A stretch of 64,000 nucleotides of DNA from Aotearoamyces nothofagi. Taxonomy: Eukaryota; Ascomycota; Leotiomycetes; Leotiales; Tympanidaceae. Below, piece by piece: positions 1-64,000 of the stretch. Positions within the stretch are counted from its first letter, which is position 1. Each line of letters starts with the position of its first letter. A program made the translations under genes and the position numbers. Under the pieces are notes generated by a model. It was not told the DNA's origin, made no database searches, and saw only the letters and a list, made by a program, of their open reading frames with translations. Where the stretch lies: NCBI GenBank assembly GCA_015345905.1, contig JADDTR010000012.1, positions 628,578 to 692,577 of the forward strand, given 5' to 3'.

Positions 1-1158
1 TCGGATCTGCTCAGAGAATTTGTCTCTGCCGATGTCCTTAACCCTGGGTCACCAGATGGTGTAACTGCCCAGGATGAGCTTACTGCGTATCTGCTAGGCG
101 GATTTGGCAGTTCTCAGCGGCTTGATTATGGCACTGGGCATGAACTGAGCTTCCTTGCTTTCCTGGGCTCCTTGTGGAAACTTGGCGCATTCATCACGAC
201 GTCTGCTATTCCACCCGACGGGTCACTGGAGAGGAGCATTGTATTTGGCATCATAGAGCCGTAGGTCCCCTGCAAATCAGAACAAAATTCCTCTATGGCA
301 GGCACTGATGATAGCAGGTATCTTCGGGTGGCTCGTCGCTTGATTCTCACATATACTCTAGAACCAGCTGGGTCCCACGGTGTTTGGGGTCTAGATGACC
401 ATTTCTTTTTGCCGTACATCTTTGGTTCGGCCCAATATAGTCCAGCAATCGCCGCTGGTGATCCAGCTCCAGTTGAAGGATCATTGATTGGTGCTCCTAG
501 TCCAAGCGACGTTACCAAAAAGAACGTTGTCGAGCGTGAGAGAAAACAAAGCATGTATTTTTCAGCCGTGGGTTTCATAAACGATGTCAAAACAGGTCCT
601 TTCTGGGAACATAGTCCGATTTTGTTTGATATTTCCGGAGTAAGATCTGGTTGGGGAAAGATTAATAAGGTATTTTATATTCTATCTGTTTGCCGCATAG
701 TTCTAAAAGCTCGGTAGGGTATGATTAAGATGTACAACGCTGAGGTGCTCTCAAAATTTCCGGTGGTTCAGCATTTCCCGTTCGGGTCTCTATTCAGCTG
801 GGAGCATGATCCGACAGCATCATCACCATCTGATACAACTCATACTTCCAATCAGCCCTCGAGTCATAATTTCTCAGTGAGTGGTGACACTGGTGGAGCA
901 CCGACAGCCCGGCCACCACCGCAAGACGGAGCATGGGCTCCGTGGGCAACTCTGCCTTCTAGTCAGCCTCTAACCACTACATCAATTCCATGGGCAAAAC
1001 CGACATCAGGCTTCCCGTCATCTCGTCCTGGTAGAGTGCCTTCAGCGGTTGCTCCCTGGGCTTCGGCCACTGCTACATCAAGCGTGTCATTGGACGGCAC
1101 GCCTGTAAGAACACCCTGGGCAAAACCACTGGATGACACCTCCCTTCCAAGGGAATGA
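1..1158 (+). CDS. RRD1: Serine/threonine phosphatase 2A activator (PTPA family), 5'-truncated by window edge
   Basis: PTPA proteins are peptidyl-prolyl isomerase-type chaperones that activate PP2A-like phosphatases. The visible part starts inside the gene, in frame 1. Exons are 1-260, 318-669 and 718-1158, joined by GT/AG introns of 57 and 48 nt, giving 350 visible residues. Family signatures are strong: [16 protein letters not shown] near residue 60, then [28 protein letters not shown], cut here by the first intron just before YLRV, and finally [20 protein letters not shown]. After the fold (about residue 225) comes a Ser/Thr/Pro-rich tail with four PWA motifs (APWA, IPWAKP, APWA, TPWAKP). 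A long tail of this kind fits Rrd1-type rather than Rrd2-type activators, which I infer from memory of fungal orthologues. The N-terminal part lies outside the window. Confidence 0.93.
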
Positions 1159-2342
1159 CTAGTAAGTGGGTTATGAAGCCGAGAAACCTCGGCCTTTACA
1201 AGCATCTACCCAGGAACGATGACACACGATGCTTGAAAGAGTCAGAGACAGAGCATTTTCTTCGGAGGAAAGACGTCAGGAGGAACAGCAAAGAGGTAGG
1301 TCGTTCGTGCTGTAAGAAGCTGAAATAACAAGGTAGCTTCAACAAAATCTTAGGTTTGTCGAAGCGGAAAATTATAGCAATCACCTCCTTATCCGTCACA
1401 CAGATGCGGTATTGCGCTTTGTGTCCTCCCTCTAGCGGGTTTAGTGATGCATGGCTTGCATGTTAGCCTTGAAATATGACTATAGGTACATGGTCATTAT
1501 GTATGTACTCTGTAGGGAGACGATATTCTTGGAGTCTTTCTCGGCTCGGCTCGGCTCGGAGAGATGCCTTGACGGAGCCCTGAACGGCTACCAAGTCTTA
1601 ATAATTTATGCCTGTATACACAGGCAAGTCTCTTTCTGTTTTCTCGGAATTGTTGTGCATGGCGTCAACTAGAAGTAGGTACTTCCGTACCTTAGAAGAT
1701 ATGTACTCGGTACACACAAATTGACGATCAAAAACCGAAGAAATGTCAAGTATATGCACCTAGGTAGGTACCTTGTCATTCTGAGGCTAATCGAGTCTTT
1801 GCTATATTTTTATTCAGTAGATTGTAGATTTGTAGAACGATATATGATCAGATATACTATCAAAAAACCACACCAATCACTAATAAGCAGCCTTTTATTT
1901 ACCTATAGGAAGTTATGTATTTTTTGGAGTATCCTATGACCTTATCAGGCCCGCGTCCCCCCTCTCCAATACTCAGTCAAAAGTATCTACTTAGCGATTC
2001 CGTGAACTGCTATAAAATACAATTATATCCTCTTTTTAACCCTTTAATCCTTCAGAGCCAACAAAATACGACAATATTTTATTTTAGACCCTGGAAGACA
2101 TCTAATAATCAAGAGCACAGTTAATTTAAGGTGTTATTGCTATATAATCAACAGCTACTTCTGGTGGGGGGGTTTGGAAATCGCGTGCCCCTCTTAGAGC
2201 CGCATGCTCGCGCCAGCCCGCCATCACTAACTTAAGCGCGTCACACTAGTTACAAGGCGCGAAGTCAGGATTGGAAAATTCTACTTGTACACAACCTATC
2301 TTGTTACTCTAGCTATCCAAGAGTTTGACTCGAGTTACTACG
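1159..2342. other. Intergenic region RRD1-URA5
   Basis: AT-rich spacer between two genes on the same strand. Reading frames in it are short and show no protein-family resemblance. There is a short CTCGG pentanucleotide run near 1540-1560. The last 100 bases presumably hold the URA5 promoter, but no clear TATA element was identified. Confidence 0.6.
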
Positions 2343-3307
2343 ATGGCCGCTCCTACTCAGCCTGTCGCTGCCGCTATTCCTGCGTACAAGACGGCGTTCC
2401 TGGAATCCTGCCTCTCTGCCGACGTCCTTACCTTCGGTTCCTTCACCCTCAAATCCCGCCGACGTACGTAATTTAGTGTCTACAAGGCTCGATTTTCACC
2501 TCAGCCATTACATTTTTATACTGACGGATGCTGACGTGCCTAACCCCGCAGAATCCCCGTACTTCTTCAACGCCGGCTCCCTCCACACCTCCGCCCTCCT
2601 CTGTGCCCTCTCCACTGCCTACGCCCACACCATCATCTCCTTCCTCTCTGCCAACCCTTCCCTCCCAAAACCAGACGTCCTCTTCGGGTAAGAGTTCTCC
2701 AGCCTTTGCTTTCCCTTTGGTGGAGTCATAATGCTTTTTTTTTACCTATGCTGCTTCTGAGACATTGCTCATATGCATTGGTTATTTCAGAGAGATTGCT
2801 GACTAGCAATCTTGAAGCCCTGCTTACAAAGGGATTCCCCTTGCTTGTTCAACATTACTCGAACTTTACCGCATTGACCCCCAAACCTGGTCGTCCGTCT
2901 CCTACAGCTTCAACCGCAAGGAAGTCAAAGACCATGGCGAAGGTGGAAATATCGTAGGTGCTTCGTTGAAAGGGAAGAATGTACTTGTCATAGACGATGT
3001 GGTGACTGCGGGCACCGCTATGAGGGAGACATTAAAACTAGTTGCTAAGGAGGGTGGAAAGGTAGTTGGATTTGCAGTTGCACTAGATCGAGTAGAGAAA
3101 ATTCCCGGACCAAGAGAAAAGGAGGAGGGAATAGATGATGGGGAGCCGAGAATGAGCGCAATGGGCCAGATCAGACGGGAATTCGGCGTGCAAACGGCGA
3201 GTATTTTAACTTTGGACGACCTGATTACGGCATTGAGGGGCAAAGTGGATGAGGGGGATATAGAGAGGATGGAGGAGTATAGAAGGAGATATCGAGCTAG
3301 TGATTGA
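2343..3307 (+). CDS. URA5: Orotate phosphoribosyltransferase
   Basis: Converts orotate and PRPP to orotidine 5'-monophosphate, the fifth step of de novo pyrimidine synthesis, in the cytosol. Exons are 2343-2463, 2552-2687 and 2818-3307, giving 248 residues, the usual size for fungal OPRTases. Splicing restores the family sequence LKSRRQSPYFFNAG across intron 1 and LFGPAYKGIPLA across intron 2. The PRPP-binding loop VLVIDDVVTAGTA is intact in exon 3. The start ATG opens the frame MAAPTQPVAAAIPAYKTAFL, which matches the usual short N-terminus before the first helix. Nothing looks broken. It lies tandem with RRD1 upstream and the small gene downstream. Confidence 0.96.
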
Positions 3308-3721
3308 AGGGTAAAACGGGTTCACTGATGTGAGACATCGGTGTCGTAAATTTCCGTTGATTTTGGAACTCGACTCTTCACTATGTAAGGAGTTCCGCCT
3401 AAAAACATGATATCTGTGCCTTTGATCTGGCTTTCTCGGATGACCCGGGTAGTCGAGTGGGCATCCCGAACCCTGACATTGCTCTTCGACCGCGGCTGTA
3501 GGCTGCTCGACGGCGAAGCAGTGTAGTCGGCCGTGATCATGGCTGGCGAATGACTCTTCTGCATCCAAGACCGGTGGCTGCGTTCCTGCTTGGCCTGCCA
3601 CCCCTTTACCCTGCGTCACAGGCGGATCAAGGACCAGAGTACAGCACCTCCTGTGATGCTCCACAACGGTCTCTTACTCTGCAGTGCCTCGCAGTGTGTC
3701 TCAGCAACCTCGCCGCCTGAA

Positions 3722-3755
3722 GAAACGTGCAAACGTGCAAACGTGGAAACGTGAC
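3722..3755 (+). repeat. Four ACGTG cores at exact 8-bp spacing
   Basis: ACGTG occurs at 3725, 3733, 3741 and 3749, each within a repeat of the unit AAACGTGC/G. ACGTG is the core of bHLH and some bZIP sites, so the array could be a promoter element for the gene starting at 4118. It could equally be a simple tandem repeat. Confidence 0.6.
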
Positions 3756-3795
3756 GCCGAAGCAGCCGTGCGGTGTCCGCGGTGGTCGCGGCGGT

Positions 3796-3852
3796 CAGGT
3801 GTTCAGGTGTCCAGGTCAGGTGGCCGGGGGCGCTGCCAGCGTGTGTCAGGTG
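3796..3852 (+). promoter_or_regulatory. Cluster of four CAGGTG E-box motifs
   Basis: CAGGTG is present at 3796, 3804, 3817 and 3847 in a GC-rich block about 270 bases upstream of the next ATG. The first three are only 8 and 13 bases apart. CAGGTG matches the CANNTG E-box consensus; any regulatory use is inferred. Confidence 0.4.
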
Positions 3853-4117
3853 TCTGATGTCGAGTGCGCTAGTCTCGGGTACTGCTCGCAGCTAGCGCCC
3901 CCTAGCGCCTCCCCTCGATCCCCGCTGATTGGCCGGATTGTTTATCTCCCCGACCTCGCCCATGGCCCTTCTTCCAACAATTTCAACCCCCGACCCCCAA
4001 AAATCCCAAATCCCAAATCCCCAAAATCTCTCACCGCACTCGACTCAAATCCAACATCCTCCACCATCACACTCTCAACACCTCAACTCAAACCCGTCGT
4101 CAATTACATCCCTCATC

Positions 4118-4905
4118 ATGCCTGGCGTCCGTAAGTTATCCAACCTTCCATGCCTATGACTTCCACGAGCCCGGCGAGTCCTCAGAGTCCCTTTGAGGCC
4201 TTCACAGCTCTGCAATGCGCTCTCCGTGGTTGAGTCACGCCATGCTACTTATCCAGCACCGTCGCAACCTCTCGACGCTGCTCGCAAATTCCAGATTACT
4301 TTTTTCCATCCTATAAGACATGAGGCTCGCTTCTGTACTAATGTTGTATCATATCAGCAGCACCAAATGCGCTCTCCCAGCTGAAGCAGAAGATAAAGAA
4401 GTTCCTCAAGGGCAAGAAGGACAAGACAGCTGCCCGTACGTTCTCCCTCTTCTTTGCTAGGATGGATTAATCAGAGCCCGACAATCTTACAATCTTAGTA
4501 AAGCCGTAAGCGCGTACTGACTGTACTTTTAGCAGCTGCAACCGAGACGGCGCCTGCCGAGCCGACTCCTGCTGCTGGTGAGTAACCTACCTCATGAGCC
4601 TCTATGTTCTTCCATCTATCATCGATAAGGACATGTTAGTTGGTGATGATTGCTAATAATCTTATCTCCGTTAGCTGCGACTACTGGGCCAGCTGCAACT
4701 ACTGAGGAACCTGCCGCTAAAACCGACGAGCCCGCCGTCGCCAAGGATGAGGCTGCCGCTGTTGGTATGTTCCCGCAACCATTATACCCCCTTCTGGCAC
4801 AACCTTTGCTAATAAGCTTGCGATCCGACAGACCCAATTGCCCCAGCAACCGCCGCCGAACCCGAGGCTGTGACCGCTGCGGAGCCTCCCAAGGCCGCAG
4901 CTTAG
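4118..4905 (+). CDS. Small five-exon Ala/Pro/Glu-rich protein, unknown function
   Basis: I do not recognise this protein. Spliced exons are 4118-4130, 4358-4435, 4533-4577, 4675-4764 and 4832-4905, giving about 99 residues. All four introns have good GT/AG borders and all are phase 1. The N-terminal third is a basic, probably helical segment (PNALSQLKQKIKKFLKGKKD). The rest is a low-complexity run of Ala, Thr, Pro, Glu and Lys ending in EPPKAAA, likely disordered. There is no signal peptide or membrane segment. The second exon's acceptor reads CAGCAG, so one residue may be included or skipped. Consistent phase, clean splice sites and a pyrimidine-rich leader favour a real, well-transcribed gene. 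The 13-base first exon is the least certain part. Confidence 0.7.
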
Positions 4906-5459
4906 GCCGTTATATTCGGTATTACATATCACTGGGTATTGCTTATACAAAGATGTTTTTTGTGACGTGATTTTTGCATTGGATTATGGAGAGTGAGGGA
5001 GGTAGTAATGGTAGGAGTACGTTGATCAGGAGGATATCATCTCGTTTGCTTTTTCTTTCTTCAATACCCGCACAAGTCCTTGCACCATCTCTTGGTCTAG
5101 TCTTCGTGTTCCGATGCGCGCAGAGATACCCCTGATACCCTAGCGCCAATAGTATAGTATATAGATACGTATATACAATGGATTTTTACAAAACTACCTG
5201 CATCAAATGTTAATTGAATCTGGGCTAAACCTTCAAACAATCCGGAACGAACTTTTGAGCCCTGCTGGAATTATGAGCAGATTATATGGAGCAGCTAGAG
5301 TGCGCTACATCCATCCGTCATGGTTGTATACAAGCGGACCTCAAATAATCAGGAACTTGAAACTCAAAAGCCTGAAAGTATACGAAAGAAAGAGGGAAAC
5401 CAAGGAAACTTCTCCGATCTAGACCGACCTCTGGGGGTGACTGCAAAGCTATAAGCTGT
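4906..5459. other. Convergent 3' spacer
   Basis: Lies between the stop of the small plus-strand gene and the end of the phytochrome gene on the minus strand. It should hold both 3' untranslated regions. No gene or clear repeat was seen. Confidence 0.6.
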
Positions 5460-8400
5460 CTAATCTGCCGGGTATTCAGTAACGTCGGGTTGTTTATCGA
5501 AGATGAGAGTATGTCTAGTTTCGACCAGAGAGATCATTAATCCTTCAGTATCGAGCTCGCCTAAGCGGGAGTTCCGCGTAGGTAAGGTACTTGGATCTGG
5601 TTGTAGGGGTTGTAGCCCCTTCGGTGGAGGGGATATGACTGCTGGGCCACCAGAGGGCCTTGAATCCGCTGGCAACACGCTGGCCTGTCGTGTGTTGAAC
5701 CATCCTCCTTGTTCCCATAGGCCTGGTCGGTAGAGACACTTGTTGCGGGCCTCTTGGTCGACGATACCGGTGAAGAGTATGTTTAGTCGTTTGAAGTCGA
5801 TTGGTTTGAGTATCCAGCCATCAAAGCCAGCATCAATGTAAGTGTGCCGCTCTCGCTCGACGAGAGAAGCAGAGACTGCAAAGATTGGTACTCGGCCATT
5901 GTGTTTGGCTCGGGGTGATAATTCAATTTGTATATGGGTCCTTTCGAAAGACCGAATCATTTTCGTCGATGTGAGACCGTCAACAATTGGCATCTACATA
6001 TCTAGATGTTAGTATGGTATCAAAGACTCATCCTAACATAGAAGTAAATAGTGAGAAACAGTTATGAGATCTAGAGGTTCCATCTAGAGATTAAAGAAGG
6101 GAAAGGAGCACATGGCCATGTTTCAATCAGTGATCAGTACAAGAGTGTGCACATTCCATAAATGACAGCTTCTACAGGACAGTAGGCCCGAAAACACAAC
6201 TCTAGACTTGCGTTAAAACTAAGAGATATCAAACTATGCTTACCTGCATATCCATGAGTACAACATCGAAGAATGCCGGTTTCTCACCATAAGCACTGGC
6301 ACATTCTTCTCCATTGATTGTGTGGTGAACAGCATGTCCTGATTTTTCCATACGCTTTTGAATAATCTTAATATTAACTGGATCATCTTCAGCAACCAAG
6401 ACTTGTAGGCGATCGGCTATTGACTTTCGAGGTGGTTCTTGCTGCCTTGATAGGTCCGACGCGTGGAACGATGCTTGAGATGTGATAGTTGTCTGCGTAC
6501 TCTCAGTCCCCGGGAACTCCTCAGGCATCTTGACGGCTTTCAGTAATGTCTTGCTGTCCGTTACGAATTCTGACCCCGCGGGCCCAGCAGTTGTCGATCG
6601 TAGATGTTCTGGCACAACTTCACCATTACCATGGGGTCTGGAAGGTGCCATATTGCTTGATTGCTCACTGAAAGAAGCCAATTTTCCAGCCCGGGACTGT
6701 GCTGGAGTACTCCCAAGACTTCCAGAACTGATCCTGCTACTTTTACTATTCGATCGCATCTTGCGTGTTTGCTGGTCCTCGACTTTGCCGACCATGAATG
6801 GATCGCCAATAGCTTCAATTAGCCTATCTACATCGCTCTTTTTGCTTTTGCCGCTTGACCCACTCTTGAAACTCTGGATACTAGTGAAATCATCTGTGTT
6901 TCTTCTAGAAATTGTATCTTCGCCTCTTAGAGAGCTTGTTTTGCTCACAAGCATCACCTCGCCCGTAGTGATGTTATTTGGCGACGTGGCCGGTATGAGA
7001 AAAGAGTCCTTGGAGAAGATTGTAGTTTTGTGACTGCCTGCTGGCTCATGGTTCTCTGGTAGCACAAAAGGTAGCTGTATGATAAAGCGGGACCCTGCCC
7101 CTTCCTCAGACTTTAAGCGTAACTGACCCTCCATATTACGGATTATCCTGGCAACTATAGCAAGGCCTAGGCCTAGTGTGCGCTGAGGCTTGCCTTCTTT
7201 ACCAAAAACCAATTTATCAGAGCCTTTATCCTTGGAAAATAGCTCATCGGCGTCTGTTGAAACTTGTTCTAGATCTCGAAAAAGCGCATCAAGTTTCTGA
7301 TTCGACATGCCAACACCAGTATCTTGAATCGCTATGTCAATCGCAACATTCTGTCCCTGATTCTCGGCAAGCCACAACTCAACGCGAACACTTCCCTCTG
7401 TTGTGTGTTGGATCGCGTTGGCAATTACGTTCGACACTACCTGCCTTACTCGTCGTTGATCGCCGTACACAAATTGTGGTATCCCAGGATGTTCAATGAC
7501 TTCGTATTCGAGGCCTTTTCGCCTAGCATCGCTCTTAAACACGTTCGCCGCTTCTCGTACTGTAGCTAGTAAGTCAAAAATCTCGTCCTTGATCAAAGTT
7601 TGCCCCTCTTCTGTATTCGTTAGATCGAGCAAGTCATTGATCACATAGATCAATGCCTTAGAAGCAGAGTGTGACTTGGCGATGTTGTCTCGTGTTTCTT
7701 GGTCCAGTGTGCCTTCTAATGCGATCTCTAGATAGTTTATAATGGCGTTCAACGGCGTGCGTACTTCATGGGCAGAATTTAAAAGTAAGCTGAAAGACTA
7801 TCAGTTATTTGTGTCGTCACATAATACAGGGTTATTGAGGGTGGAATGCAATGAAAAGTGGCCATGGTTCTCCAACAAGGAGTGAAAGAAACGGGTGACA
7901 AACAGTCTTGTAAGCTGGCTTCTTTGCAATGCAGCCTCTTTCTGCCGCCACACCTCTATAAATTTACCATATACGAGACAAAGCACCGCCGCAGTTTCAA
8001 TTTGCTCCTCTGTCCATTCGCGACACTGCCCAATCACGGTTTCACTCCAACTCTTGAAACTTTTTCTAGGCTCTAGATAGCCATCCTTACTTTTGGGGGA
8101 CCTCTCATATGGGTTACCAGCCCATTTGATCTCCTTTATTTGGCCAGTGCGGAAGAACACAATGAAATCGGTGCCGCTGACACTGAGAGGTACTAGCAGA
8201 AGGCCAGCAATAACACCGAAGCCGGGAGGGTATCGCAAGTCGGGGAAATCATTTTTGATATTTTGACTTGTAATTATAGAAGTGATTTTACGTAGTCGCA
8301 AGTATTCCAACATCGCGAGTGCTTCTTGTGATTCTTCAAGACCTCCGAGGATTTTGGTCTGACCATGAATGGATAACAAACCAAACTCTGCATCAAATAG

Positions 8401-10610
8401 CTTCAATAGATCATCTGACGAGGCAATGATATATCCGGAGGGGTTGGCTTCAGTAGGCACAGTGTTGATAAGCTTCCGGGCCTGCAACCGGGATGCATAA
8501 GATAACCTTTCGATGTTTCTTGACGCGGTGTCTCCTACAAGGCGGCACATTTTCCGGATTGGAAAGGAGACTCTCGTGCCTTTTGTTCCGTACGAATGGC
8601 AAGTAATCAACCCCCAAAGTTCGCTGAATGCATTGATTGAAATCGACATCGACGATCGCACAGCCATATTGACTAGGAGTTTGATGTGCATGGGCGACAT
8701 GGCTCGTAGATACGAAAAGCTTAGATCAAGTGGCTTCTCAAGGTCCTCTGAAGTACGGCAGACTAATCGCGCTGGATCTAGGTCTCGATCGTATAGTACG
8801 CGAACTTTGTTTATTTTATACAAGTCCCGCGCTTGCTTTGGTATATCTGATGCGGGGAAGTTGAGGCCTTTGTAGAGATCATTTGTTGCCCACGGATCCA
8901 CGAGCTCTGTGACTACTCGGCCGTTATAAGCCGAGTCGAACTGGTAAATCATGACACGATGGAAGCCGGTCATTTCTTTAATGACACCAACCAGAACCTT
9001 GAGAAAAATTTCAAGATTTGGTGCCGCAAACAGTTGCTCCTGTACCTGAGACATGATATTGAACATCTCCATAGCTGCAGCCTCTCCCCTACGCTTCCTT
9101 GCGCTGCGTAAAACTCGAAGTGGTTTACTTAGATTATGTGTACTCTCGGCCAGTTCTTCACTGGTAGGCTTACTGTTTAGCATGTTCTCGGGTGGATCTG
9201 TTGAGACTTCATTGGTTGGAACGAGGGGATGAAGTTGATCGTCATCTAGTTCAAATTCGCAGATTACTAGAAAATGTTAGATTGAAATTCCATAGTGAAT
9301 TATAGTATGGGTGTGATAGACAGACTAATATCCGGATTGGCGGGGTGCATATGAATTGCACACCACAATTTGACGCCACTCTCCTTCGGGGTTCGTATTA
9401 CGATAGAAAATACTTCAGGGCCATTCGAAGCAGGGTCGGCATCTTCATCCCGGATGAAGTCAATATGATCTAGTAAATTATCTGCCTGCTCTTCGGATAG
9501 GATGTCTGTAAAGCTGCTCAGCTTGAAGAGTTCCTGAGGACTAAAGCCAATCATTCGTTTTGAATTCTCGCTGACGATACGAACAACTAACTGCCCGTCA
9601 TAGTCTTCAGTCAGCGCAATCAAAAGACCAAATCCTTGGATAGAGCCAGGAATATATATCGGCTCGTCCTCGCAGCGTTGGAATGTCTCTTCTTCCCGGC
9701 CTGTGATAAGGGCATGCTCTTCAGCTGTGATAATATGCTTGAATCTTGCAGTCACAAGACCTTCCACAACTTCATCGTCTGTAGCGGTATTGCCGCTAAG
9801 CAAGCTCGAGTTGTTTGTCGACATTGTTCTCTGAATACTAGGTGTATCTGCGTTTTTGGTCAATTTCTCTGACGTTGCGTGGCTACAAATATCCAAATTA
9901 TAGCGGCTCCCTCCTCGTAGTCGGTCTGATTCCCTTCGTCCGGTGGATATTGACGATCTTCGATTCCCATGGTCACCGTTGTGTGCGATTCGATTTTCGT
10001 TCGGAAGTCCAAATCCTAAAGTAGAATCGAGAGACTTTTGTAGCATATGCGACGTAGTATTTGTGCTCTCAGGCTGAGAGGCGGACTGCTTTCGAGAGTT
10101 ATAGCAAAAAGAGGCCCCTTCTGCGCCGTTCACGACATTACCACTGGCAGTTTCGATACCAGGAGAGCTCCCATATTTGCCAGAAGCATATCTAGGGGCC
10201 GATGGAGGTGTCTGAGTGGGGTCAACAGATATAACTGATCGGATTGGAAATACACGATCGCTAGGCCCAGGACTCGTATTCCCAAGCTGCTTGTCGGAAG
10301 TAGCTGGCCAAGAGGGCAACGTCTTTGGAGCGTATGAAGTAACGAGCGGGGGCGGGTGATCAGTAGACCATAGTTGTGGTAGTTTTGACTGTGGAGTGGG
10401 CAGTTTAGGAGATGGGGATGCACCTCTCCCTGTCGAATCTTGGATGCATGCACTATACCGATGATCTGGATGTTCAGCTTCGACCGTATTGCTTGTATCA
10501 TTTGGTGGACATTTTTGACTCTGTGTCTCCCCTGTAATCGTCGACATTGTAGACACAGATGCAATTTTTATGTTCCCCTCCACAGATCCAACCGGGCCTT
10601 TTCCCTTCAT
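5460..10610 (-). CDS. Fungal phytochrome, hybrid histidine kinase (FphA type)
   Basis: Red/far-red light sensor kinase of 1575 residues. Exons on the minus strand are 10610-9326, 9266-7904, 7789-6244 and 5993-5460. A disordered N-terminus of about 290 residues precedes the PAS domain, whose likely bilin-attachment Cys is C313 in RCEDEPIYIPG. The GAF domain has PASDIPKQAR (D569) and SPMH (H622), but Leu625 stands where bacteriophytochromes and, as I recall, other fungal phytochromes have Tyr. The PHY tongue has PRKSF (828-832) and a WSE motif. The kinase has phosphoacceptor H890 (NSAHEVRTPLNA), an N box (NAIQHT), and G boxes (DTGVGM, GLGLAI). The receiver has acceptor D1396 (LMDMQ) and K1461 (LKP). 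Splicing restores every domain. A start at the later MSTITGE is possible. It is divergent from the SDR-deacetylase gene. Confidence 0.95.
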
Positions 10611-11751
10611 GCAGCCAGCTTGTAAACTTGAGGAACTGCACTTTGTTAGTAGCTATGCAGATCTATCTGTCTTTGCGTATACTTAAGTATGGCCTCGCGA
10701 AGCAGATTTCTGACCACAGCATCTACAGGAAGGTTTGAAGTGTTGTCAGAAAGCTGTATATCTCTGTAGAGGCCAACGCCAACGTGGCTTGTAGGGCAGG
10801 GTAAAAATCTGGCGTAGGAGGGGATATGAGAATCACTAGGATTAGAAGAGTCTAGATGGCCTTGGAAGCACACAGGGATCCAACATTTCGCAATGAAGAG
10901 GCTATCTTTACTGTCGGATCAAACGTCGCTGGTGGTCGCTAGGCGTCCGGTAAAGCCAGCGAGCAAGATACAGAATGCTAGTCTGGTGCTATCGGTGCGT
11001 CCGTCAGTCACCAGCCAATACTAGACTTCGACTGGAAACTAGAACACTGGTCACAGCACGACTTACAGCTTACGACTTACAAGTCACAGCAGCTCGAGGA
11101 TTGAGCGTTTCCTTATGTACCGGGGATGTAGAAAGTACCAGTGGTGGTAAGTGTAGCGGGCGGCTTGTACGGTATGCTTGCAGGCACAACAAGCTCGCAG
11201 TGCAGAGCAGAGTCTGCCCAACTACCTGTGCAGAAATAACTCTATAACCCAAGCCTAGTCGAATATAGAAAGGCCAGCGGTAGATCTAGCCCCGGGTGGT
11301 GGGAACTTGGACGAGCGTTCCGGTCGTCGCATTGCTATCGAGTACATGGGTATACAGAATAGATGGACACATGGGAACACACCGTATGCATGTACACAAC
11401 TACCGTCAACAAAGGATGTGGCCGTGGCCATGGGCCTAAGACTCTCGCAGACTGGAAGGGCCTGTCCAGATTCCGTGGCATTCATTCATTGCACTGTACG
11501 CACTGTTGGATAACCCTTGTTGCTTGCATGTACTTGTACGAGCGAGCAGGTGCCGACTGGAGGTATTAAGTATAGGCAAGCATGTATTGTATAGTAGCTA
11601 TGTCGTTTATCTGCATCTCGGTCGTGTGCGGCGGCTTGGCCCTGAAGCTGTAGGTGCTATACACCCTGCCCTACAGAGATGGCGCAGATAAAGGTCCCCT
11701 CAGTGCCAAACACGTCTTGTCCAGTGTGTAGTATGCTGAAGGAACTGTGCT

Positions 11752-11769
11752 CAGTGATCAGTGATCAGT
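11752..11769. promoter_or_regulatory. Double TGATCA element
   Basis: CAGTGATCAGTGATCAGT carries two self-complementary TGATCA sites 8 bases apart. GATC-type motifs are bound by White-Collar GATA-like complexes in fungi. Any light control here is an inference from the neighbouring phytochrome gene. Confidence 0.35.
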
Positions 11770-11903
11770 TAGTGGTCTCTATAGTTGGTGGTGAGGCAAA
11801 ACAAGGAAGAACTCAAGACGTCGCGACGATGGCTGTACGGGGTATAGCTCGTAGGAGTAGCCGCGTGTAAATTACAGTACAATGAGGTGGATCTTCCCAC
11901 TTG

Positions 11904-11939
11904 CCGGAGCATCTTCTCCGGAGTGTTGATATCAACACT
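11904..11939. promoter_or_regulatory. Two abutting perfect inverted repeats
   Basis: The first is CCGGAG-6 nt-CTCCGG (11904-11921), which contains CGG-N10-CCG, the geometry of some Zn2Cys6 sites. It is followed at once by the 18-bp perfect palindrome AGTGTTGATATCAACACT (11922-11939). Both lie between two divergent genes. Function is inferred. Confidence 0.45.
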
Positions 11940-12675
11940 GCTCCCGTCTATTCCCGTCTTTATTCCCTTCTTTATTCCCTTTCTCACAGGAGTCAATTGA
12001 TGGATAGAATAGTCCCATCTGTCCTGTTGTACGCCTCCTTGTTTGGAGGGAGTCGCATAATACAACTCGTTCCCGCGCCGATCAACGGCATTTATCAACC
12101 GAGAGCAATGCGACATTTCTTTCTGCTTCTTCTTCTTGTTCTTTATCGCCCATGCTTCGTCCGCCTCAAAGCAGCGAAGGAGGGTATAATATAACCTGCT
12201 ACTCCTCTCGAATACGATGTTCTGTAAAATACGGCACGCGAGAACCCCCCCAAAGTTCTAGGCCGGCCTGCATAACTGCGCGCGCACGTGCTGCTGCATA
12301 TATAATTTATGCACCACTATATACCTGGGACAGAGTACAGAGTACACGTGCATCTCCCTATATCCATATCCAGTATTCTGTCGATGATCCATGGGCACAG
12401 TGTATATAAAGGCAGGCAGACTGGAAAACCACGAATCCATCACAGACTCGCCTTCGGCCAATGACTGTAAACAATGACGCTTCGTAGATAAGCTATGGCT
12501 GGTTGCTAACAACACTTACACATAGCGATGATAAATCCAGTCCAACCTCCATCCACCACCTCCTGCTTATGACCTCCCAGATATCTCAACCATATCTATA
12601 TTCTCATTCCCTAGTCATCTGTCTTCCCTTTGAAGATCTCATCTCTCACACATCCTCACACACATATACCTCAGC

Positions 12676-15006
12676 ATGTCTTCTTTTCTAGGCCTCGAAG
12701 GTCTGCACGTCTTTATCACTGGCGCCAAAGGTGGCATTGGCGCCCAGGCTGTAGAAGAATTTCTCGGTAAGTATTTCTTGTCGAATGCGTCTTTCTTCAT
12801 CCGATGGATACTGCGTTTGCAGGTGGCTATTTTTGAGCCGCATCTTCATATCAGATGTCAGTAGTTAGAAGAGCTCTTCAAGCCATCCAATCACGATAAA
12901 AACGGATGGAGATGACCGAGAAACAACTGTGTGACAACGAAAGGCTCTGGTCCAATAAATCCCTGTGACTGGGCAAATAATTGGAAGCCAGTTAGGACTC
13001 TTGGTACTATACTGGCCACGGTCCTGTCTCATTTACAGCTTGGCACCGCATGGTTACAACTCCAGTCACGTGGCAATTTAAAAGAAGCTGCTACAATCCC
13101 TGTCAATTATTGGTTTAGAATTCTTGCAATGAAAAAGCCAATCTTTATTATATATTCTATTATATCTACTATGACTAATATATCATACAGGCCAGGGCTG
13201 CAAGGTAACAGCCCACGACCTTCGCGCGATCTCACCCGCCTCACCACCAAACCCGAATCTCTTCACCATAACCGGAGACATCTCATCAGAAGCCTCGATC
13301 AAAGGCTCCATCTCCGCCGCAGTCCGGCAATTCGGCCCCGTCAATATCCTCATCGCCAATGCTGGAATAACGGACGAATCGGCCTCGTACCCGATCTGGA
13401 AGATCCCGCTGGAGCTCTGGGACAAGACGTACAACAACAACATCCGAGGAACTTTCCTGACTATCAAGCACTTCCTTCAAGCTGCTGAAGACTATCAGAC
13501 TAGCCATGGCGGAAAGGAGCTCGAGAACTTGGCCATTGTAGTCACGGGCAGCGAGACTGGTAAGTTCGGCCAAGCAGGCCATACAGAGTATGCATCGGGA
13601 AAAGCAGGACTGCAGTATGGGTTAGTCCGCGGTGTCAAGAATGAGATTGTGAGATTGAACAGTCTTGCAAGAATCAACGCCGTGGCTCCGGGGTGGGTCG
13701 ACACGCCGCTCATTGAAGGCCGCCTAGATGATCCGAAAGAGCTGTGGACAGAAGCCCAAGCCACCGTACCATTGAAGAAGATCGCTCAACCAGAAGATGT
13801 CGCAAGAGCGATGGCATTTCTGGCAAGCCATCGTGCAGCAGGCCATATCACAGGCCAATGCCTGAGCGTCGACGGTGGCATGGAAGGAAGGGTTGTGTGG
13901 AGAGCTGAGGAGGTCATATCTGCCCCCGTTACAAGTACAGCTCAATCAATCGCCAACACAACCAAGCAGATCACCCTCCCAAGAAGTTCCATCCCTCAAA
14001 CTCTCCCACCATCAATTTTCAAACAGCCACGCAAAATTTCAATCCTTCTCTCCATCGACTTTGATGCCGTGTCCGGCTTCCTCGGCACCGGTGCTTCGCC
14101 AACCAACAACATGTCGGACTACAGCTCGGGCCATTTTGCCGGAAGCGTTGGCGTACCACGTCTGCTCAAGCTTTTTAAGAAGCACAATATTGCCGATGGC
14201 GTGACTTGGTTTGTCCCTGGGCATTCACTGGAGACGTTCCCCGCTCAGACAAAAGCAATTGTCGACAGTGGGGCTGAGATTGCGTGCCATGGGTATGCAC
14301 ACGAGGGCGGCTGGCAGATGACCGAGGCGCAGGAGAGGGACGTGATTATCAAATGTGTCGAGCTGGCTACCGAATTGACGGGGAAGAAACCGCTAGGCTG
14401 GCGAGCACCGCTGTATCAGATCAGAGAACACACGATCAAAGTCCTCGAGGAGTTGGGATTCTTATATGGTATATCTCCCCTTCTTTCTCCAATCATTGAA
14501 GCTGGCTGACGTTCACAGACACCTCCCTGACCCACCACGACTCGGCCCCGTATTTCCTCCCCGCAAACCCCGTCATAACACCCATTGACTTCTCCCCATC
14601 CGTTCCAGCCTCGAGCTGGATGCACCCGCTCCCTACCCCGCCGGCTCCTAGCACTAGCACGCTCGTCGAGCTCCCTGCGAACTGGTACATGGAAGACATG
14701 ACGCCCATGCAATTCCTACCTGCAGCCGTCAACTCGCACGGATTCGTCGCACCCGCCTCCATCGAGAGTATGTGGAAGGACCGGTTCAATTATCTCTACC
14801 ATGAGCATGATGACGAGGAGCAGCTGGAGCAGGGAAAGAGGGATTTCATCTTCCCGTTGGTATTGCATCCCGATACCTCGGGTATGGCGCATGTGATTGG
14901 CATGATTGATCGTATGATTGGTTGGCTGAAGAACCAGGGGGATGAGGTGGAGTTCGTCCAGTATGGCAAGTTTGCGGCACAGTGGAAGGCGAAGCAGGAT
15001 ATTTAG
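12676..15006 (+). CDS. Fusion of short-chain dehydrogenase/reductase and polysaccharide deacetylase (CE4) domain
   Basis: 618 residues from exons 12676-12766, 13191-14468 and 14519-15006. Residues 1-265 are a classical SDR: the nucleotide motif TGAKGGIG (15-22), ANAGIT, catalytic S151, Y164 and K168 (YASGK), and APGWVDTP. Residues 266-311 form a Ser/Thr/Pro linker. The rest is a NodB-type deacetylase resembling HpPgdA/PuuE-like members: D320/D322 (SIDFDA), metal-binding H397 and H401 (CHGYAHEG), GWRAPLYQIREHT, and a C-terminal LHPDTSGMAHV. Exon 2 runs through the SDR, the linker and most of the deacetylase without a stop, so this is one polypeptide. The first intron is unusually long (424 nt). 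No signal peptide is visible, so an intracellular small-molecule substrate is likelier than cell-wall chitin. The substrate is unknown; a reductase coupled to a C-N hydrolase is an inference. Confidence 0.88.
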
Positions 15007-15254
15007 CGATCGATATCTAGAACCAGTTTGGCTTGAATATATTTCAGAAGTAGCTTTTAAGTAAACTCTTCCAGCGTTAGCTCCAAACGCCGCAACAGAC
15101 ATCCGCGCCAAAGGCAAAGCGTGCCAGAAATGGCACCCGCAATTTTGCCTTGTTAGCTAGAACATCTCCCATGGTGAGCTATCGTCCGTGTTGATTGCGG
15201 GGTGGTCCTTCATCATCCTCGCCCGATCACACGGGGAAGTTTTCGACATCAGCA

Positions 15255-15899
15255 TCAACCGGTTCCTAATTCCGGCACCTGCTCGTGCCTTCTCGCACCC
15301 CAGAACCCTCTCCCATAACTAACCAAGATCTCCTCATTCTTAGCAATGCCCTTCCCCTTCCCACTCTTTCCAAGTGGAAGCACCCAGACGGCCATTCCGC
15401 GCTGCTTTCGAGTCGGATTCCAGATTTCCTTGAACTCTGCATTGGGCCTATCCTTGATGCCGCGGTAGTCATTTACAAATCGGGCTTCGTTGCCCATCCT
15501 GTCTGCATCGATGGCCAGTCCCGACTCCCTGTCTAGGCTGAGATCATAGTCAGAGTGTGCGTGGTCATCTGGTTGCTTGTTGCAAGGGGATGAGGCATCC
15601 GAGGTGTGGATCTGACCGATGTATTCGAGAATGAAAGATCCGGGTTTGAGGTCTTTAGCTGCGAAAAGCCCTGCTTGGCCGAATGCAGGATGTGATGGGT
15701 CCTTGATGTTCGTAATCTTCACAACATTGCACGGACCCTTTGCTATGTTTGGTGGGATTTCGAGGGCATTCTCTGGCTTTGTTTGCAGTGTTGAGAGATG
15801 GATCGGAGTTAGATTTGGGGAGTATGAAGATGTGTTTAGATAGGGCAATGGCACTGGCCAGTTCTTGGGTTTATCTCCTGTAGTTCCTTTTGGCGGCAT
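15255..15899 (-). CDS. Small SET-domain protein lysine methyltransferase
   Basis: Single exon, 214 residues from the ATG at 15899. An in-frame ATG at 15914 has a poorer context. The SET domain fills most of the protein: GLFAAKDLKPGSFILEYIG near the start, a DYDLSLDRESGLAIDA strand pair, GNEARFVNDYRG (the SAM-pocket region where many SETs have NHS), and the C-terminal EEILVSYGRGFW with the catalytic-type Tyr. There is no pre-SET or Cys-rich post-SET region. It therefore belongs to the short SET family found in fungi and plants rather than to the SUV39 or SET1 types. The substrate is not predictable. It converges with the SDR-deacetylase gene, the stops being about 250 bases apart. Confidence 0.85.
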   Translation of the reverse strand: MPPKGTTGDKPKNWPVPLPYLNTSSYSPNLTPIHLSTLQTKPENALEIPPNIAKGPCNVVKITNIKDPSHPAFGQAGLFAAKDLKPGSFILEYIGQIHTSDASSPCNKQPDDHAHSDYDLSLDRESGLAIDADRMGNEARFVNDYRGIKDRPNAEFKEIWNPTRKQRGMAVWVLPLGKSGKGKGIAKNEEILVSYGRGFWGARRHEQVPELGTG

Positions 15900-17261
15900 G
15901 GTTGTAAGTAACATACATGCTCAGCCAAGCATCTGAAGACAAGCTAATCGCGTCTAATTCTATGTCACGTGATAAATAGACGCGTAGATGAAGAGAGACT
16001 GTTATATTCAATTCTATTTTTGCATTTTGATTGCATGACTGCTATTAGACTCCTGTAGCAGGCAGCCAAAAGAGCTTTAGCCTGCCTGAGATGATTGGAG
16101 AGGGGGTTCCCAACAAGTGAATCCCAAATTCTGCCGCCGTTCACCACGTGATAAGCGAACGACATCAACCCCCGTTGGGTATAAAAGCCGAGGGGAGGTA
16201 AATAAATGCCAAAAAATAGCAAAAAAGTAAATGATCAAATGCCCCGAGAGGTTTTGAGGTTGGGTTCCAAAGATTTTGGTTTCGAAGGCCTAGTATACAA
16301 GTATACTCTAGGAATGAGGCTGATAACCATATAGACGCGGAGGCGGAATATTGGAGGCAGCCGGTCTGACTACTGGGTTCCTGGCTCGCCTAACCAAGCT
16401 TCTGGAAACGACCAGCAAATCAGGGCCTCCTTGAAGACCAAATCTGCTTATTTCATCTTATATCCCTAGGTAGCGAGCGTGGCGGGTGCAGTCACATGAC
16501 CCACACTTATTTTGATATTCGCTAAATCCGTGCGTCCCGCTGCCGCACGCAGTAGTGCTCTCCACACTGGCATGGGGGGGTCGCGTCGGGGCTCCGCCAC
16601 TGCTTGTCACTGTCTCAAGTCTCCAGCGGTTGCAGCCATGGGACTGCACGCCTTGTTGTTCCTGGTCACGGGAACGGGACAAAGAGGATCCTACTATTCT
16701 AATCTACATCTATTCATCGAGGCCGAAGGCAAAGTCTTCTGTGCTCCTTCCATAGCCACGCATAATTAACTGGGGCCATAGATTCCGGGGTGTCCCAGAC
16801 ATATGACGTCGTCCTGGCCGGCAGCGGTATCCCCAAACTTGTCTGCGAACATAGAAATAGATGATGGCCATTCTGGACAGAGACATCCGGCTGCCCTGGT
16901 GCTTGTTTGTTTATGTTCGTCCTAAACTGTGAGGTCATCTGATCTTTCCGCATTCCTGACGCCACGTTTCGGCAACTGCTTAAAAGGCGGCACAAGCCAC
17001 ATGTTGTGAATTCTACATTCTCCACAACCCAAACTCAAGCTCAAGGTGAGTTTGCGACAACAAAGGATCCGAGGTTCTAGATAGTCGCTGACATTTGACT
17101 CGAGCAGAAGATAACCCCCCGACATCATCAATCTCTCGCCATTTCAAAAAGGATCAAAAGCAGTAAGTCAATTATCCGCCATTTTCTATGCGCCTCAGCG
17201 CTGCCAATACCCAGTTGCTGATGATTCCAAAGGCAATAGACAGACATAGACCGACATCAAA
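15900..17261. other. Divergent intergenic region with leader of the small membrane protein gene
   Basis: Separates the SET gene (-) from the small membrane-protein gene (+). No further gene is supported. A TTAAAAGG element near 16980 and two probable leader introns precede the ATG at 17262. Confidence 0.6.
17046..17232 (+). other. Two predicted introns in the 5' untranslated leader
   Basis: Consensus donors GTGAGT (17046) and GTAAGT (17163) pair with acceptors ending at 17107 (GAGCAG) and about 17232 (CCAAAG). A CTGAC-type branch point precedes the first acceptor. Both lie upstream of the ATG at 17262. This would give a leader of three short non-coding exons. Inferred from splice signals only. 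Confidence 0.5.
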
Positions 17262-17567
17262 ATGCCTTCCCTTGTCGACTCTATCACTACTTTCATCTCC
17301 TCCATCATCTCAACTATTACTGCCGCTCTCAGTGGTGTCCTCGCTCTCTTCGAGCACGTGCTGAATATTGTTTTCGGAGTCATTTCCAGCCTCTTATCTG
17401 CTGCCGGGACCGCAGTTTCCGAGTTGGCGCAGACGTCCGAAGGGCTACTGAAGTTCATACTCAGCAACCTCCTCGTTATTGGCGGTATTTTCGCGGCAAT
17501 CTTTCTCTACGGCATATATCAGCAACGCCAGGCTAAACCAGTCGTCACCGTAAAGAAAACCAATTAG
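17262..17567 (+). CDS. Small conserved-type fungal membrane protein
   Basis: 101 residues in a single coding exon. Nearly the whole chain is hydrophobic or weakly polar: an N-terminal Ser/Ile/Thr-rich amphipathic stretch (residues 5-30), a first hydrophobic segment (about 27-50, ALSGVLALFEHVLNIVFGVI), a Ser/Ala/Glu spacer, and a clear membrane helix at about 66-86 (FILSNLLVIGGIFAAIFLYG). A short basic tail, QQRQAKPVVTVKKTN, follows. Positive charge sits at the C-terminus, suggesting that end faces the cytosol or matrix. It resembles short uncharacterised proteins common in filamentous ascomycetes, but I know no function. The apparent spliced leader supports active expression. Confidence 0.75.
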   Translation: MPSLVDSITTFISSIISTITAALSGVLALFEHVLNIVFGVISSLLSAAGTAVSELAQTSEGLLKFILSNLLVIGGIFAAIFLYGIYQQRQAKPVVTVKKTN

Positions 17568-18043
17568 GCAATTAGCAACGTCAAAATGGAATACAGCCAC
17601 AGGGACAGACAGAAGCTATAATTTAGGTAGATACGGATGGATGGAACTGTGATTTTGCCAGGCGAGTAGCAGTCTTACTTGGGTTAGGGATATTCGGCGG
17701 ACGGGATAAATAGATGATAGTACCTAGTAGTTAATATACCAATAAATGCAAATACTTTGCCGAACTCGTCCTTACGATGAACTTTTGAGTCCCGGCTAGA
17801 CTTCTCGCTACGTCAGTCAGCCTTGATGGGATTGAATGCAGACGCACGTGCACGACGAGGCTAAATGTATAAATGTAGCAATATGTAACTTCCGATCTAT
17901 AGACATCACCTCATCTGACCGCTATCGTATACAATGGATCATTTCCCTCTGAACCTTAGAACCATCAGATTTACGAATAGAGAAATAGGTTGACGATCTT
18001 CGACGAACGATTTCAAAAGGCCTGGTCTGCCTTGCCCCAAGTG
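17568..18043. other. Convergent 3' spacer
   Basis: Holds the 3' ends of the small membrane-protein gene (+) and the copper-fist gene (-). AT-rich, with no gene or notable repeat. Confidence 0.6.
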
Positions 18044-19641
18044 TTATTGTGACCAGATATTGTTGATAGAAACTTCCGAGTCGCCATGCTCAAGCGGAAG
18101 ATGGCTCGTAGCAAATTCCGTCATCCATAAGCCGTCGTCATCAGAGTTTTGAGATAGACCAAAAGAACTATCGTCGAAAGCTTGGGTGGCAATGAATTTG
18201 TTGTCTCTACCGAAGGTAGTGGTAGGAAGGCTATGGCTCATCGCAGTCATGCTGGGGGGTGATGTGTTCAACGTCACAAGACCTTTGAGGAAGTCGTCGA
18301 TGTCTAATGATCCAACCTCGTTATCTGCTAGCATCTGTGCTTGCGGTAGTCCCATAAACGAGGATGCGGTGCTAAGACGATAGCCATCTTTTTCTCCAAA
18401 GTCCGAGGCGTCAAATTCCGATCCATATTGCTGAGTTACTAAGGTCGGGTGAATTAGACCCGAGTCGGTAAATGTTCCAAAGTCCTCAACTTCGGAGACC
18501 TCGCCTGAAGTCGAGGTGGTCGTTAACGCAGGCTGGTCGATGCTGCTGAAGTCAAACCCGGTAAAAGATGGAGCTTGACTAAATTCAGAGATTGCAAAGT
18601 TGTCATTGTTGTTGAAATCCAGCCCGTCATAATGCGACCAGTCAACAGAAGCTGCACTTAGACCTGCTGAAAATATAGGTTGCTCGATTTCAGGCATGCT
18701 ACCGAAACCGTCATAACTCAGAGGTAAGTCATAATTCGGGGCGAATACGTCGAGATTAGACAGGTCTAACGGGGGTAGCATTCCGATCAGCTGCTCAACG
18801 TTGGAGGCTGCGCTGAGAAGTGGCGAATTATGTTCGGACTTGACCTTGCGCTGCTGCTGTTGAGCACTGACCATAGAATCTTTAATGTGCGATTCGCTAT
18901 GAAGAGCGTCAATAGTGCTAGTATGTGGTAAGTTATCCACTGATCGATTTGCCAAGCTGGAAGGCGATAGTCCATGAATCGAATGAGCGCGTGGCACGAC
19001 GTAGGGAAGACCGCACTTATGCGCCATTTGATTGTGTTTATGGGCTGGCTTATGGTGGCCGTTAGTAAACACCGTCAAGACAGCTCCTTCTGACTGCGCC
19101 GTATGGGCTCGAGGCCTCCGAAAATCCATTGGTGGCGTGGTTGTGGAACCCTCGTCTGAGTCGGATTCAGGTACGGGATCCAGGTGGTCCTTCTTGAGCG
19201 CGCAGGCGCATCGGCCACCATGGCTGCAACAGCAGGGGTCTGCTGTGTCAAATATCAGAATCTACTGTGAAATTGCCATTGCATGTTCCACAAAAGCTCA
19301 CCCATAGAGTCGCCCTCCTTCGCGTGTGTGCATGGTCCCTTACTGTGGGTTTTCTCTCCACAGTCACACTTTACATGAGCAGAGCGAGACTTGCGTAGAG
19401 TTCGACAGTGGGTGCATTGCGAGACTGGACGACCCTTCTTTGCAATATGGGCCAAAGGTCGATCTATGGGAAGTGGTCGGGTTAGCAACGTTTCCGATAA
19501 TATATAGCTTCCAGCTATAGAACGAGCCCCAACTGTATAGCTAGGACACAGAGAATTAAACCTACCAGCATGTTGACAATTGCTAACACGATGGCCACGC
19601 ACACAGGCCTCGCAGGCCCATTTCTCTCCGTTAATCAACAT
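18044..19641 (-). CDS. Copper-fist DNA-binding transcription factor
   Basis: 478 residues from minus-strand exons 19641-19566, 19463-19302 and 19242-18044. The N-terminus is a textbook copper fist: MLINGEKWACEACVRGHRVSNCQHA, then DRPLAHIAKKGRPVSQC with the basic GRP minor-groove motif (36-38), then CTHCRTLRK and HVKCDCG. Splicing into exon 3 restores a second Cys-rich segment, DPCCCSHGGRCACALKKD. The remaining 350 residues are acidic, rich in Ser, Asp and Phe, and low in Cys. They look like an activation region, without the C-terminal Cys clusters of Mac1. Family members (Ace1, Mac1, Cuf1, GRISEA) control copper or iron uptake and detoxification; which role applies here is not decided by sequence. 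Both introns fall inside the DNA-binding region. Confidence 0.92.
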
Positions 19642-22600
19642 ATTTGTTGTCGTAATAAGCTGGCACCGTCGACGGTCAGACAAACCGCCACGGACCAGAG
19701 AAGAATAAAATCACCTTCAAGATGATGTAATTTTTGCTGTGAGCAGTCACGATGGACTGCAGAGTCGATCGAGCCGAGTCGCGCTGCAAATGTAATTGAA
19801 TTGATGAATGTTGGGTATACCCTTTTGACGCCGAATTGATGAAGATAGGAACGACTAGAAACGCCTTCGAATTGAGGGGAGAGTTGAAGAGGACGAAGCC
19901 TTGCACCTGACGGCGCCGGCTGAGACAGCGGGACACCGAATGCCAAACGGGCCACCAAAATGGATGTTTTGAATGTTTTCCCTCCAAAACTGTTGTAAGC
20001 AAGAAGCCCTCGAGATGGGGTGCTCAGAGTGTTTTAGGTGCGGACAACGGGTTTCCCACTAGGACTACGGCGGCCGAAACGCAAGTCGATCGTATGCAGC
20101 GCAGCCCTCGTGCCGCAAAGGAACGCCGGAACCCTGAAGCGAGCAGACAGGACATGCGAGAAAATCTGTCTGCTTCGGCTGTAGGGGAAGGGCAAGCTTG
20201 GCCTCGGGAGCTACTGAAAATTAAGAGGCAGAGACCGATCACTTGGTAAATATCACCAGTTATTTGCGCTCTAGACGTTGGACAGGTATCCGAGACCGAG
20301 CGATTAGTATTCTTAATCAGCTGCTGCTCATGTCTGCCGTGGTTGCTGTTATTATAGTTATTATCAAACAATTTCAATAGAGTACGAGACTACGAGTATT
20401 CGAGCAACACTACCGAGATCCATTTACGCTTTGCCTCCCCCGCCCCTTAGTAAAGTAGTACATGCAGTACCTATTTATCATGTATGGCGGTGTTTCAACT
20501 CTTGGCTTGTGTAGAAGGGTCCTTGATCTGCAGTTCTGTAGCCGCCTCATTATTCAGGAATAGGGTGTGGCGATTCCCCGAAAACTTTTCCTAGTACCGT
20601 ATCAAGTATGTGGCTAGCCACACAGGCCGAATCTTCCTGTCCAAGCCCCAAACAGCGATATATTTGAGATGATGTGGCTCCGAGTATCTTGATAGCTTTT
20701 GAGGGAGAGTCGTCTGGCTTGATTGAGCGTGGATTTGGACAAGAATCTGTGCATCTCCGTAGCTTACTGTACTTCCAGAATTGCGCAAGCTTCCCTGTAC
20801 GGTGCGGTGCGGCTTCACTGGATTCAGTTGGCGTATGCACTTGCAAAAGCACCTTAAAACTGCACGGTACAACTTGCAAGTAGCTAGCCATCTGAAATCG
20901 GCTACTGTCGGAGCACGCAGCGGAGGGGTTCTCGATTATTCCAAGGTCGTCAAGTTGCCTTTCTTTACCTTTGCACAGCCTCGTCATCATACTACGAGTA
21001 ACTAGATCCGTACTGCGATCTGTGTATGAGCACCTGGTACGAGCGCAGCGAGCGCAGTGAGCTCAATCAGCACATCAATTAGTCGCGTCCCTCGGTCGAC
21101 CATGTCGTTCGCATCTTACTGTGCATGGACCGTTGTTAGGGTATCTGACAGCCTCGTGGTCGATTCACGAAGAAAACACGGAGGCTGGTCAAGGTCCCTG
21201 AGACCCCGCTGTCCTCATTGTTATACCATGCTGCAGTGCGAAATGATCTGAAGCGATATACCTGATATACCTGATGGGACTCGTACAGTCATCCTCCAGG
21301 TTTGGTTTTAATCGTGCCCTAAACGGGCCAGCCCGTGGTCTACCCAACGATGGAATTGGCCATGTGCGTACTGCGTAATGATGCTGCTTCGCTCTCCGCA
21401 GATTATCCTCGCTGTGGGAATCTGTGTGGGGCACCAGTAAGTATACGTGTCGTAGTATGCGGCATTTATTTTGGCTGTTCTCGAGAAGAATATGTCCGAG
21501 GTAATAGAGAGCGGCCGCAGCAGCTTCGCGCCTACGGCGAGGGAATCCTCATAGCCAATGGCTCTTCATTCAGCCTGATTTGATGCCGGCCTCTGACGGT
21601 AGTTGAGTGAAATGGACCGAATAGGGCCCTCGCCAGACTTCAGCGCACAATTTCTGCTGCCAGCCTAGCACTGTCTGTCTGAGATTGTTCACGAGGCGGT
21701 AAAGAAGAGCTCAAAGTGCATCTCTCACCACTGCGCCAGCAAACAAACCCTCTGCGCTCTCAGGGCAGCTATAGATTGAGGTGCTGAAGATACTGTAGTG
21801 CACAGCCTGAACCATGCGGTACTTTCAGATAGCCGAAACATCTTGTTCCTGTTGTTCTATCAGCAATTAGAAGGAAGGAAGTAGACGTTTTTCGACTATA
21901 CAGTAAGCGTGTACCCCTAAGCACAGTTCTTGGGCTGTAATCTCCTGTCGTGGTCCTGGAAACACTTCTAGGCTATGTCCAACCTTTCCTACAGTGATTC
22001 CTATAGTAGTTGGCCAAGAACAACCACCGGGCTCTTGCTGTGCTTGATTTGCAGACCTTACAGAGTGCATAGAGTGCAGGCTGGCAGTGCACACCGGTGA
22101 ACGGGATAGTACAGTGTCTGGGAATCGATAAGCTGATTAACCCCGCTGTGCCGCTCGCTTCGGGCAACATTTGTCCGCGCCGAAACATTTATGTGCCTTG
22201 ATGCTGTAGACCTCTGTAGACCTCACTCGGGACGATCCAGGTGTTGTGTTATACACGACAATCCTCAGCCAGGCACAACCTGACCCAGAACGCCCTATGG
22301 GAGTGGCTTTATAACCACCGCGCCACATTGGCCCACTGCCGCCGTTACTCGGTCCGCGGCAGAAAATAGCTGATGGACATGCTGGAGAAAAAATGAACGC
22401 GCCAGGATCGAGCCTGGTATTCGATCGGTGGGATATTTGACCAGTTTCCGATGTATGGATAGACTCTGTTGGGACGCTGGAGCATCCCAATACTGCCGGA
22501 CGCTGATGAGACACGCTGCTGCTCGCAGGGCTGCAGCATGGCGGAGCATGATTTGGATGGGTACAATGAGAGGACGGAAGGGATGCAAGTCACTATCATG

Positions 22601-23484
22601 CCTGCCGTGCCGAGCTCGAGTGGCAGCGCAGAGCAGCCTCCCTCCGGCTATTCGCATGAATTGGCAGACCAGGTGCGGATAACCTGGGGTAGCCTGGGAT
22701 ATCCTGGATTTGGCGTGTACCGCGGTACAGCGGTACGTGAGCCTCTTCTCTCCGCCAATTCCAGCGTCAGCGAGCGACGGCTACAGTGTTCAGTTCCCCG
22801 CCTCACATTCAGCACAGGCGTGAAGCTACCCCAGAATGCCACAGCAAAGGCTTCTCTCTACACAGCATCTTCTTGCGCCGTCGTTACTGGACTTTACTAG
22901 ACACCTCCACCTACGCCTACCACCTCTCTAACCCAGTTCAATCCAGCTTCTGCAACAGAAGCCCTGGATTCCGAGGTGTCTCTCTTTGACGCTCCTTTTC
23001 ACAGGAAGGACCCGGCCCTTGCGACCATCTCAGCTTGGACGAGTCGCGCATTACGAATTACTCAAGGCCAGTTGTTAGCAGGCCTTCTTCCCAGTTCCGG
23101 CCTGACGAGTGGAGCTACCTTCTCACCCGTGCCACTTGCCCACTTAGAGTTCGGGTAACTTTTCACTTCGTAGCCGACATCCTGACCATTCTGCGGAAGA
23201 ATCCAGCCTCCGTCAACCGAAACATCATCAAAGACAGGAGCTTCGTGGAGTCCAAGGTAAATATAATTCCTCTCTTCATCTCTCTCTACCGTTGAAATGC
23301 CTTGCTAATTGCTAATAGCGATCGCGTACGTCCATTCTTCACTCTGAGCAAATCCTGTGCTAATTGAATCTCGTCAAGGCATACAGTACAGCTTGCGATC
23401 GCGATTCTAGCATTGTTTCAACGGGCAGTTCCAGCATTCAGAAGCTCTCATACTATGCCAACATAGACATTCGTGTACGCCGCT
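19642..23484. other. Long intergenic region upstream of copper-fist and RGT1-like genes
   Basis: 3.8 kb separating two divergent regulators. Reading frames are short and overlap on both strands without family resemblance. From about 22860 the sequence becomes a C/T-rich leader leading to the RGT1-like ATG. Regulators with long promoters are common in fungi. Confidence 0.55.
23257..23386 (+). other. Probable introns in the RGT1-like leader
   Basis: GTAAAT at 23257 pairs with GCTAATAG ending at 23318. GTACGT at 23326 pairs with an acceptor near 23378 or 23386, after a GTGCTAATTG branch-like sequence. Both precede the ATG at 23485. Inferred from signals only. Confidence 0.4.
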
Positions 23485-25906
23485 ATGAATCATACAGACA
23501 CGCAGATGATGCAGAGCTACCCTGACCCGACGGCGGTCGCGACTGAGAGCAGCGGGCCATTCTACTCTCCAAACAACAACAGTCAACAGCAGCGACTCAC
23601 CAATCCCGATGACCTCCAACTCGCAGCACAATTGTCGCGTGGTTTAGAGCCAATTATGGGTGCCTCGACCGGCGGACCCTTGAATGACGCGTCTGATGCG
23701 ACCTCGCAGGGCAATGCGAACCATCAATATTCGCAGGAGCAGCAGATGATGTCGCAGATGGATCATGGCGGGCTAGGTCAGGATCAATATGCCATGGGAG
23801 ATGACTCGATGGCACCCAGGAAGAGGTCGAAGGTTTCGCGGGCATGTGACGAATGCAGACGCAAGAAAATACGTTGTGACGCGACAACAGAATCTGGTGA
23901 TGAGCAATGCTCGAGCTGCAAGCGGGTAGGAGCACGATGCCAGTTCAGCCGAGTACCTATGAAAAGAGGCCCGAGTAAGGGGTTAGTATATCTTCAACAC
24001 GTTGAAGTATCATCAGCTAACACATGCGCATTGAAGGTATATTAAGGAGCTTGCAGATCGGCTAAACCATCTCGAAGGCGCAATGCAGGCAGGCGCCGGC
24101 GAGATGCCTCAATATACCCCTGCACATGATCCAGGAGCTTCAAGACGTGCGTCAAATGAATACTCGCCACCACCTTTGGACTCAAATCAGCGCAAGAGGA
24201 CCTTTTCTGCAATTTCAAATGAATTCAGTCCATCTGCATACCATCCTCAAAGACCTTCCGGTGGATGGGTTTCGGCTGATCCCCCACGCCCGGTCTCCCA
24301 GGCAGCGGGCTCATTTCACAATCCACCACCTCCAACCGAGTATAGGTCTCAATACTCCCCCAATGGCTTGGCGCCCCAGCCCGTTTGGAGAAACGCCCCT
24401 GAAACCGCACATCGACAAAGCCAACCTTTCGAACCCGTGGTAGGAGATCAAGGCCATGTTGACCATAAACCGGAGTGGGATGATGTCATTGCGGACGCGT
24501 AAGACACCTAAGCATACCCCCTGAGGGGCTTTTAAGGAATATTATTAACCCTTCCTAGGTACTACAAGTCTATTCACCCGACTTTCCCTCTATTGCCAAA
24601 CTCGATGAGCAACTTCGGTGCGCGCCTTGCTAATTGCCCTATCGCCTTGAGAGAAGCTTTCTTGGAAGCTCTTTATACTACTTTGTGGACTGTTTCTCCT
24701 CAAAGTATGCCTCCATACCAGGAGCGTCAGAGTCCCCGGAATGCCGTCGCTTTGATCACTGCTTCACAATTCGAGAATACTGCAAGCAGAACATTGTCTA
24801 CCAACCTTGTGTATCTTCAAACCCTCATATTGATGGCAATTGAGGCCGGTGCCCGTGGTCCATCCAGTACGCGCGGTTCATTTGGCCCATCTCAATCAGT
24901 ATGGCTCGGCAGCGCTGTTGGACTTGCATACTCTTTGAAGCTTCATATCCCTAAGCAAAGCGATAAGGCATCAGATGATCGCGACTCTGATGAGAATCTG
25001 GCTAGACGTCTCTGGTTGAGTCTAGTTATTCTCGACAGATTTCATGCATCTAGTACATCTAGTCCAGTTCTGATCCCTGATACCAGCGTTGTTCTTCTTC
25101 CAGAAGACCGTCAGCTATTTGGCGAAGCTACCTATGATTTGGCTCGTGAGTTCACTCATTTAATTCTACTTGAGAGTCCTCTAATACTGTTTATAGGCCT
25201 TTCATCTATTCTTGGACATCTGGCGGCCGTATTTATTGCTTCCCCAGAAATCACTGCGGTTGGCCCCAAAGCTTCACCTCTAATCGGCACACTTCTAGCA
25301 GGAGAACTTGAGCGTTTCCGGGAGTCTTTCCCACCTACTTTGACACCAGCTTCGGCACCATTAGTTCACCTCACCTACTGGCATGTTCGCCTTTTGATGA
25401 AGCGGGCCAGTCCAGTATCAGAACCTGCTGAGCTCCTAGAACCAGCCATGCAGATATCAACAATTGTTGCGAGCAACTCCGCTTTGTTAAGTCCGCTGCT
25501 GTACCATTTTAACACCCTTGCCGCGATCACACTCTCTGATCTCACTGAAAGTGAGGGAACACGCGATGAAGCTGACCGGGGACTAAAGATGATATTGGAT
25601 TCCCAATCCATATCTTCTGGTTGGAATGCTGTGATTCGTGACACAATTATAAATAGGCCACATGGTATCGGCGCCGGTAATGCTGCGGCGGCTACCAATA
25701 AGCATGCCTTGACAGCAAGCCAGGGTCTACAGCATCTAGCGGAATTAGCCACTGCGACCGAGGAAGGTCGAACGGAAGCTCTCAGTGAAGCCAGGCCTGA
25801 CCTCGCTCCAGGATCTGCATCACAGAGTCAAGCTTGGGATCCCTCGGCCCTCCTGAAGGGTGGCTACCTCAGCATGCTAAATGGTGGTGACTCTATCCGA
25901 TCATAG
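23485..25906 (+). CDS. RGT1: RGT1-like Zn2Cys6 transcription factor (glucose-transport regulator)
   Basis: 751 residues from exons 23485-23981, 24037-24498, 24559-25145 and 25197-25906. The binuclear zinc cluster spans C121-C152 with spacing C-2-C-6-C-10-C-2-C-6-C (CDECRRKKIRC...C). It is flanked by RKRSKVSRA and VPMKRGPSKGYIKELADRLNHLE; this linker and coiled coil are characteristic of Rgt1, the glucose-responsive repressor of hexose-transporter genes in yeast. The N-terminus is Gln/Asn/Ser-rich. The middle and C-terminal parts form the fungal regulatory (middle homology) region, with YYKSIHPTFPLLP and a helical region around RLWLSLVILDRF. Start: the first in-frame ATG after a GTG-led frame. 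The third intron (25146-25196) is 51 nt with no stop, so its retention would add 17 residues. Yeast function need not transfer. Confidence 0.88.
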
Positions 25907-26349
25907 TGGGTGGTATTTAGGTGGGGAGAAGGTAGCTATGATGTACGGTTATGGCGGTGGGTTTGGAGTTGGCTTTGCATTTTAAAAGGTGTTCTGCACT
26001 TCAATATTTTTCCTACGTTCGCTTCATCCATGGTAACATCATATCGTTACGATGGATAGCTTTTTGCTACTCGTATCTAACTCTGTAGAGAGTACCTGAT
26101 ACGAAGAGCGATGTGACATTTCAGTCAACAACGAGCAACGTGTACTATATAGTAGCTTAGGGTATTAGTCAATAAAAAGTGACTTACTCTTACTCTTTTC
26201 ATATCACGGTTTACAATCGTTTCTTAGAACATACGAAAGACTCTAGAAAAAATGCGACACTCATAAGTTTAATTAATATCACCTCGTCGATAGCTTAAAC
26301 TCATCATAGATTCTAATCGTTTCTAACACTGGCAGTTCCATTCAATCTG
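25907..26349. other. Convergent 3' spacer
   Basis: AT-rich sequence between the ends of the RGT1-like gene (+) and the nitrilase-family gene (-). No gene seen. Confidence 0.6.
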
Positions 26350-27450
26350 TCACTTATTCCTATCTAGTATAGACTCAGAAGGCTCCTGCTTCTCCCCGTC
26401 CCGTCTTAAAGAATACTCATAATGCCAGCCACTAGGGTTGCCAATATCCTGCCTCACCTTATAGTTATCCTCCGCATCCTCTAAGATCTGCATGTCCAGG
26501 TCCACAATCAACATCCCCTCTTCAGCACCCAGCTTTCCCAGCGCGCCGACAAATGGAACTGCAACCTGACTCAGACCGCAATAGTTACCTGTAGGCTGGC
26601 CCTTCGGCCCACCAGCATTAGTAAAGATCACAGCACATGTGTTTTCAAACGTGCGCGCCACAAGCGTCGAGTCGAGGAACAGCGCTTCGGCTCTTGGATT
26701 GTAGGCTCGTCCGGCCTCGTTGCAGTCATTGAGGTTCCAGAAAGTCGGAATGATGATGATCTTCGCACCGCCGGCAATCAGCTCACGAAACGCCTCCGGG
26801 AAAGCAAGGTCCCAGCAGATCAGCATTCCAACTTTCCCTAGAGGGGTGTCGAATGCTTCGTGAGGCTTGTGGTTAGAGGATGTCAGATGCGGGCGTTCCG
26901 GGTGCCATAGATTTTTCTTCTGGTACGACGATAGAACGGTGCCGTCGTCGGAGATGAAATAGGCCACGTTGTGCAGCTCAGCACCGTGTTTCTCGACAAT
27001 CGTGCCGGGAACGATGCATATTTTGAACCCTTTGGCGAGAGCACAGTAGGAGTCAAGGTATTTCTGATATGCTGCACATTGGATTGAGAACTTGGCGTCT
27101 TCTGGCGCCCAGCCGCTCAGGTGGTATTCTGGAAGGACGGCGAGAAGGGCGCCGCGTGAGGCGGCCTTGCGGATGAAGTCGCATGCTTTGGCATGGTTGG
27201 CTTCAATTTCTAGTGTCTGCAAGAATATAAGTTATTTTATACGGTATGAAATAATATTATAGGACAGGGCGAGGTCTGAGTAGATGAAGAAGGTGGAGCC
27301 AATATTTATTGAGATCGGGAGGGTCTACATGATGAGACACATCTGGGACAAAATAGACTTCAAGAAACAGGATTTAGATAGGGATGGCCTGAAATAAATA
27401 CAAACCTCGGGGTGAAGCTGAATAACGGCAATTTTATAGACTGGTGCCAT
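26350..27450 (-). CDS. Carbon-nitrogen hydrolase (nitrilase superfamily)
   Basis: 303 residues from exons 27450-27406 (encoding MAPVYKIAVIQLHPE) and 27216-26350, with a 189-nt intron. The nitrilase catalytic triad is complete: E45 (LPEYH), K115 (SYQKKNLWHPER) and C149 (MLICWDLAFPEA). The length suits a single-domain amidase, hydrolysing an amide or carbamoyl group to acid and ammonia in the cytosol. N-carbamoylputrescine amidase-like and omega-amidase-like branches share this layout, and I cannot choose between them. The first exon is needed to supply the first beta strand of the fold. The 5' flank lies in a short AT-rich promoter region. Confidence 0.88.
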
Positions 27451-28310
27451 ATTCGAAGCTGCAACAGCTGTCAGCATGCCAACTTACACCTAACAAGTCT
27501 CGACAAGACGTACCTTGCCTCTGCTGATATATAGCAATACCAGGGATAATCTACAACTTCCAAAACATTATTGATTCTTATATCGGACGGCCCGTGGGCT
27601 ATTAAGTGGGCGGCCCCATGCGTCCTCTTCCGCGCTCCGGCGTCAAGGGCGGGGAGACATCGGCTCCGGCGTCTAAAGCGACCATCCCCTATCCAGCAAC
27701 TATATCCTATCAACATCACGAACCTCTCTACAACAGAACCACCAAAATTAATACAGAAAAGAAAAAAAGTGAACCAAAAAATAAAGAAAATATTAAATTC
27801 GAAGATGGCAAAAAATTGAAACTGCTTGCTGGCGCAAGAATCAACTGAAACCAGACGGACTGAGTTTCCAAGCCTACTAATTTCCCTCCTGCACTTGCGG
27901 GGGGGTTAATGAATCTCACAGTTGTTGGGATGAACGAGGTTCATATCCAACTGAGCCAGCACTCCTGTTAGGGCTTGAGGACGGAATTGCTTATTCTTAT
28001 TTATATAGTTTAGATTCACTCAAGGTGAGGTTGACGCGTGTCGACGCGCTTCCTACGTGTTCAGCATTAGTGTCTTGATACTGCAACTTCTTTATTTAAA
28101 GAGTTATGTTATGGCTCAAGGAATTTATATCATGCATTGGCTTGCTTTAAGCGTTGCTCATGGGATCACAGCAGAGGAGCATGCATGCATTGATACTGGG
28201 AATATTTAAGTCATGTTTAAATGAAGATTTTATTATTCTCTTGTTAGCCAACAAGAAGACATGGGATCAGGATTCAGGTCAATACATTACCTTGAGTCCT
28301 CAATCTATCC
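27451..28310. other. Intergenic region
   Basis: AT-rich with A-rich runs (27750-27800). A minus-strand stretch near 27950 resembles a tRNA A box but lacks a credible full cloverleaf. No gene supported. Confidence 0.55.
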
Positions 28311-28429
28311 GTCCCAGTCATGTAGTCTATCTCTCTCGTCCTCGCACAATCCGCCGCCGGCTCTACAGCTATGCCAGATACGACGACGGATGGCTCTGAT
28401 CAACGCCCTCGTCTTCCGAGATAAAGAAA
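28311..28429 (-). pseudogene. Decayed partial copy of the 3' end of the neighbouring small gene
   Basis: Aligns by eye, in order, with 28451-28580, with a gap of about 14 bases and roughly three-quarters identity. Read on the minus strand it begins FFISEDEGVDQSHPSSYLA, compared with FFISGEEGVEQSRPSGNLA in the intact copy. It then hits a stop where the intact gene has TGG (TGG to TAG, a TpG to TpA change of the kind repeat-induced point mutation makes). It has no start or upstream homology, so it is a tail-only tandem duplicate. Confidence 0.6.
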
Positions 28430-28444
28430 CCGTACTGTATCAAC

Positions 28445-28915
28445 CTACCAGTCCCGATTCTGCAAGTAATCTCTCTCGTTCTGGCTCAATTCGCCGTCGG
28501 CTCCGAAGAAGCTCATCAGCCAGGCCAGATTCCCGGATGGACGACTCTGCTCCACCCCCTCCTCTCCCGAGATGAAGAAGGCGTCATCTTCGTCCGCGCC
28601 ACCTGTGAAAGTCAACCCAGATTGGTTTGCGACGAACATATGCACGCAGACGTCGAATATCCAGGCGTCAAGGATCGAGACGTCACCTAGTGCGTTTGTG
28701 TCGGTGATTCCAATAGAGAAGTCGGCGGCTTTGCAGGGGTTGCACCAGATGGGGCTATCACCGTCGGGGTAGGCGCAGTACGGACACTGCATCTGGATTA
28801 TGTCCGGGGTGAAGAGAAGGGATAATGTGTTGTGGTGGATATTGAATGGCGTGAAGGTGGGTGGTTCTTCTTCACCGCTGGCTGATGGGGGCTTGGGGTG
28901 GATAGGAGTCGACAT
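28445..28915 (-). CDS. Hypothetical Cys-containing protein
   Basis: Unrecognised. From the ATG at 28915 it gives 156 residues; the open frame extends up to 29053, but that extension does not look protein-like and the 28915 ATG has A at -3. A possible small zinc-binding knuckle, CPYC-x12-CNPC, lies near residues 42-61. It is followed by a region with hydrophobic periodicity (SILDAWIFDVCVHMFVANQSGLTF) and an acidic, Gly-rich tail ending NRDW. No signal peptide or membrane helix. The last 43 codons exist as a second, decayed copy immediately downstream, and this copy keeps the reading frame for 19 codons. That gives modest support for a real gene. No introns are apparent. Confidence 0.42.
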   Translation of the reverse strand: MSTPIHPKPPSASGEEEPPTFTPFNIHHNTLSLLFTPDIIQMQCPYCAYPDGDSPIWCNPCKAADFSIGITDTNALGDVSILDAWIFDVCVHMFVANQSGLTFTGGADEDDAFFISGEEGVEQSRPSGNLAWLMSFFGADGELSQNERDYLQNRDW

Positions 28916-31024
28916 CCTTCGAGACTGTTTGGTCTGTAGAATGTAGAAGTAGAGAAGTGCTTCGTTTCTGTTGCTGAAAAGATACGGTTTCTTTCCTCTT
29001 GCTTCTGTGTCGGTCGGTTGATGGCTGAACCTGTGGATGATTTTCGATTTCATGGTAACGGACCCGAAATTATATACACATGTACCAGTGTCTGTTCACA
29101 AATCAATCTCTGTTCTTGAACTAGACATGAGGATTTGACTTGAAAGCAGCAATGATGATGTCTGAACGCACTGCTATTCATGTCATTGTTGTAGCACGAG
29201 AACAATCCCATTATTGTGAATAGGAACAAAGCAGATCTTTGATCAAAAGAAAGCGACAAAACACATCCAGATATTATTAAAAGAGACAACAGAACAAAGA
29301 AATAGCTTCGAAGAATTACCAACGTTTCCACATGAATGGATTGTTGTCAGTAGAGGATAGAAATTTCCCTAAAGTCTCTCAAGCCGTAGAGAACTACTTG
29401 TAAGGATCCTACCGCTAGGTCCACCGAGGTATGTTCACTTGACACTGGTAAATCACTGGTGAGGCATTGGAGAGGTCTTAATAGCAGCAGGTAATAGTAT
29501 ATAATAGTATACGAAGACTAATTCCTGAGGACTCCCCATTTCAGGGAGATCCTCCTACTTAAGGAGAGCAAGGAAAGCGTAGGCGCATCCCTAGGCATTC
29601 GCCGAAGGCTCGGCAAACCCGTGTTACGGAGCTCGGTAGTATATGCACGTGGCCTCTATGCACGTGTGCTTCCCTTATTCTTACCCGGCGCTGCACCATG
29701 ACACTACTAATCTACCATGACCCACAACGGATCACCGATATAGATCCGTTCCAATTCATGCCGTGTTATGAGCTCCTTTATTCATCTCCACGGTCGGAAT
29801 CACAGCTGTTTATGGCTGTGGCTGTGGCGGTGATGAGAGTATTCTACCCCGACGGTCTGAGGATGTAAAGGAGGGCAAGATCCGGGGTTTATCGGCTTAT
29901 TGGAGTAGTGGATAGAATAAACAATAGCTTCACTGGTATAACCTCACCTCCGAATAACGCAGAGCAAGATCTCGAGTAGTCTGCCGCCATGTACGGTTCC
30001 ATCTTCCTGGCTCTTGTCATGATGGTTGATACCTCTCAAGTCTTACCTATCCCTGCCGCAGCAGCGTCTTAAATACTCACCCAGGACCCCCCTTCTTACC
30101 AACATCCAGCACCCCATCTCGCCACCATCCCACCCTCTCCATCATCATATATCTCGCCGTCCCTCTCTTAGCCATCGATCCAGACCTTCCACAATGCAGT
30201 TACAGGGTGCGTAAGCAGCCGCCAACATGGATCTCACGACGCATCCCGCAGAACCTCTCGAACAGAGTAGATAACTGCAGACCGAGTCATGGTTCTTTTG
30301 TTCTTTTACGAAATGCCACTGTGCAAGCATGATCCCTCGTGCCTCTTTTCAAGCAATATTATTTCTGAGAAAGAAATCCCCGTCTATCACGTCAGATAAA
30401 ACACCGGCTCTCAACGTGGAGAAACACTGCATGCATGCATTAGCAGGGTTATTTTATGTGAGATATCACCTTATCGTCAGAGGCGCATAGGGCAGAACTG
30501 ATAGCGGGGTAAGATTTGTTGTGGGAGACGCCACTGATTTTGAATGAGACTGGGGAATTGCATGGTTTATTCACCGCTTGGCAGATATCTAGATGTGGCT
30601 TTTGGAAGGAAGCAAGGATCTCTGTTTGCGGTGGAGACATTTGGGACATTGTTTTGACGACAATCAAAGATTTTGTGTTGCTGGCATTGCACTATGTCGA
30701 AGTAGACTTTATTTGAAAAGCTCAATTTCTCTGCACAACAGTAGTCGCTCACATATTGATAAAACCATCTTCACATTATTAAATGATAATGTGCTGGGTA
30801 TCATTAGATCCGGGTGTTAGATAACCAAATGATTTTTGGTATGAAGAGAAGGAACGCCCTAGCCTGGTCTATCACAAAGCATGCCAAAACGAAGTAACCC
30901 GTCTTGCAAACCTATAAATGCAATTATAGCCGTCCCTCTTGACTACTTTAGACTCTTTTCCGTTCCGTCTACCATCCTCGAAGCACGTATTATATGTGAA
31001 TCATACGCTAAATTAAACATTACT
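28916..31024. other. Intergenic region with an isolated promoter-like leader
   Basis: 2.1 kb without a supported gene. At 30040-30211 there is a long C/T-rich leader ending in a good-context ATG (30194, CACAATG) and a donor-like GTGCGTAAG after four codons. No matching downstream exon could be found, so this may be a relic promoter or an unrecognised small gene. Confidence 0.5.
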
Positions 31025-32338
31025 CTACCAGAGAGTATAACCACCATCAATGGCAATGTTGGCACCGGTCATGAAGCCGGATGAGTCTGATGCCAGGAAC
31101 ACAGCGAGTCCGTTGAGGTCATCAACGGATCCTAGTCGGTTCTGGGGGGTCAATGAGACCCAGATTCTCTTCTGAGCATCAAGAGCAGGGACGCGGTTCA
31201 GCTCGGTATCCATGTAACCTGGCGAGATGCAGTTGACACGGATACTGTACTTGGCCCACTCAGCAGCGAGTGACTTTCCGAGCTGAATGACTCCAGCCTT
31301 AGACGAGTTGTAACAAGATTGCTCTTGTGGGTAGTTGACAATGCTTCCAGACATGGAAGCCACAAGGACGATAGATCCAGGCTTGCCAGCAGCGATCATT
31401 GCCCTTCCAACAGCTTGCGACATCAAAAAAGAGCCCGTGAGGTTGATATCAATGAGGCGACGGAACATGCCATGATCGTATTCCTCCGCCTTGATGTTCG
31501 AACTATAAGACCAGATGTTAGATTACGTGCATTATGCGTAATGAGTGGAACGAGTGAGACTTACTCAGCAATTCCAGCTGAATTAATCAAAACGTCGGGA
31601 GGGCCAAATTTCTCAACAACCGAGTTGACGGCTTCGATGATAGCCCCACCATCACGGACGTCAACCTTGTAAAAGTGGACAGGTAGTCCACTGACCTCGT
31701 GAAGCTCAGCAGCCGATTCGTCACCCAAATCTTGGTTAGCATCGAAGATGATGATCGCCTTGGCTCCGGCCTCAGCACATGCGCGAGCCATATGATTTCC
31801 CAATCCTCGTGCACCACTAAATGTACAGGTTAGCATAATTCAATATGGCTAGCTAAAATTATAGAGCACGCATCGCTAAGTAGGCTGCTAGAAATGTGAC
31901 TTTCTCACATTGAAAATCCAATAACATCCATAATGCGAAAACAAAACATTCTACAAGTAAACAATTCTCTCGAGGAGTACTAGCAAGGTGAAATGGATGT
32001 GCTTACCCAGTAACGATGACAACCTTGTCCATGACGGTGGATTTCTGCATGGTGGGATTGAGCTTCTCATATTGCTCCCGGGTCAATGGCTTCATCTTCT
32101 CCTTTACATCAGCATCCGAAGGGACTTGGATAGTAGGATCGTCCCGGACAGGGATTGAGCCAGAGACCGAGCCCTTTGCCTCTGGAGTGTAGGCAGAGAC
32201 GGGAATCTCCTTCTCGGAGATTACCTCACGCTTGTTGAGGAGTCTGGCAGAGGTGCTTAGAGGGCGAGCTGCTATGGTGACGGAGCTGCGAGTTGCTACC
32301 TTAGAGGCGCGGGCGAATGATGATCTCAGTGCAAACAT
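31025..32338 (-). CDS. Short-chain dehydrogenase, sugar-alcohol (D-arabinitol/L-xylulose-type) group, with predicted mitochondrial presequence
   Basis: 353 residues from exons 32338-32007, 31816-31565 and 31502-31025. Residues 105-353 form a complete classical SDR: the cofactor motif TGGARGLG (from 110), INSAGIAD, catalytic S246 (ASMSG), Y259 and K263 (CYNSSKAG), SPGYMDTEL, and the usual C-terminal GGYTLW. This ending and the general pattern match fungal D-arabinitol 2-dehydrogenase, sorbose reductase and mannitol dehydrogenase relatives. The first 35 residues are rich in Arg, Ser and Ala and lack acid (MFALRSSFARASKVATRSS), a typical matrix-targeting peptide. About 70 further residues of linker follow. 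Start: the 32338 ATG was preferred over an in-frame upstream ATG near 32470 because the presequence begins there. Substrate assignment is tentative. Confidence 0.88.
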
Positions 32339-33567
32339 CGTTGCTGTGTGTGTATTGTGTATAGAAGGCTTGTATTTGTGTTGAATATTGTCGGTAGAGA
32401 CGTAAGAGTATATTGGTCGCGAAAGCGAGATCGTGATTGTTCTTGATGGAAAGAAAGAAGATCGAAGCAAACGGAGCGATGCTTTTTATATCGAGGTAGT
32501 CCTAGATTTGGAGAGAATCCACTGGCTCATTCACTGTTGCTGTAATTTACTTGATATCGTAGTTTTAAGATATCAATTTTGTATGGCTTGGTGAAGCTTA
32601 ATCCTTAAACCTTTGTGCAAGGGTTGCTGAAAGGGAGCGACCGACACCCTTCTACTCCAAACTGATGCTTCTGCAGGTAGATAGAAGGTATATATACCGT
32701 TCTTACTGTATTTGTGATCTCGGAAAGATCTGTGAGGTGCAAGACAAGCTTGCAGGTTGTGAGAGCTCACGACGACTCAACGTACCGTCCGGAAGCACGA
32801 GGAAGATATCTGGTAATGACGAAACGCTGCACCTAAATGAGGCTTCGGCGGATGTGCAAAGAAGCGGGAATGGTAGAACGATTGGTGGAAGCCGTAGAGA
32901 GAATTTGGAGAAGTATTTCGGGAGTCGTAGTTTAGATCTCGTCTGCTTATCTTAAAAGGTGTCTGGGAAGAACAGGGTCTATATGTAGAGTCGAAAGCTG
33001 AAACGCCAACGAAAAGTAGAACGACCCGAATCGAAAATCTCTTTAGATGCGCGGTTCTCTATCAAGGGCCAATTGATGAGGGCGAAAAAGGAGGTCTCAG
33101 GAATTATATCTCTTAACAAAAGTCGCACTGGTGTTGCTGGTTAGCTGGGAAGTTGGAGAGTAGGCAGGTGCTTTCATCGCAAAATGGGAGATAAGTACAT
33201 ACCTTCCGCACCTTACGGTAGCCTTGTGGGACTCGGTCTAATAGATACCGTCTATTGAAAAGAACAAAAGATTCTCTGGAGGCTTGGAGCTGGAAACTGG
33301 AAACCGGGAGCTGGAAGCTGGATGCTGGGAGCTAGAACGTGGAAACTCTTGAGCTCTCAGATGATGGGGATGTAGGGGATTAAGAACCCAAAAAGTTCTG
33401 GAAGGGAAGGGGGAGCGAGGCAAGGCTGGCAGGCATCTACCGTGGCACCCACGGCACCTTTCCACCCTCTCATCAGCAATGCGGCAGAAAAAAGGCGAGC
33501 AAGCTACGCTTCGGCCGGGGAACAGGGTTGAGGCACAATAGGGTGGGGAGGGGGGGCCTTGGGGACC

Positions 33568-33636
33568 TTAGGGAGCGGCTAGGGGACTGCTAGGGAGCTG
33601 TCAGGGAGGTGTTAGGGAGCTGTTAGGGAGCTGCTA
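33568..33636 (+). repeat. Minisatellite of about 11 bp (TTAGGGAGCTG)
   Basis: Six imperfect units related to TTAGGGAGCTG in tandem. It contains telomere-like TTAGGG at several units, but the spacing and the extra AGCTG make it a minisatellite rather than a telomeric tract. Confidence 0.7.
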
Positions 33637-34212
33637 GCAGCACCGAAAGCCTAAGCTGCCGTCGCTGGACAGGCGACAACAGGCGGCAGCAGGCGGTGGG
33701 AGGCCGCCGGGAGGCCGCTGCTAGCTATCTGGATGCAGCCAAGTCGGTAGGCATGTTGCTAAATATGTACAGTACGATGGACAGTACAGTGCTACTGTAC
33801 ACTGACTGCACTAGCTTGCAAGGGTCGCCCGCAGTACCGCAAGGTCACCCCAAGAGCGCTGTACTTCCAGTGCTGTTCTTCCTGTGCGTGCTTCCTGTCT
33901 GTACGTTCAGCAGCATCTCACCATGCCACCCCCCGTTCCATCGCATCCGTGCATTGTCGGCGTCGCGCGTTCTCCAGCCAGGTGGGAACCTTCTCTGTGT
34001 CTTAAGATCACCAGTACTTACTTGCACAACAACGTGTTCCGTCAGCACATCCGCGCGGTCCCGTTTTCGGTCTTCCCTGCTCTGCCATTTATGGAGTACC
34101 TACGTACTGCACTGCACTGTACAAGTGCGTATACCATACATTGTACAGTACAGAGCACAGCAACATACGCCCTTACGAGCGGCCATGCGGGACGGCAGTG
34201 GCGGGAGCATCC

Positions 34213-34250
34213 CGAGGTGCGAGATGCGAGGTGCGAGATGCGAGATGCGT
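34213..34250 (+). repeat. 7-bp tandem repeat GAGRTGC
   Basis: Five units of GAGGTGC/GAGATGC. A shorter relative, GCGAGGTTCGAGATGCGAGG, recurs near 36321-36340. Confidence 0.7.
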
Positions 34251-35222
34251 GGGAGAGAGGGACATTGCTCGGTACCGCGATATAGGTAAGAGTTCTCCTT
34301 GATCATCCTGTGGTGATACCTTGGCTGACATAGGATAGAGAGCATTGCAAGCTGGTGACCTAGGTTCTACCTACTCGAGGACCACGATTAACTAATGCAT
34401 TCTGTCCCTCTTTCTTTCCTTTTTCCCTCCCGAGATCCCACAGCCTGGCTATGGTACAATGCAATTACTTACAGTACTATCCTTACGAGTTAGGCCAGCC
34501 TAGCTACTCAGCCGTCAGGAACTCTAGCATATCCTATCTACTACAGTACTGTACTTCCAGGCACGGCATTGCGGGCATCATGCAGAGATAGATATATACC
34601 GTGCATCCGACAGTAGGTCCGGCCCATACAAGTGGCAATCGAATGTCGGAATGTCGATGGGCAGCATAGATAAACATGCACGGCTCACAAGTAGCTGCAG
34701 CGTACAGTGTGCAGCGTGTGGGGGAAGGAAACAAGTTGGCAAACAGCTAGTTAGTACAGTACTGTGTCTATAACACCCATGACAGGATTCCAGCGCCAGA
34801 AGGGAGCGCAAGCAGTAGAACAGGAGAAACAGCCAGACGTTGCGGAAATGAAGCTGGCGGTGTGACCCATCATCAATCGAACAATTGCATCCAACGCCCT
34901 GCCGTGATTGAGAACGTGGCCGTGCCTTACTCGCTCCGTCCTCGTGACTACAATCTCAAGGTGATGCACCATCCGCCTCCTGGACACGCTGGAGTCTATT
35001 GGATCTTGCTCGCCTGCTCATTTTATCTCGCAAATTCTGGACGTCAGGTGGCTGGGTTGGCCAAACATTTCAATAGAACAATCTTTCGGCATTTTGGATT
35101 CTCAATCCCACCCTTTTTTCTGGTAGATACGGGCCATGTTATTTACGCCCGTGCGGCTGAGCGCCGCTGCGCATGGGATGGGATGGCTCGGAAGAGTCTG
35201 TGCAATGCTAGCAAATCCAAAT

Positions 35223-35250
35223 CCACGTCCACGTCCACGTCCACGTCCAC
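35223..35250 (+). repeat. Hexanucleotide repeat (CCACGT)n
   Basis: Four full CCACGT units plus a partial one. They lie just upstream of the pyrimidine tract. Confidence 0.75.
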
Positions 35251-35291
35251 AACCACATCAAGACCTCTATCTCTGCTCTCACGTCTCTGTG

Positions 35292-35370
35292 CCTCTCCCT
35301 CCTTCTCTCCCTCCTTCTCTCCCTCCTTCTCTCCCTCCTCCTCTCCTCTCCCTCTTCCTCTCCCCTTCTC
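35292..35370 (+). repeat. 79-base pure pyrimidine tract with 12-bp repeat
   Basis: Only C and T on this strand. The core is four near-identical 12-mers of CTCCCTCCTTCT. Long homopurine-homopyrimidine mirror-like tracts can form triplex (H-) DNA; that is general knowledge, not shown here. Confidence 0.75.
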
Positions 35371-38167
35371 ATCTCCGACAGCCGGGAATGCCTTGCATAC
35401 CTTATTCTCCGTACTCCGTACATCTGGAATAATAGTTTCTAGGGCTGGAACAGGGACAGCAGTTGGGACTGGAAAGTCGGTGGAGGTTGGTGGAGCTCCG
35501 GTAAGCGGCAGTCATCTCCTGAACAATGTCTCAAAAGTCCCATCCCCGATTCCCCCATCATATTCTCGCGTACTACAGTAGTACTGTACTAATCTGTGCT
35601 ATTCTTGGCCCCCCTCCGTGCTCCCGGAAAGGATGGAAGGTTTCAGAGACAACCATACCAGCTCCCCTTCTTTCTGCTTGCCGATAGCCATCCGGCGGTG
35701 TTTGAAAGTGACGCAGCGGAAGAAACAGCAGCCAGTTCCTTCTGCAAGCAAGCTTCGGAATAGAGAAGATGGCCGAAGATCACCGCGTCACATACGAAGC
35801 AATAATGGAACCCTTCTCCATTCTTTTGGTTGATCTCTTACCGCACCTTCGATTTGCGTGGTCCAGTGACGCCGGCCACAGCTGCTGTAAACCCCATAAT
35901 TAAACATTTTTTCCTGGCTAGGTTTTTGCGACTGGCCTGGACCGTTAAAGCCGGGAAGATTATTACAGTGCAGTAGTACACTGGGGTTCGGTGATCCACT
36001 GAAGGCGGTGAGGGGAGCTTGCGAACCTAGTTTAAGGTCTAAGACGGCTGCGACAGGCTGCAGACAGCCTTCATCACCGCCACTCGTATACATCTAGTAT
36101 CGAGTTGCAAGTTGAACATACAGATAAGGTACTTTTGCACTTTTTCTCGGCTTTCTTTTCCGGCGTACATTTGACTTTTGACATTTGGCATCATCCGACA
36201 ATCGGATGGATTGACTTTGGACTCTTCCTAGTTTTCACGGGCTCAGCAATGGCAAGGGTGGCCTGATGGAAGACGGAGGATAAGGATTAAGGGCGCTTGC
36301 ATGTCATTGCTTTTTGGTGCGAGGTTCGAGATGCGAGGTGTTCTTATCTGCGCGCGCGCGAGAGAGATGATGGCGGCAGCAGCTGCTGCTCAATAACATA
36401 GTAGAGAGAAATGACGAAAGATATCGATCGACACCGCACACCAACCCACACGGCACCCGCACCATGACATCGTGACATTGAATTAACAGACTACGATACG
36501 GTATACCCCTTTGAAGGATATATGGAATGGCTACACTATTGCTCCGCTACCGATGACGAGCTTCTTTCTATAAGACTGAAGGGAAGATGCCCGACTTGCT
36601 TGTCGCTAACACGAGCAAGTATAGGCAGGTAGCCGTGGTAGCTTCCCAAATGCAGCATACCTTATAACCTTTGAGCAACTCCAATGCGACAATGCTTTCG
36701 TTCGATACACAACTCATAGCGTGTAAAAATACCCGCCAACACAGATGGATACTTTCAAGTTTCAGTAGATTCTAGAATTATATTCAACGTCGGGCTTCAG
36801 CAGATTCCAGACCCAGATCTAACGATGCAATCTCCTGCACCTCGCAACACGGGGAATATACTTTCCCATACGCATGCATACACGTACCTGCAGAGCGAAA
36901 CAGAGCCACAAAAATTGGAGAAAAGACGCTTCGAGAAGCTGGACCTCGACACGCGCGTTTTTATGTCAGCAGACCGAGCGTCAGGTGTCTGATATTACAT
37001 GATTCTGTGGGAATTGAGACATGGTGTGACGGTCATGAGGATGGCGATAGTAGAGTTGGTATAGTTGGGATTTTTTGACGTGTTGTCGTTATACAGGTAA
37101 TATACAGGTAGTAGTCACGCGTCACTGGGATTATGGATACCTCTTGTTCTATCTATAGTTTAGGTTTTGTGGAAAGGAATGCTTTAACGACTTGTCTACA
37201 TTGCACCGTTGCGAGTCGGGATATAGCTAGCACTACTGATTATAAAACTCTCCCGGGTGGAAATATTCCATAACAGCATTGGGTGAATAGCGTCTTTTAA
37301 TCATCCAGATTAATACCCAAGTTTCAGAGAGCCACCAGAGCCAAAGACGGGCAAGCTCGCGCTCTACGCGCGCATCGTCGAGAGCTCAAGAATGAACTGA
37401 AGCTCAAGGACGACCGAAGTGGTAGCAATTCTGTGAACGAGGCTCTTGCATTCTCAAGCATCCCATTACCAGCCCAGTCCTCTCGAAACCCCACTCTTCA
37501 GGCCAGCCGTGTTTCTCTTACCGCCAGAAGTAATCCCGACTCGACACTGCAACATATTGTATACCATACAGTATCATCCTCCCCGAAAGCAGAGCTCGTC
37601 GTGCCGCTGCAGCCTCTGGTCACGAGCCCAGAGCTCGTTACAGTTGTAGTTTATTGCAGACCTGGTCACAGAAAACTGCAGTCCTGTCTCTATATCTGCT
37701 GCGTCGTGTTGATAAGTGAGAACCGGTGCTCTCTTGGCTGTGAAAGGAGGATGTATGGCCACAGCTGGGACCTATTTGAGGCTTTACATAGGTCATTTAA
37801 GAATGATATAACTAGGCATTACAGGCTCAACAGTCAGCTACTAACAGGCGGGATTTCGAGGCTGTTGGCTCCTTCAGGACTTCTTGTTATTTCTAATAGC
37901 AAGGTATCTATTCGTGTGGCTAATGTACAAGTGCAACTCTCGAGTGAAACGCCTCTTTTACTCCTCACCGATGCTTGGTAAACGAATCCATGTCCTTCCC
38001 CTACATCCTCATAAAGTGAGCATATCCCATAATCGTTCGCAGCTCCAGACAATGCTTAGGTACTCTGTGGTGGGATATCCCAGATTGCGAGAATCGTCCA
38101 GAATTCCTCTCATTCCGAAATAGCCGTCAAGAGATCGCCGAGATAAGAAGCCTATATTATCCATATG

Positions 38168-40912
38168 TTAGATGCGACTATAAATGATAGTGTCCAGTCT
38201 TTCAAAGCATACCAAACTTTTATTGTGCGCGAAGATCTCCCACAGTTTACCTTCCACAGGCTTGAACATGGTGTGGACATATGACACTCCATCCTCTTCT
38301 TTCAGCGCTATCTCCTCTGCCTCCGTCTTTGGGATATTGCGCGCCAAATTTCTCAGAACTAAGACCGCCGTGAGGGGAATACCGGCAGCATCGCCGCGCT
38401 CATCAACAAGTGTCTCGATGTACAAGAACTTTTGCTTGATAGCAGGGTCAACCCATGCAGGCCTGGCCTTTTTCGGGGACGTAATATCGGAATGGCTATT
38501 AGTAGTGGTATCCTTAGAATAAACCGACTTAATGTGGATCTTAAGATGGCTTGCAAACTGTGACGTCGTGAGAAGATGTGGGACAGAATACTTGTGACAT
38601 CCTGACCAGGAACACACATAATCGGCTTCCCCATTCACAAACTTCCCGTCGTCATTTTTCAAAACACCAACGTGTGCTGTCAATACATGGTTGTACATTT
38701 GCTCTGCTTCCATGAAATACTCGTCGCACTCCGCGACACCATTCGAGGCCACTTTCCAGTGACATTTCGTGTATACCGTGCCCTTCAGATCAACAGGAGC
38801 GTCTCGAATACGAATGCCTTTGATAATGAACCTCTGTACTGCACCAGTCTGTACTTGAGCAGTAGCCTTATCAGTGAACGTCGTGCTGACATTTTTGATA
38901 AAGTCGGCAGCCGGAAGCAATGGCCGGCCGCTGTCATGTACTGCAGGCGCAAAACGTGATTGATAGGCTTGCCAAAGGGCGATTTGTGTGATCGATTCAT
39001 CCTTGTCTTCTCCGAACAGACAACGAAGCCATTGAGAGCTGCGCTCGGGCTCGTCCAGCTGAAGGAGCTGCTGTAGGAGTTCTTGTGGTATATTTGGAAT
39101 TTCGCTAGGGGCGGGGCGCCTGACTTCGCGTTTGATGAGTAATTCTTTCTCGACGTATTTTCCACCGTATGTCAAAAGCCGAGCTAGCTGGTTGATGAGA
39201 GGATAAATATTGACCTCGGTGAGCATACGATTGACGTTGGGCACCACAGCAGTGTATTGGTAAAGGAAGTCTAAGCATGCGTTGACAAGTTCTTCATCCT
39301 CTAGCATTGTCCAGTCCAAGATACTTTGAAGGGTGGTTGACGGAATCTTCTCAAGTCGATTGCTCTCATCGAGATTCATCGAGATTCTGCTAATAGCGCG
39401 CAGCGATGTCAAAATTGCGCCACGGTCTTCTGATTCAAGTTGGGCAAGAAGTGAGAGATACAGTGGATCCTCTGCATCGAAGTGGAGGTATTTGGTAAGC
39501 TGCTCGGCGATGTCCAAAGAGTAATGCTTAACCTCAACGACTGATTCCAGATTGGGTAAGTTGAGCACAATGCTCAGAAGATCGCGAAGCAAGTGGAGCT
39601 CAGACACATAAAATGCATTCTCTTCAAGCATGACCATGTTCCGAAGAGTCAAGGCAGCCTCGTTGACTTGAAGAAGGCGGTCACTAAATTCCTCCGTATG
39701 GATATTGTCATCAACGTCTTTCCTGGCAAGGGTTGCAATTCTCTGGAGTATATCTGGAGTGCCGTCCACCCCATCGAGTGTGTATATTCCCCGTGGCCTA
39801 CCATCATCCAGATATGAAACTTCCCAGGCGATGTCGTAGAATAATGAGCCAACTTCCAACACCTTCTCCATCAGTGCCTCGGCCAATCCCGGGAACGATT
39901 CAAATCGGTACTTGTCACCTCGCTCCATAGATATCTTGACAAGGTGGTGTAGTGCGTAGTCTTGTTCCGCTGGAACGCCGGATTTGAGGGCTAGAAGGCA
40001 TCGGACGTAGATGTTTGGTCCATCAAACCCTGTACCAGGAAGCATCATGCGCTGAGCTGGCGCTGCCCTTGAGCTAGCAGCCGCAGCTTGTTCACGTAAA
40101 AAGCGTTGTCGTTTCGCGAACTCGGTTGGGTTGTTTCCCGGGGTCATGACTGGACGGAGGGTAAGAGGCATCTGAGGGCGAGGTTCATAGTTTGCGACTG
40201 CGTGAGACATGTTGTCAGGATTCGTAGATGGGTTGTGAGAAGTAGAAGCACCTCTGGGGTGTTGTGGTGGAGCGTTGACTGGAGGGGGTGGAGGCGGGTG
40301 TCTGGATTGTCTAGTAGGTAAGGTATCAGGCTGAAAGAGAACTCTTTGGGGAGGGGCTTGGCGCAGGCCTCTCGTGACCCTACCACCACTACCAGGAGTG
40401 TCGTCGCTGCCGTGACTGTCTCGAACAGGTGTTCCGTCATCTCCAGAACCATCGGACAGATCCTGTCCTAAGCTGCCTGCCTCACGGCGGCTTGAGGGAC
40501 GATAGTTCGAAGCCGTCCTAGAGAGTAGGCCACCACCTTTAGCCGTGACCTCTTCAAGGATTTCTTTTGGTGGAGGCTCTTTGCCGTGGATGGTCGAAAT
40601 CTCATAGGCAGCCAGGTTCCTATAGTAGGCCGATTTGAGACTGAAAGCTAGGGCGGGCAAGTTGCTTGATCCCAGATTGAAGTCTTGTCCGAGCTTCCTC
40701 CAGGCCAATTTCTCATCGCTAACCTTGTCGTAGCCCCCGCGACTGACGACGGCATTGAAAAGCTGTAAAAGGTCGACATGCTTGCTGCCGACTCTCGGCT
40801 CGGCATCGAGATGGGTGCCTCTCTTCTGGTGGTAGACTGTAAGCTTTGCGATGAAGTCGTTGTATTCGGTGAGGTAATCAACGGACGGCTCGCGCGGTCG
40901 AGGAGGTGCCAT
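38168..40912 (-). CDS. RSC9: RSC chromatin-remodelling complex subunit 9
   Basis: 914 residues in one uninterrupted exon. The N-terminus is an ARID-type DNA-binding domain (about residues 14-100: TVYHQKRGTHLDAEP, then DLLQLFNAVVSRGGYDKVS, then AYYRNLAAYE). A Pro/Ser/Arg-rich disordered region follows (about 140-280). The long central part is an armadillo-like helical region (about 290-690), as in Rsc9/ARID2. Near residues 735-810 lie Cys/His pairs of a degenerate zinc finger (CHWKV, CDEYFMEAEQMYNHVLTAH, CSWSGCHKY, HLKIH). Rsc9 is a nuclear subunit of the RSC ATP-dependent nucleosome remodeller. The gene shares a divergent promoter with the SLM1/2-like gene. Confidence 0.9.
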   Translation of the reverse strand: MAPPRPREPSVDYLTEYNDFIAKLTVYHQKRGTHLDAEPRVGSKHVDLLQLFNAVVSRGGYDKVSDEKLAWRKLGQDFNLGSSNLPALAFSLKSAYYRNLAAYEISTIHGKEPPPKEILEEVTAKGGGLLSRTASNYRPSSRREAGSLGQDLSDGSGDDGTPVRDSHGSDDTPGSGGRVTRGLRQAPPQRVLFQPDTLPTRQSRHPPPPPPVNAPPQHPRGASTSHNPSTNPDNMSHAVANYEPRPQMPLTLRPVMTPGNNPTEFAKRQRFLREQAAAASSRAAPAQRMMLPGTGFDGPNIYVRCLLALKSGVPAEQDYALHHLVKISMERGDKYRFESFPGLAEALMEKVLEVGSLFYDIAWEVSYLDDGRPRGIYTLDGVDGTPDILQRIATLARKDVDDNIHTEEFSDRLLQVNEAALTLRNMVMLEENAFYVSELHLLRDLLSIVLNLPNLESVVEVKHYSLDIAEQLTKYLHFDAEDPLYLSLLAQLESEDRGAILTSLRAISRISMNLDESNRLEKIPSTTLQSILDWTMLEDEELVNACLDFLYQYTAVVPNVNRMLTEVNIYPLINQLARLLTYGGKYVEKELLIKREVRRPAPSEIPNIPQELLQQLLQLDEPERSSQWLRCLFGEDKDESITQIALWQAYQSRFAPAVHDSGRPLLPAADFIKNVSTTFTDKATAQVQTGAVQRFIIKGIRIRDAPVDLKGTVYTKCHWKVASNGVAECDEYFMEAEQMYNHVLTAHVGVLKNDDGKFVNGEADYVCSWSGCHKYSVPHLLTTSQFASHLKIHIKSVYSKDTTTNSHSDITSPKKARPAWVDPAIKQKFLYIETLVDERGDAAGIPLTAVLVLRNLARNIPKTEAEEIALKEEDGVSYVHTMFKPVEGKLWEIFAHNKSLVCFERLDTIIYSRI

Positions 40913-41133
40913 GACTGGGTGCGATGGCGCAGCGACGGCGACCTTGCAGATGAATCACGAAGGCAAGTGGGAGGGGGCTTATTTGCCTTGCGACGCGATC
41001 TCAAGAATTTATATCAGGTACGCGACCAGCTGCGTCGGTGCACTTTCAACCTTTGTCACGCCCGACAGCTCGCCTAACGGATGCTAGCGTCGTCATCACG
41101 TGGTGTACTTGGAATTCACCGCCGGGGTTCTGA

Positions 41134-41157
41134 GGGTGAGGGTGAGGGTGAGGGTGA
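41134..41157 (+). repeat. (GGGTGA)4 repeat
   Basis: Four consecutive GGGTGA units about 220 bases upstream of the RSC9 start. Simple repeat; function unknown. Confidence 0.75.
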
Positions 41158-41690
41158 TCATCAGGCCCATTAGCACCATTCCTGGCTGTGACAAGGCATA
41201 TTTCACGGGCGAAGTTATAGAATATCTGGCATCGCTACTGTCGTGAGTACATGAGCTGGGTTTTGATAAGCTGCCTCTGCTTCTAACCTCGCTGGCTACA
41301 GTTTCGCCTATACTCTGCTGCCCTTCCGCGAACACTGACGAGCATTCACAGGCTTTACAAGAGTGCTAACTTTGTCAAGTTGATGAGGAAGCTCACGCCG
41401 ATATCTGATTTAATTATGGCCTATATACTTGAGGCTTGTCTCATATCGTTGGTAAGGCAAGTCTGGGGGAGTGTGGAAGTGCTGAGAGGCCCTACATGTT
41501 CGGATACAGCATACTACTTTCCGATTACAGCCAGGTCTTTTTGCAGTCTTTTGGCTGCCTTTAATGTGCGTGGAGAATGGGAGTAAGAACGAGAATGGAC
41601 TGTAGCCCTGAGATTGAGGCGCAGCCAAAGAACCCAAGGAATTTTGATGCCTCTTGGCTTTGTTAGGCCAGCCTCGCACGCCAGTTCTGT

Positions 41691-41762
41691 ACAGTAAACT
41701 ATACAGTAAACTACACAGTAAACTACACAGTAAACTACACAGTAAACTACACAGTAAACTAC
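41691..41762 (+). repeat. Six tandem copies of a 12-bp unit ACAGTAAACTAC
   Basis: 72 bases of six units with a single base difference (the first unit ends TAT). Near-perfect identity implies recent expansion or active homogenisation. It lies between the RSC9 and SLM1-like starts. Confidence 0.85.
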
Positions 41763-42274
41763 CTGTCCTTTCTGGAAGATGGCGTGAGGCTACAATCCCC
41801 AAGAGCCACTGCCAACGTGAGCCCCTGCTGATGCGGAATGCTGCGTGCTACGTCACCGAACATCCTTATTACCTGCCTGCACGGCTACCGACCCGACCCT
41901 CCTATATATCGTCTGATTAGCTGTCATTTAGGGGACCATACTATTCCGACCATCCCTCTGCATTTCCTTCGTCGCCGAACCACATTCAGACAGACAGCGA
42001 CGCAGCTCGACACACTTCGCGCACAGTACACATCCTTTGTATAAGCATCCTTTGTATAAGGTGAGACCAGCTCTGGCCCGCGCGCCCATATTGCGGCAAC
42101 CAGGATGAAGCGCTGACACTCGTCAGCCAACAAGGATTGACCCCACATCTGGAGGGATTAATTTGGAAGAGAACACACCCAGGTACGCTGCAAATATCCG
42201 TGTTGTGTTACGCCGCGATAAAGCGGCCCTAGACCTATGGAATACAGTACAGCAGAGTGCTATAGCAGAGTGCG

Positions 42275-44013
42275 ATGAGTCTACAAGTTCGGGCTTTGGC
42301 TAACGGGAAGGTTCGCAGTGAAGGATCTAGCATGGCTTCCTATCCTCCAGAGAAGGCCGGTCTTCCTGGTACCCATACGAACCTTCCAATGCGCCAGGCG
42401 TCAGCCTCTTCAACCGCAGTAAGCGATGATGAGGCTGCAGTGCCATCGACAGACCCTAGAGATGTAAGAGCTTTCTGGTGGGCATTGCTCGTGTTTGTAG
42501 CCCTAACTAACCGGGGTTCATTGTGTAGACATCTGGACTTTTGACGGAGCGTCTACAGGCCTGGAAACATGCTGTGGGCTATCTGGAGAACTATATTGGC
42601 ATGACGGCGAAGGTTGAAAAATCACATGCGAAAGAATATGAGAAAGTGCTAAAGGTGATGCGCCTACGATCTGTTCCAGCATGTGATCGAGTGCTGACAA
42701 TCTAAATAGACCATCTCTGACCCACTGAAGGAAGGCTCTCATTTCGACCAGAGCTTGGGGGGCGTTGCAGGGTTATTTGAGAGCATGAGATCAAACACAC
42801 AAGTCAGTGTACTAAAAGCTGACGACGAACAACTATTGACGAGCAGCAGGGACTGGCAAACTCTCATATCGAAACCGAAAAGAATCTCCAAGGCTCTGTC
42901 CTCCCTATCCTTGAACGTCTCCACAAAGAAATCAAGAACAAGTCCAAGGAGTTAGCTACAGGCATTGGCAAAGCTGCGAAGGAAGTGGAGAAAGTCCGCA
43001 ACACCACTCAAAAGCACATCGAGCTCTTGGGTCAGCAAACTGCAGGGTACGAAAGCGGAGCAATCAAGATTCCTGTATCCGATGACCCATATGTGACCCA
43101 GAGAGGCGTCTACTACAGACTCAACAAACAGATCCTCGAAGAGAATAACAATCGTCAGGATTTGATCAGCGTCCAGAACAACTTCTCCACATTCGAAGCG
43201 CACGTTGTAGAGGTTATCCAACAAGCCCTGGCTTCTTTCAATCAGTTTGTAGGGGGCCAGGCCCAGAGAAATCAATCGATGTATGCCGATATATTAGCAA
43301 CCGCACAACGCATTCCTCCTGATTTCGAATGGAATGGATTTGTGCAACGGAACAGTCATACTCTTGTTGATCCAAATAGCTCACCTCGCTCTGTTGAAGG
43401 CGTTTCTTTCCCCAACCAGAACCACAAAGCTACCCAGCCCCTGATTGAGGGGACTCTTGAGCGCAAGTCACGGAATGTTCTCTCAACTGGCTATTCTACT
43501 GGATACTATGTTGTTACACCAAGCATGTACTTACATGGTTTTAAGGATAATGATAACCTCCGAAAAGACCCGGTTCCGGAAATCTCTATTTACCTTCCAG
43601 ATGCCGTAGTCGGTTCAGCTAGTGGAGTGAAGTTCAATGTCAAGGGCAAAGATGTCTCGAAGGGTCTCAGTGGCAAGCTCGCTGGCCACTCTGAGCTTGC
43701 ATTCAAGGCACACACGGCTCAGGACGCCGAGAAGTGGTCTGCGATCATCGGCATGGCAGCTGGCAGCTCGCCTACTGCAATCCACGGCTCTTCTCCTTCC
43801 TCGCCCATCTCACCCGTTGACAAGAAGCAGGAGAGCTTTGGTACCATTGGGTCTGGAGCTGAGCAGAGAGTCGCTAGCGGATCAAGTGCTGCACCACAGT
43901 ACACCGAAAGACCGCAAGGATTGCAGACACAGGGAATCACAGGCGCTCAGACTACAGCGAGCCCGACGACAGTTACTCCCTCTGGTGCCGCGGGTCAGCA
44001 GGGGAAGTTCTGA
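42275..44013 (+). CDS. SLM1/SLM2-like BAR and PH domain protein
   Basis: 523 residues from exons 42275-42463, 42529-42654, 42710-42802 and 42850-44013. A Ser/Pro-rich N-terminus of about 63 residues precedes a helical BAR-like region (about 65-290: LTERLQAWKHAVGYLENY, KSHAKEYEKVLKTISDPL, then long charged helices after the third intron). The PH domain spans about 330-440 (PLIEGTLERKSRNVLSTGYS, GYYVVTPSMYLHGFKD, HTAQDAEKWSAIIGMAAG). The tail is low-complexity Ser/Thr/Gln. Slm1 and Slm2 bind PI(4,5)P2 at the plasma membrane and link eisosomes to TORC2 and calcineurin signalling in yeast. The intron at 42803-42849 is only 47 nt; its removal is required to keep the helix in frame. Confidence 0.88.
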
Positions 44014-44312
44014 AGCACCTGAATTAAGATTCGTTCTAATATAGCTCGAGCTGTTGCCAAGGGATTTTGTATTAATCGTTAATTTGAGACGGACTATATA
44101 GTTATATATTCATGCTGTAGTAGCTAGATAGTGATCTGGACCGCGGAATGTAATTCTCTTCAAGTGGCCCATGCCACAAATCACATTGCTATTATAATCA
44201 ATGTTCTGATAATTCCATAAGCTGTAAGTGTACAGTAGAAATGTAGCATTTCGTTTTCTTAGACGTGTTTATATAAACAAGGATATTATTATCTCTATAC
44301 TAAGTGTTCAAA

Positions 44313-47300
44313 CTACCATATACGTTTAGCAGACATCTCGTAGCGCGAGATCCTTCCAAAATCCACGCCCTTCTCAGAAGTTTCCCTTGCCTTGTCGACA
44401 GCCTTCCGTTCTCGTTCTCTCGAAGCCTTCAAGCCTTCTGGGTCGTCCTCGTAAATCAATTTCCTCTTCTCCTCATCCACTTCGACTATTCCCCAACCGC
44501 CGATTCGCTTTCCTCTTGTATCGAGACTCAGCTTCTCTCGCTCTTTCATCGTCCTGTACCTATTTCTCGCGAATCTCAATAAGAGCATGCCGAGTACAAG
44601 TTTGCAAGCGAGGAGCATGATGAAGGCACCTAGGAAGAAGATCGTCATAGTGATGAATGCGATAACATCGTCGGTGCCAATGCTATACCAGCTTCTGGGG
44701 ATAGCATCGACACCAGAGCCAAAAGTTGAACGTCCAAGCGCTTTGCGAATGATGGTGTCAAAGTGTTCTAATGCAGCTGTTGTCGCCGGGGAGGCTGCAA
44801 CACCTGATTCGACAGATAAAGAGGTTGCAGTGGAGGGAAGAGGAGGAGGGAGGTGTGTCGCTAAGAACATGTGGTAGGTTTGGAACGAGGCGCGGATGAA
44901 AAGGCAGGAGAGAGGGATAACAGGCAACCCTAATCTCTTGATGAGGTTTTGGTTCACGAAAGCCTAAAAAATGTAAGTTTATAGTTTAAGAAATTCTAAC
45001 AAGAGATGATCACCTACATTCGTATAGTAGTCATTAGCAAGAACATCTAGGAACTTTTGATATATGGCCGGCTTCACGTTGTTAAACTTGCATATATATG
45101 CTTTTCTCGGGGTCAGCGATACTCTCAAACAGCAGCAAGAGTAAGATAATTACCATGCTTGACCCAATCCACTAGTAGTTCACTACCAAGCACCAGTAAA
45201 AAGGGCGATAGAACCTCACCAGTCCAGTTGGGCATTATAGTGAAGCTGGTCGGTATCGAATTGCTTCGCAATGGAATAGTCGTGTTTCCTAATGCTTCGA
45301 TAGCGCTACCTGATGCACTGTTTACGACGCTCAACCCCCCTACCTCGACAATATTTCGCAGCCCAATAATAATGAGCATCAGCCAGAGCTGGAAGCGCTC
45401 AACAACATCAGCGCACGTCAATTGGAACAAATTATCCTTCTCGAACTTCTTGAACACTGTTGACTTAATCTCAACAAACTGATTCGACATCAACAGCGTT
45501 AGGAGGGCGTTCGAGTATGAATTAACGGCGACGTTGAGCGTTATGACCTGATAGAACAGAGCGGTCGCATGTATCACATTATAGATCAAGGCAAGAATAA
45601 ACATTCCAAAAGGACGAAGCAGCTTGCTCCGGCCATCATGGCCTCGATCTAAGGTCTCATCAGACATAAGACATTCAAAGATATCCTGGCCCAAAGCTGC
45701 AAACAATCGATCCCCAACCTATGAATGTTAAACTTGCAAAACAACTACTACAGAAACAGACTAACCTCGAGAACATTGTAAACCATATATAACTTCATCG
45801 AATTCTGACCGCGGATAGAATGATACATTCGGCTCGCATCAAACCGGTTCAAGATAATGCAGCTGCATATAATTACCATCCCTTGTAAAATATCGGCCTT
45901 ATGGTAGGTTGAGAGCGTGGAGGGTTGCGATTTCGTCCGCCTATGTCTGCGGACCCACGAAGGGTTAGGATTTTGTTCTACAGCTGCACGTAGCGGTTCC
46001 CCATTCCCGTTCATAGTGCTCGTATCAAGAGGTGGTAGTGACTGGTAAGAGGTAGCTAATGATGCTGGCGGCTGCTTAGATCGTGGTCGTGAAGCACTTC
46101 TAGATCTTCCCGTACCATCTGTGCTATCCCCACGCCCACGCTGTCGATTCCACATACGCCTAGATCCATGGTAAATGAAGTCGGAGATGAACCGAGATTC
46201 TCTGGCCAGTATATCTCCCCACCATCTCATCAGAAGTGCTGCAGCCTTCATGAATCGAAGTGGCAAAATCGTGAAAGTATAAAGCCACGCATCTAGACAT
46301 GCCAATGCTCCAAACAAGAGCGCCTGCTCTAATTGAAGCGGTACTAACAAGAAATTCAAGAGACGCTCGAATTTGAGTTTAGAAGACTCGTAAGGAAAAT
46401 CGCTAGCGCTAGATCGATGAATATACAAAGGTGAAGGTCGGGAGGAAGATAGTTCTAGTGAAAGGTATGTCGAAAGCAAAGGCGGCTGTGGAATTTCTTG
46501 GTGGAGTTCGGGTTGTCGATCCTTTTTTGAGGATGGCCTTGAATTGGACTTGCCAGTGGAAGGCTTGCCGTTCTGATTCAAGTCAGTTGGTTCCGGTCCA
46601 AAGCTCGGATTCATAGATCTGCGGGTGGGAGACAGTTGCTTCACCGCCGTTTGCGCCCAAGATTCCTGACGATTAACTGGGTAGTCTGATATAGGACGAG
46701 ACACAAAATCTGTTCGATTGACCTTGGGTAGATCTATTCCTGTTGCATGAGCTTGCTCGGAAGGCAATGGCTCTTGTTTCAGCCACTCCTGCCTCACTAC
46801 GGGATATGGAGACAGTCTTCCTTGATCCGTCGTATGTAATGGTGAATTCGAGGGTAAAGGTAACGATTCGGGGGCTGAAGTAAGTTCTTTCATCTCTAAC
46901 GGAGACAGCTTAAGGATTTTCTCATCGGCTGCTGTTTTCGAAATCGAGAGCTTTCGTGGCTTTCGAGGAGTCTCCTCCGGGATGTCATGAAGTTGATGAG
47001 GTGGGAGTGTATTAGATATCGGTGGCAGGGAAGCTACTGCTGTCCCGTGGATCAGTCCTTCAGACGGCACCTTTTGTTTCGACTTCTCGAAGGATGGTGA
47101 ATGCCTATGACCATCCACGAATTCCACGTTGCTATCCCATTCTGCAGGAGACGGTTCAGCCGTAACTAGCCAAGGAGAAGAGCTCCCAGCAGACGGCGTA
47201 GGGGATGGCGATGGAAATTGAGGAGTCTCTGGAGACGGCGCCAGTACCTCTGGAGTGGATGAAGCATGAAGGTCATTTAGACTAGTGCGGCTGGTGATGC

Positions 47301-47391
47301 TACTCCTACCACGGTAGCCCACGGCAGGGCTACTTGGGGTCGCCCCGTCTTCGCGGCTCTCTGCCGGAGATGCTGTATCAACAGCCATCAA
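44313..47391 (-). CDS. TAPT1/Emp65-family endoplasmic reticulum membrane protein
   Basis: 974 residues from exons 47391-45766, 45718-45154, 45100-45018 and 44963-44313. The first 340 residues are Ser/Pro-rich and disordered. The conserved family core starts near LKFERLLNFLLVPLQLEQALLFG and continues through DILQGMVIICSCIIL, MYHSIRGQNSMKLYMVYNVLE, VGDRLFAALGQDIFECLM, and a membrane-rich block (about 560-730). The exon 2/3 junction restores LLVDWVKHAYICKFNN. A further hydrophobic hairpin lies near 875-905, followed by a basic, acidic-patched tail. Yeast Emp65 pairs with the SUN protein Slp1 in ER protein protection. Human TAPT1 is linked to cilia and ER function. The gene converges on the SLM-like gene, the stops being 300 bases apart. 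Confidence 0.9.
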
Positions 47392-48195
47392 AGCCGCCGA
47401 GCCGTATCAGCTGACACCAAGAGTTGACGACGGCTCTAGGATGTCTCGTACGCGGGTGGACATTTGCATTTGCACAAGACATACGGCGTGAGGCAAGGCT
47501 GAAGGACGGTGGAAGAGGTTGGCATTTCCGCATTTCCGCAGCTCCAGCCTTGTCTTGGACGCCGGCCCGTCGGCCGGATCTCGGACACGCTAGCCCCAAC
47601 AACACCCCGTACCGTCGCGGATATGCCTTATCGGATAAGAAAAAGGCGAAATAACGTCATTTATTTTGCGATTCGGGGTGGCAGAGCCGCAGAGCAGCAC
47701 TCGGACTCGACTGTGTCGGCGACTTTGACGAAGGAATTGGTGCTCAGCAGGGCGATTGAAGCTGCTTAAGGCTTGCAGAAGTCAATTGCCTCTCGGCAGC
47801 GGCATCAATTCCTCTCCTCATCATCGCTGGCGCTGGCAGAGCAGTTTTGCGGGCGCTGGAGACGTGCATCTCTTAGATGCCTCGGTGGATATATCATTTG
47901 CTGGTGTTTGCGTAGGAATAAGCCTTATGTAGCTGCGGCGTTAAGAAGACAATTGGTGCTCGTACAGGTTACTTACACGCCCTTGTATTTGTCATCTGGG
48001 ACTCGGTAGGGCGTGCGGGAGGGGGGCAATGGCACAACTCGTGAGGCAAGTGGGGAGCTTTGGTGGGGCAGATTGCATAATCACATCTGCCTACATCTGC
48101 CAAAAACCCTCTGCTTCTGCGCAATTCGACGTGAATCGGCCTTCTACAAAATACAGGTCGCTCCGCTCTAGATTCTCTGCCAGAACTTCACGAAA
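47392..48195. other. Divergent promoter region TAPT1-like / dienelactone hydrolase
   Basis: 800 bases without a gene. It is GC-rich near the TAPT1-like start and mixed toward the hydrolase ATG. No notable repeat. Confidence 0.6.
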
Positions 48196-49130
48196 ATGGC
48201 TTCTAATCCCCCTGCTCAATGTAGGCGCACCTCTCGTTCTCTGTCTTGCATTATGCAGCGGCCAGCTAACAGCTCGCAGGCTGTACCGTCGGTGTCCGAC
48301 ATGAGGGAACTCCCACCGGTACCCTGACCAAGATTGGCAACATCGAAGCCTACATCGCCGAGCCCAGCGGAAGCATCATCCACAAGGACTCTGCGATCCT
48401 TCTCGTGCCCGATGTTATTAGCATCTGGCAAAACTCCAAACTGATCGCCGACCAGTTCGCCGAGAATGGTGGGTGCAACAGCCCTTCTGCATGATCGTGC
48501 TCGTGCTAATGACTTCTCAAAGGATTCTACACGCTTATGATCGACCCTTTCAATGGAGATGCATTGTCGTTGGATCGTCCGGATGGATTCGACTTCACGT
48601 CGTGGCTCGCCAAGGGAACCGACGGGAAGAACCCTCACACTGTCGAATATGTCGATAAGATCACCGAGGCAGGTATCAAGTTTTTGAGAGAGGATAAAGG
48701 ATTCAAGAAGATTGGAGGTGTTGGGTACTGCTTTGGCGCGAAATACGTGATCCGCTACATGGCAAACGGCAAGGGCATCGATGCTGGATACGTCGCACAT
48801 CCTGTGAGTGATCTACTCTGCCAATTTGTCAAAGGCTCAACCCGCTGACGATCTAATCTACAGTCGTTTGTTGGAGAAGATGAGCTTGCTCTCATCGAAG
48901 GTCCTCTGAGCATCTCAGCTGCCGAGACCGATGCTATCTTCCCAACCGAAAAGCGTCACAAGTCGGAGGAGATTTTGATCAAGACAAAGCAGCCCTACCA
49001 GATCAATCTTTTCTCAGGAGTCGAGCATGGATATGCAGTCCGCTGTGATCTCTCTGTGAAGATCCAGAAGTTCGCCAAGGAGCAGGCCTTCCTGCAAGGT
49101 GTTGCCTGGTTCAATACCTTCCTGGCCTGA
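48196..49130 (+). CDS. Dienelactone hydrolase family protein (AIM2-like)
   Basis: 253 residues from exons 48196-48220, 48280-48468, 48523-48803 and 48864-49130. An alpha/beta hydrolase of the DLH type with the complete Cys-Asp-His triad: C141 in GGVGYCFGAKYV, D188 in ETDAIFP, and H220 in SGVEHGYAVR. Length and motif order match fungal AIM2-like proteins; the yeast member is a cytoplasmic protein of unclear substrate. The 25-base first exon encodes MASNPPAQ and joins in phase 1 to CCTVGVRHEGTPTG, which is typical of the family start. No signal peptide. Activity on lactones or esters is a family inference. Confidence 0.9.
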
Positions 49131-49442
49131 ATCTACCTAAGTAGAGTCGCAAAGCTCTAGATGATGATCTGGCTGTAGACTCGGCCAATACGTAATAAAT
49201 TATTCATCATTCATAGACTGCTTTTAGTAGGCATTGTTACATGTATGCTCGTGAATAAAAGCCCGTCCTCCTCTTGCGTGACTGGTGGTCAAAACCAACC
49301 TGCTAGTAAATGAAAGAAATCAAAACCAATTCCACAACTACTATTCTTCGTACAGTCATACAGAAGAGCTTGGTATGCCGCCAACCACGTTACATCCACA
49401 TCTCCTGACTTTGCTCTTGCAATAGGCATTATACCTGTTGCA
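49131..49442. other. Convergent 3' spacer
   Basis: About 310 bases between the ends of the hydrolase gene (+) and the DNA methyltransferase gene (-). No gene seen. Confidence 0.6.
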
Positions 49443-52400
49443 TTATACTGTTGCACTATTGTCCTCATCACTATCCAGCACCGCAAGCATATCCTCATCA
49501 TGATCAGCCACTCCCAAACCTACCTTGTCAGCGTCGGCAAAGTCATCCATCTCAATTGACTGCATGATAATATCCTGCATGTTGGCACCACTAGCGGTAT
49601 CCCTCTCCCACTTCTCAATCAGGACCTTCAGCAACTCCTTGCCCAGAGCTTTGCCCACAGGAATAGGGACAGCGTTACCGATCTGCCTGTACATCGCCCT
49701 CGGAGTCTGCGTCTCAGGATCCCAGGTGAAACAATCTGGGAAGCCCTGCGCCCGAGCCTGTTCGCGCACGGACAGGACTCGGTGTTGCGTGGGGTGGATG
49801 ACCTAGACAGCGTGTATCTGTTAGCAAGTGGCAGTAGGCTTGCGCACGTGAGAGAGGGCCCGTACCTGTCCGTTCTTTCCGCTGGGGTTTATGTCCGTCA
49901 AGCAGGTCTGGAATGTGCTCTTGAAATCCAGACGGCAATATCGGGTTGGGTAGTAGCGGTGGCGGGGAGCTGCTGATTTCGGGTTTCGCAGGCACCACAT
50001 GTCCTCGTGGACTTTCAGATCTAGATGGTTGGCACCTGGCATCATGGGTATCTTCATGACACGTTCCATCGTCTCATCGCCCCATCGTATAGTGAAGTGA
50101 TTGTAGACTTTATTTCCAATGACTCCCTTACGAAGCTCACGTTGATATTCAGACACTGGACCGCTTGGATAGACTTGGCTATCGCTACCTATTCTTACAT
50201 TGGCGCCTTCGGTAAGAGGGACTTGTCGGATTCTGAGAGCTCTGTGTGCTCTGGCGGCCCTGTCTTCGACAGATCCTCCATTGACTCCTATCTTCCAATC
50301 AAAAGCCGGCAGATCAGTAATGGCATCTCCAACAGTGACCTCTGGATGCGGCGCCGATCTTTTAGTTTTGCGGCCATACTTTGGGGGTTGCAGCCCAGAA
50401 AAGACATGAGAGGGTTGAGGATATCTTGGTAGAGGGCAGCCAGGCTGAGCCCCCCAGAAGAAAACGCGCAAGCGTGACTGGGGGGTTCCATGCTCCCCAG
50501 CTTGCAAAACACCGTAATGAGCTTGATAACCCAGAGATGTAAGTGCACGAAGGATGAACTTTACACATCCCATCTCGATGCCTCCCTTGACCTTGAATAT
50601 ATTCACCTGGGAGCTCCCAAGTCGGTGATCCAGCATACCTCTGACATTCTCGAGTAGGAAGTATTTGGGTCGATAGAAGTCGACATAAGACAGATAAGTT
50701 GCTACGAGGGAGTTCTTGATACTGTTTGCTTTCTTGTATTGGTTGCAAGCACTGTAGTCTGGGCACGGGGGGCTTCCGTATAGAAAGTCCCTTCACACGA
50801 AAATAAAATGTTAGCCAGAGCCCTGCTGCTAGTTACAAAGACGGTGAAAGGTTCAAAAATAATCAAAAGATTGAAGCGATATAAAGGCTCGTAACACTCA
50901 TTAACAGCAGTAACAGCGTTGAAATAACTTACACATCACCTGGCTTGGGCATTGGTGGCAGCACAGAGCTTTTCGTGAGGTCCATCAACTTGCCCTTTGC
51001 AGTTCCCGCATTCTCCTCGAGAGCACGACGAAGTAATACGTTTACGTCATGGTTATAGACCTTCACCTGGGGCTTGTTTCGTTTGAATGTCTGAGCTGCT
51101 TCGCTGTCCCATTCAATGGCCCACTCTGTCGAGATCGCTTCGCTCAAATCGAGTCCTACTGTAAGACCACCCGCTCCGCTGAAGACATCCATAGATCTAA
51201 GCTTAGGAACATTCGCGAGAAATGCGTCCCGCCGACTCAGGTCAATGGTAAGCTGTTCGTCGCCATCTGATGATGGACTGAGGCTGTCGGCTGAGATTGG
51301 CTCCAGGTCTTTAAGAGTGTAGTTGTCATTAGTAGCATTGCGAAAGGCACGGTCGACCACATAGAAAGTGTCTTCGAAATCCTTGTATTTATCAAGGTCA
51401 TCGATATTTGACAGGTGTCGGACAAAGCATTTTCCATCAAGGCGATCCTCCGATATCTTTAAGAAACGGTCGGTGAGAAATAGACGTCTGTTGTCTCGAA
51501 TCCGAAATTTGGCACTTCGATTGGCTTCGCTCAAGTAGTCTGTGTTGAGCTGGTCATAACGCCTCAGCACCCGTGCTTCGATTCGAACTTTTACGTTCGC
51601 TTCATCGCTGGGGGTAGACTTCAGCCATTGAAATAGTCCTTTGGGTTTGATTGTAGAAATTTGGCCTATGATATACGGCTCGTCTACATCTCCAGGGGTG
51701 ATATAGACAAAGTCTTTCGCACCATAAATGATTCCCCCGAGTGAGATCTTCTCCACTGTACCGTCTCTCCTAGCCTTGCTTATTACTGTCGTCAGTTCCT
51801 CGCTATGCTTTTTTCCGAGTTTGTTACAGGTGTCACAGTCTTTGTAATCAGTCTGGCCAGCGCGTTGTCTCGGCTGCTCATGAAGGCTTACATCTTCAAA
51901 TCGCTCTTCGCCTTCGCAGTAAAAAAGTCGATAGAAGTAATGATTGGTCTTCTGGAATGATTCCTCGATGGCTCCTATTCCTGTCGCGCCGGTAGCTTCA
52001 TCTCGGCCGACAAAGTCAACCTCGATTTTTCCTGCTATAGCGCCGAGTGGAATATCGTCGCAACGGCCTAGTAGGAACAGCTCTCTGGGACCTGCTGTCT
52101 CTGCAAGAATCGTATCGCCGCCGTGAACCATCCAGACAACGTGGGCACAAGGGCTTCCATCTTCATCTGCAAAGAGATAGACAACTCGAGCGAACCAAAT
52201 GCTAGCAGCGGCTTCTAGAATTTGCGTTTTCGTAGATTTTCCCTTCTTTTTAGCGGCAAGGGCAATTGGGTGCTCGTCGGCTCCAGGTCGGACAGTCACA
52301 TAAGTCCAGGGAGTAATAGTAGCACCGTCGACAACTGCTGAACCATACCCAGTCCTACTAGTCTTCAAATCCTTCCATGTTGAAGATCCCACCCAGTTTA

Positions 52401-53313
52401 TGTGTACAGTCTCCTTTCTACCAGTCCATCCTGCTCGTCTTATATCTTCCGGATCACAGGTTATATCAATGAGGGCATCCATGCTCATTCCATCCGCTCC
52501 AGCGGCGGCAACAACACCAGCTTTGTCGCGCAAAGCATTCTCGCCATCGCAAACCAGCATAGTTTTAACAAAGAGGGCACCAGCCAGACGGCCTATCCAC
52601 TTCGTGACAGTTGTAACAGTTTCGTGTGCTTCTGATTTTGACTTCTTTTTTACCTTAACAACCTTCACTTCCTCTCGAGGCTGTCTTTGTGTAGCTTGTG
52701 CCCGATGGCTCTGTCCTCGACTAGATCCTTCGGTGAGCACCTCAGAATCAGTGTCTGCTGACTCCGAACCAGCAAAGCTTGTGGAATCACTGATGTCTTC
52801 TGCTAATTTAGTGAGATTGTGTGGCTTAAAATAATTATCAATTGTATGTTCGGGTTTAGTGTGGTGGGGCGTCTTTTGCATAACAGTAATTGTGTCTCCG
52901 TCCCCAAACATGTGGCCAGGATCATCTGCCTCTGACGAAGTCAAAATGCCTTCTCCGTCTTCGCCAGCAGACAGTTCAATAGGAGCATCTTGTAATGCAC
53001 CGGGAGGGTTTGAAGGTGAATAATCAACAGGAGATGCAGGCGATTCCAGTAATTCACCCTCATCGACCATCTCAGCTGGTACTGCGAATTGTTTGTCGGA
53101 TTGAGTGATGATCTTCCATACCCGAGCTATAGCAGAACGTTCATTAAAGTCTGATGACTTCAATATATCGTAGAACTCATCTAGTTGATATTAATGATGA
53201 TGATCTTGATGAAGGGCTACTACTAACTCACGAGAGCTCATCTCTGGCCTGAGATCAAACGCAAGTTTGAAACGTTCACGAAAGTCGCTCTCACTGACCT
53301 CTTTCATATCCAT
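49443..53313 (-). CDS. DNA (cytosine-5) methyltransferase with tandem BAH domains, DIM-2-like
   Basis: 1204 residues from exons 53313-53232, 53180-50933, 50790-49866 and 49802-49443. The N-terminal 200 residues are acidic and disordered, with a PIP-like EHTIDNYF motif (138-145) and a Lys-rich patch. BAH1 spans about 316-455 and BAH2 about 508-640; a CDTC knuckle lies between them. The catalytic domain has motif I FSGAGG (694-699), motif IV GSPPCPDYS with catalytic C786, motif VI ENVR, motif VIII QSRLRVFFWG, and motif X YRQIGNAVPIPVGKAL. The tail is acidic. Two BAH domains ahead of the catalytic domain point to the DNMT1/DIM-2 lineage, not the short RID type. DIM-2 maintains methylation at RIP-mutated DNA in Neurospora. 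Splicing restores all motifs, so it should be active. Confidence 0.92.
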
Positions 53314-53741
53314 TTTCGAAAGGCACTATTAGTACTAGGTGATATTCTCTTCGAAGTGGTTGTATTGAGTAAATGGTAAGAGATATGGGGTGGGTGATGA
53401 ACTTATGAAGTGCCGGCTGAGGATGAAGCGTCCCAAAGAAACGTCACGTAAAATACAAGAGCGCGACTTCACACTTTTGCAATCATAATCTCACTTTTGA
53501 AACAAAGAATAACATCAAAGTAAGTTGTGTTGAAAACATGATGGAATTCCTGTGCCGCAGGGAAAATGCCTTTAATTTTACATTTATGGTCTCATCAAGT
53601 CCTCCTTTCAAAACGCCATCTACATGCGGGTATCACCAGACAAGCTGAAGGTTTGCATATATTAACGCCCCCATTAAAAGCTTCAAAAGCTGCAATACCA
53701 TAGACACCACCACAAAGCAACTATGCTTTGTGCAATGCCAA
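53314..53741. other. Spacer between DNA methyltransferase and DUG2
   Basis: Both flanking genes are on the minus strand. This holds the methyltransferase 5' region and the DUG2 3' end. No gene seen. Confidence 0.6.
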
Positions 53742-56644
53742 TTATTTTTTCGGCAACTCCGCGAACACCTTTTTGAATATCTCCCGACTTTTAAACAAGT
53801 TCGTTAAGCGCAGTCTCTCGTTGTCCAAATGGGCAGAGTCTGACGCGCTTCCAACAGGGAAATGTGCTGCCGGAGCACCAAACTCCTTCTCTAGAAATCG
53901 AATACTTGGAATACTACCTCCCTCGCGGATGTAAAGTGGCTTCCTCCCCTTCTTTGGTTCGTCGCCCGTATGTGTAGTCGACGCGTCTTGGGGTATTGCA
54001 GCAAGCGAGGTGTAGTCACTTCCATTCGTAAGGGTCAATGTAGTAGCAGGCGTCGGTTTGACACTCGGACTTGTAGTACCATTAGTAGCCCTACGAGCTT
54101 GCTTTGAGCCTGGTGCCGAACTCCGCCGTCCTTCGCCGATAGGTCCCCAGACCTCCATGATTGCTTTCTCCAGAGTTTTGAAGATCTCGTTATCAGGGTC
54201 ACCGAGCCAAGGATCAGCTTGGTTGTCAATGGTCAAGGAGAGATGGTTGTGAGTATCAAGCTTCTCGAAAGTAGTTGTTAGGAAAGCAGAAAGAGACATG
54301 ATGACATCTTCCACCTCTTGATTCGGTACTAGGCGTAGCGATATAGCAGCACTAGCATGACTTGAAACCAGTGAGCCTTCCGGTCCGGATACTTTGTATC
54401 GATGAATCGTCAAGTTGGGCTCTCGCCATCTCGCCATCAAAGAAGCCTTGAGTGTTTCAGGAGGTCCAAGCTCGGCGTTGCGGCGAATTAAGGTGTCAGT
54501 GATGTCATCGTAGAGGGCCTCTTCAGCTTCAGTCAGGGGTAGAATATCGTCGTAGAAGCCAGGTATCTCAATGTGGTTGTGGAGGCCTTTAAGTTTTCCG
54601 AGAATCGAAGTTAAGTCGAAAAGAGGTTCATCCATCATGAAACTGCCGTCTACCCCACTATGCACATCAGGATGGTTGCTTTCTACATGAACGGTGGCAT
54701 GTATGACGCCGCGTAGTCCATAAGTAAGGCAAGGAACTTCATCGTCCAACCAGTAGCTATTGGCAAGTAAAATATAGTCGATGTCCCCAATGAGCCTCTT
54801 GTGCCGTTTAACAGCATCTTTGAATCCACGAGATCCGGATTCTTCTTCGCCCTCAATTAGGAAAATGATATCTGATTCAAGTAGCTTTTCGTTCTGGCAA
54901 TCCACAACAGCATATAGCGCCGCCATAATCGGTCCTTTGTTGTCAGATACACCACGACCGTACAGGTAGCCGTTGATTCCTTTCATCTGAAAGGGGTTGA
55001 CTATCCAAGTGCTATTTTTATCATCTGCTGCTACTACGTCATAATGGCCATAGAACAGAATCTTCTTCCGAGACGCAGTTGTCGATGGATTCCCACGAAA
55101 TCTAGCAAAAACAACTGGGTTGTGGTGGTTGTCAGTGTTCAGCATCTCAGTTTGCGCGCCATACTTCTCAAAGAGAGATCGAAGAAATGTAGCTCCACGT
55201 CGACAGTCTTCAGCATGATCTGGCTTAGATGATATGGTCTTGTAAGAGACAAACTCTTGGAGAGACTTGAGGAGCATATCTTCTTGAGGTTCAGATTTGC
55301 CTTTGGAAGTTGGTCGGCAGTCGCTAACTTTCCAGACAGACACAGAGCTATCATTAGCACCAGTGATGTAAAATTGCTGTCCTCTATGATTTGTAATTGC
55401 GGAGGCTAAGATTTTGCCATCATGGCCTTGCCATCGTAGCAGGCATTGGTACTTCTGACCGAAGCTCTCCGAGGTTCTCTTATACTGGCCGTACTGTACT
55501 GTGCTGTACTTCTGCTGGGGGTTAGCTAATACTGACACTTTTGAGCTCTACATCAACGTACTCTAGTAAAACCTGTAGCTCCAGCACTCCACAAGAATCC
55601 CCAACCCATCTGTAACGTCATCACATCACCCTTATGGGCCTTAATAACCCGAAGCTTTTGCATCGTATCCAGATCCCACAATTCAATGACGCCATCGATT
55701 TTTCCACTATACAAGAATGATCCATCAAGCGCGAGCGATAAAACTGATTCTGCATCGTCGTCTCCAAGGTGGGCAAGCTCTCTGATACCATCATTGGGGT
55801 TGTGACTCAGTTTCCACAGTTTGATTGTCCCGTCTCCACCACCAGATATCAGCATATCTTCTTCCTGCTCAACCAACCTGCTTGCACCATGAGCGAGAAG
55901 CATGCAGTAAACGTAGCCGAAATGTGCATAATGCTTCATATGTGCCTTGTCCACCTCAAGAATTTCGCCATCTGTCGACATCAGGGCTGCTCGACCGGCT
56001 GATGCAGGGCGGGGTGTAGACGTTCCACCCTTGGCAACTGAGTCGAAGAATCTATGGTTGCGGCGGTCTGGATGCCGTTCTTCGTTCGGAGTTGGTCTCG
56101 AGCTTGAGTCTTTAAGGTTGCACCATTGTATGCTCGTGTTCTGCGCTCCAAAGTATGCCGTCTGGAACTGAGCCGAGTATGCAACACTGAATACATCGCC
56201 TACGTCATAGGTGCTGTAGATATGGTATAGACGCTTCAACGTGTTTGGGCACCAGGCATTGACGATAGCATCACCACCACTAGAGAACAATAGCTTGCCA
56301 TCCTGCGAAAGGAAGAGGCAGAGCACCGCTCGTTTGTGAGCTTGAACACGCACCACGAGTTCAAAAGAACCTAGTGACCATGCGAGTATCTCGCCATCTT
56401 GGGTACCAGCATATATGTATTGTTCTGATACTACTAAGGCCAAGATTGAGCTGTCGTGTTGCACTTTGTGAAAGAGCTCGGGTGGTGTCTTGTTCGCATG
56501 CGATGTATCTTCGGATCTGTCGGTGATTTCAGGGTCTTTGTCTCCAATTATCTGTCCATCTGAGCTGTCCGCTGGTAAATAGTCAGACTCAGAGGTTCTT
56601 CTTGCTTGCTGTCGCCTGTGAGGACGTGGTGAGAGAGCTTCCAT
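53742..56644 (-). CDS. DUG2: Glutathione-degradation peptidase Dug2 (WD40 plus M20 peptidase)
   Basis: 951 residues from exons 56644-55562 and 55514-53742. The N-terminal 430 residues carry WD40 repeats (for example ILAWSLGSFELVVRVQAHKRAVLCL, ISGGGDGTIKLWKL, YSGKIDGVIELWDL, ITGANDSSVSVWKV). The single 47-nt intron lies inside this propeller. The M20 metallopeptidase follows: H518 (YGHYDVV), bridging D552 (GVSDNKG), E584/E585 (EGEEESGS), the dimerisation lid, and a late His in SASDSAHLDNERL. In yeast, Dug2 with Dug3 forms the alternative gamma-glutamyl-cleaving activity that degrades glutathione in the cytosol. A low-complexity Ser/Thr insert (about 830-880) interrupts the second half of the peptidase. 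All metal ligands appear intact. Confidence 0.93.
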
Positions 56645-58601
56645 TGAGCCAATGTTGGTGGTGAAGCTCTACAAGTGCAGCGGGGAACTTTGGCGATGTC
56701 CACAACTAGCGAACTTTCCGAACTTCACTTCTGTCCCCAGTCCCCACAACAACAAAACCGTATGTTTGCGCTAAACCATGCAGCCAGAATGGCAAAACTC
56801 TACAGTAATATACACTTTTCTGATAAAATAAATATCTTGCTCACCTCTGCGTCTACTATCCTGTTCCTTCAACGGCCGGCAACCACCATGGTCTACAAGA
56901 CCTTCAGCCATCCTCCCTCTCAAAGGCAATAGCTGAGGACTCATAGCGAGCGAAGAGCTTGAACTTCCACACGCGTTCCAGCGTTCTAGGTGGAGGTTCT
57001 CATATGGTGGTCGGAACTTCATTTTATAACTATCCCGGTTCTTTACCGCTATGGCGCAAGAATCCCAAGGTATGGTGTCTTCTATGTATTAATACATTTT
57101 ACAGGTGTATGTACACGTGTAATGCAGCATGCACGGTCTCCTTCTTGAGTCATTGCTTTTGGGAATATGATAACTCGGGATGCTCGCCTTAGATGTATCA
57201 TGTAGAACTGTACCGGCAGTGAGGACTTCTTGTCTCACCGCAATGTTGGGATCCGAAACCAGAGGACCGCCCCTTTGAGGCATATTTTAAGCTGCTGCTA
57301 GTTATGTATGCTATACTCACACCGCTCATATCTGTAATTTAAAATGCACAAGTTGTTATTTTGTCTTTCCATATTGCTTTTAAGTTATAACCTTTTTGCT
57401 CACCGTCTGTTCTTACACCTAAAATAAGGCTGATGATATACCAATTAACCCAAAGCTTTCGTCGTTTACTGATGAAGAAATAATACTCCTAAAACAAGGC
57501 CGATGATATAGAAATTAACCCGAAGCTCTTATCGTTTGCTAACGAAGCAAAAAGTCGATTCTTTGTGTACCAGCTTTTTTCGAGCAATGTGTCTACTATG
57601 CCATGCTATGCTATGCAAGAGCAAAAGATGTATGAACATTATACTAGGTATCGTATTCTACACATGGCACAGGTCGCTTCTCCGTAGATAAGGGTCCGAT
57701 GGATAATCATGCAATCCCAAAGCTTGCACTTCTCTACCTATAGCAACTTTCCAATCACTTAAGACCTCGACTACTGACTTCTTATCAACTATGTTACACC
57801 GTCGCATATGATTATTACGGGCAGCTTGTATAGAATTTGTACACAGCGTGGTATCAGGGGTACTAGACAATAATAGTAAACTGTAATACTCGCCTCGAAA
57901 AAATACAGGTGTACATAGTGTACATGTAGCTTATATATATATGTCATAGGTAGTAAGTACGAGGTATTAGAGTAATAGATACAAAGCAGGAAAAATAGAA
58001 GAAAAAGATGGCAGAAAGCATTCGGGGACTTTGAAGATTGAAGTCTAATAAAGCTCACTATGTAGTTTTATTTCTCTTTTTAGATAGTTATTTCATAAAC
58101 ATTGGATGGGAGATGGATTATCGGATTTATATGAGTCAGTTGATGTGCCGAATATTAATACTTCATGACCCCATCATTAGCTGTTGCACAAGATAAATAT
58201 TGCACTTCCTGCATATAATATAATCACATAGCTAGCCTCAAAAATACCGGGACTTGTATTTTCCAATATTGGAAGGGTGAGCACTATGTCATGGGATCTA
58301 TATAGCATAGCATCCTTAATACATCCATATAAGATTCAAGTACCGGAACTTGCCGGCCTGCCTGTCAACGCTAGTAAATTCTAAGCGCATCATCTTGCCT
58401 TCCGCAAGAAATTGACCCATCTCAGGCCGAGAACGCATCAACGATTGCGACTGAAAGTGAAGTCGCCAAAGGTCCTCGTATCCTGCTGTAATCTTGTTCT
58501 GGAGGGTATCTGGCCAGCGAAATCCTACCGTGGCCGATTGAAGGCGCTCTCGAGAGAGGACGGCGACGAAGAGATCCGGCGAGGTGCAGACATTATAGAA
58601 G
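56645..58601. other. AT-rich divergent region DUG2 / TIM17
   Basis: About 2 kb, strongly AT-rich from 57.3 to 58.3 kb. No gene supported. It contains a diverged 60-bp tandem repeat (57421-57540) and short CTATG runs near 57600. The TIM17 promoter must lie in the last part. Confidence 0.6.
57421..57540 (+). repeat. Diverged 60-bp tandem duplication
   Basis: 57421-57480 and 57481-57540 align without gaps over most of their length (GATGATATA-AATTAACCC-AAGCT-TCGTTT-CT). Most differences are C/T or A/G changes. Confidence 0.65.
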
Positions 58602-59324
58602 ATGGATCACACGAGAGACCCATGCCCTTGGGTGGCTCTCAATGATTTTGGTGGAGCATTCTGTATGGGGGTAAGCAGCCCACTACATTCAATTGCAACA
58701 CTTCCGTGGTGACAGATATCGCTCTGTTTCTTCAGGGCTATTTCACATACTCTAACTTTATACTAACTCACCATTCTTGATGTAGGCAATAGGAGGGTCT
58801 ATATGGCACGGCATCAAAGGCTTCCGAAACTCGCCGTACGGCGAAAGGCGAATCGGTGCACTCACAGCAATCAAAGCACGATCCCCTGTGCTTGGAGGCA
58901 ACTTCGGTGTATGGGGAGGGCTCTTTTCGACATTCGATTGTGCTGTTAAAGGTATAAGGAAGAAGGAGGATCCATATAATGCTAGTACGTCATATCTCTT
59001 GTGTCATTCCCTAAAGTTCCTGTGGCAGTGAGATTGGAGGCGATGCTAACCGTACAATAGTCATTGCAGGCTTCTTCACAGGCGGTGCTCTAGCAGTTCG
59101 AGGAGGTATGAAAGCCGCCAGAAATTCGGCGATAGGATGTGCATGCTTGTTGGCAGTTATTGAAGGTGTAGGAATTGGCTTCCAAAGAATGATGGCGGAG
59201 AACACAAGACTAGATGTAAGCTCAAAGTACCATGCACCACTATTTATGTGTACTGACATAATATTAGTTACCACCACCCCCACCACCGCCTTCAGAAGGT
59301 GCAAGAGCGCCTGCTTTGGCGTGA
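58602..59324 (+). CDS. TIM17: Mitochondrial import inner membrane translocase subunit Tim17
   Basis: 159 residues from exons 58602-58670, 58786-58984, 59061-59215 and 59268-59324. The N-terminus [20 protein letters not shown], with its acidic residues and Cys, is diagnostic. It continues as [22 protein letters not shown] and [16 protein letters not shown], then [16 protein letters not shown] and [19 protein letters not shown]. These give the four membrane helices of the Tim17/22/23 fold. The last exon adds a Pro run and [10 protein letters not shown]. Tim17 is the core of the TIM23 complex that imports presequence proteins across the inner membrane. Four coding exons in 720 bases is a high intron density. 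The gene converges with the asparaginase gene. Confidence 0.97.
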
Positions 59325-59666
59325 GCCGGCTCTCTTTCGATGTTCCCACCCCTCAACTCTTATTTTGTCCTCGCCAAAAGAGGCTCGGACTATGTATTCT
59401 TTATATTTTGGACAGGTTATTCTGTCTTGTTTGCATAGCTAGGAAGGTGTACTTTAGAGGTACTTGCGAGCATCGAGTCAATAATGATGTATTCAGATAC
59501 GAAATACGCAGCCAGATTGAAATCTATCAACAATTTATATTGATATGCAACGGTACCCCTGAACGGCAAGCGGAAGTTTATAGATGGGACCGACCCAGGC
59601 AGGTATTTATGTTTATTTATAGATCTACCTTCTATATTTCGGTTGTTTTTCTGAAAAACAGCTTGT
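59325..59666. other. Convergent 3' spacer
   Basis: About 340 AT-rich bases between the TIM17 and asparaginase stops. No gene seen. Confidence 0.6.
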
Positions 59667-61132
59667 CTATGATTTCTCACCCAACCATGTCTTCACGTCG
59701 TATTCCTTGCCCTCTTTTTCATACTCCTCCTGGCCCTCATGCTGTCCAGGTCTCCAGACCCTCGACACAGCCTTCCCGTTCTTATTCACAGTGGCTCTAA
59801 ACATGCCTCCACAATTATAATCCGCCACGATATGATTGACGGCGCTCCTGATCCTTCCATCTTCATCCTTGACTACGATGGACTCGACACCAATCATGCC
59901 CCCTTCGCCCTCGCCAGTCTTCCCCCATCTGTCACCGGCACTCTTGACGAGGTCTCCGCCACAACCAGTGATTTCACTCAGGGATTTCTTCAGCGAAGTA
60001 TTTCCTCGATACCGCGCAATGGCAGAGGTGGTGCGGGTGGCATTAAGTCGCAGAAAGGAGTCGCCACTGCCGGTGCCTGATATTGCTGTGCTTCTCGTAA
60101 CCGTAGCACCCTTTTTCACCAGACTTGGATCTTTCTCTTCAATCGGCTCTGGGGTGTGTATCGCCAGACTGGGTAGGCAATCTGCCAGCAGGCCCTTCGG
60201 TGTTTCCGAGAGTACTAATGCCGGCCCACTCTGCTTAAACATCTCTTCTTCCTCTGACGAATAGCTCTCCTCCCATTCCTCGGCCCAGAAGCCTGCGCCC
60301 AACGTGGCCGTATCTCCAATACGACCCGAGAGCTTGTTGGTCATGCCTCCTGTAGACGTTGCTACGGCGCACACGCCGTCGGCATCTAGAGCGACAGCAC
60401 CACATGTTCCCTGCGGCACAAACCCATCGACATCCCAACCCACAAGGCCCTCTCCACTCTTCTCCCTTTCCAACCCCTCCACATGCTCATCCCATCTCTC
60501 CTGGACGAAGAAGTATCCCGGGTCTACAATCTCCAGTCCCCATTTCCTCGCCAGCTTCTCTGCTCCTTCGCCGTGAAGCTGCGAGTGCCCCTGCGCACCA
60601 CCACTAGGAGGTAGGTTCATGGCCTCTCCGTCTACTACCATCGGCCCTCGGTGTTCGCCATTCCCGCTCTCGAGATCCCTCTCTCCGCGGATGAGCATCT
60701 CGCGCGCCAACTTGATCGGGTTCTTGACATGTCGGAGTCCCATCAATCCCACGCCACGCTTCTTCTTGCCCCGCGACACCATGACCGATGCTTCGAGCTC
60801 GTTGGCTCCCTCTCTAGTAAAGACCGCGCCTTCATAATATCTGTTAGCTTTCAGCACCACCCGTTGGAATCGACAGAGCCCATACCTTTCCCGCTGTTGA
60901 AGAGCGGGTTGTTCTCCAATTGCTCGACGGCATACGTCACGGTATCGAGCGCATCGTTTCCCGAGAGCAGAAACTGGTAAGTCTGAGCGAGGACGGAGAG
61001 GAGCGCGGAGTGGTATTCGTTGTACGCGGATACGGGTAGGTTGGCGGGCGTGATGTTTCCTGCTCCACCGTGGATGATGAGGCGGGGAGTAATCTTCCTC
61101 TCATGATGCGCTTCTGCGCGCTTATATTCCAT
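59667..61132 (-). CDS. Isoaspartyl peptidase / L-asparaginase family (N-terminal nucleophile hydrolase)
   Basis: 469 residues from exons 61132-60886 and 60829-59667, with a 56-nt intron. N-terminal half: [35 protein letters not shown], then [16 protein letters not shown] after splicing. The predicted autocleavage site and nucleophile is T224 in [15 protein letters not shown], followed by [28 protein letters not shown], the substrate-pocket signature of plant-type asparaginases. [11 protein letters not shown] near the end of the beta subunit replaces the more usual GNGD form. Two insertions (acidic [13 protein letters not shown] and a region before TGCGG) make it longer than the usual 320-350 residues. 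It should hydrolyse asparagine or isoaspartyl dipeptides after self-cleavage. The cellular role is unknown. Confidence 0.9.
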
Positions 61133-61619
61133 GCTGATAATATATGGTCATGCTACTGTTTACTGATATAGGAGGAGGGGAAATGAAGCAAGTTGAATGA
61201 TGGATGGCGACGGTTTCAAGAGTTCGTAGGTGGGCTAACCTACGCTAGTAGTTCTGCTGACCAATGCTAGATCCATCTTTCGTGGGTAATAATCAACTGA
61301 GGATAAGTTAGTTATACAGTAGTAAGCTAATCTATAAATTGAGATTCTTCTAAACTATCCTGGAGATTGGAAATTCCTAATCGGCGCTTATCGTGCTTTG
61401 ACACATGGCGCCACAATCAAGAGTTTGGTATCACCGTTAACATGCTATGCTACTGAAACGATAAGAATTATTTTTAACATGTTTATCATATGCCTATGCT
61501 GGATTTATCTCATGGCTAAATCGTTGTTAGGAATGCAAAATAGATCTCCTGGGATGAGGTTCCCCAAATCGTAACTCATAACTCATACCAACCTCCTACT
61601 CCAAGAATCCAAAATGCTT
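61133..61619. other. Spacer between asparaginase and His-rich membrane protein genes
   Basis: Both neighbours are on the minus strand. AT-rich; no gene seen. Confidence 0.6.
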
Positions 61620-63182
61620 CTACACCTCAATCATCCGAGGCCTGTGATGACTGCTTCTAGACTTCACCTTAACCTCCTCGCTCTTATTCGACGCGTGCTT
61701 CTTGAACAGCACCGTCAAAGCTGACGGCTTCTTCTTTTTCTCCTTGCTGTGCTTGGGCTCTTTCCTATGCCTCACTGTACTCTCCGTCTTTACGCTTCTC
61801 CCACTTCTTGTAGTCTCGGAGACTATGCTCTTTTCTGTCATGCTTCGTGGGACCTCCTTGCCTTTAATTGTACTGGCGCTGCTACCATCGATTGATGGAG
61901 CGCCTCGGTCCATTCTCTCGTCTCTCGCACGGTCTCGGATCCTCTCTTTTCTGATCCTAGTAGCCGCTGGTGTTATGTACTCTCCATCCACACTTGTAGC
62001 CACGCTCTGTGTATCCACTCCTGCAATGCCTCTCCTCCAGTTTTCAATGCTGCCTACGTCACCATCAAATGCCATTGCCTCCTCCGGACGATTGGCTTCT
62101 TCTTTCTTCTCGGTAAGGTCCTTCTGGATCTTTTTGATGATCTTGTACCCGCCAAACATCACAATCGTGACACCAACAGCGACACCACCGGCGATGAGGA
62201 ATTGAGGGGACGCGAGCAAGGCGAATATCACAGGCGCGGATCCCTTCAGCGCCGTCAATATGCCCGGGCTCATCTTTCTCAGAACATTTGAGATCTCGGC
62301 AAGTGTAAGGGCAACAGCAGCCATTGCGTCGGGGTTCTTCTGTAAAGACGACATTACCGTAGTGGCAGAATATTGGACGCATTGTGCCTCAATCATCAAG
62401 TTGTCAAGCTTTGACATTAGCCCCTGAAGCTCTTGGTCACTTTCTGCTGGAGGTGGAGGTAGTCCGGATGGGGGAGGAGGGATGTCGCCGTATGCAAGAT
62501 GCATGTCAACCTCCTCTTTGTCCAAATTCGGACTCGTCATCGAACGTTGTGGTGGAGCATGTCTAGCGGGATGACTACTGGATTCGCGGAGAGGGTTATC
62601 TGTGTGTCGGCGGACCAATTCTGGGGGTAACATGTCGACAGTTTCATAATATGGTCGCTGGTATATAAGTTGAGAGTGAGCCAAAGGTGGTTGTGGACTC
62701 CGAGGTCTGTGATCGCCATGGTGCGAGCCATGATGGGAGCTATGATGATCGCCATAATGCGAGCCGTGGTGGGAGCCATGATGGGAGCTTCGGTGGGAGC
62801 TTCGGTGGGAACTAGCAACACTGCCTTCAGGCACTTGAGAAAGGTTACCCTGTGTTAGGGCTGGCTGCAGTGGCCCTTCTATTTCTCGGTGTCTGGATCG
62901 GTGTCGGTGAGAGTGTCTAGATGATGCTATCGACTGTGTATCGTCCAGGTGTGCTTCATGAAGCCTTCGGGCCAATCTATCCTGTTCTCTCTGGTGATAT
63001 TCAGCCTTGAGCTCGGCCTTTTTTTCGTTATAGGCATCTTTGGCATCTTTGAAGATGTTGACGAGGTGTTTGCTCTAAAGGCTGTTAGCAAATTAAGGGG
63101 ACATACGGAACTGGTGATTACTTACAGTGCTGACGACTTTCCCAGACTTGTTGACAATTGAGATAGTCTCAATAATGGGCAT
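61620..63182 (-). CDS. Uncharacterised fungal membrane protein with His/Ser/Gly repeat
   Basis: 503 residues from exons 63182-63126 (MPIIETISIVNKSGKVVST) and 63074-61620. The N-terminus and the following SKHLVNIFKDAKDAYNEKKAELKAEYH are of a type I associate with a conserved filamentous-fungal family of unknown function. Residues 107-142 are a His/Ser/Gly repeat (SSHRSSHHGSHHGSHYGDHH type) with about 14 His in 36 residues. A helical region (about 230-290, with LMSKLDNLMIEAQCVQYSA) leads to a hydrophobic segment (about 299-327, VIFALLASPQFLIAGGVAVG) that could cross a membrane once or form a hairpin. The tail is highly basic and Ser-rich. No catalytic motif is seen. The repeat might bind metal, which is an inference. 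Confidence 0.8.
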
Positions 63183-64000
63183 GGCGAAGATGTTGTAGGG
63201 GCTGGGGTTGTAAAACGAAGTCCAGCTCCGCTATATAAGTCGGCGTGGTCGGTAGGGTAGATCTTTGATCGTCAGGGATGCGATAAGAGCGGTGAATGTA
63301 AAAGGTGTAGAGTATGATTCTTGAATGTAAAGGTAGCCAGCATCGAGGGAGGTATATACAACAATGCCCAAGACCTTCCTCGAAGAGAAACGTCTATGCC
63401 TTGTTAAAACAACAAAGCGATAACGACGCTTGCAGTCTAGTCGCTTTGTTGTTTTGAAGGATGGCGAAGGAGAGACGGTCTGATCATGAGGGCGACAATG
63501 CCTTATCGCGATTGGTCTGGAGTCGGTGTGTTAATTTATTCGATGAGATCCATAAGAGCAACTTGGCAGATGGAGACTGGAGAGACTGGGAAAGGCACGG
63601 GGAACGTGGGCATCCTTGGATAGCTAGTGGGCGGATCCAACGTGGTCGTCGCATCAGAGGGTGATGGGCAACTGCTGGCATGTTGTGATTGAATGGCCTT
63701 GTTACTTGTTCATGATAGCGCCGTGGATTAACAGCTAATCGCGCTCTTGATACATGTAGTACGGCGGGAGTGGATGTGGCGAACAATGAGGCGGTGCAAC
63801 CCTCGAATTTCGAAACGTAGCTAGAGGGAGGTTGAGTTGAGAGATGGCCATTGCCCATTACAGAAGAATCACATTTACTTTTCTTTTCGATAAATCGGAT
63901 TGCATTTGGCCCGAGAAACACCTATCAATACAAAAGAGACCATAAAACCTCCCGGTTTCCTTTTCATAACAAACGAAGTACTAGTACGCACTGTAGCATG
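63183..64000. other. Intergenic region to window end
   Basis: Contains the 5' flank of the His-rich protein gene. Only short, unsupported reading frames; no further gene begins before the end. Confidence 0.5.

Follow-up and report, generated by a model that had tools for sequence, protein, structure and literature searches.

An SDR-CE4 fusion in Aotearoamyces nothofagi, a candidate two-step enzyme for small nitrogen-containing ring compounds

At one locus of the ascomycete Aotearoamyces nothofagi, an earlier note made from the letters of the sequence saw an SDR core running into a CE4-type deacetylase and suggested a two-step intracellular conversion. Is this one gene encoding one protein, and if so, what might the protein do? 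We analyzed the 64,000-nucleotide (nt) stretch of DNA that holds the locus (the window) and compared both halves of the protein with solved structures, bacterial relatives, other genes of the same genome, and published enzymes.

One gene and one reading frame

The features of the gene, its surroundings, and a related cluster discussed below are given in Table 1. Of 20 exon-junction combinations tried, only the one joining 12766 to 13191 and 14468 to 14519 gave a frame with one terminal stop; the other 19 had 7 to 24 stops. The start, stop, and exon borders proposed earlier were thereby upheld. The spliced gene is 1857 nt long and encodes 618 amino acids (aa). The note had also described exon 2 (13191-14468) as uninterrupted through the linker, and this was borne out: no stop interrupts the frame between the SDR and the CE4 domain, linker included. 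A codon-usage score trained on eight other open frames in the window was 0.13 for the linker in its coding frame, against −0.02 and −0.04 in its two alternatives. One gene encoding one chain, an SDR plus a CE4/NodB-fold hydrolase, is confirmed. We consider it extremely improbable that an error of assembly or gene modeling has joined two neighboring genes: the join falls within a single open exon, codon usage there is that of coding sequence, and the window contains no N.

Table 1. Features of the fused gene, its surroundings, and the hxn-like cluster at C11
Feature	Position	Strand	Remarks
Exon 1	12676..12766	+	SDR residues 1-30 and first base of codon 31; TGAKGGIG cofactor motif (15-22)
Intron 1	12767..13190	+	GT-AG, 424 nt
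Exon 2	13191..14468	+	Remainder of SDR (S151, Y164, K168), linker, start of CE4 (D320, D322, H397, H401)
Interdomain linker	13883..14042	+	Residues ~262-314; coding by codon usage
Intron 2	14469..14518	+	GT-AG, 50 nt
Exon 3	14519..15006	+	C-terminal part of CE4 (H573) and stop
Phytochrome histidine kinase	frames 5460 to 10610	-	Flanks the fused gene on one side
SET-domain gene	15255-15914	-	Flanks the fused gene on the other side
Carbon-nitrogen hydrolase	26350-27222		11 kb from the fused gene
HxnV-like frame	C11 cluster		FAD_binding_3 and Phe_hydrox_dim
HxnR-like regulator	C11 cluster		Fungal_trans; separate frame with a C2H2 match below the Pfam cut-off, one gene assumed
HxnW-like SDR gene	C11 cluster	opposite to HxnM-like CE4	Divergent pair with the HxnM-like CE4 gene
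HxnM-like CE4 gene	C11 cluster	opposite to HxnW-like SDR	Spliced, 311 aa
HxnX-like FAD enzyme	C11 cluster		Open frame ends in SRL

As far as our searches reach, the arrangement is new for two known kinds of enzyme. Searches of the literature for an SDR-CE4 fusion yielded no papers other than one on Actinoplanes and one on Pseudomonas brassicacearum. Of the two papers on the Aspergillus nidulans nicotinate pathway discussed below, PMC8478523 contains neither "fusion" nor "fused" in its main text, and in PMC9304392 "fusion" occurs seven times, used for tagged proteins, PCR, and protoplasts in the passages seen. No relative was found in the viral contigs scanned. A Pfam search of ten of the window's frames showed no evident pathway partner near the fused gene. 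The window also holds a gene for a cytosine DNA methyltransferase with BAH domains (49821-53163, minus strand); the Pfam BAH and DNA_methylase matches are on frame 50929-53163, and the methyltransferase span also takes in frame 49821-50636.

The two halves and their bacterial relatives

A Pfam search had been proposed as a check of the fusion, and it found both domains above their curated cut-offs: PF13561 (adh_short_C2) at residues 16-261 (E 5.9e-35) and PF01522 (Polysacc_deac_1) at residues 352-454 (E 2.3e-14; 53.8 bits versus a cut-off of 23.1). The N-terminal half has the marks of a classical SDR (PF13561/PF00106), namely TGAKGGIG at 15-22, NAG at 87-89, S151, Y164, and K168. The C-terminal half has those of a CE4/NodB-fold enzyme, with the Asp base, the Asp-His-His metal set, and the catalytic His. 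All seven residues named in the earlier note (S151, Y164, K168, D320, D322, H397, and H401) are at the positions it gave, and H573 is a further CE4 catalytic histidine. In SDRs, an Asp at the end of beta-2 goes with a preference for NAD. Because Asp40 stands at the end of beta-2, the SDR half is probably NAD+-dependent. Its top match in the PDB, among 530, was the FabG-type 4nbu; 3awd was absent among the best 60 of these 530 matches.

When the CE4 half was compared with solved structures, the best match by far was HpPgdA of Helicobacter pylori (3qbu/4ly4), with an E value of 1.3e-68 over query residues 4-303 of 311; next came 3rxz (2.4e-28) and the PuuE allantoinase (3cl6; 1.2e-19). Residues D320, D322, H397, H401, and H573 align with HpPgdA D12, D14, H86, H90, and H247 (numbered by an offset worked out from the alignment, with residue roles from the available text of PMC3084791). 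That text describes HpPgdA as a metal-bound tetramer with an obstructed, closed pocket and without a signal peptide, inactive on GlcNAc, chitotriose, N-acetylated polyamines, N-acetyl dipeptides, and allantoin; the authors (Shaik et al.) favor a small-molecule substrate, which the closed pocket suggests. The earlier note's suggestion of an allantoin-like substrate, by analogy with PuuE, is unsupported: PuuE ranks far lower, and HpPgdA was reportedly inactive on allantoin. Identity with PuuE itself was rejected on the same two E values, and the fusion keeps the metal ligands.

The catalytic set of the fused CE4 domain is kept, and its pocket is altered. The domain is ~40 to 45% identical to bacterial ones. 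Among the best 80 of 568 bacterial relatives, D322, H397, H401, and H573 are present in all 80 and the base D320 in 79. The same 80 proteins all have Trp-Trp at the positions of HpPgdA Trp127 and Trp128, where the fusion has Leu438 and Tyr439, and at the position of Arg435 of the fusion 79 have Val and 1 has Thr. According to the parts of PMC3084791 available to us, Trp127 and Trp128 bear on access to the active site. The fused CE4 half is similar to HpPgdA over its full length, as befits the HpPgdA-like subgroup (cd10938; judged by the match to HpPgdA, not by the CDD model), and departs from the subgroup in the tryptophan pair at the pocket entrance, which we ourselves read as its mark. Since Leu438, Tyr439, and Arg435 replace conserved residues, hydrolysis of an imide by the fused CE4 domain is not assured.

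What HpPgdA-type enzymes act on is disputed; in the papers we consulted in part, they are variously named peptidoglycan deacetylase, acetylxylan esterase, chitin deacetylase, and cyclic imidase. HP0310 was reported to be active on acetylated xylan, chitin, and pNP-acetate (PMC3688963), and Cod4 of Aspergillus fumigatus to deacetylate chito-oligosaccharides, with Cod7 inactive (PMC6957412). Both reports are at odds with the view that the family consists purely of imidases. Similar HpPgdA-like fungal CE4s thus carry different names in the accessible text, Cod4 as a chitin deacetylase (PMC6957412) and HxnM as a cyclic imidase (PMC9304392). We considered and set aside a chitin deacetylase as the identity of the CE4 half; the order of the PDB matches and what the accessible text of PMC3084791 says of the HpPgdA pocket speak against it, and the deacetylation reports in PMC3688963 and PMC6957412 speak against the rejection. 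A secreted fungal chitin deacetylase was likewise rejected: the protein starts with the SDR domain, and the PDB ranking favors HpPgdA.

Bacterial gene neighborhoods bear on which enzymes work with CE4 proteins of this kind. A tblastn search with the CE4 half gave 385 plasmid records, all at <60% identity. In six annotated plasmid neighborhoods, an SDR was present in five, an amidase or asparaginase in five, and an annotated GTP-binding protein with an adjacent small hypothetical protein in five; in one of the six, an annotated chitin deacetylase lay ~4 kb from the CE4 gene. Bacterial CE4 neighbors include amidases, asparaginases, hydantoinase-like enzymes, and transporters. The genome sample consisted of the best 80 of 568 confirmed CE4 relatives and was rich in Pseudomonas and Pantoea. 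These loci were found by two conserved peptide patterns, so the sample leans to typical family members, and some of them are short, so the presences given here are lower bounds.

In these best 80 of 568 loci, SDR matches were concentrated near the CE4 gene, numbering 33, 40, 2, and 2 in successive 2.5-kb bins that held 380, 359, 329, and 303 kb of sequence; that is, up to 5 kb from the CE4 gene there were 73 matches in 739 kb, versus 4 in the 632 kb beyond. Within 5 kb there was an SDR in at least 41 of the 80 loci, an amide hydrolase in at least 43, both in at least 34, a GTPase in at least 51, and a dihydropyrimidinase-like protein in at least 8. An amidase, an MFS transporter, a small protein, and a GTPase occurred together in at least 20 of the 80, all 20 with an SDR. 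When the same loci were sorted into 57 genus-level groups (our own labels, taken from record titles), an SDR was within 5 kb in at least 23 groups and an amide hydrolase in at least 27. The background of SDRs is low, since first-look candidates numbered 9 to 117 per 1.4 to 10.2 Mb in 11 such genomes. The SDRs beside CE4 genes include rows from Pseudomonadota, Actinomycetota, and Bacillota. The center of the nearest SDR match was >1.6 kb from the CE4 gene, and so no fusion was seen in the best 80 of 568 loci with the SDR query used; a few of their CE4 open frames extend ~150 to 420 codons upstream, with no SDR match within the extensions.

The set that recurs in bacteria (at L011 of Pantoea, L013 of Klebsiella, and the 20 loci) consists of a CE4 gene, an MFS transporter, SDRs, a small hypothetical protein, a GTPase, and mostly an amidase; L011 and L013 also have a GntR regulator. 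The L011 GTPase has confirmed CobW domains, and its similarity to a zinc-chaperone model is weak, far below the cut-off of that model. Such SDR-CE4-amidase clusters may form a module that breaks down ring compounds containing nitrogen, and the set is perhaps an N-heterocycle module of this kind with a metal supply for the CE4 enzyme.

The closest relative found for the fused SDR is not from these clusters. It is an SDR on a plasmid of Paracoccus aminovorans (L020:8989-10570; 34.7% identity), with a DAO-type FAD oxidoreductase before it and another SDR after it; no CE4 gene was found within ~9 kb of it, in an 18.8-kb stretch, by annotation or by tblastn. In an 88-row tree the two SDRs pair firmly (100/99), and the pair joins the bacterial operon SDR1 group weakly (83/59). 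Because the tree has many long branches, we made no use of the weak join. Orthology of the fused SDR to the bacterial operon SDRs is unsupported, as it groups with an SDR whose neighborhood is without CE4. The link between SDR and CE4 activities therefore rests on enzyme class, on recurrence, and on the fusion itself, not on orthology. A scan of 398 genomes from a single phylum gave no SDR-half match that reached E 1e-32, an empty answer that is uninformative alone, with at most six first-look candidates scored per genome in the rows shown.

The nicotinate pathway and the C11 cluster

The two enzyme classes also act in succession in a fungal pathway. As described in the available sections of PMC8478523 and PMC9304392, HxnW of A. 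nidulans is an NAD-dependent SDR that converts 5,6-dihydroxypiperidin-2-one to 3-hydroxypiperidine-2,6-dione, and HxnM (CE4_HpPgdA_like) opens this ring, the amidase HxnN acting next. The placement of HxnW and HxnM comes from deletion strains and accumulated metabolites, and the structure of the imide intermediate was deduced from mass spectrometry and its neighbors in the route. According to the same sections, hxnW and hxnM are two distinct genes, which are paired divergently in several Pezizomycotina classes but not in Aspergillus, and accumulated intermediates of the A. nidulans route inhibit growth mildly to slightly.

Is the fused protein then a joined HxnW and HxnM? In the same 25.5-Mb genome the CE4 half has one other close relative, at C11 (E 2.5e-36), and one weak one, at C41 (5.9e-8). 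The relative at C11 belongs to an hxn-like cluster at ~102.9-114.9 kb (L110:5909-10000 and L108:213-7923), with HxnV-, HxnR-, HxnW-, HxnM-, and HxnX-like genes. These names rest on domain content, layout, and the divergent SDR-CE4 pair, not on A. nidulans sequences; the regulator is called HxnR-like for what we take to be the domain type of HxnR. The C terminus of the HxnX-like enzyme is the one stated for HxnX in the text available of PMC9304392. With the C11 SDR as the query, 23 PDB matches were obtained at E values up to 1e-30; of the two structures named for HxnW in that text, 3awd was among them, not as the best, and 3uve was absent. The C11 HxnM-like protein retains VAPWWE. Within the best 80 of 568 bacterial loci, the five proteins that match it best are 59.8 to 63.5% identical to it. 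A phytochrome histidine kinase adjoins the fused gene, and another (L111:1928-5413, minus strand) is situated several kb away from the HxnM-like gene at C11; two phytochrome genes near two CE4 genes may reflect either chance or an old duplication.

The fused CE4 domain is 39% identical to the C11 HxnM-like protein. Between the fused SDR and its C11 counterpart identity is 24%, and the fused one branches elsewhere in the 88-row tree. Because of the separate C11 cluster, these identities, and the replacement of the two pocket tryptophans, the fused protein is probably not the nicotinate pair, and its substrate is probably not a nicotinate intermediate. A fused HxnW-HxnM performing the nicotinate steps in this fungus would account for both enzyme classes and their order, which match the A. 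nidulans pathway as far as the papers were available, but the genome already carries an hxn-like cluster with its own divergent HxnW- and HxnM-like genes, from which the fused halves differ greatly; we set this explanation aside as very unlikely. The HxnW-HxnM-like pair of A. nothofagi is divergent, an arrangement that simple read-through could not turn into a fusion.

A candidate two-step enzyme among known systems

The two classes of enzyme that perform the consecutive HxnW and HxnM steps are thus present, in reaction order, on one chain. By analogy, the fused protein probably breaks down a small nitrogen-containing ring compound in two steps, and our preferred reading, which we hold to be somewhat better than an even bet, is a bifunctional cytosolic catabolic enzyme whose SDR would form a cyclic imide or similar compound for the CE4 domain to open. 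In the first step, the N-terminal SDR with NAD+ would oxidize a ring hydroxyl beside a lactam nitrogen, or a similar alcohol, giving a cyclic imide or similar C-N ring. In the second, the metal-dependent CE4 domain, of the HpPgdA/HxnM type, would open the ring by C-N hydrolysis to a half-amide, using metal-bound water with D320 as the base and H573 as the acid (roles assigned by homology). With the domains in reaction order on one chain, the intermediate could pass locally. That the fused domains act in succession is our inference, and so are the cofactor, the class of reaction, the location in the cytosol, and any channelling. Classical SDRs are in many cases tetramers. Because of this, and because HpPgdA is described as a four-fold tetramer in the text at hand, larger assemblies may be possible.

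Several lines of evidence point to the two-step enzyme: two catalytic sets in one frame, a CE4 half that matches HpPgdA over nearly its full length, the concentration of SDRs within 5 kb of CE4 genes in the best 80 of 568 bacterial loci, and, in the papers as far as available, the closed pocket of HpPgdA, its lack of a signal peptide, its inactivity on GlcNAc and chitotriose (PMC3084791), and the making of an imide by HxnW and its opening by HxnM (PMC8478523 and PMC9304392). At the level of enzyme class, then, the earlier claim of an intracellular redox step followed by C-N hydrolysis is supported by HpPgdA and the cyclic imidases (EC 3.5.2.16), the HxnW-to-HxnM order, and the bacterial neighbors; its allantoin part is not. 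Against the two-step enzyme are the lack of orthology between the fused SDR and the HxnW-like gene, the weak sister relation to SDR1, the Paracoccus SDR without a nearby CE4, the altered pocket, and the deacetylation reported for HP0310 and Cod4 (PMC3688963 and PMC6957412); moreover, in the text available, the places of HxnW and HxnM in the pathway come from deletion strains and metabolites rather than from purified enzymes.

Canonical CE4 motif 3 is Arg-x-x-Pro. Arg435 restores the look of this motif in the fusion, as might be expected if the CE4 half were a de-N-acetylase acting on an amino sugar or chito-oligosaccharide, with the SDR acting on the same sugar. The reports on HP0310 and Cod4 and the chitin deacetylase gene in one of the six plasmid loci fit this explanation, but the inactivity of HpPgdA on GlcNAc and chitotriose, its closed pocket, the deletion and metabolite data that assign HxnM the role of a cyclic imidase (again as far as the sources were available), and the amidases, asparaginases, hydantoinase-like enzymes, and transporters among the bacterial neighbors make it rather improbable. 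Slightly less improbable, and still unlikely, is that the fused domains serve unrelated reactions, or that one alone is active in vivo. Orthology of the fused SDR to the SDRs beside CE4 genes is unsupported, which suits such a case, but catalytic residues are kept in both halves, and SDR and CE4 recur together in bacteria and, in the accessible literature, in the fungal hxn pathway.

If the fused protein is a two-step enzyme, it might serve an undescribed fungal pathway parallel to nicotinate degradation, a more speculative proposal for which we have only limited confidence: one dehydrogenase-imidase whose SDR would oxidize a hydroxylactam and hand the resulting imide to a remodelled CE4 pocket (Arg435, Leu438, and Tyr439), the fusion having arisen independently of hxnW-hxnM. 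Because the hydrolase is joined in nature to a dehydrogenase, it is linked to a likely preceding redox step, and the product of the SDR is a handle on the substrate of the CE4 domain.

Among known systems, HpPgdA (HP0310) aligns with nearly the whole CE4 half and shares Asp12, Asp14, His86, His90, and His247, but it is a standalone tetramer with Trp127/Trp128 and a Val before Ala-Pro where the fusion has Leu438/Tyr439 and Arg435. Cod4 and Cod7 of A. fumigatus, in the available text of PMC6957412, are HpPgdA-like fungal CE4s without a signal peptide; unlike the fusion, they are standalone proteins of 308 and 306 aa and are named chitin deacetylases. Their counterpart in A. nothofagi is probably the C11 gene rather than the fused gene. 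At the matching place the C11 gene has no intron, whereas the fused gene has intron 2. PuuE is also a CE4-fold hydrolase of a small cyclic substrate, but it is a far weaker match, and it is described in the partial text as having no metal at its site, whereas HpPgdA binds metal. The bacterial CE4-MFS-SDR-SDR-GTPase clusters of Pantoea and Klebsiella likewise place a CE4 of this family next to SDRs and amide hydrolases, but as separate proteins, and their SDRs are ~24 to 33% identical to the fused SDR. Closest in chemistry are HxnW and HxnM, described in the accessible papers as an NAD-dependent SDR followed by an HpPgdA-like CE4 that together take a hydroxylactam through a cyclic imide to a half-amide; they differ from the fusion in being two genes, in the low identity of the HxnW- and HxnM-like genes of A. 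nothofagi to the fused halves, and in the pocket.
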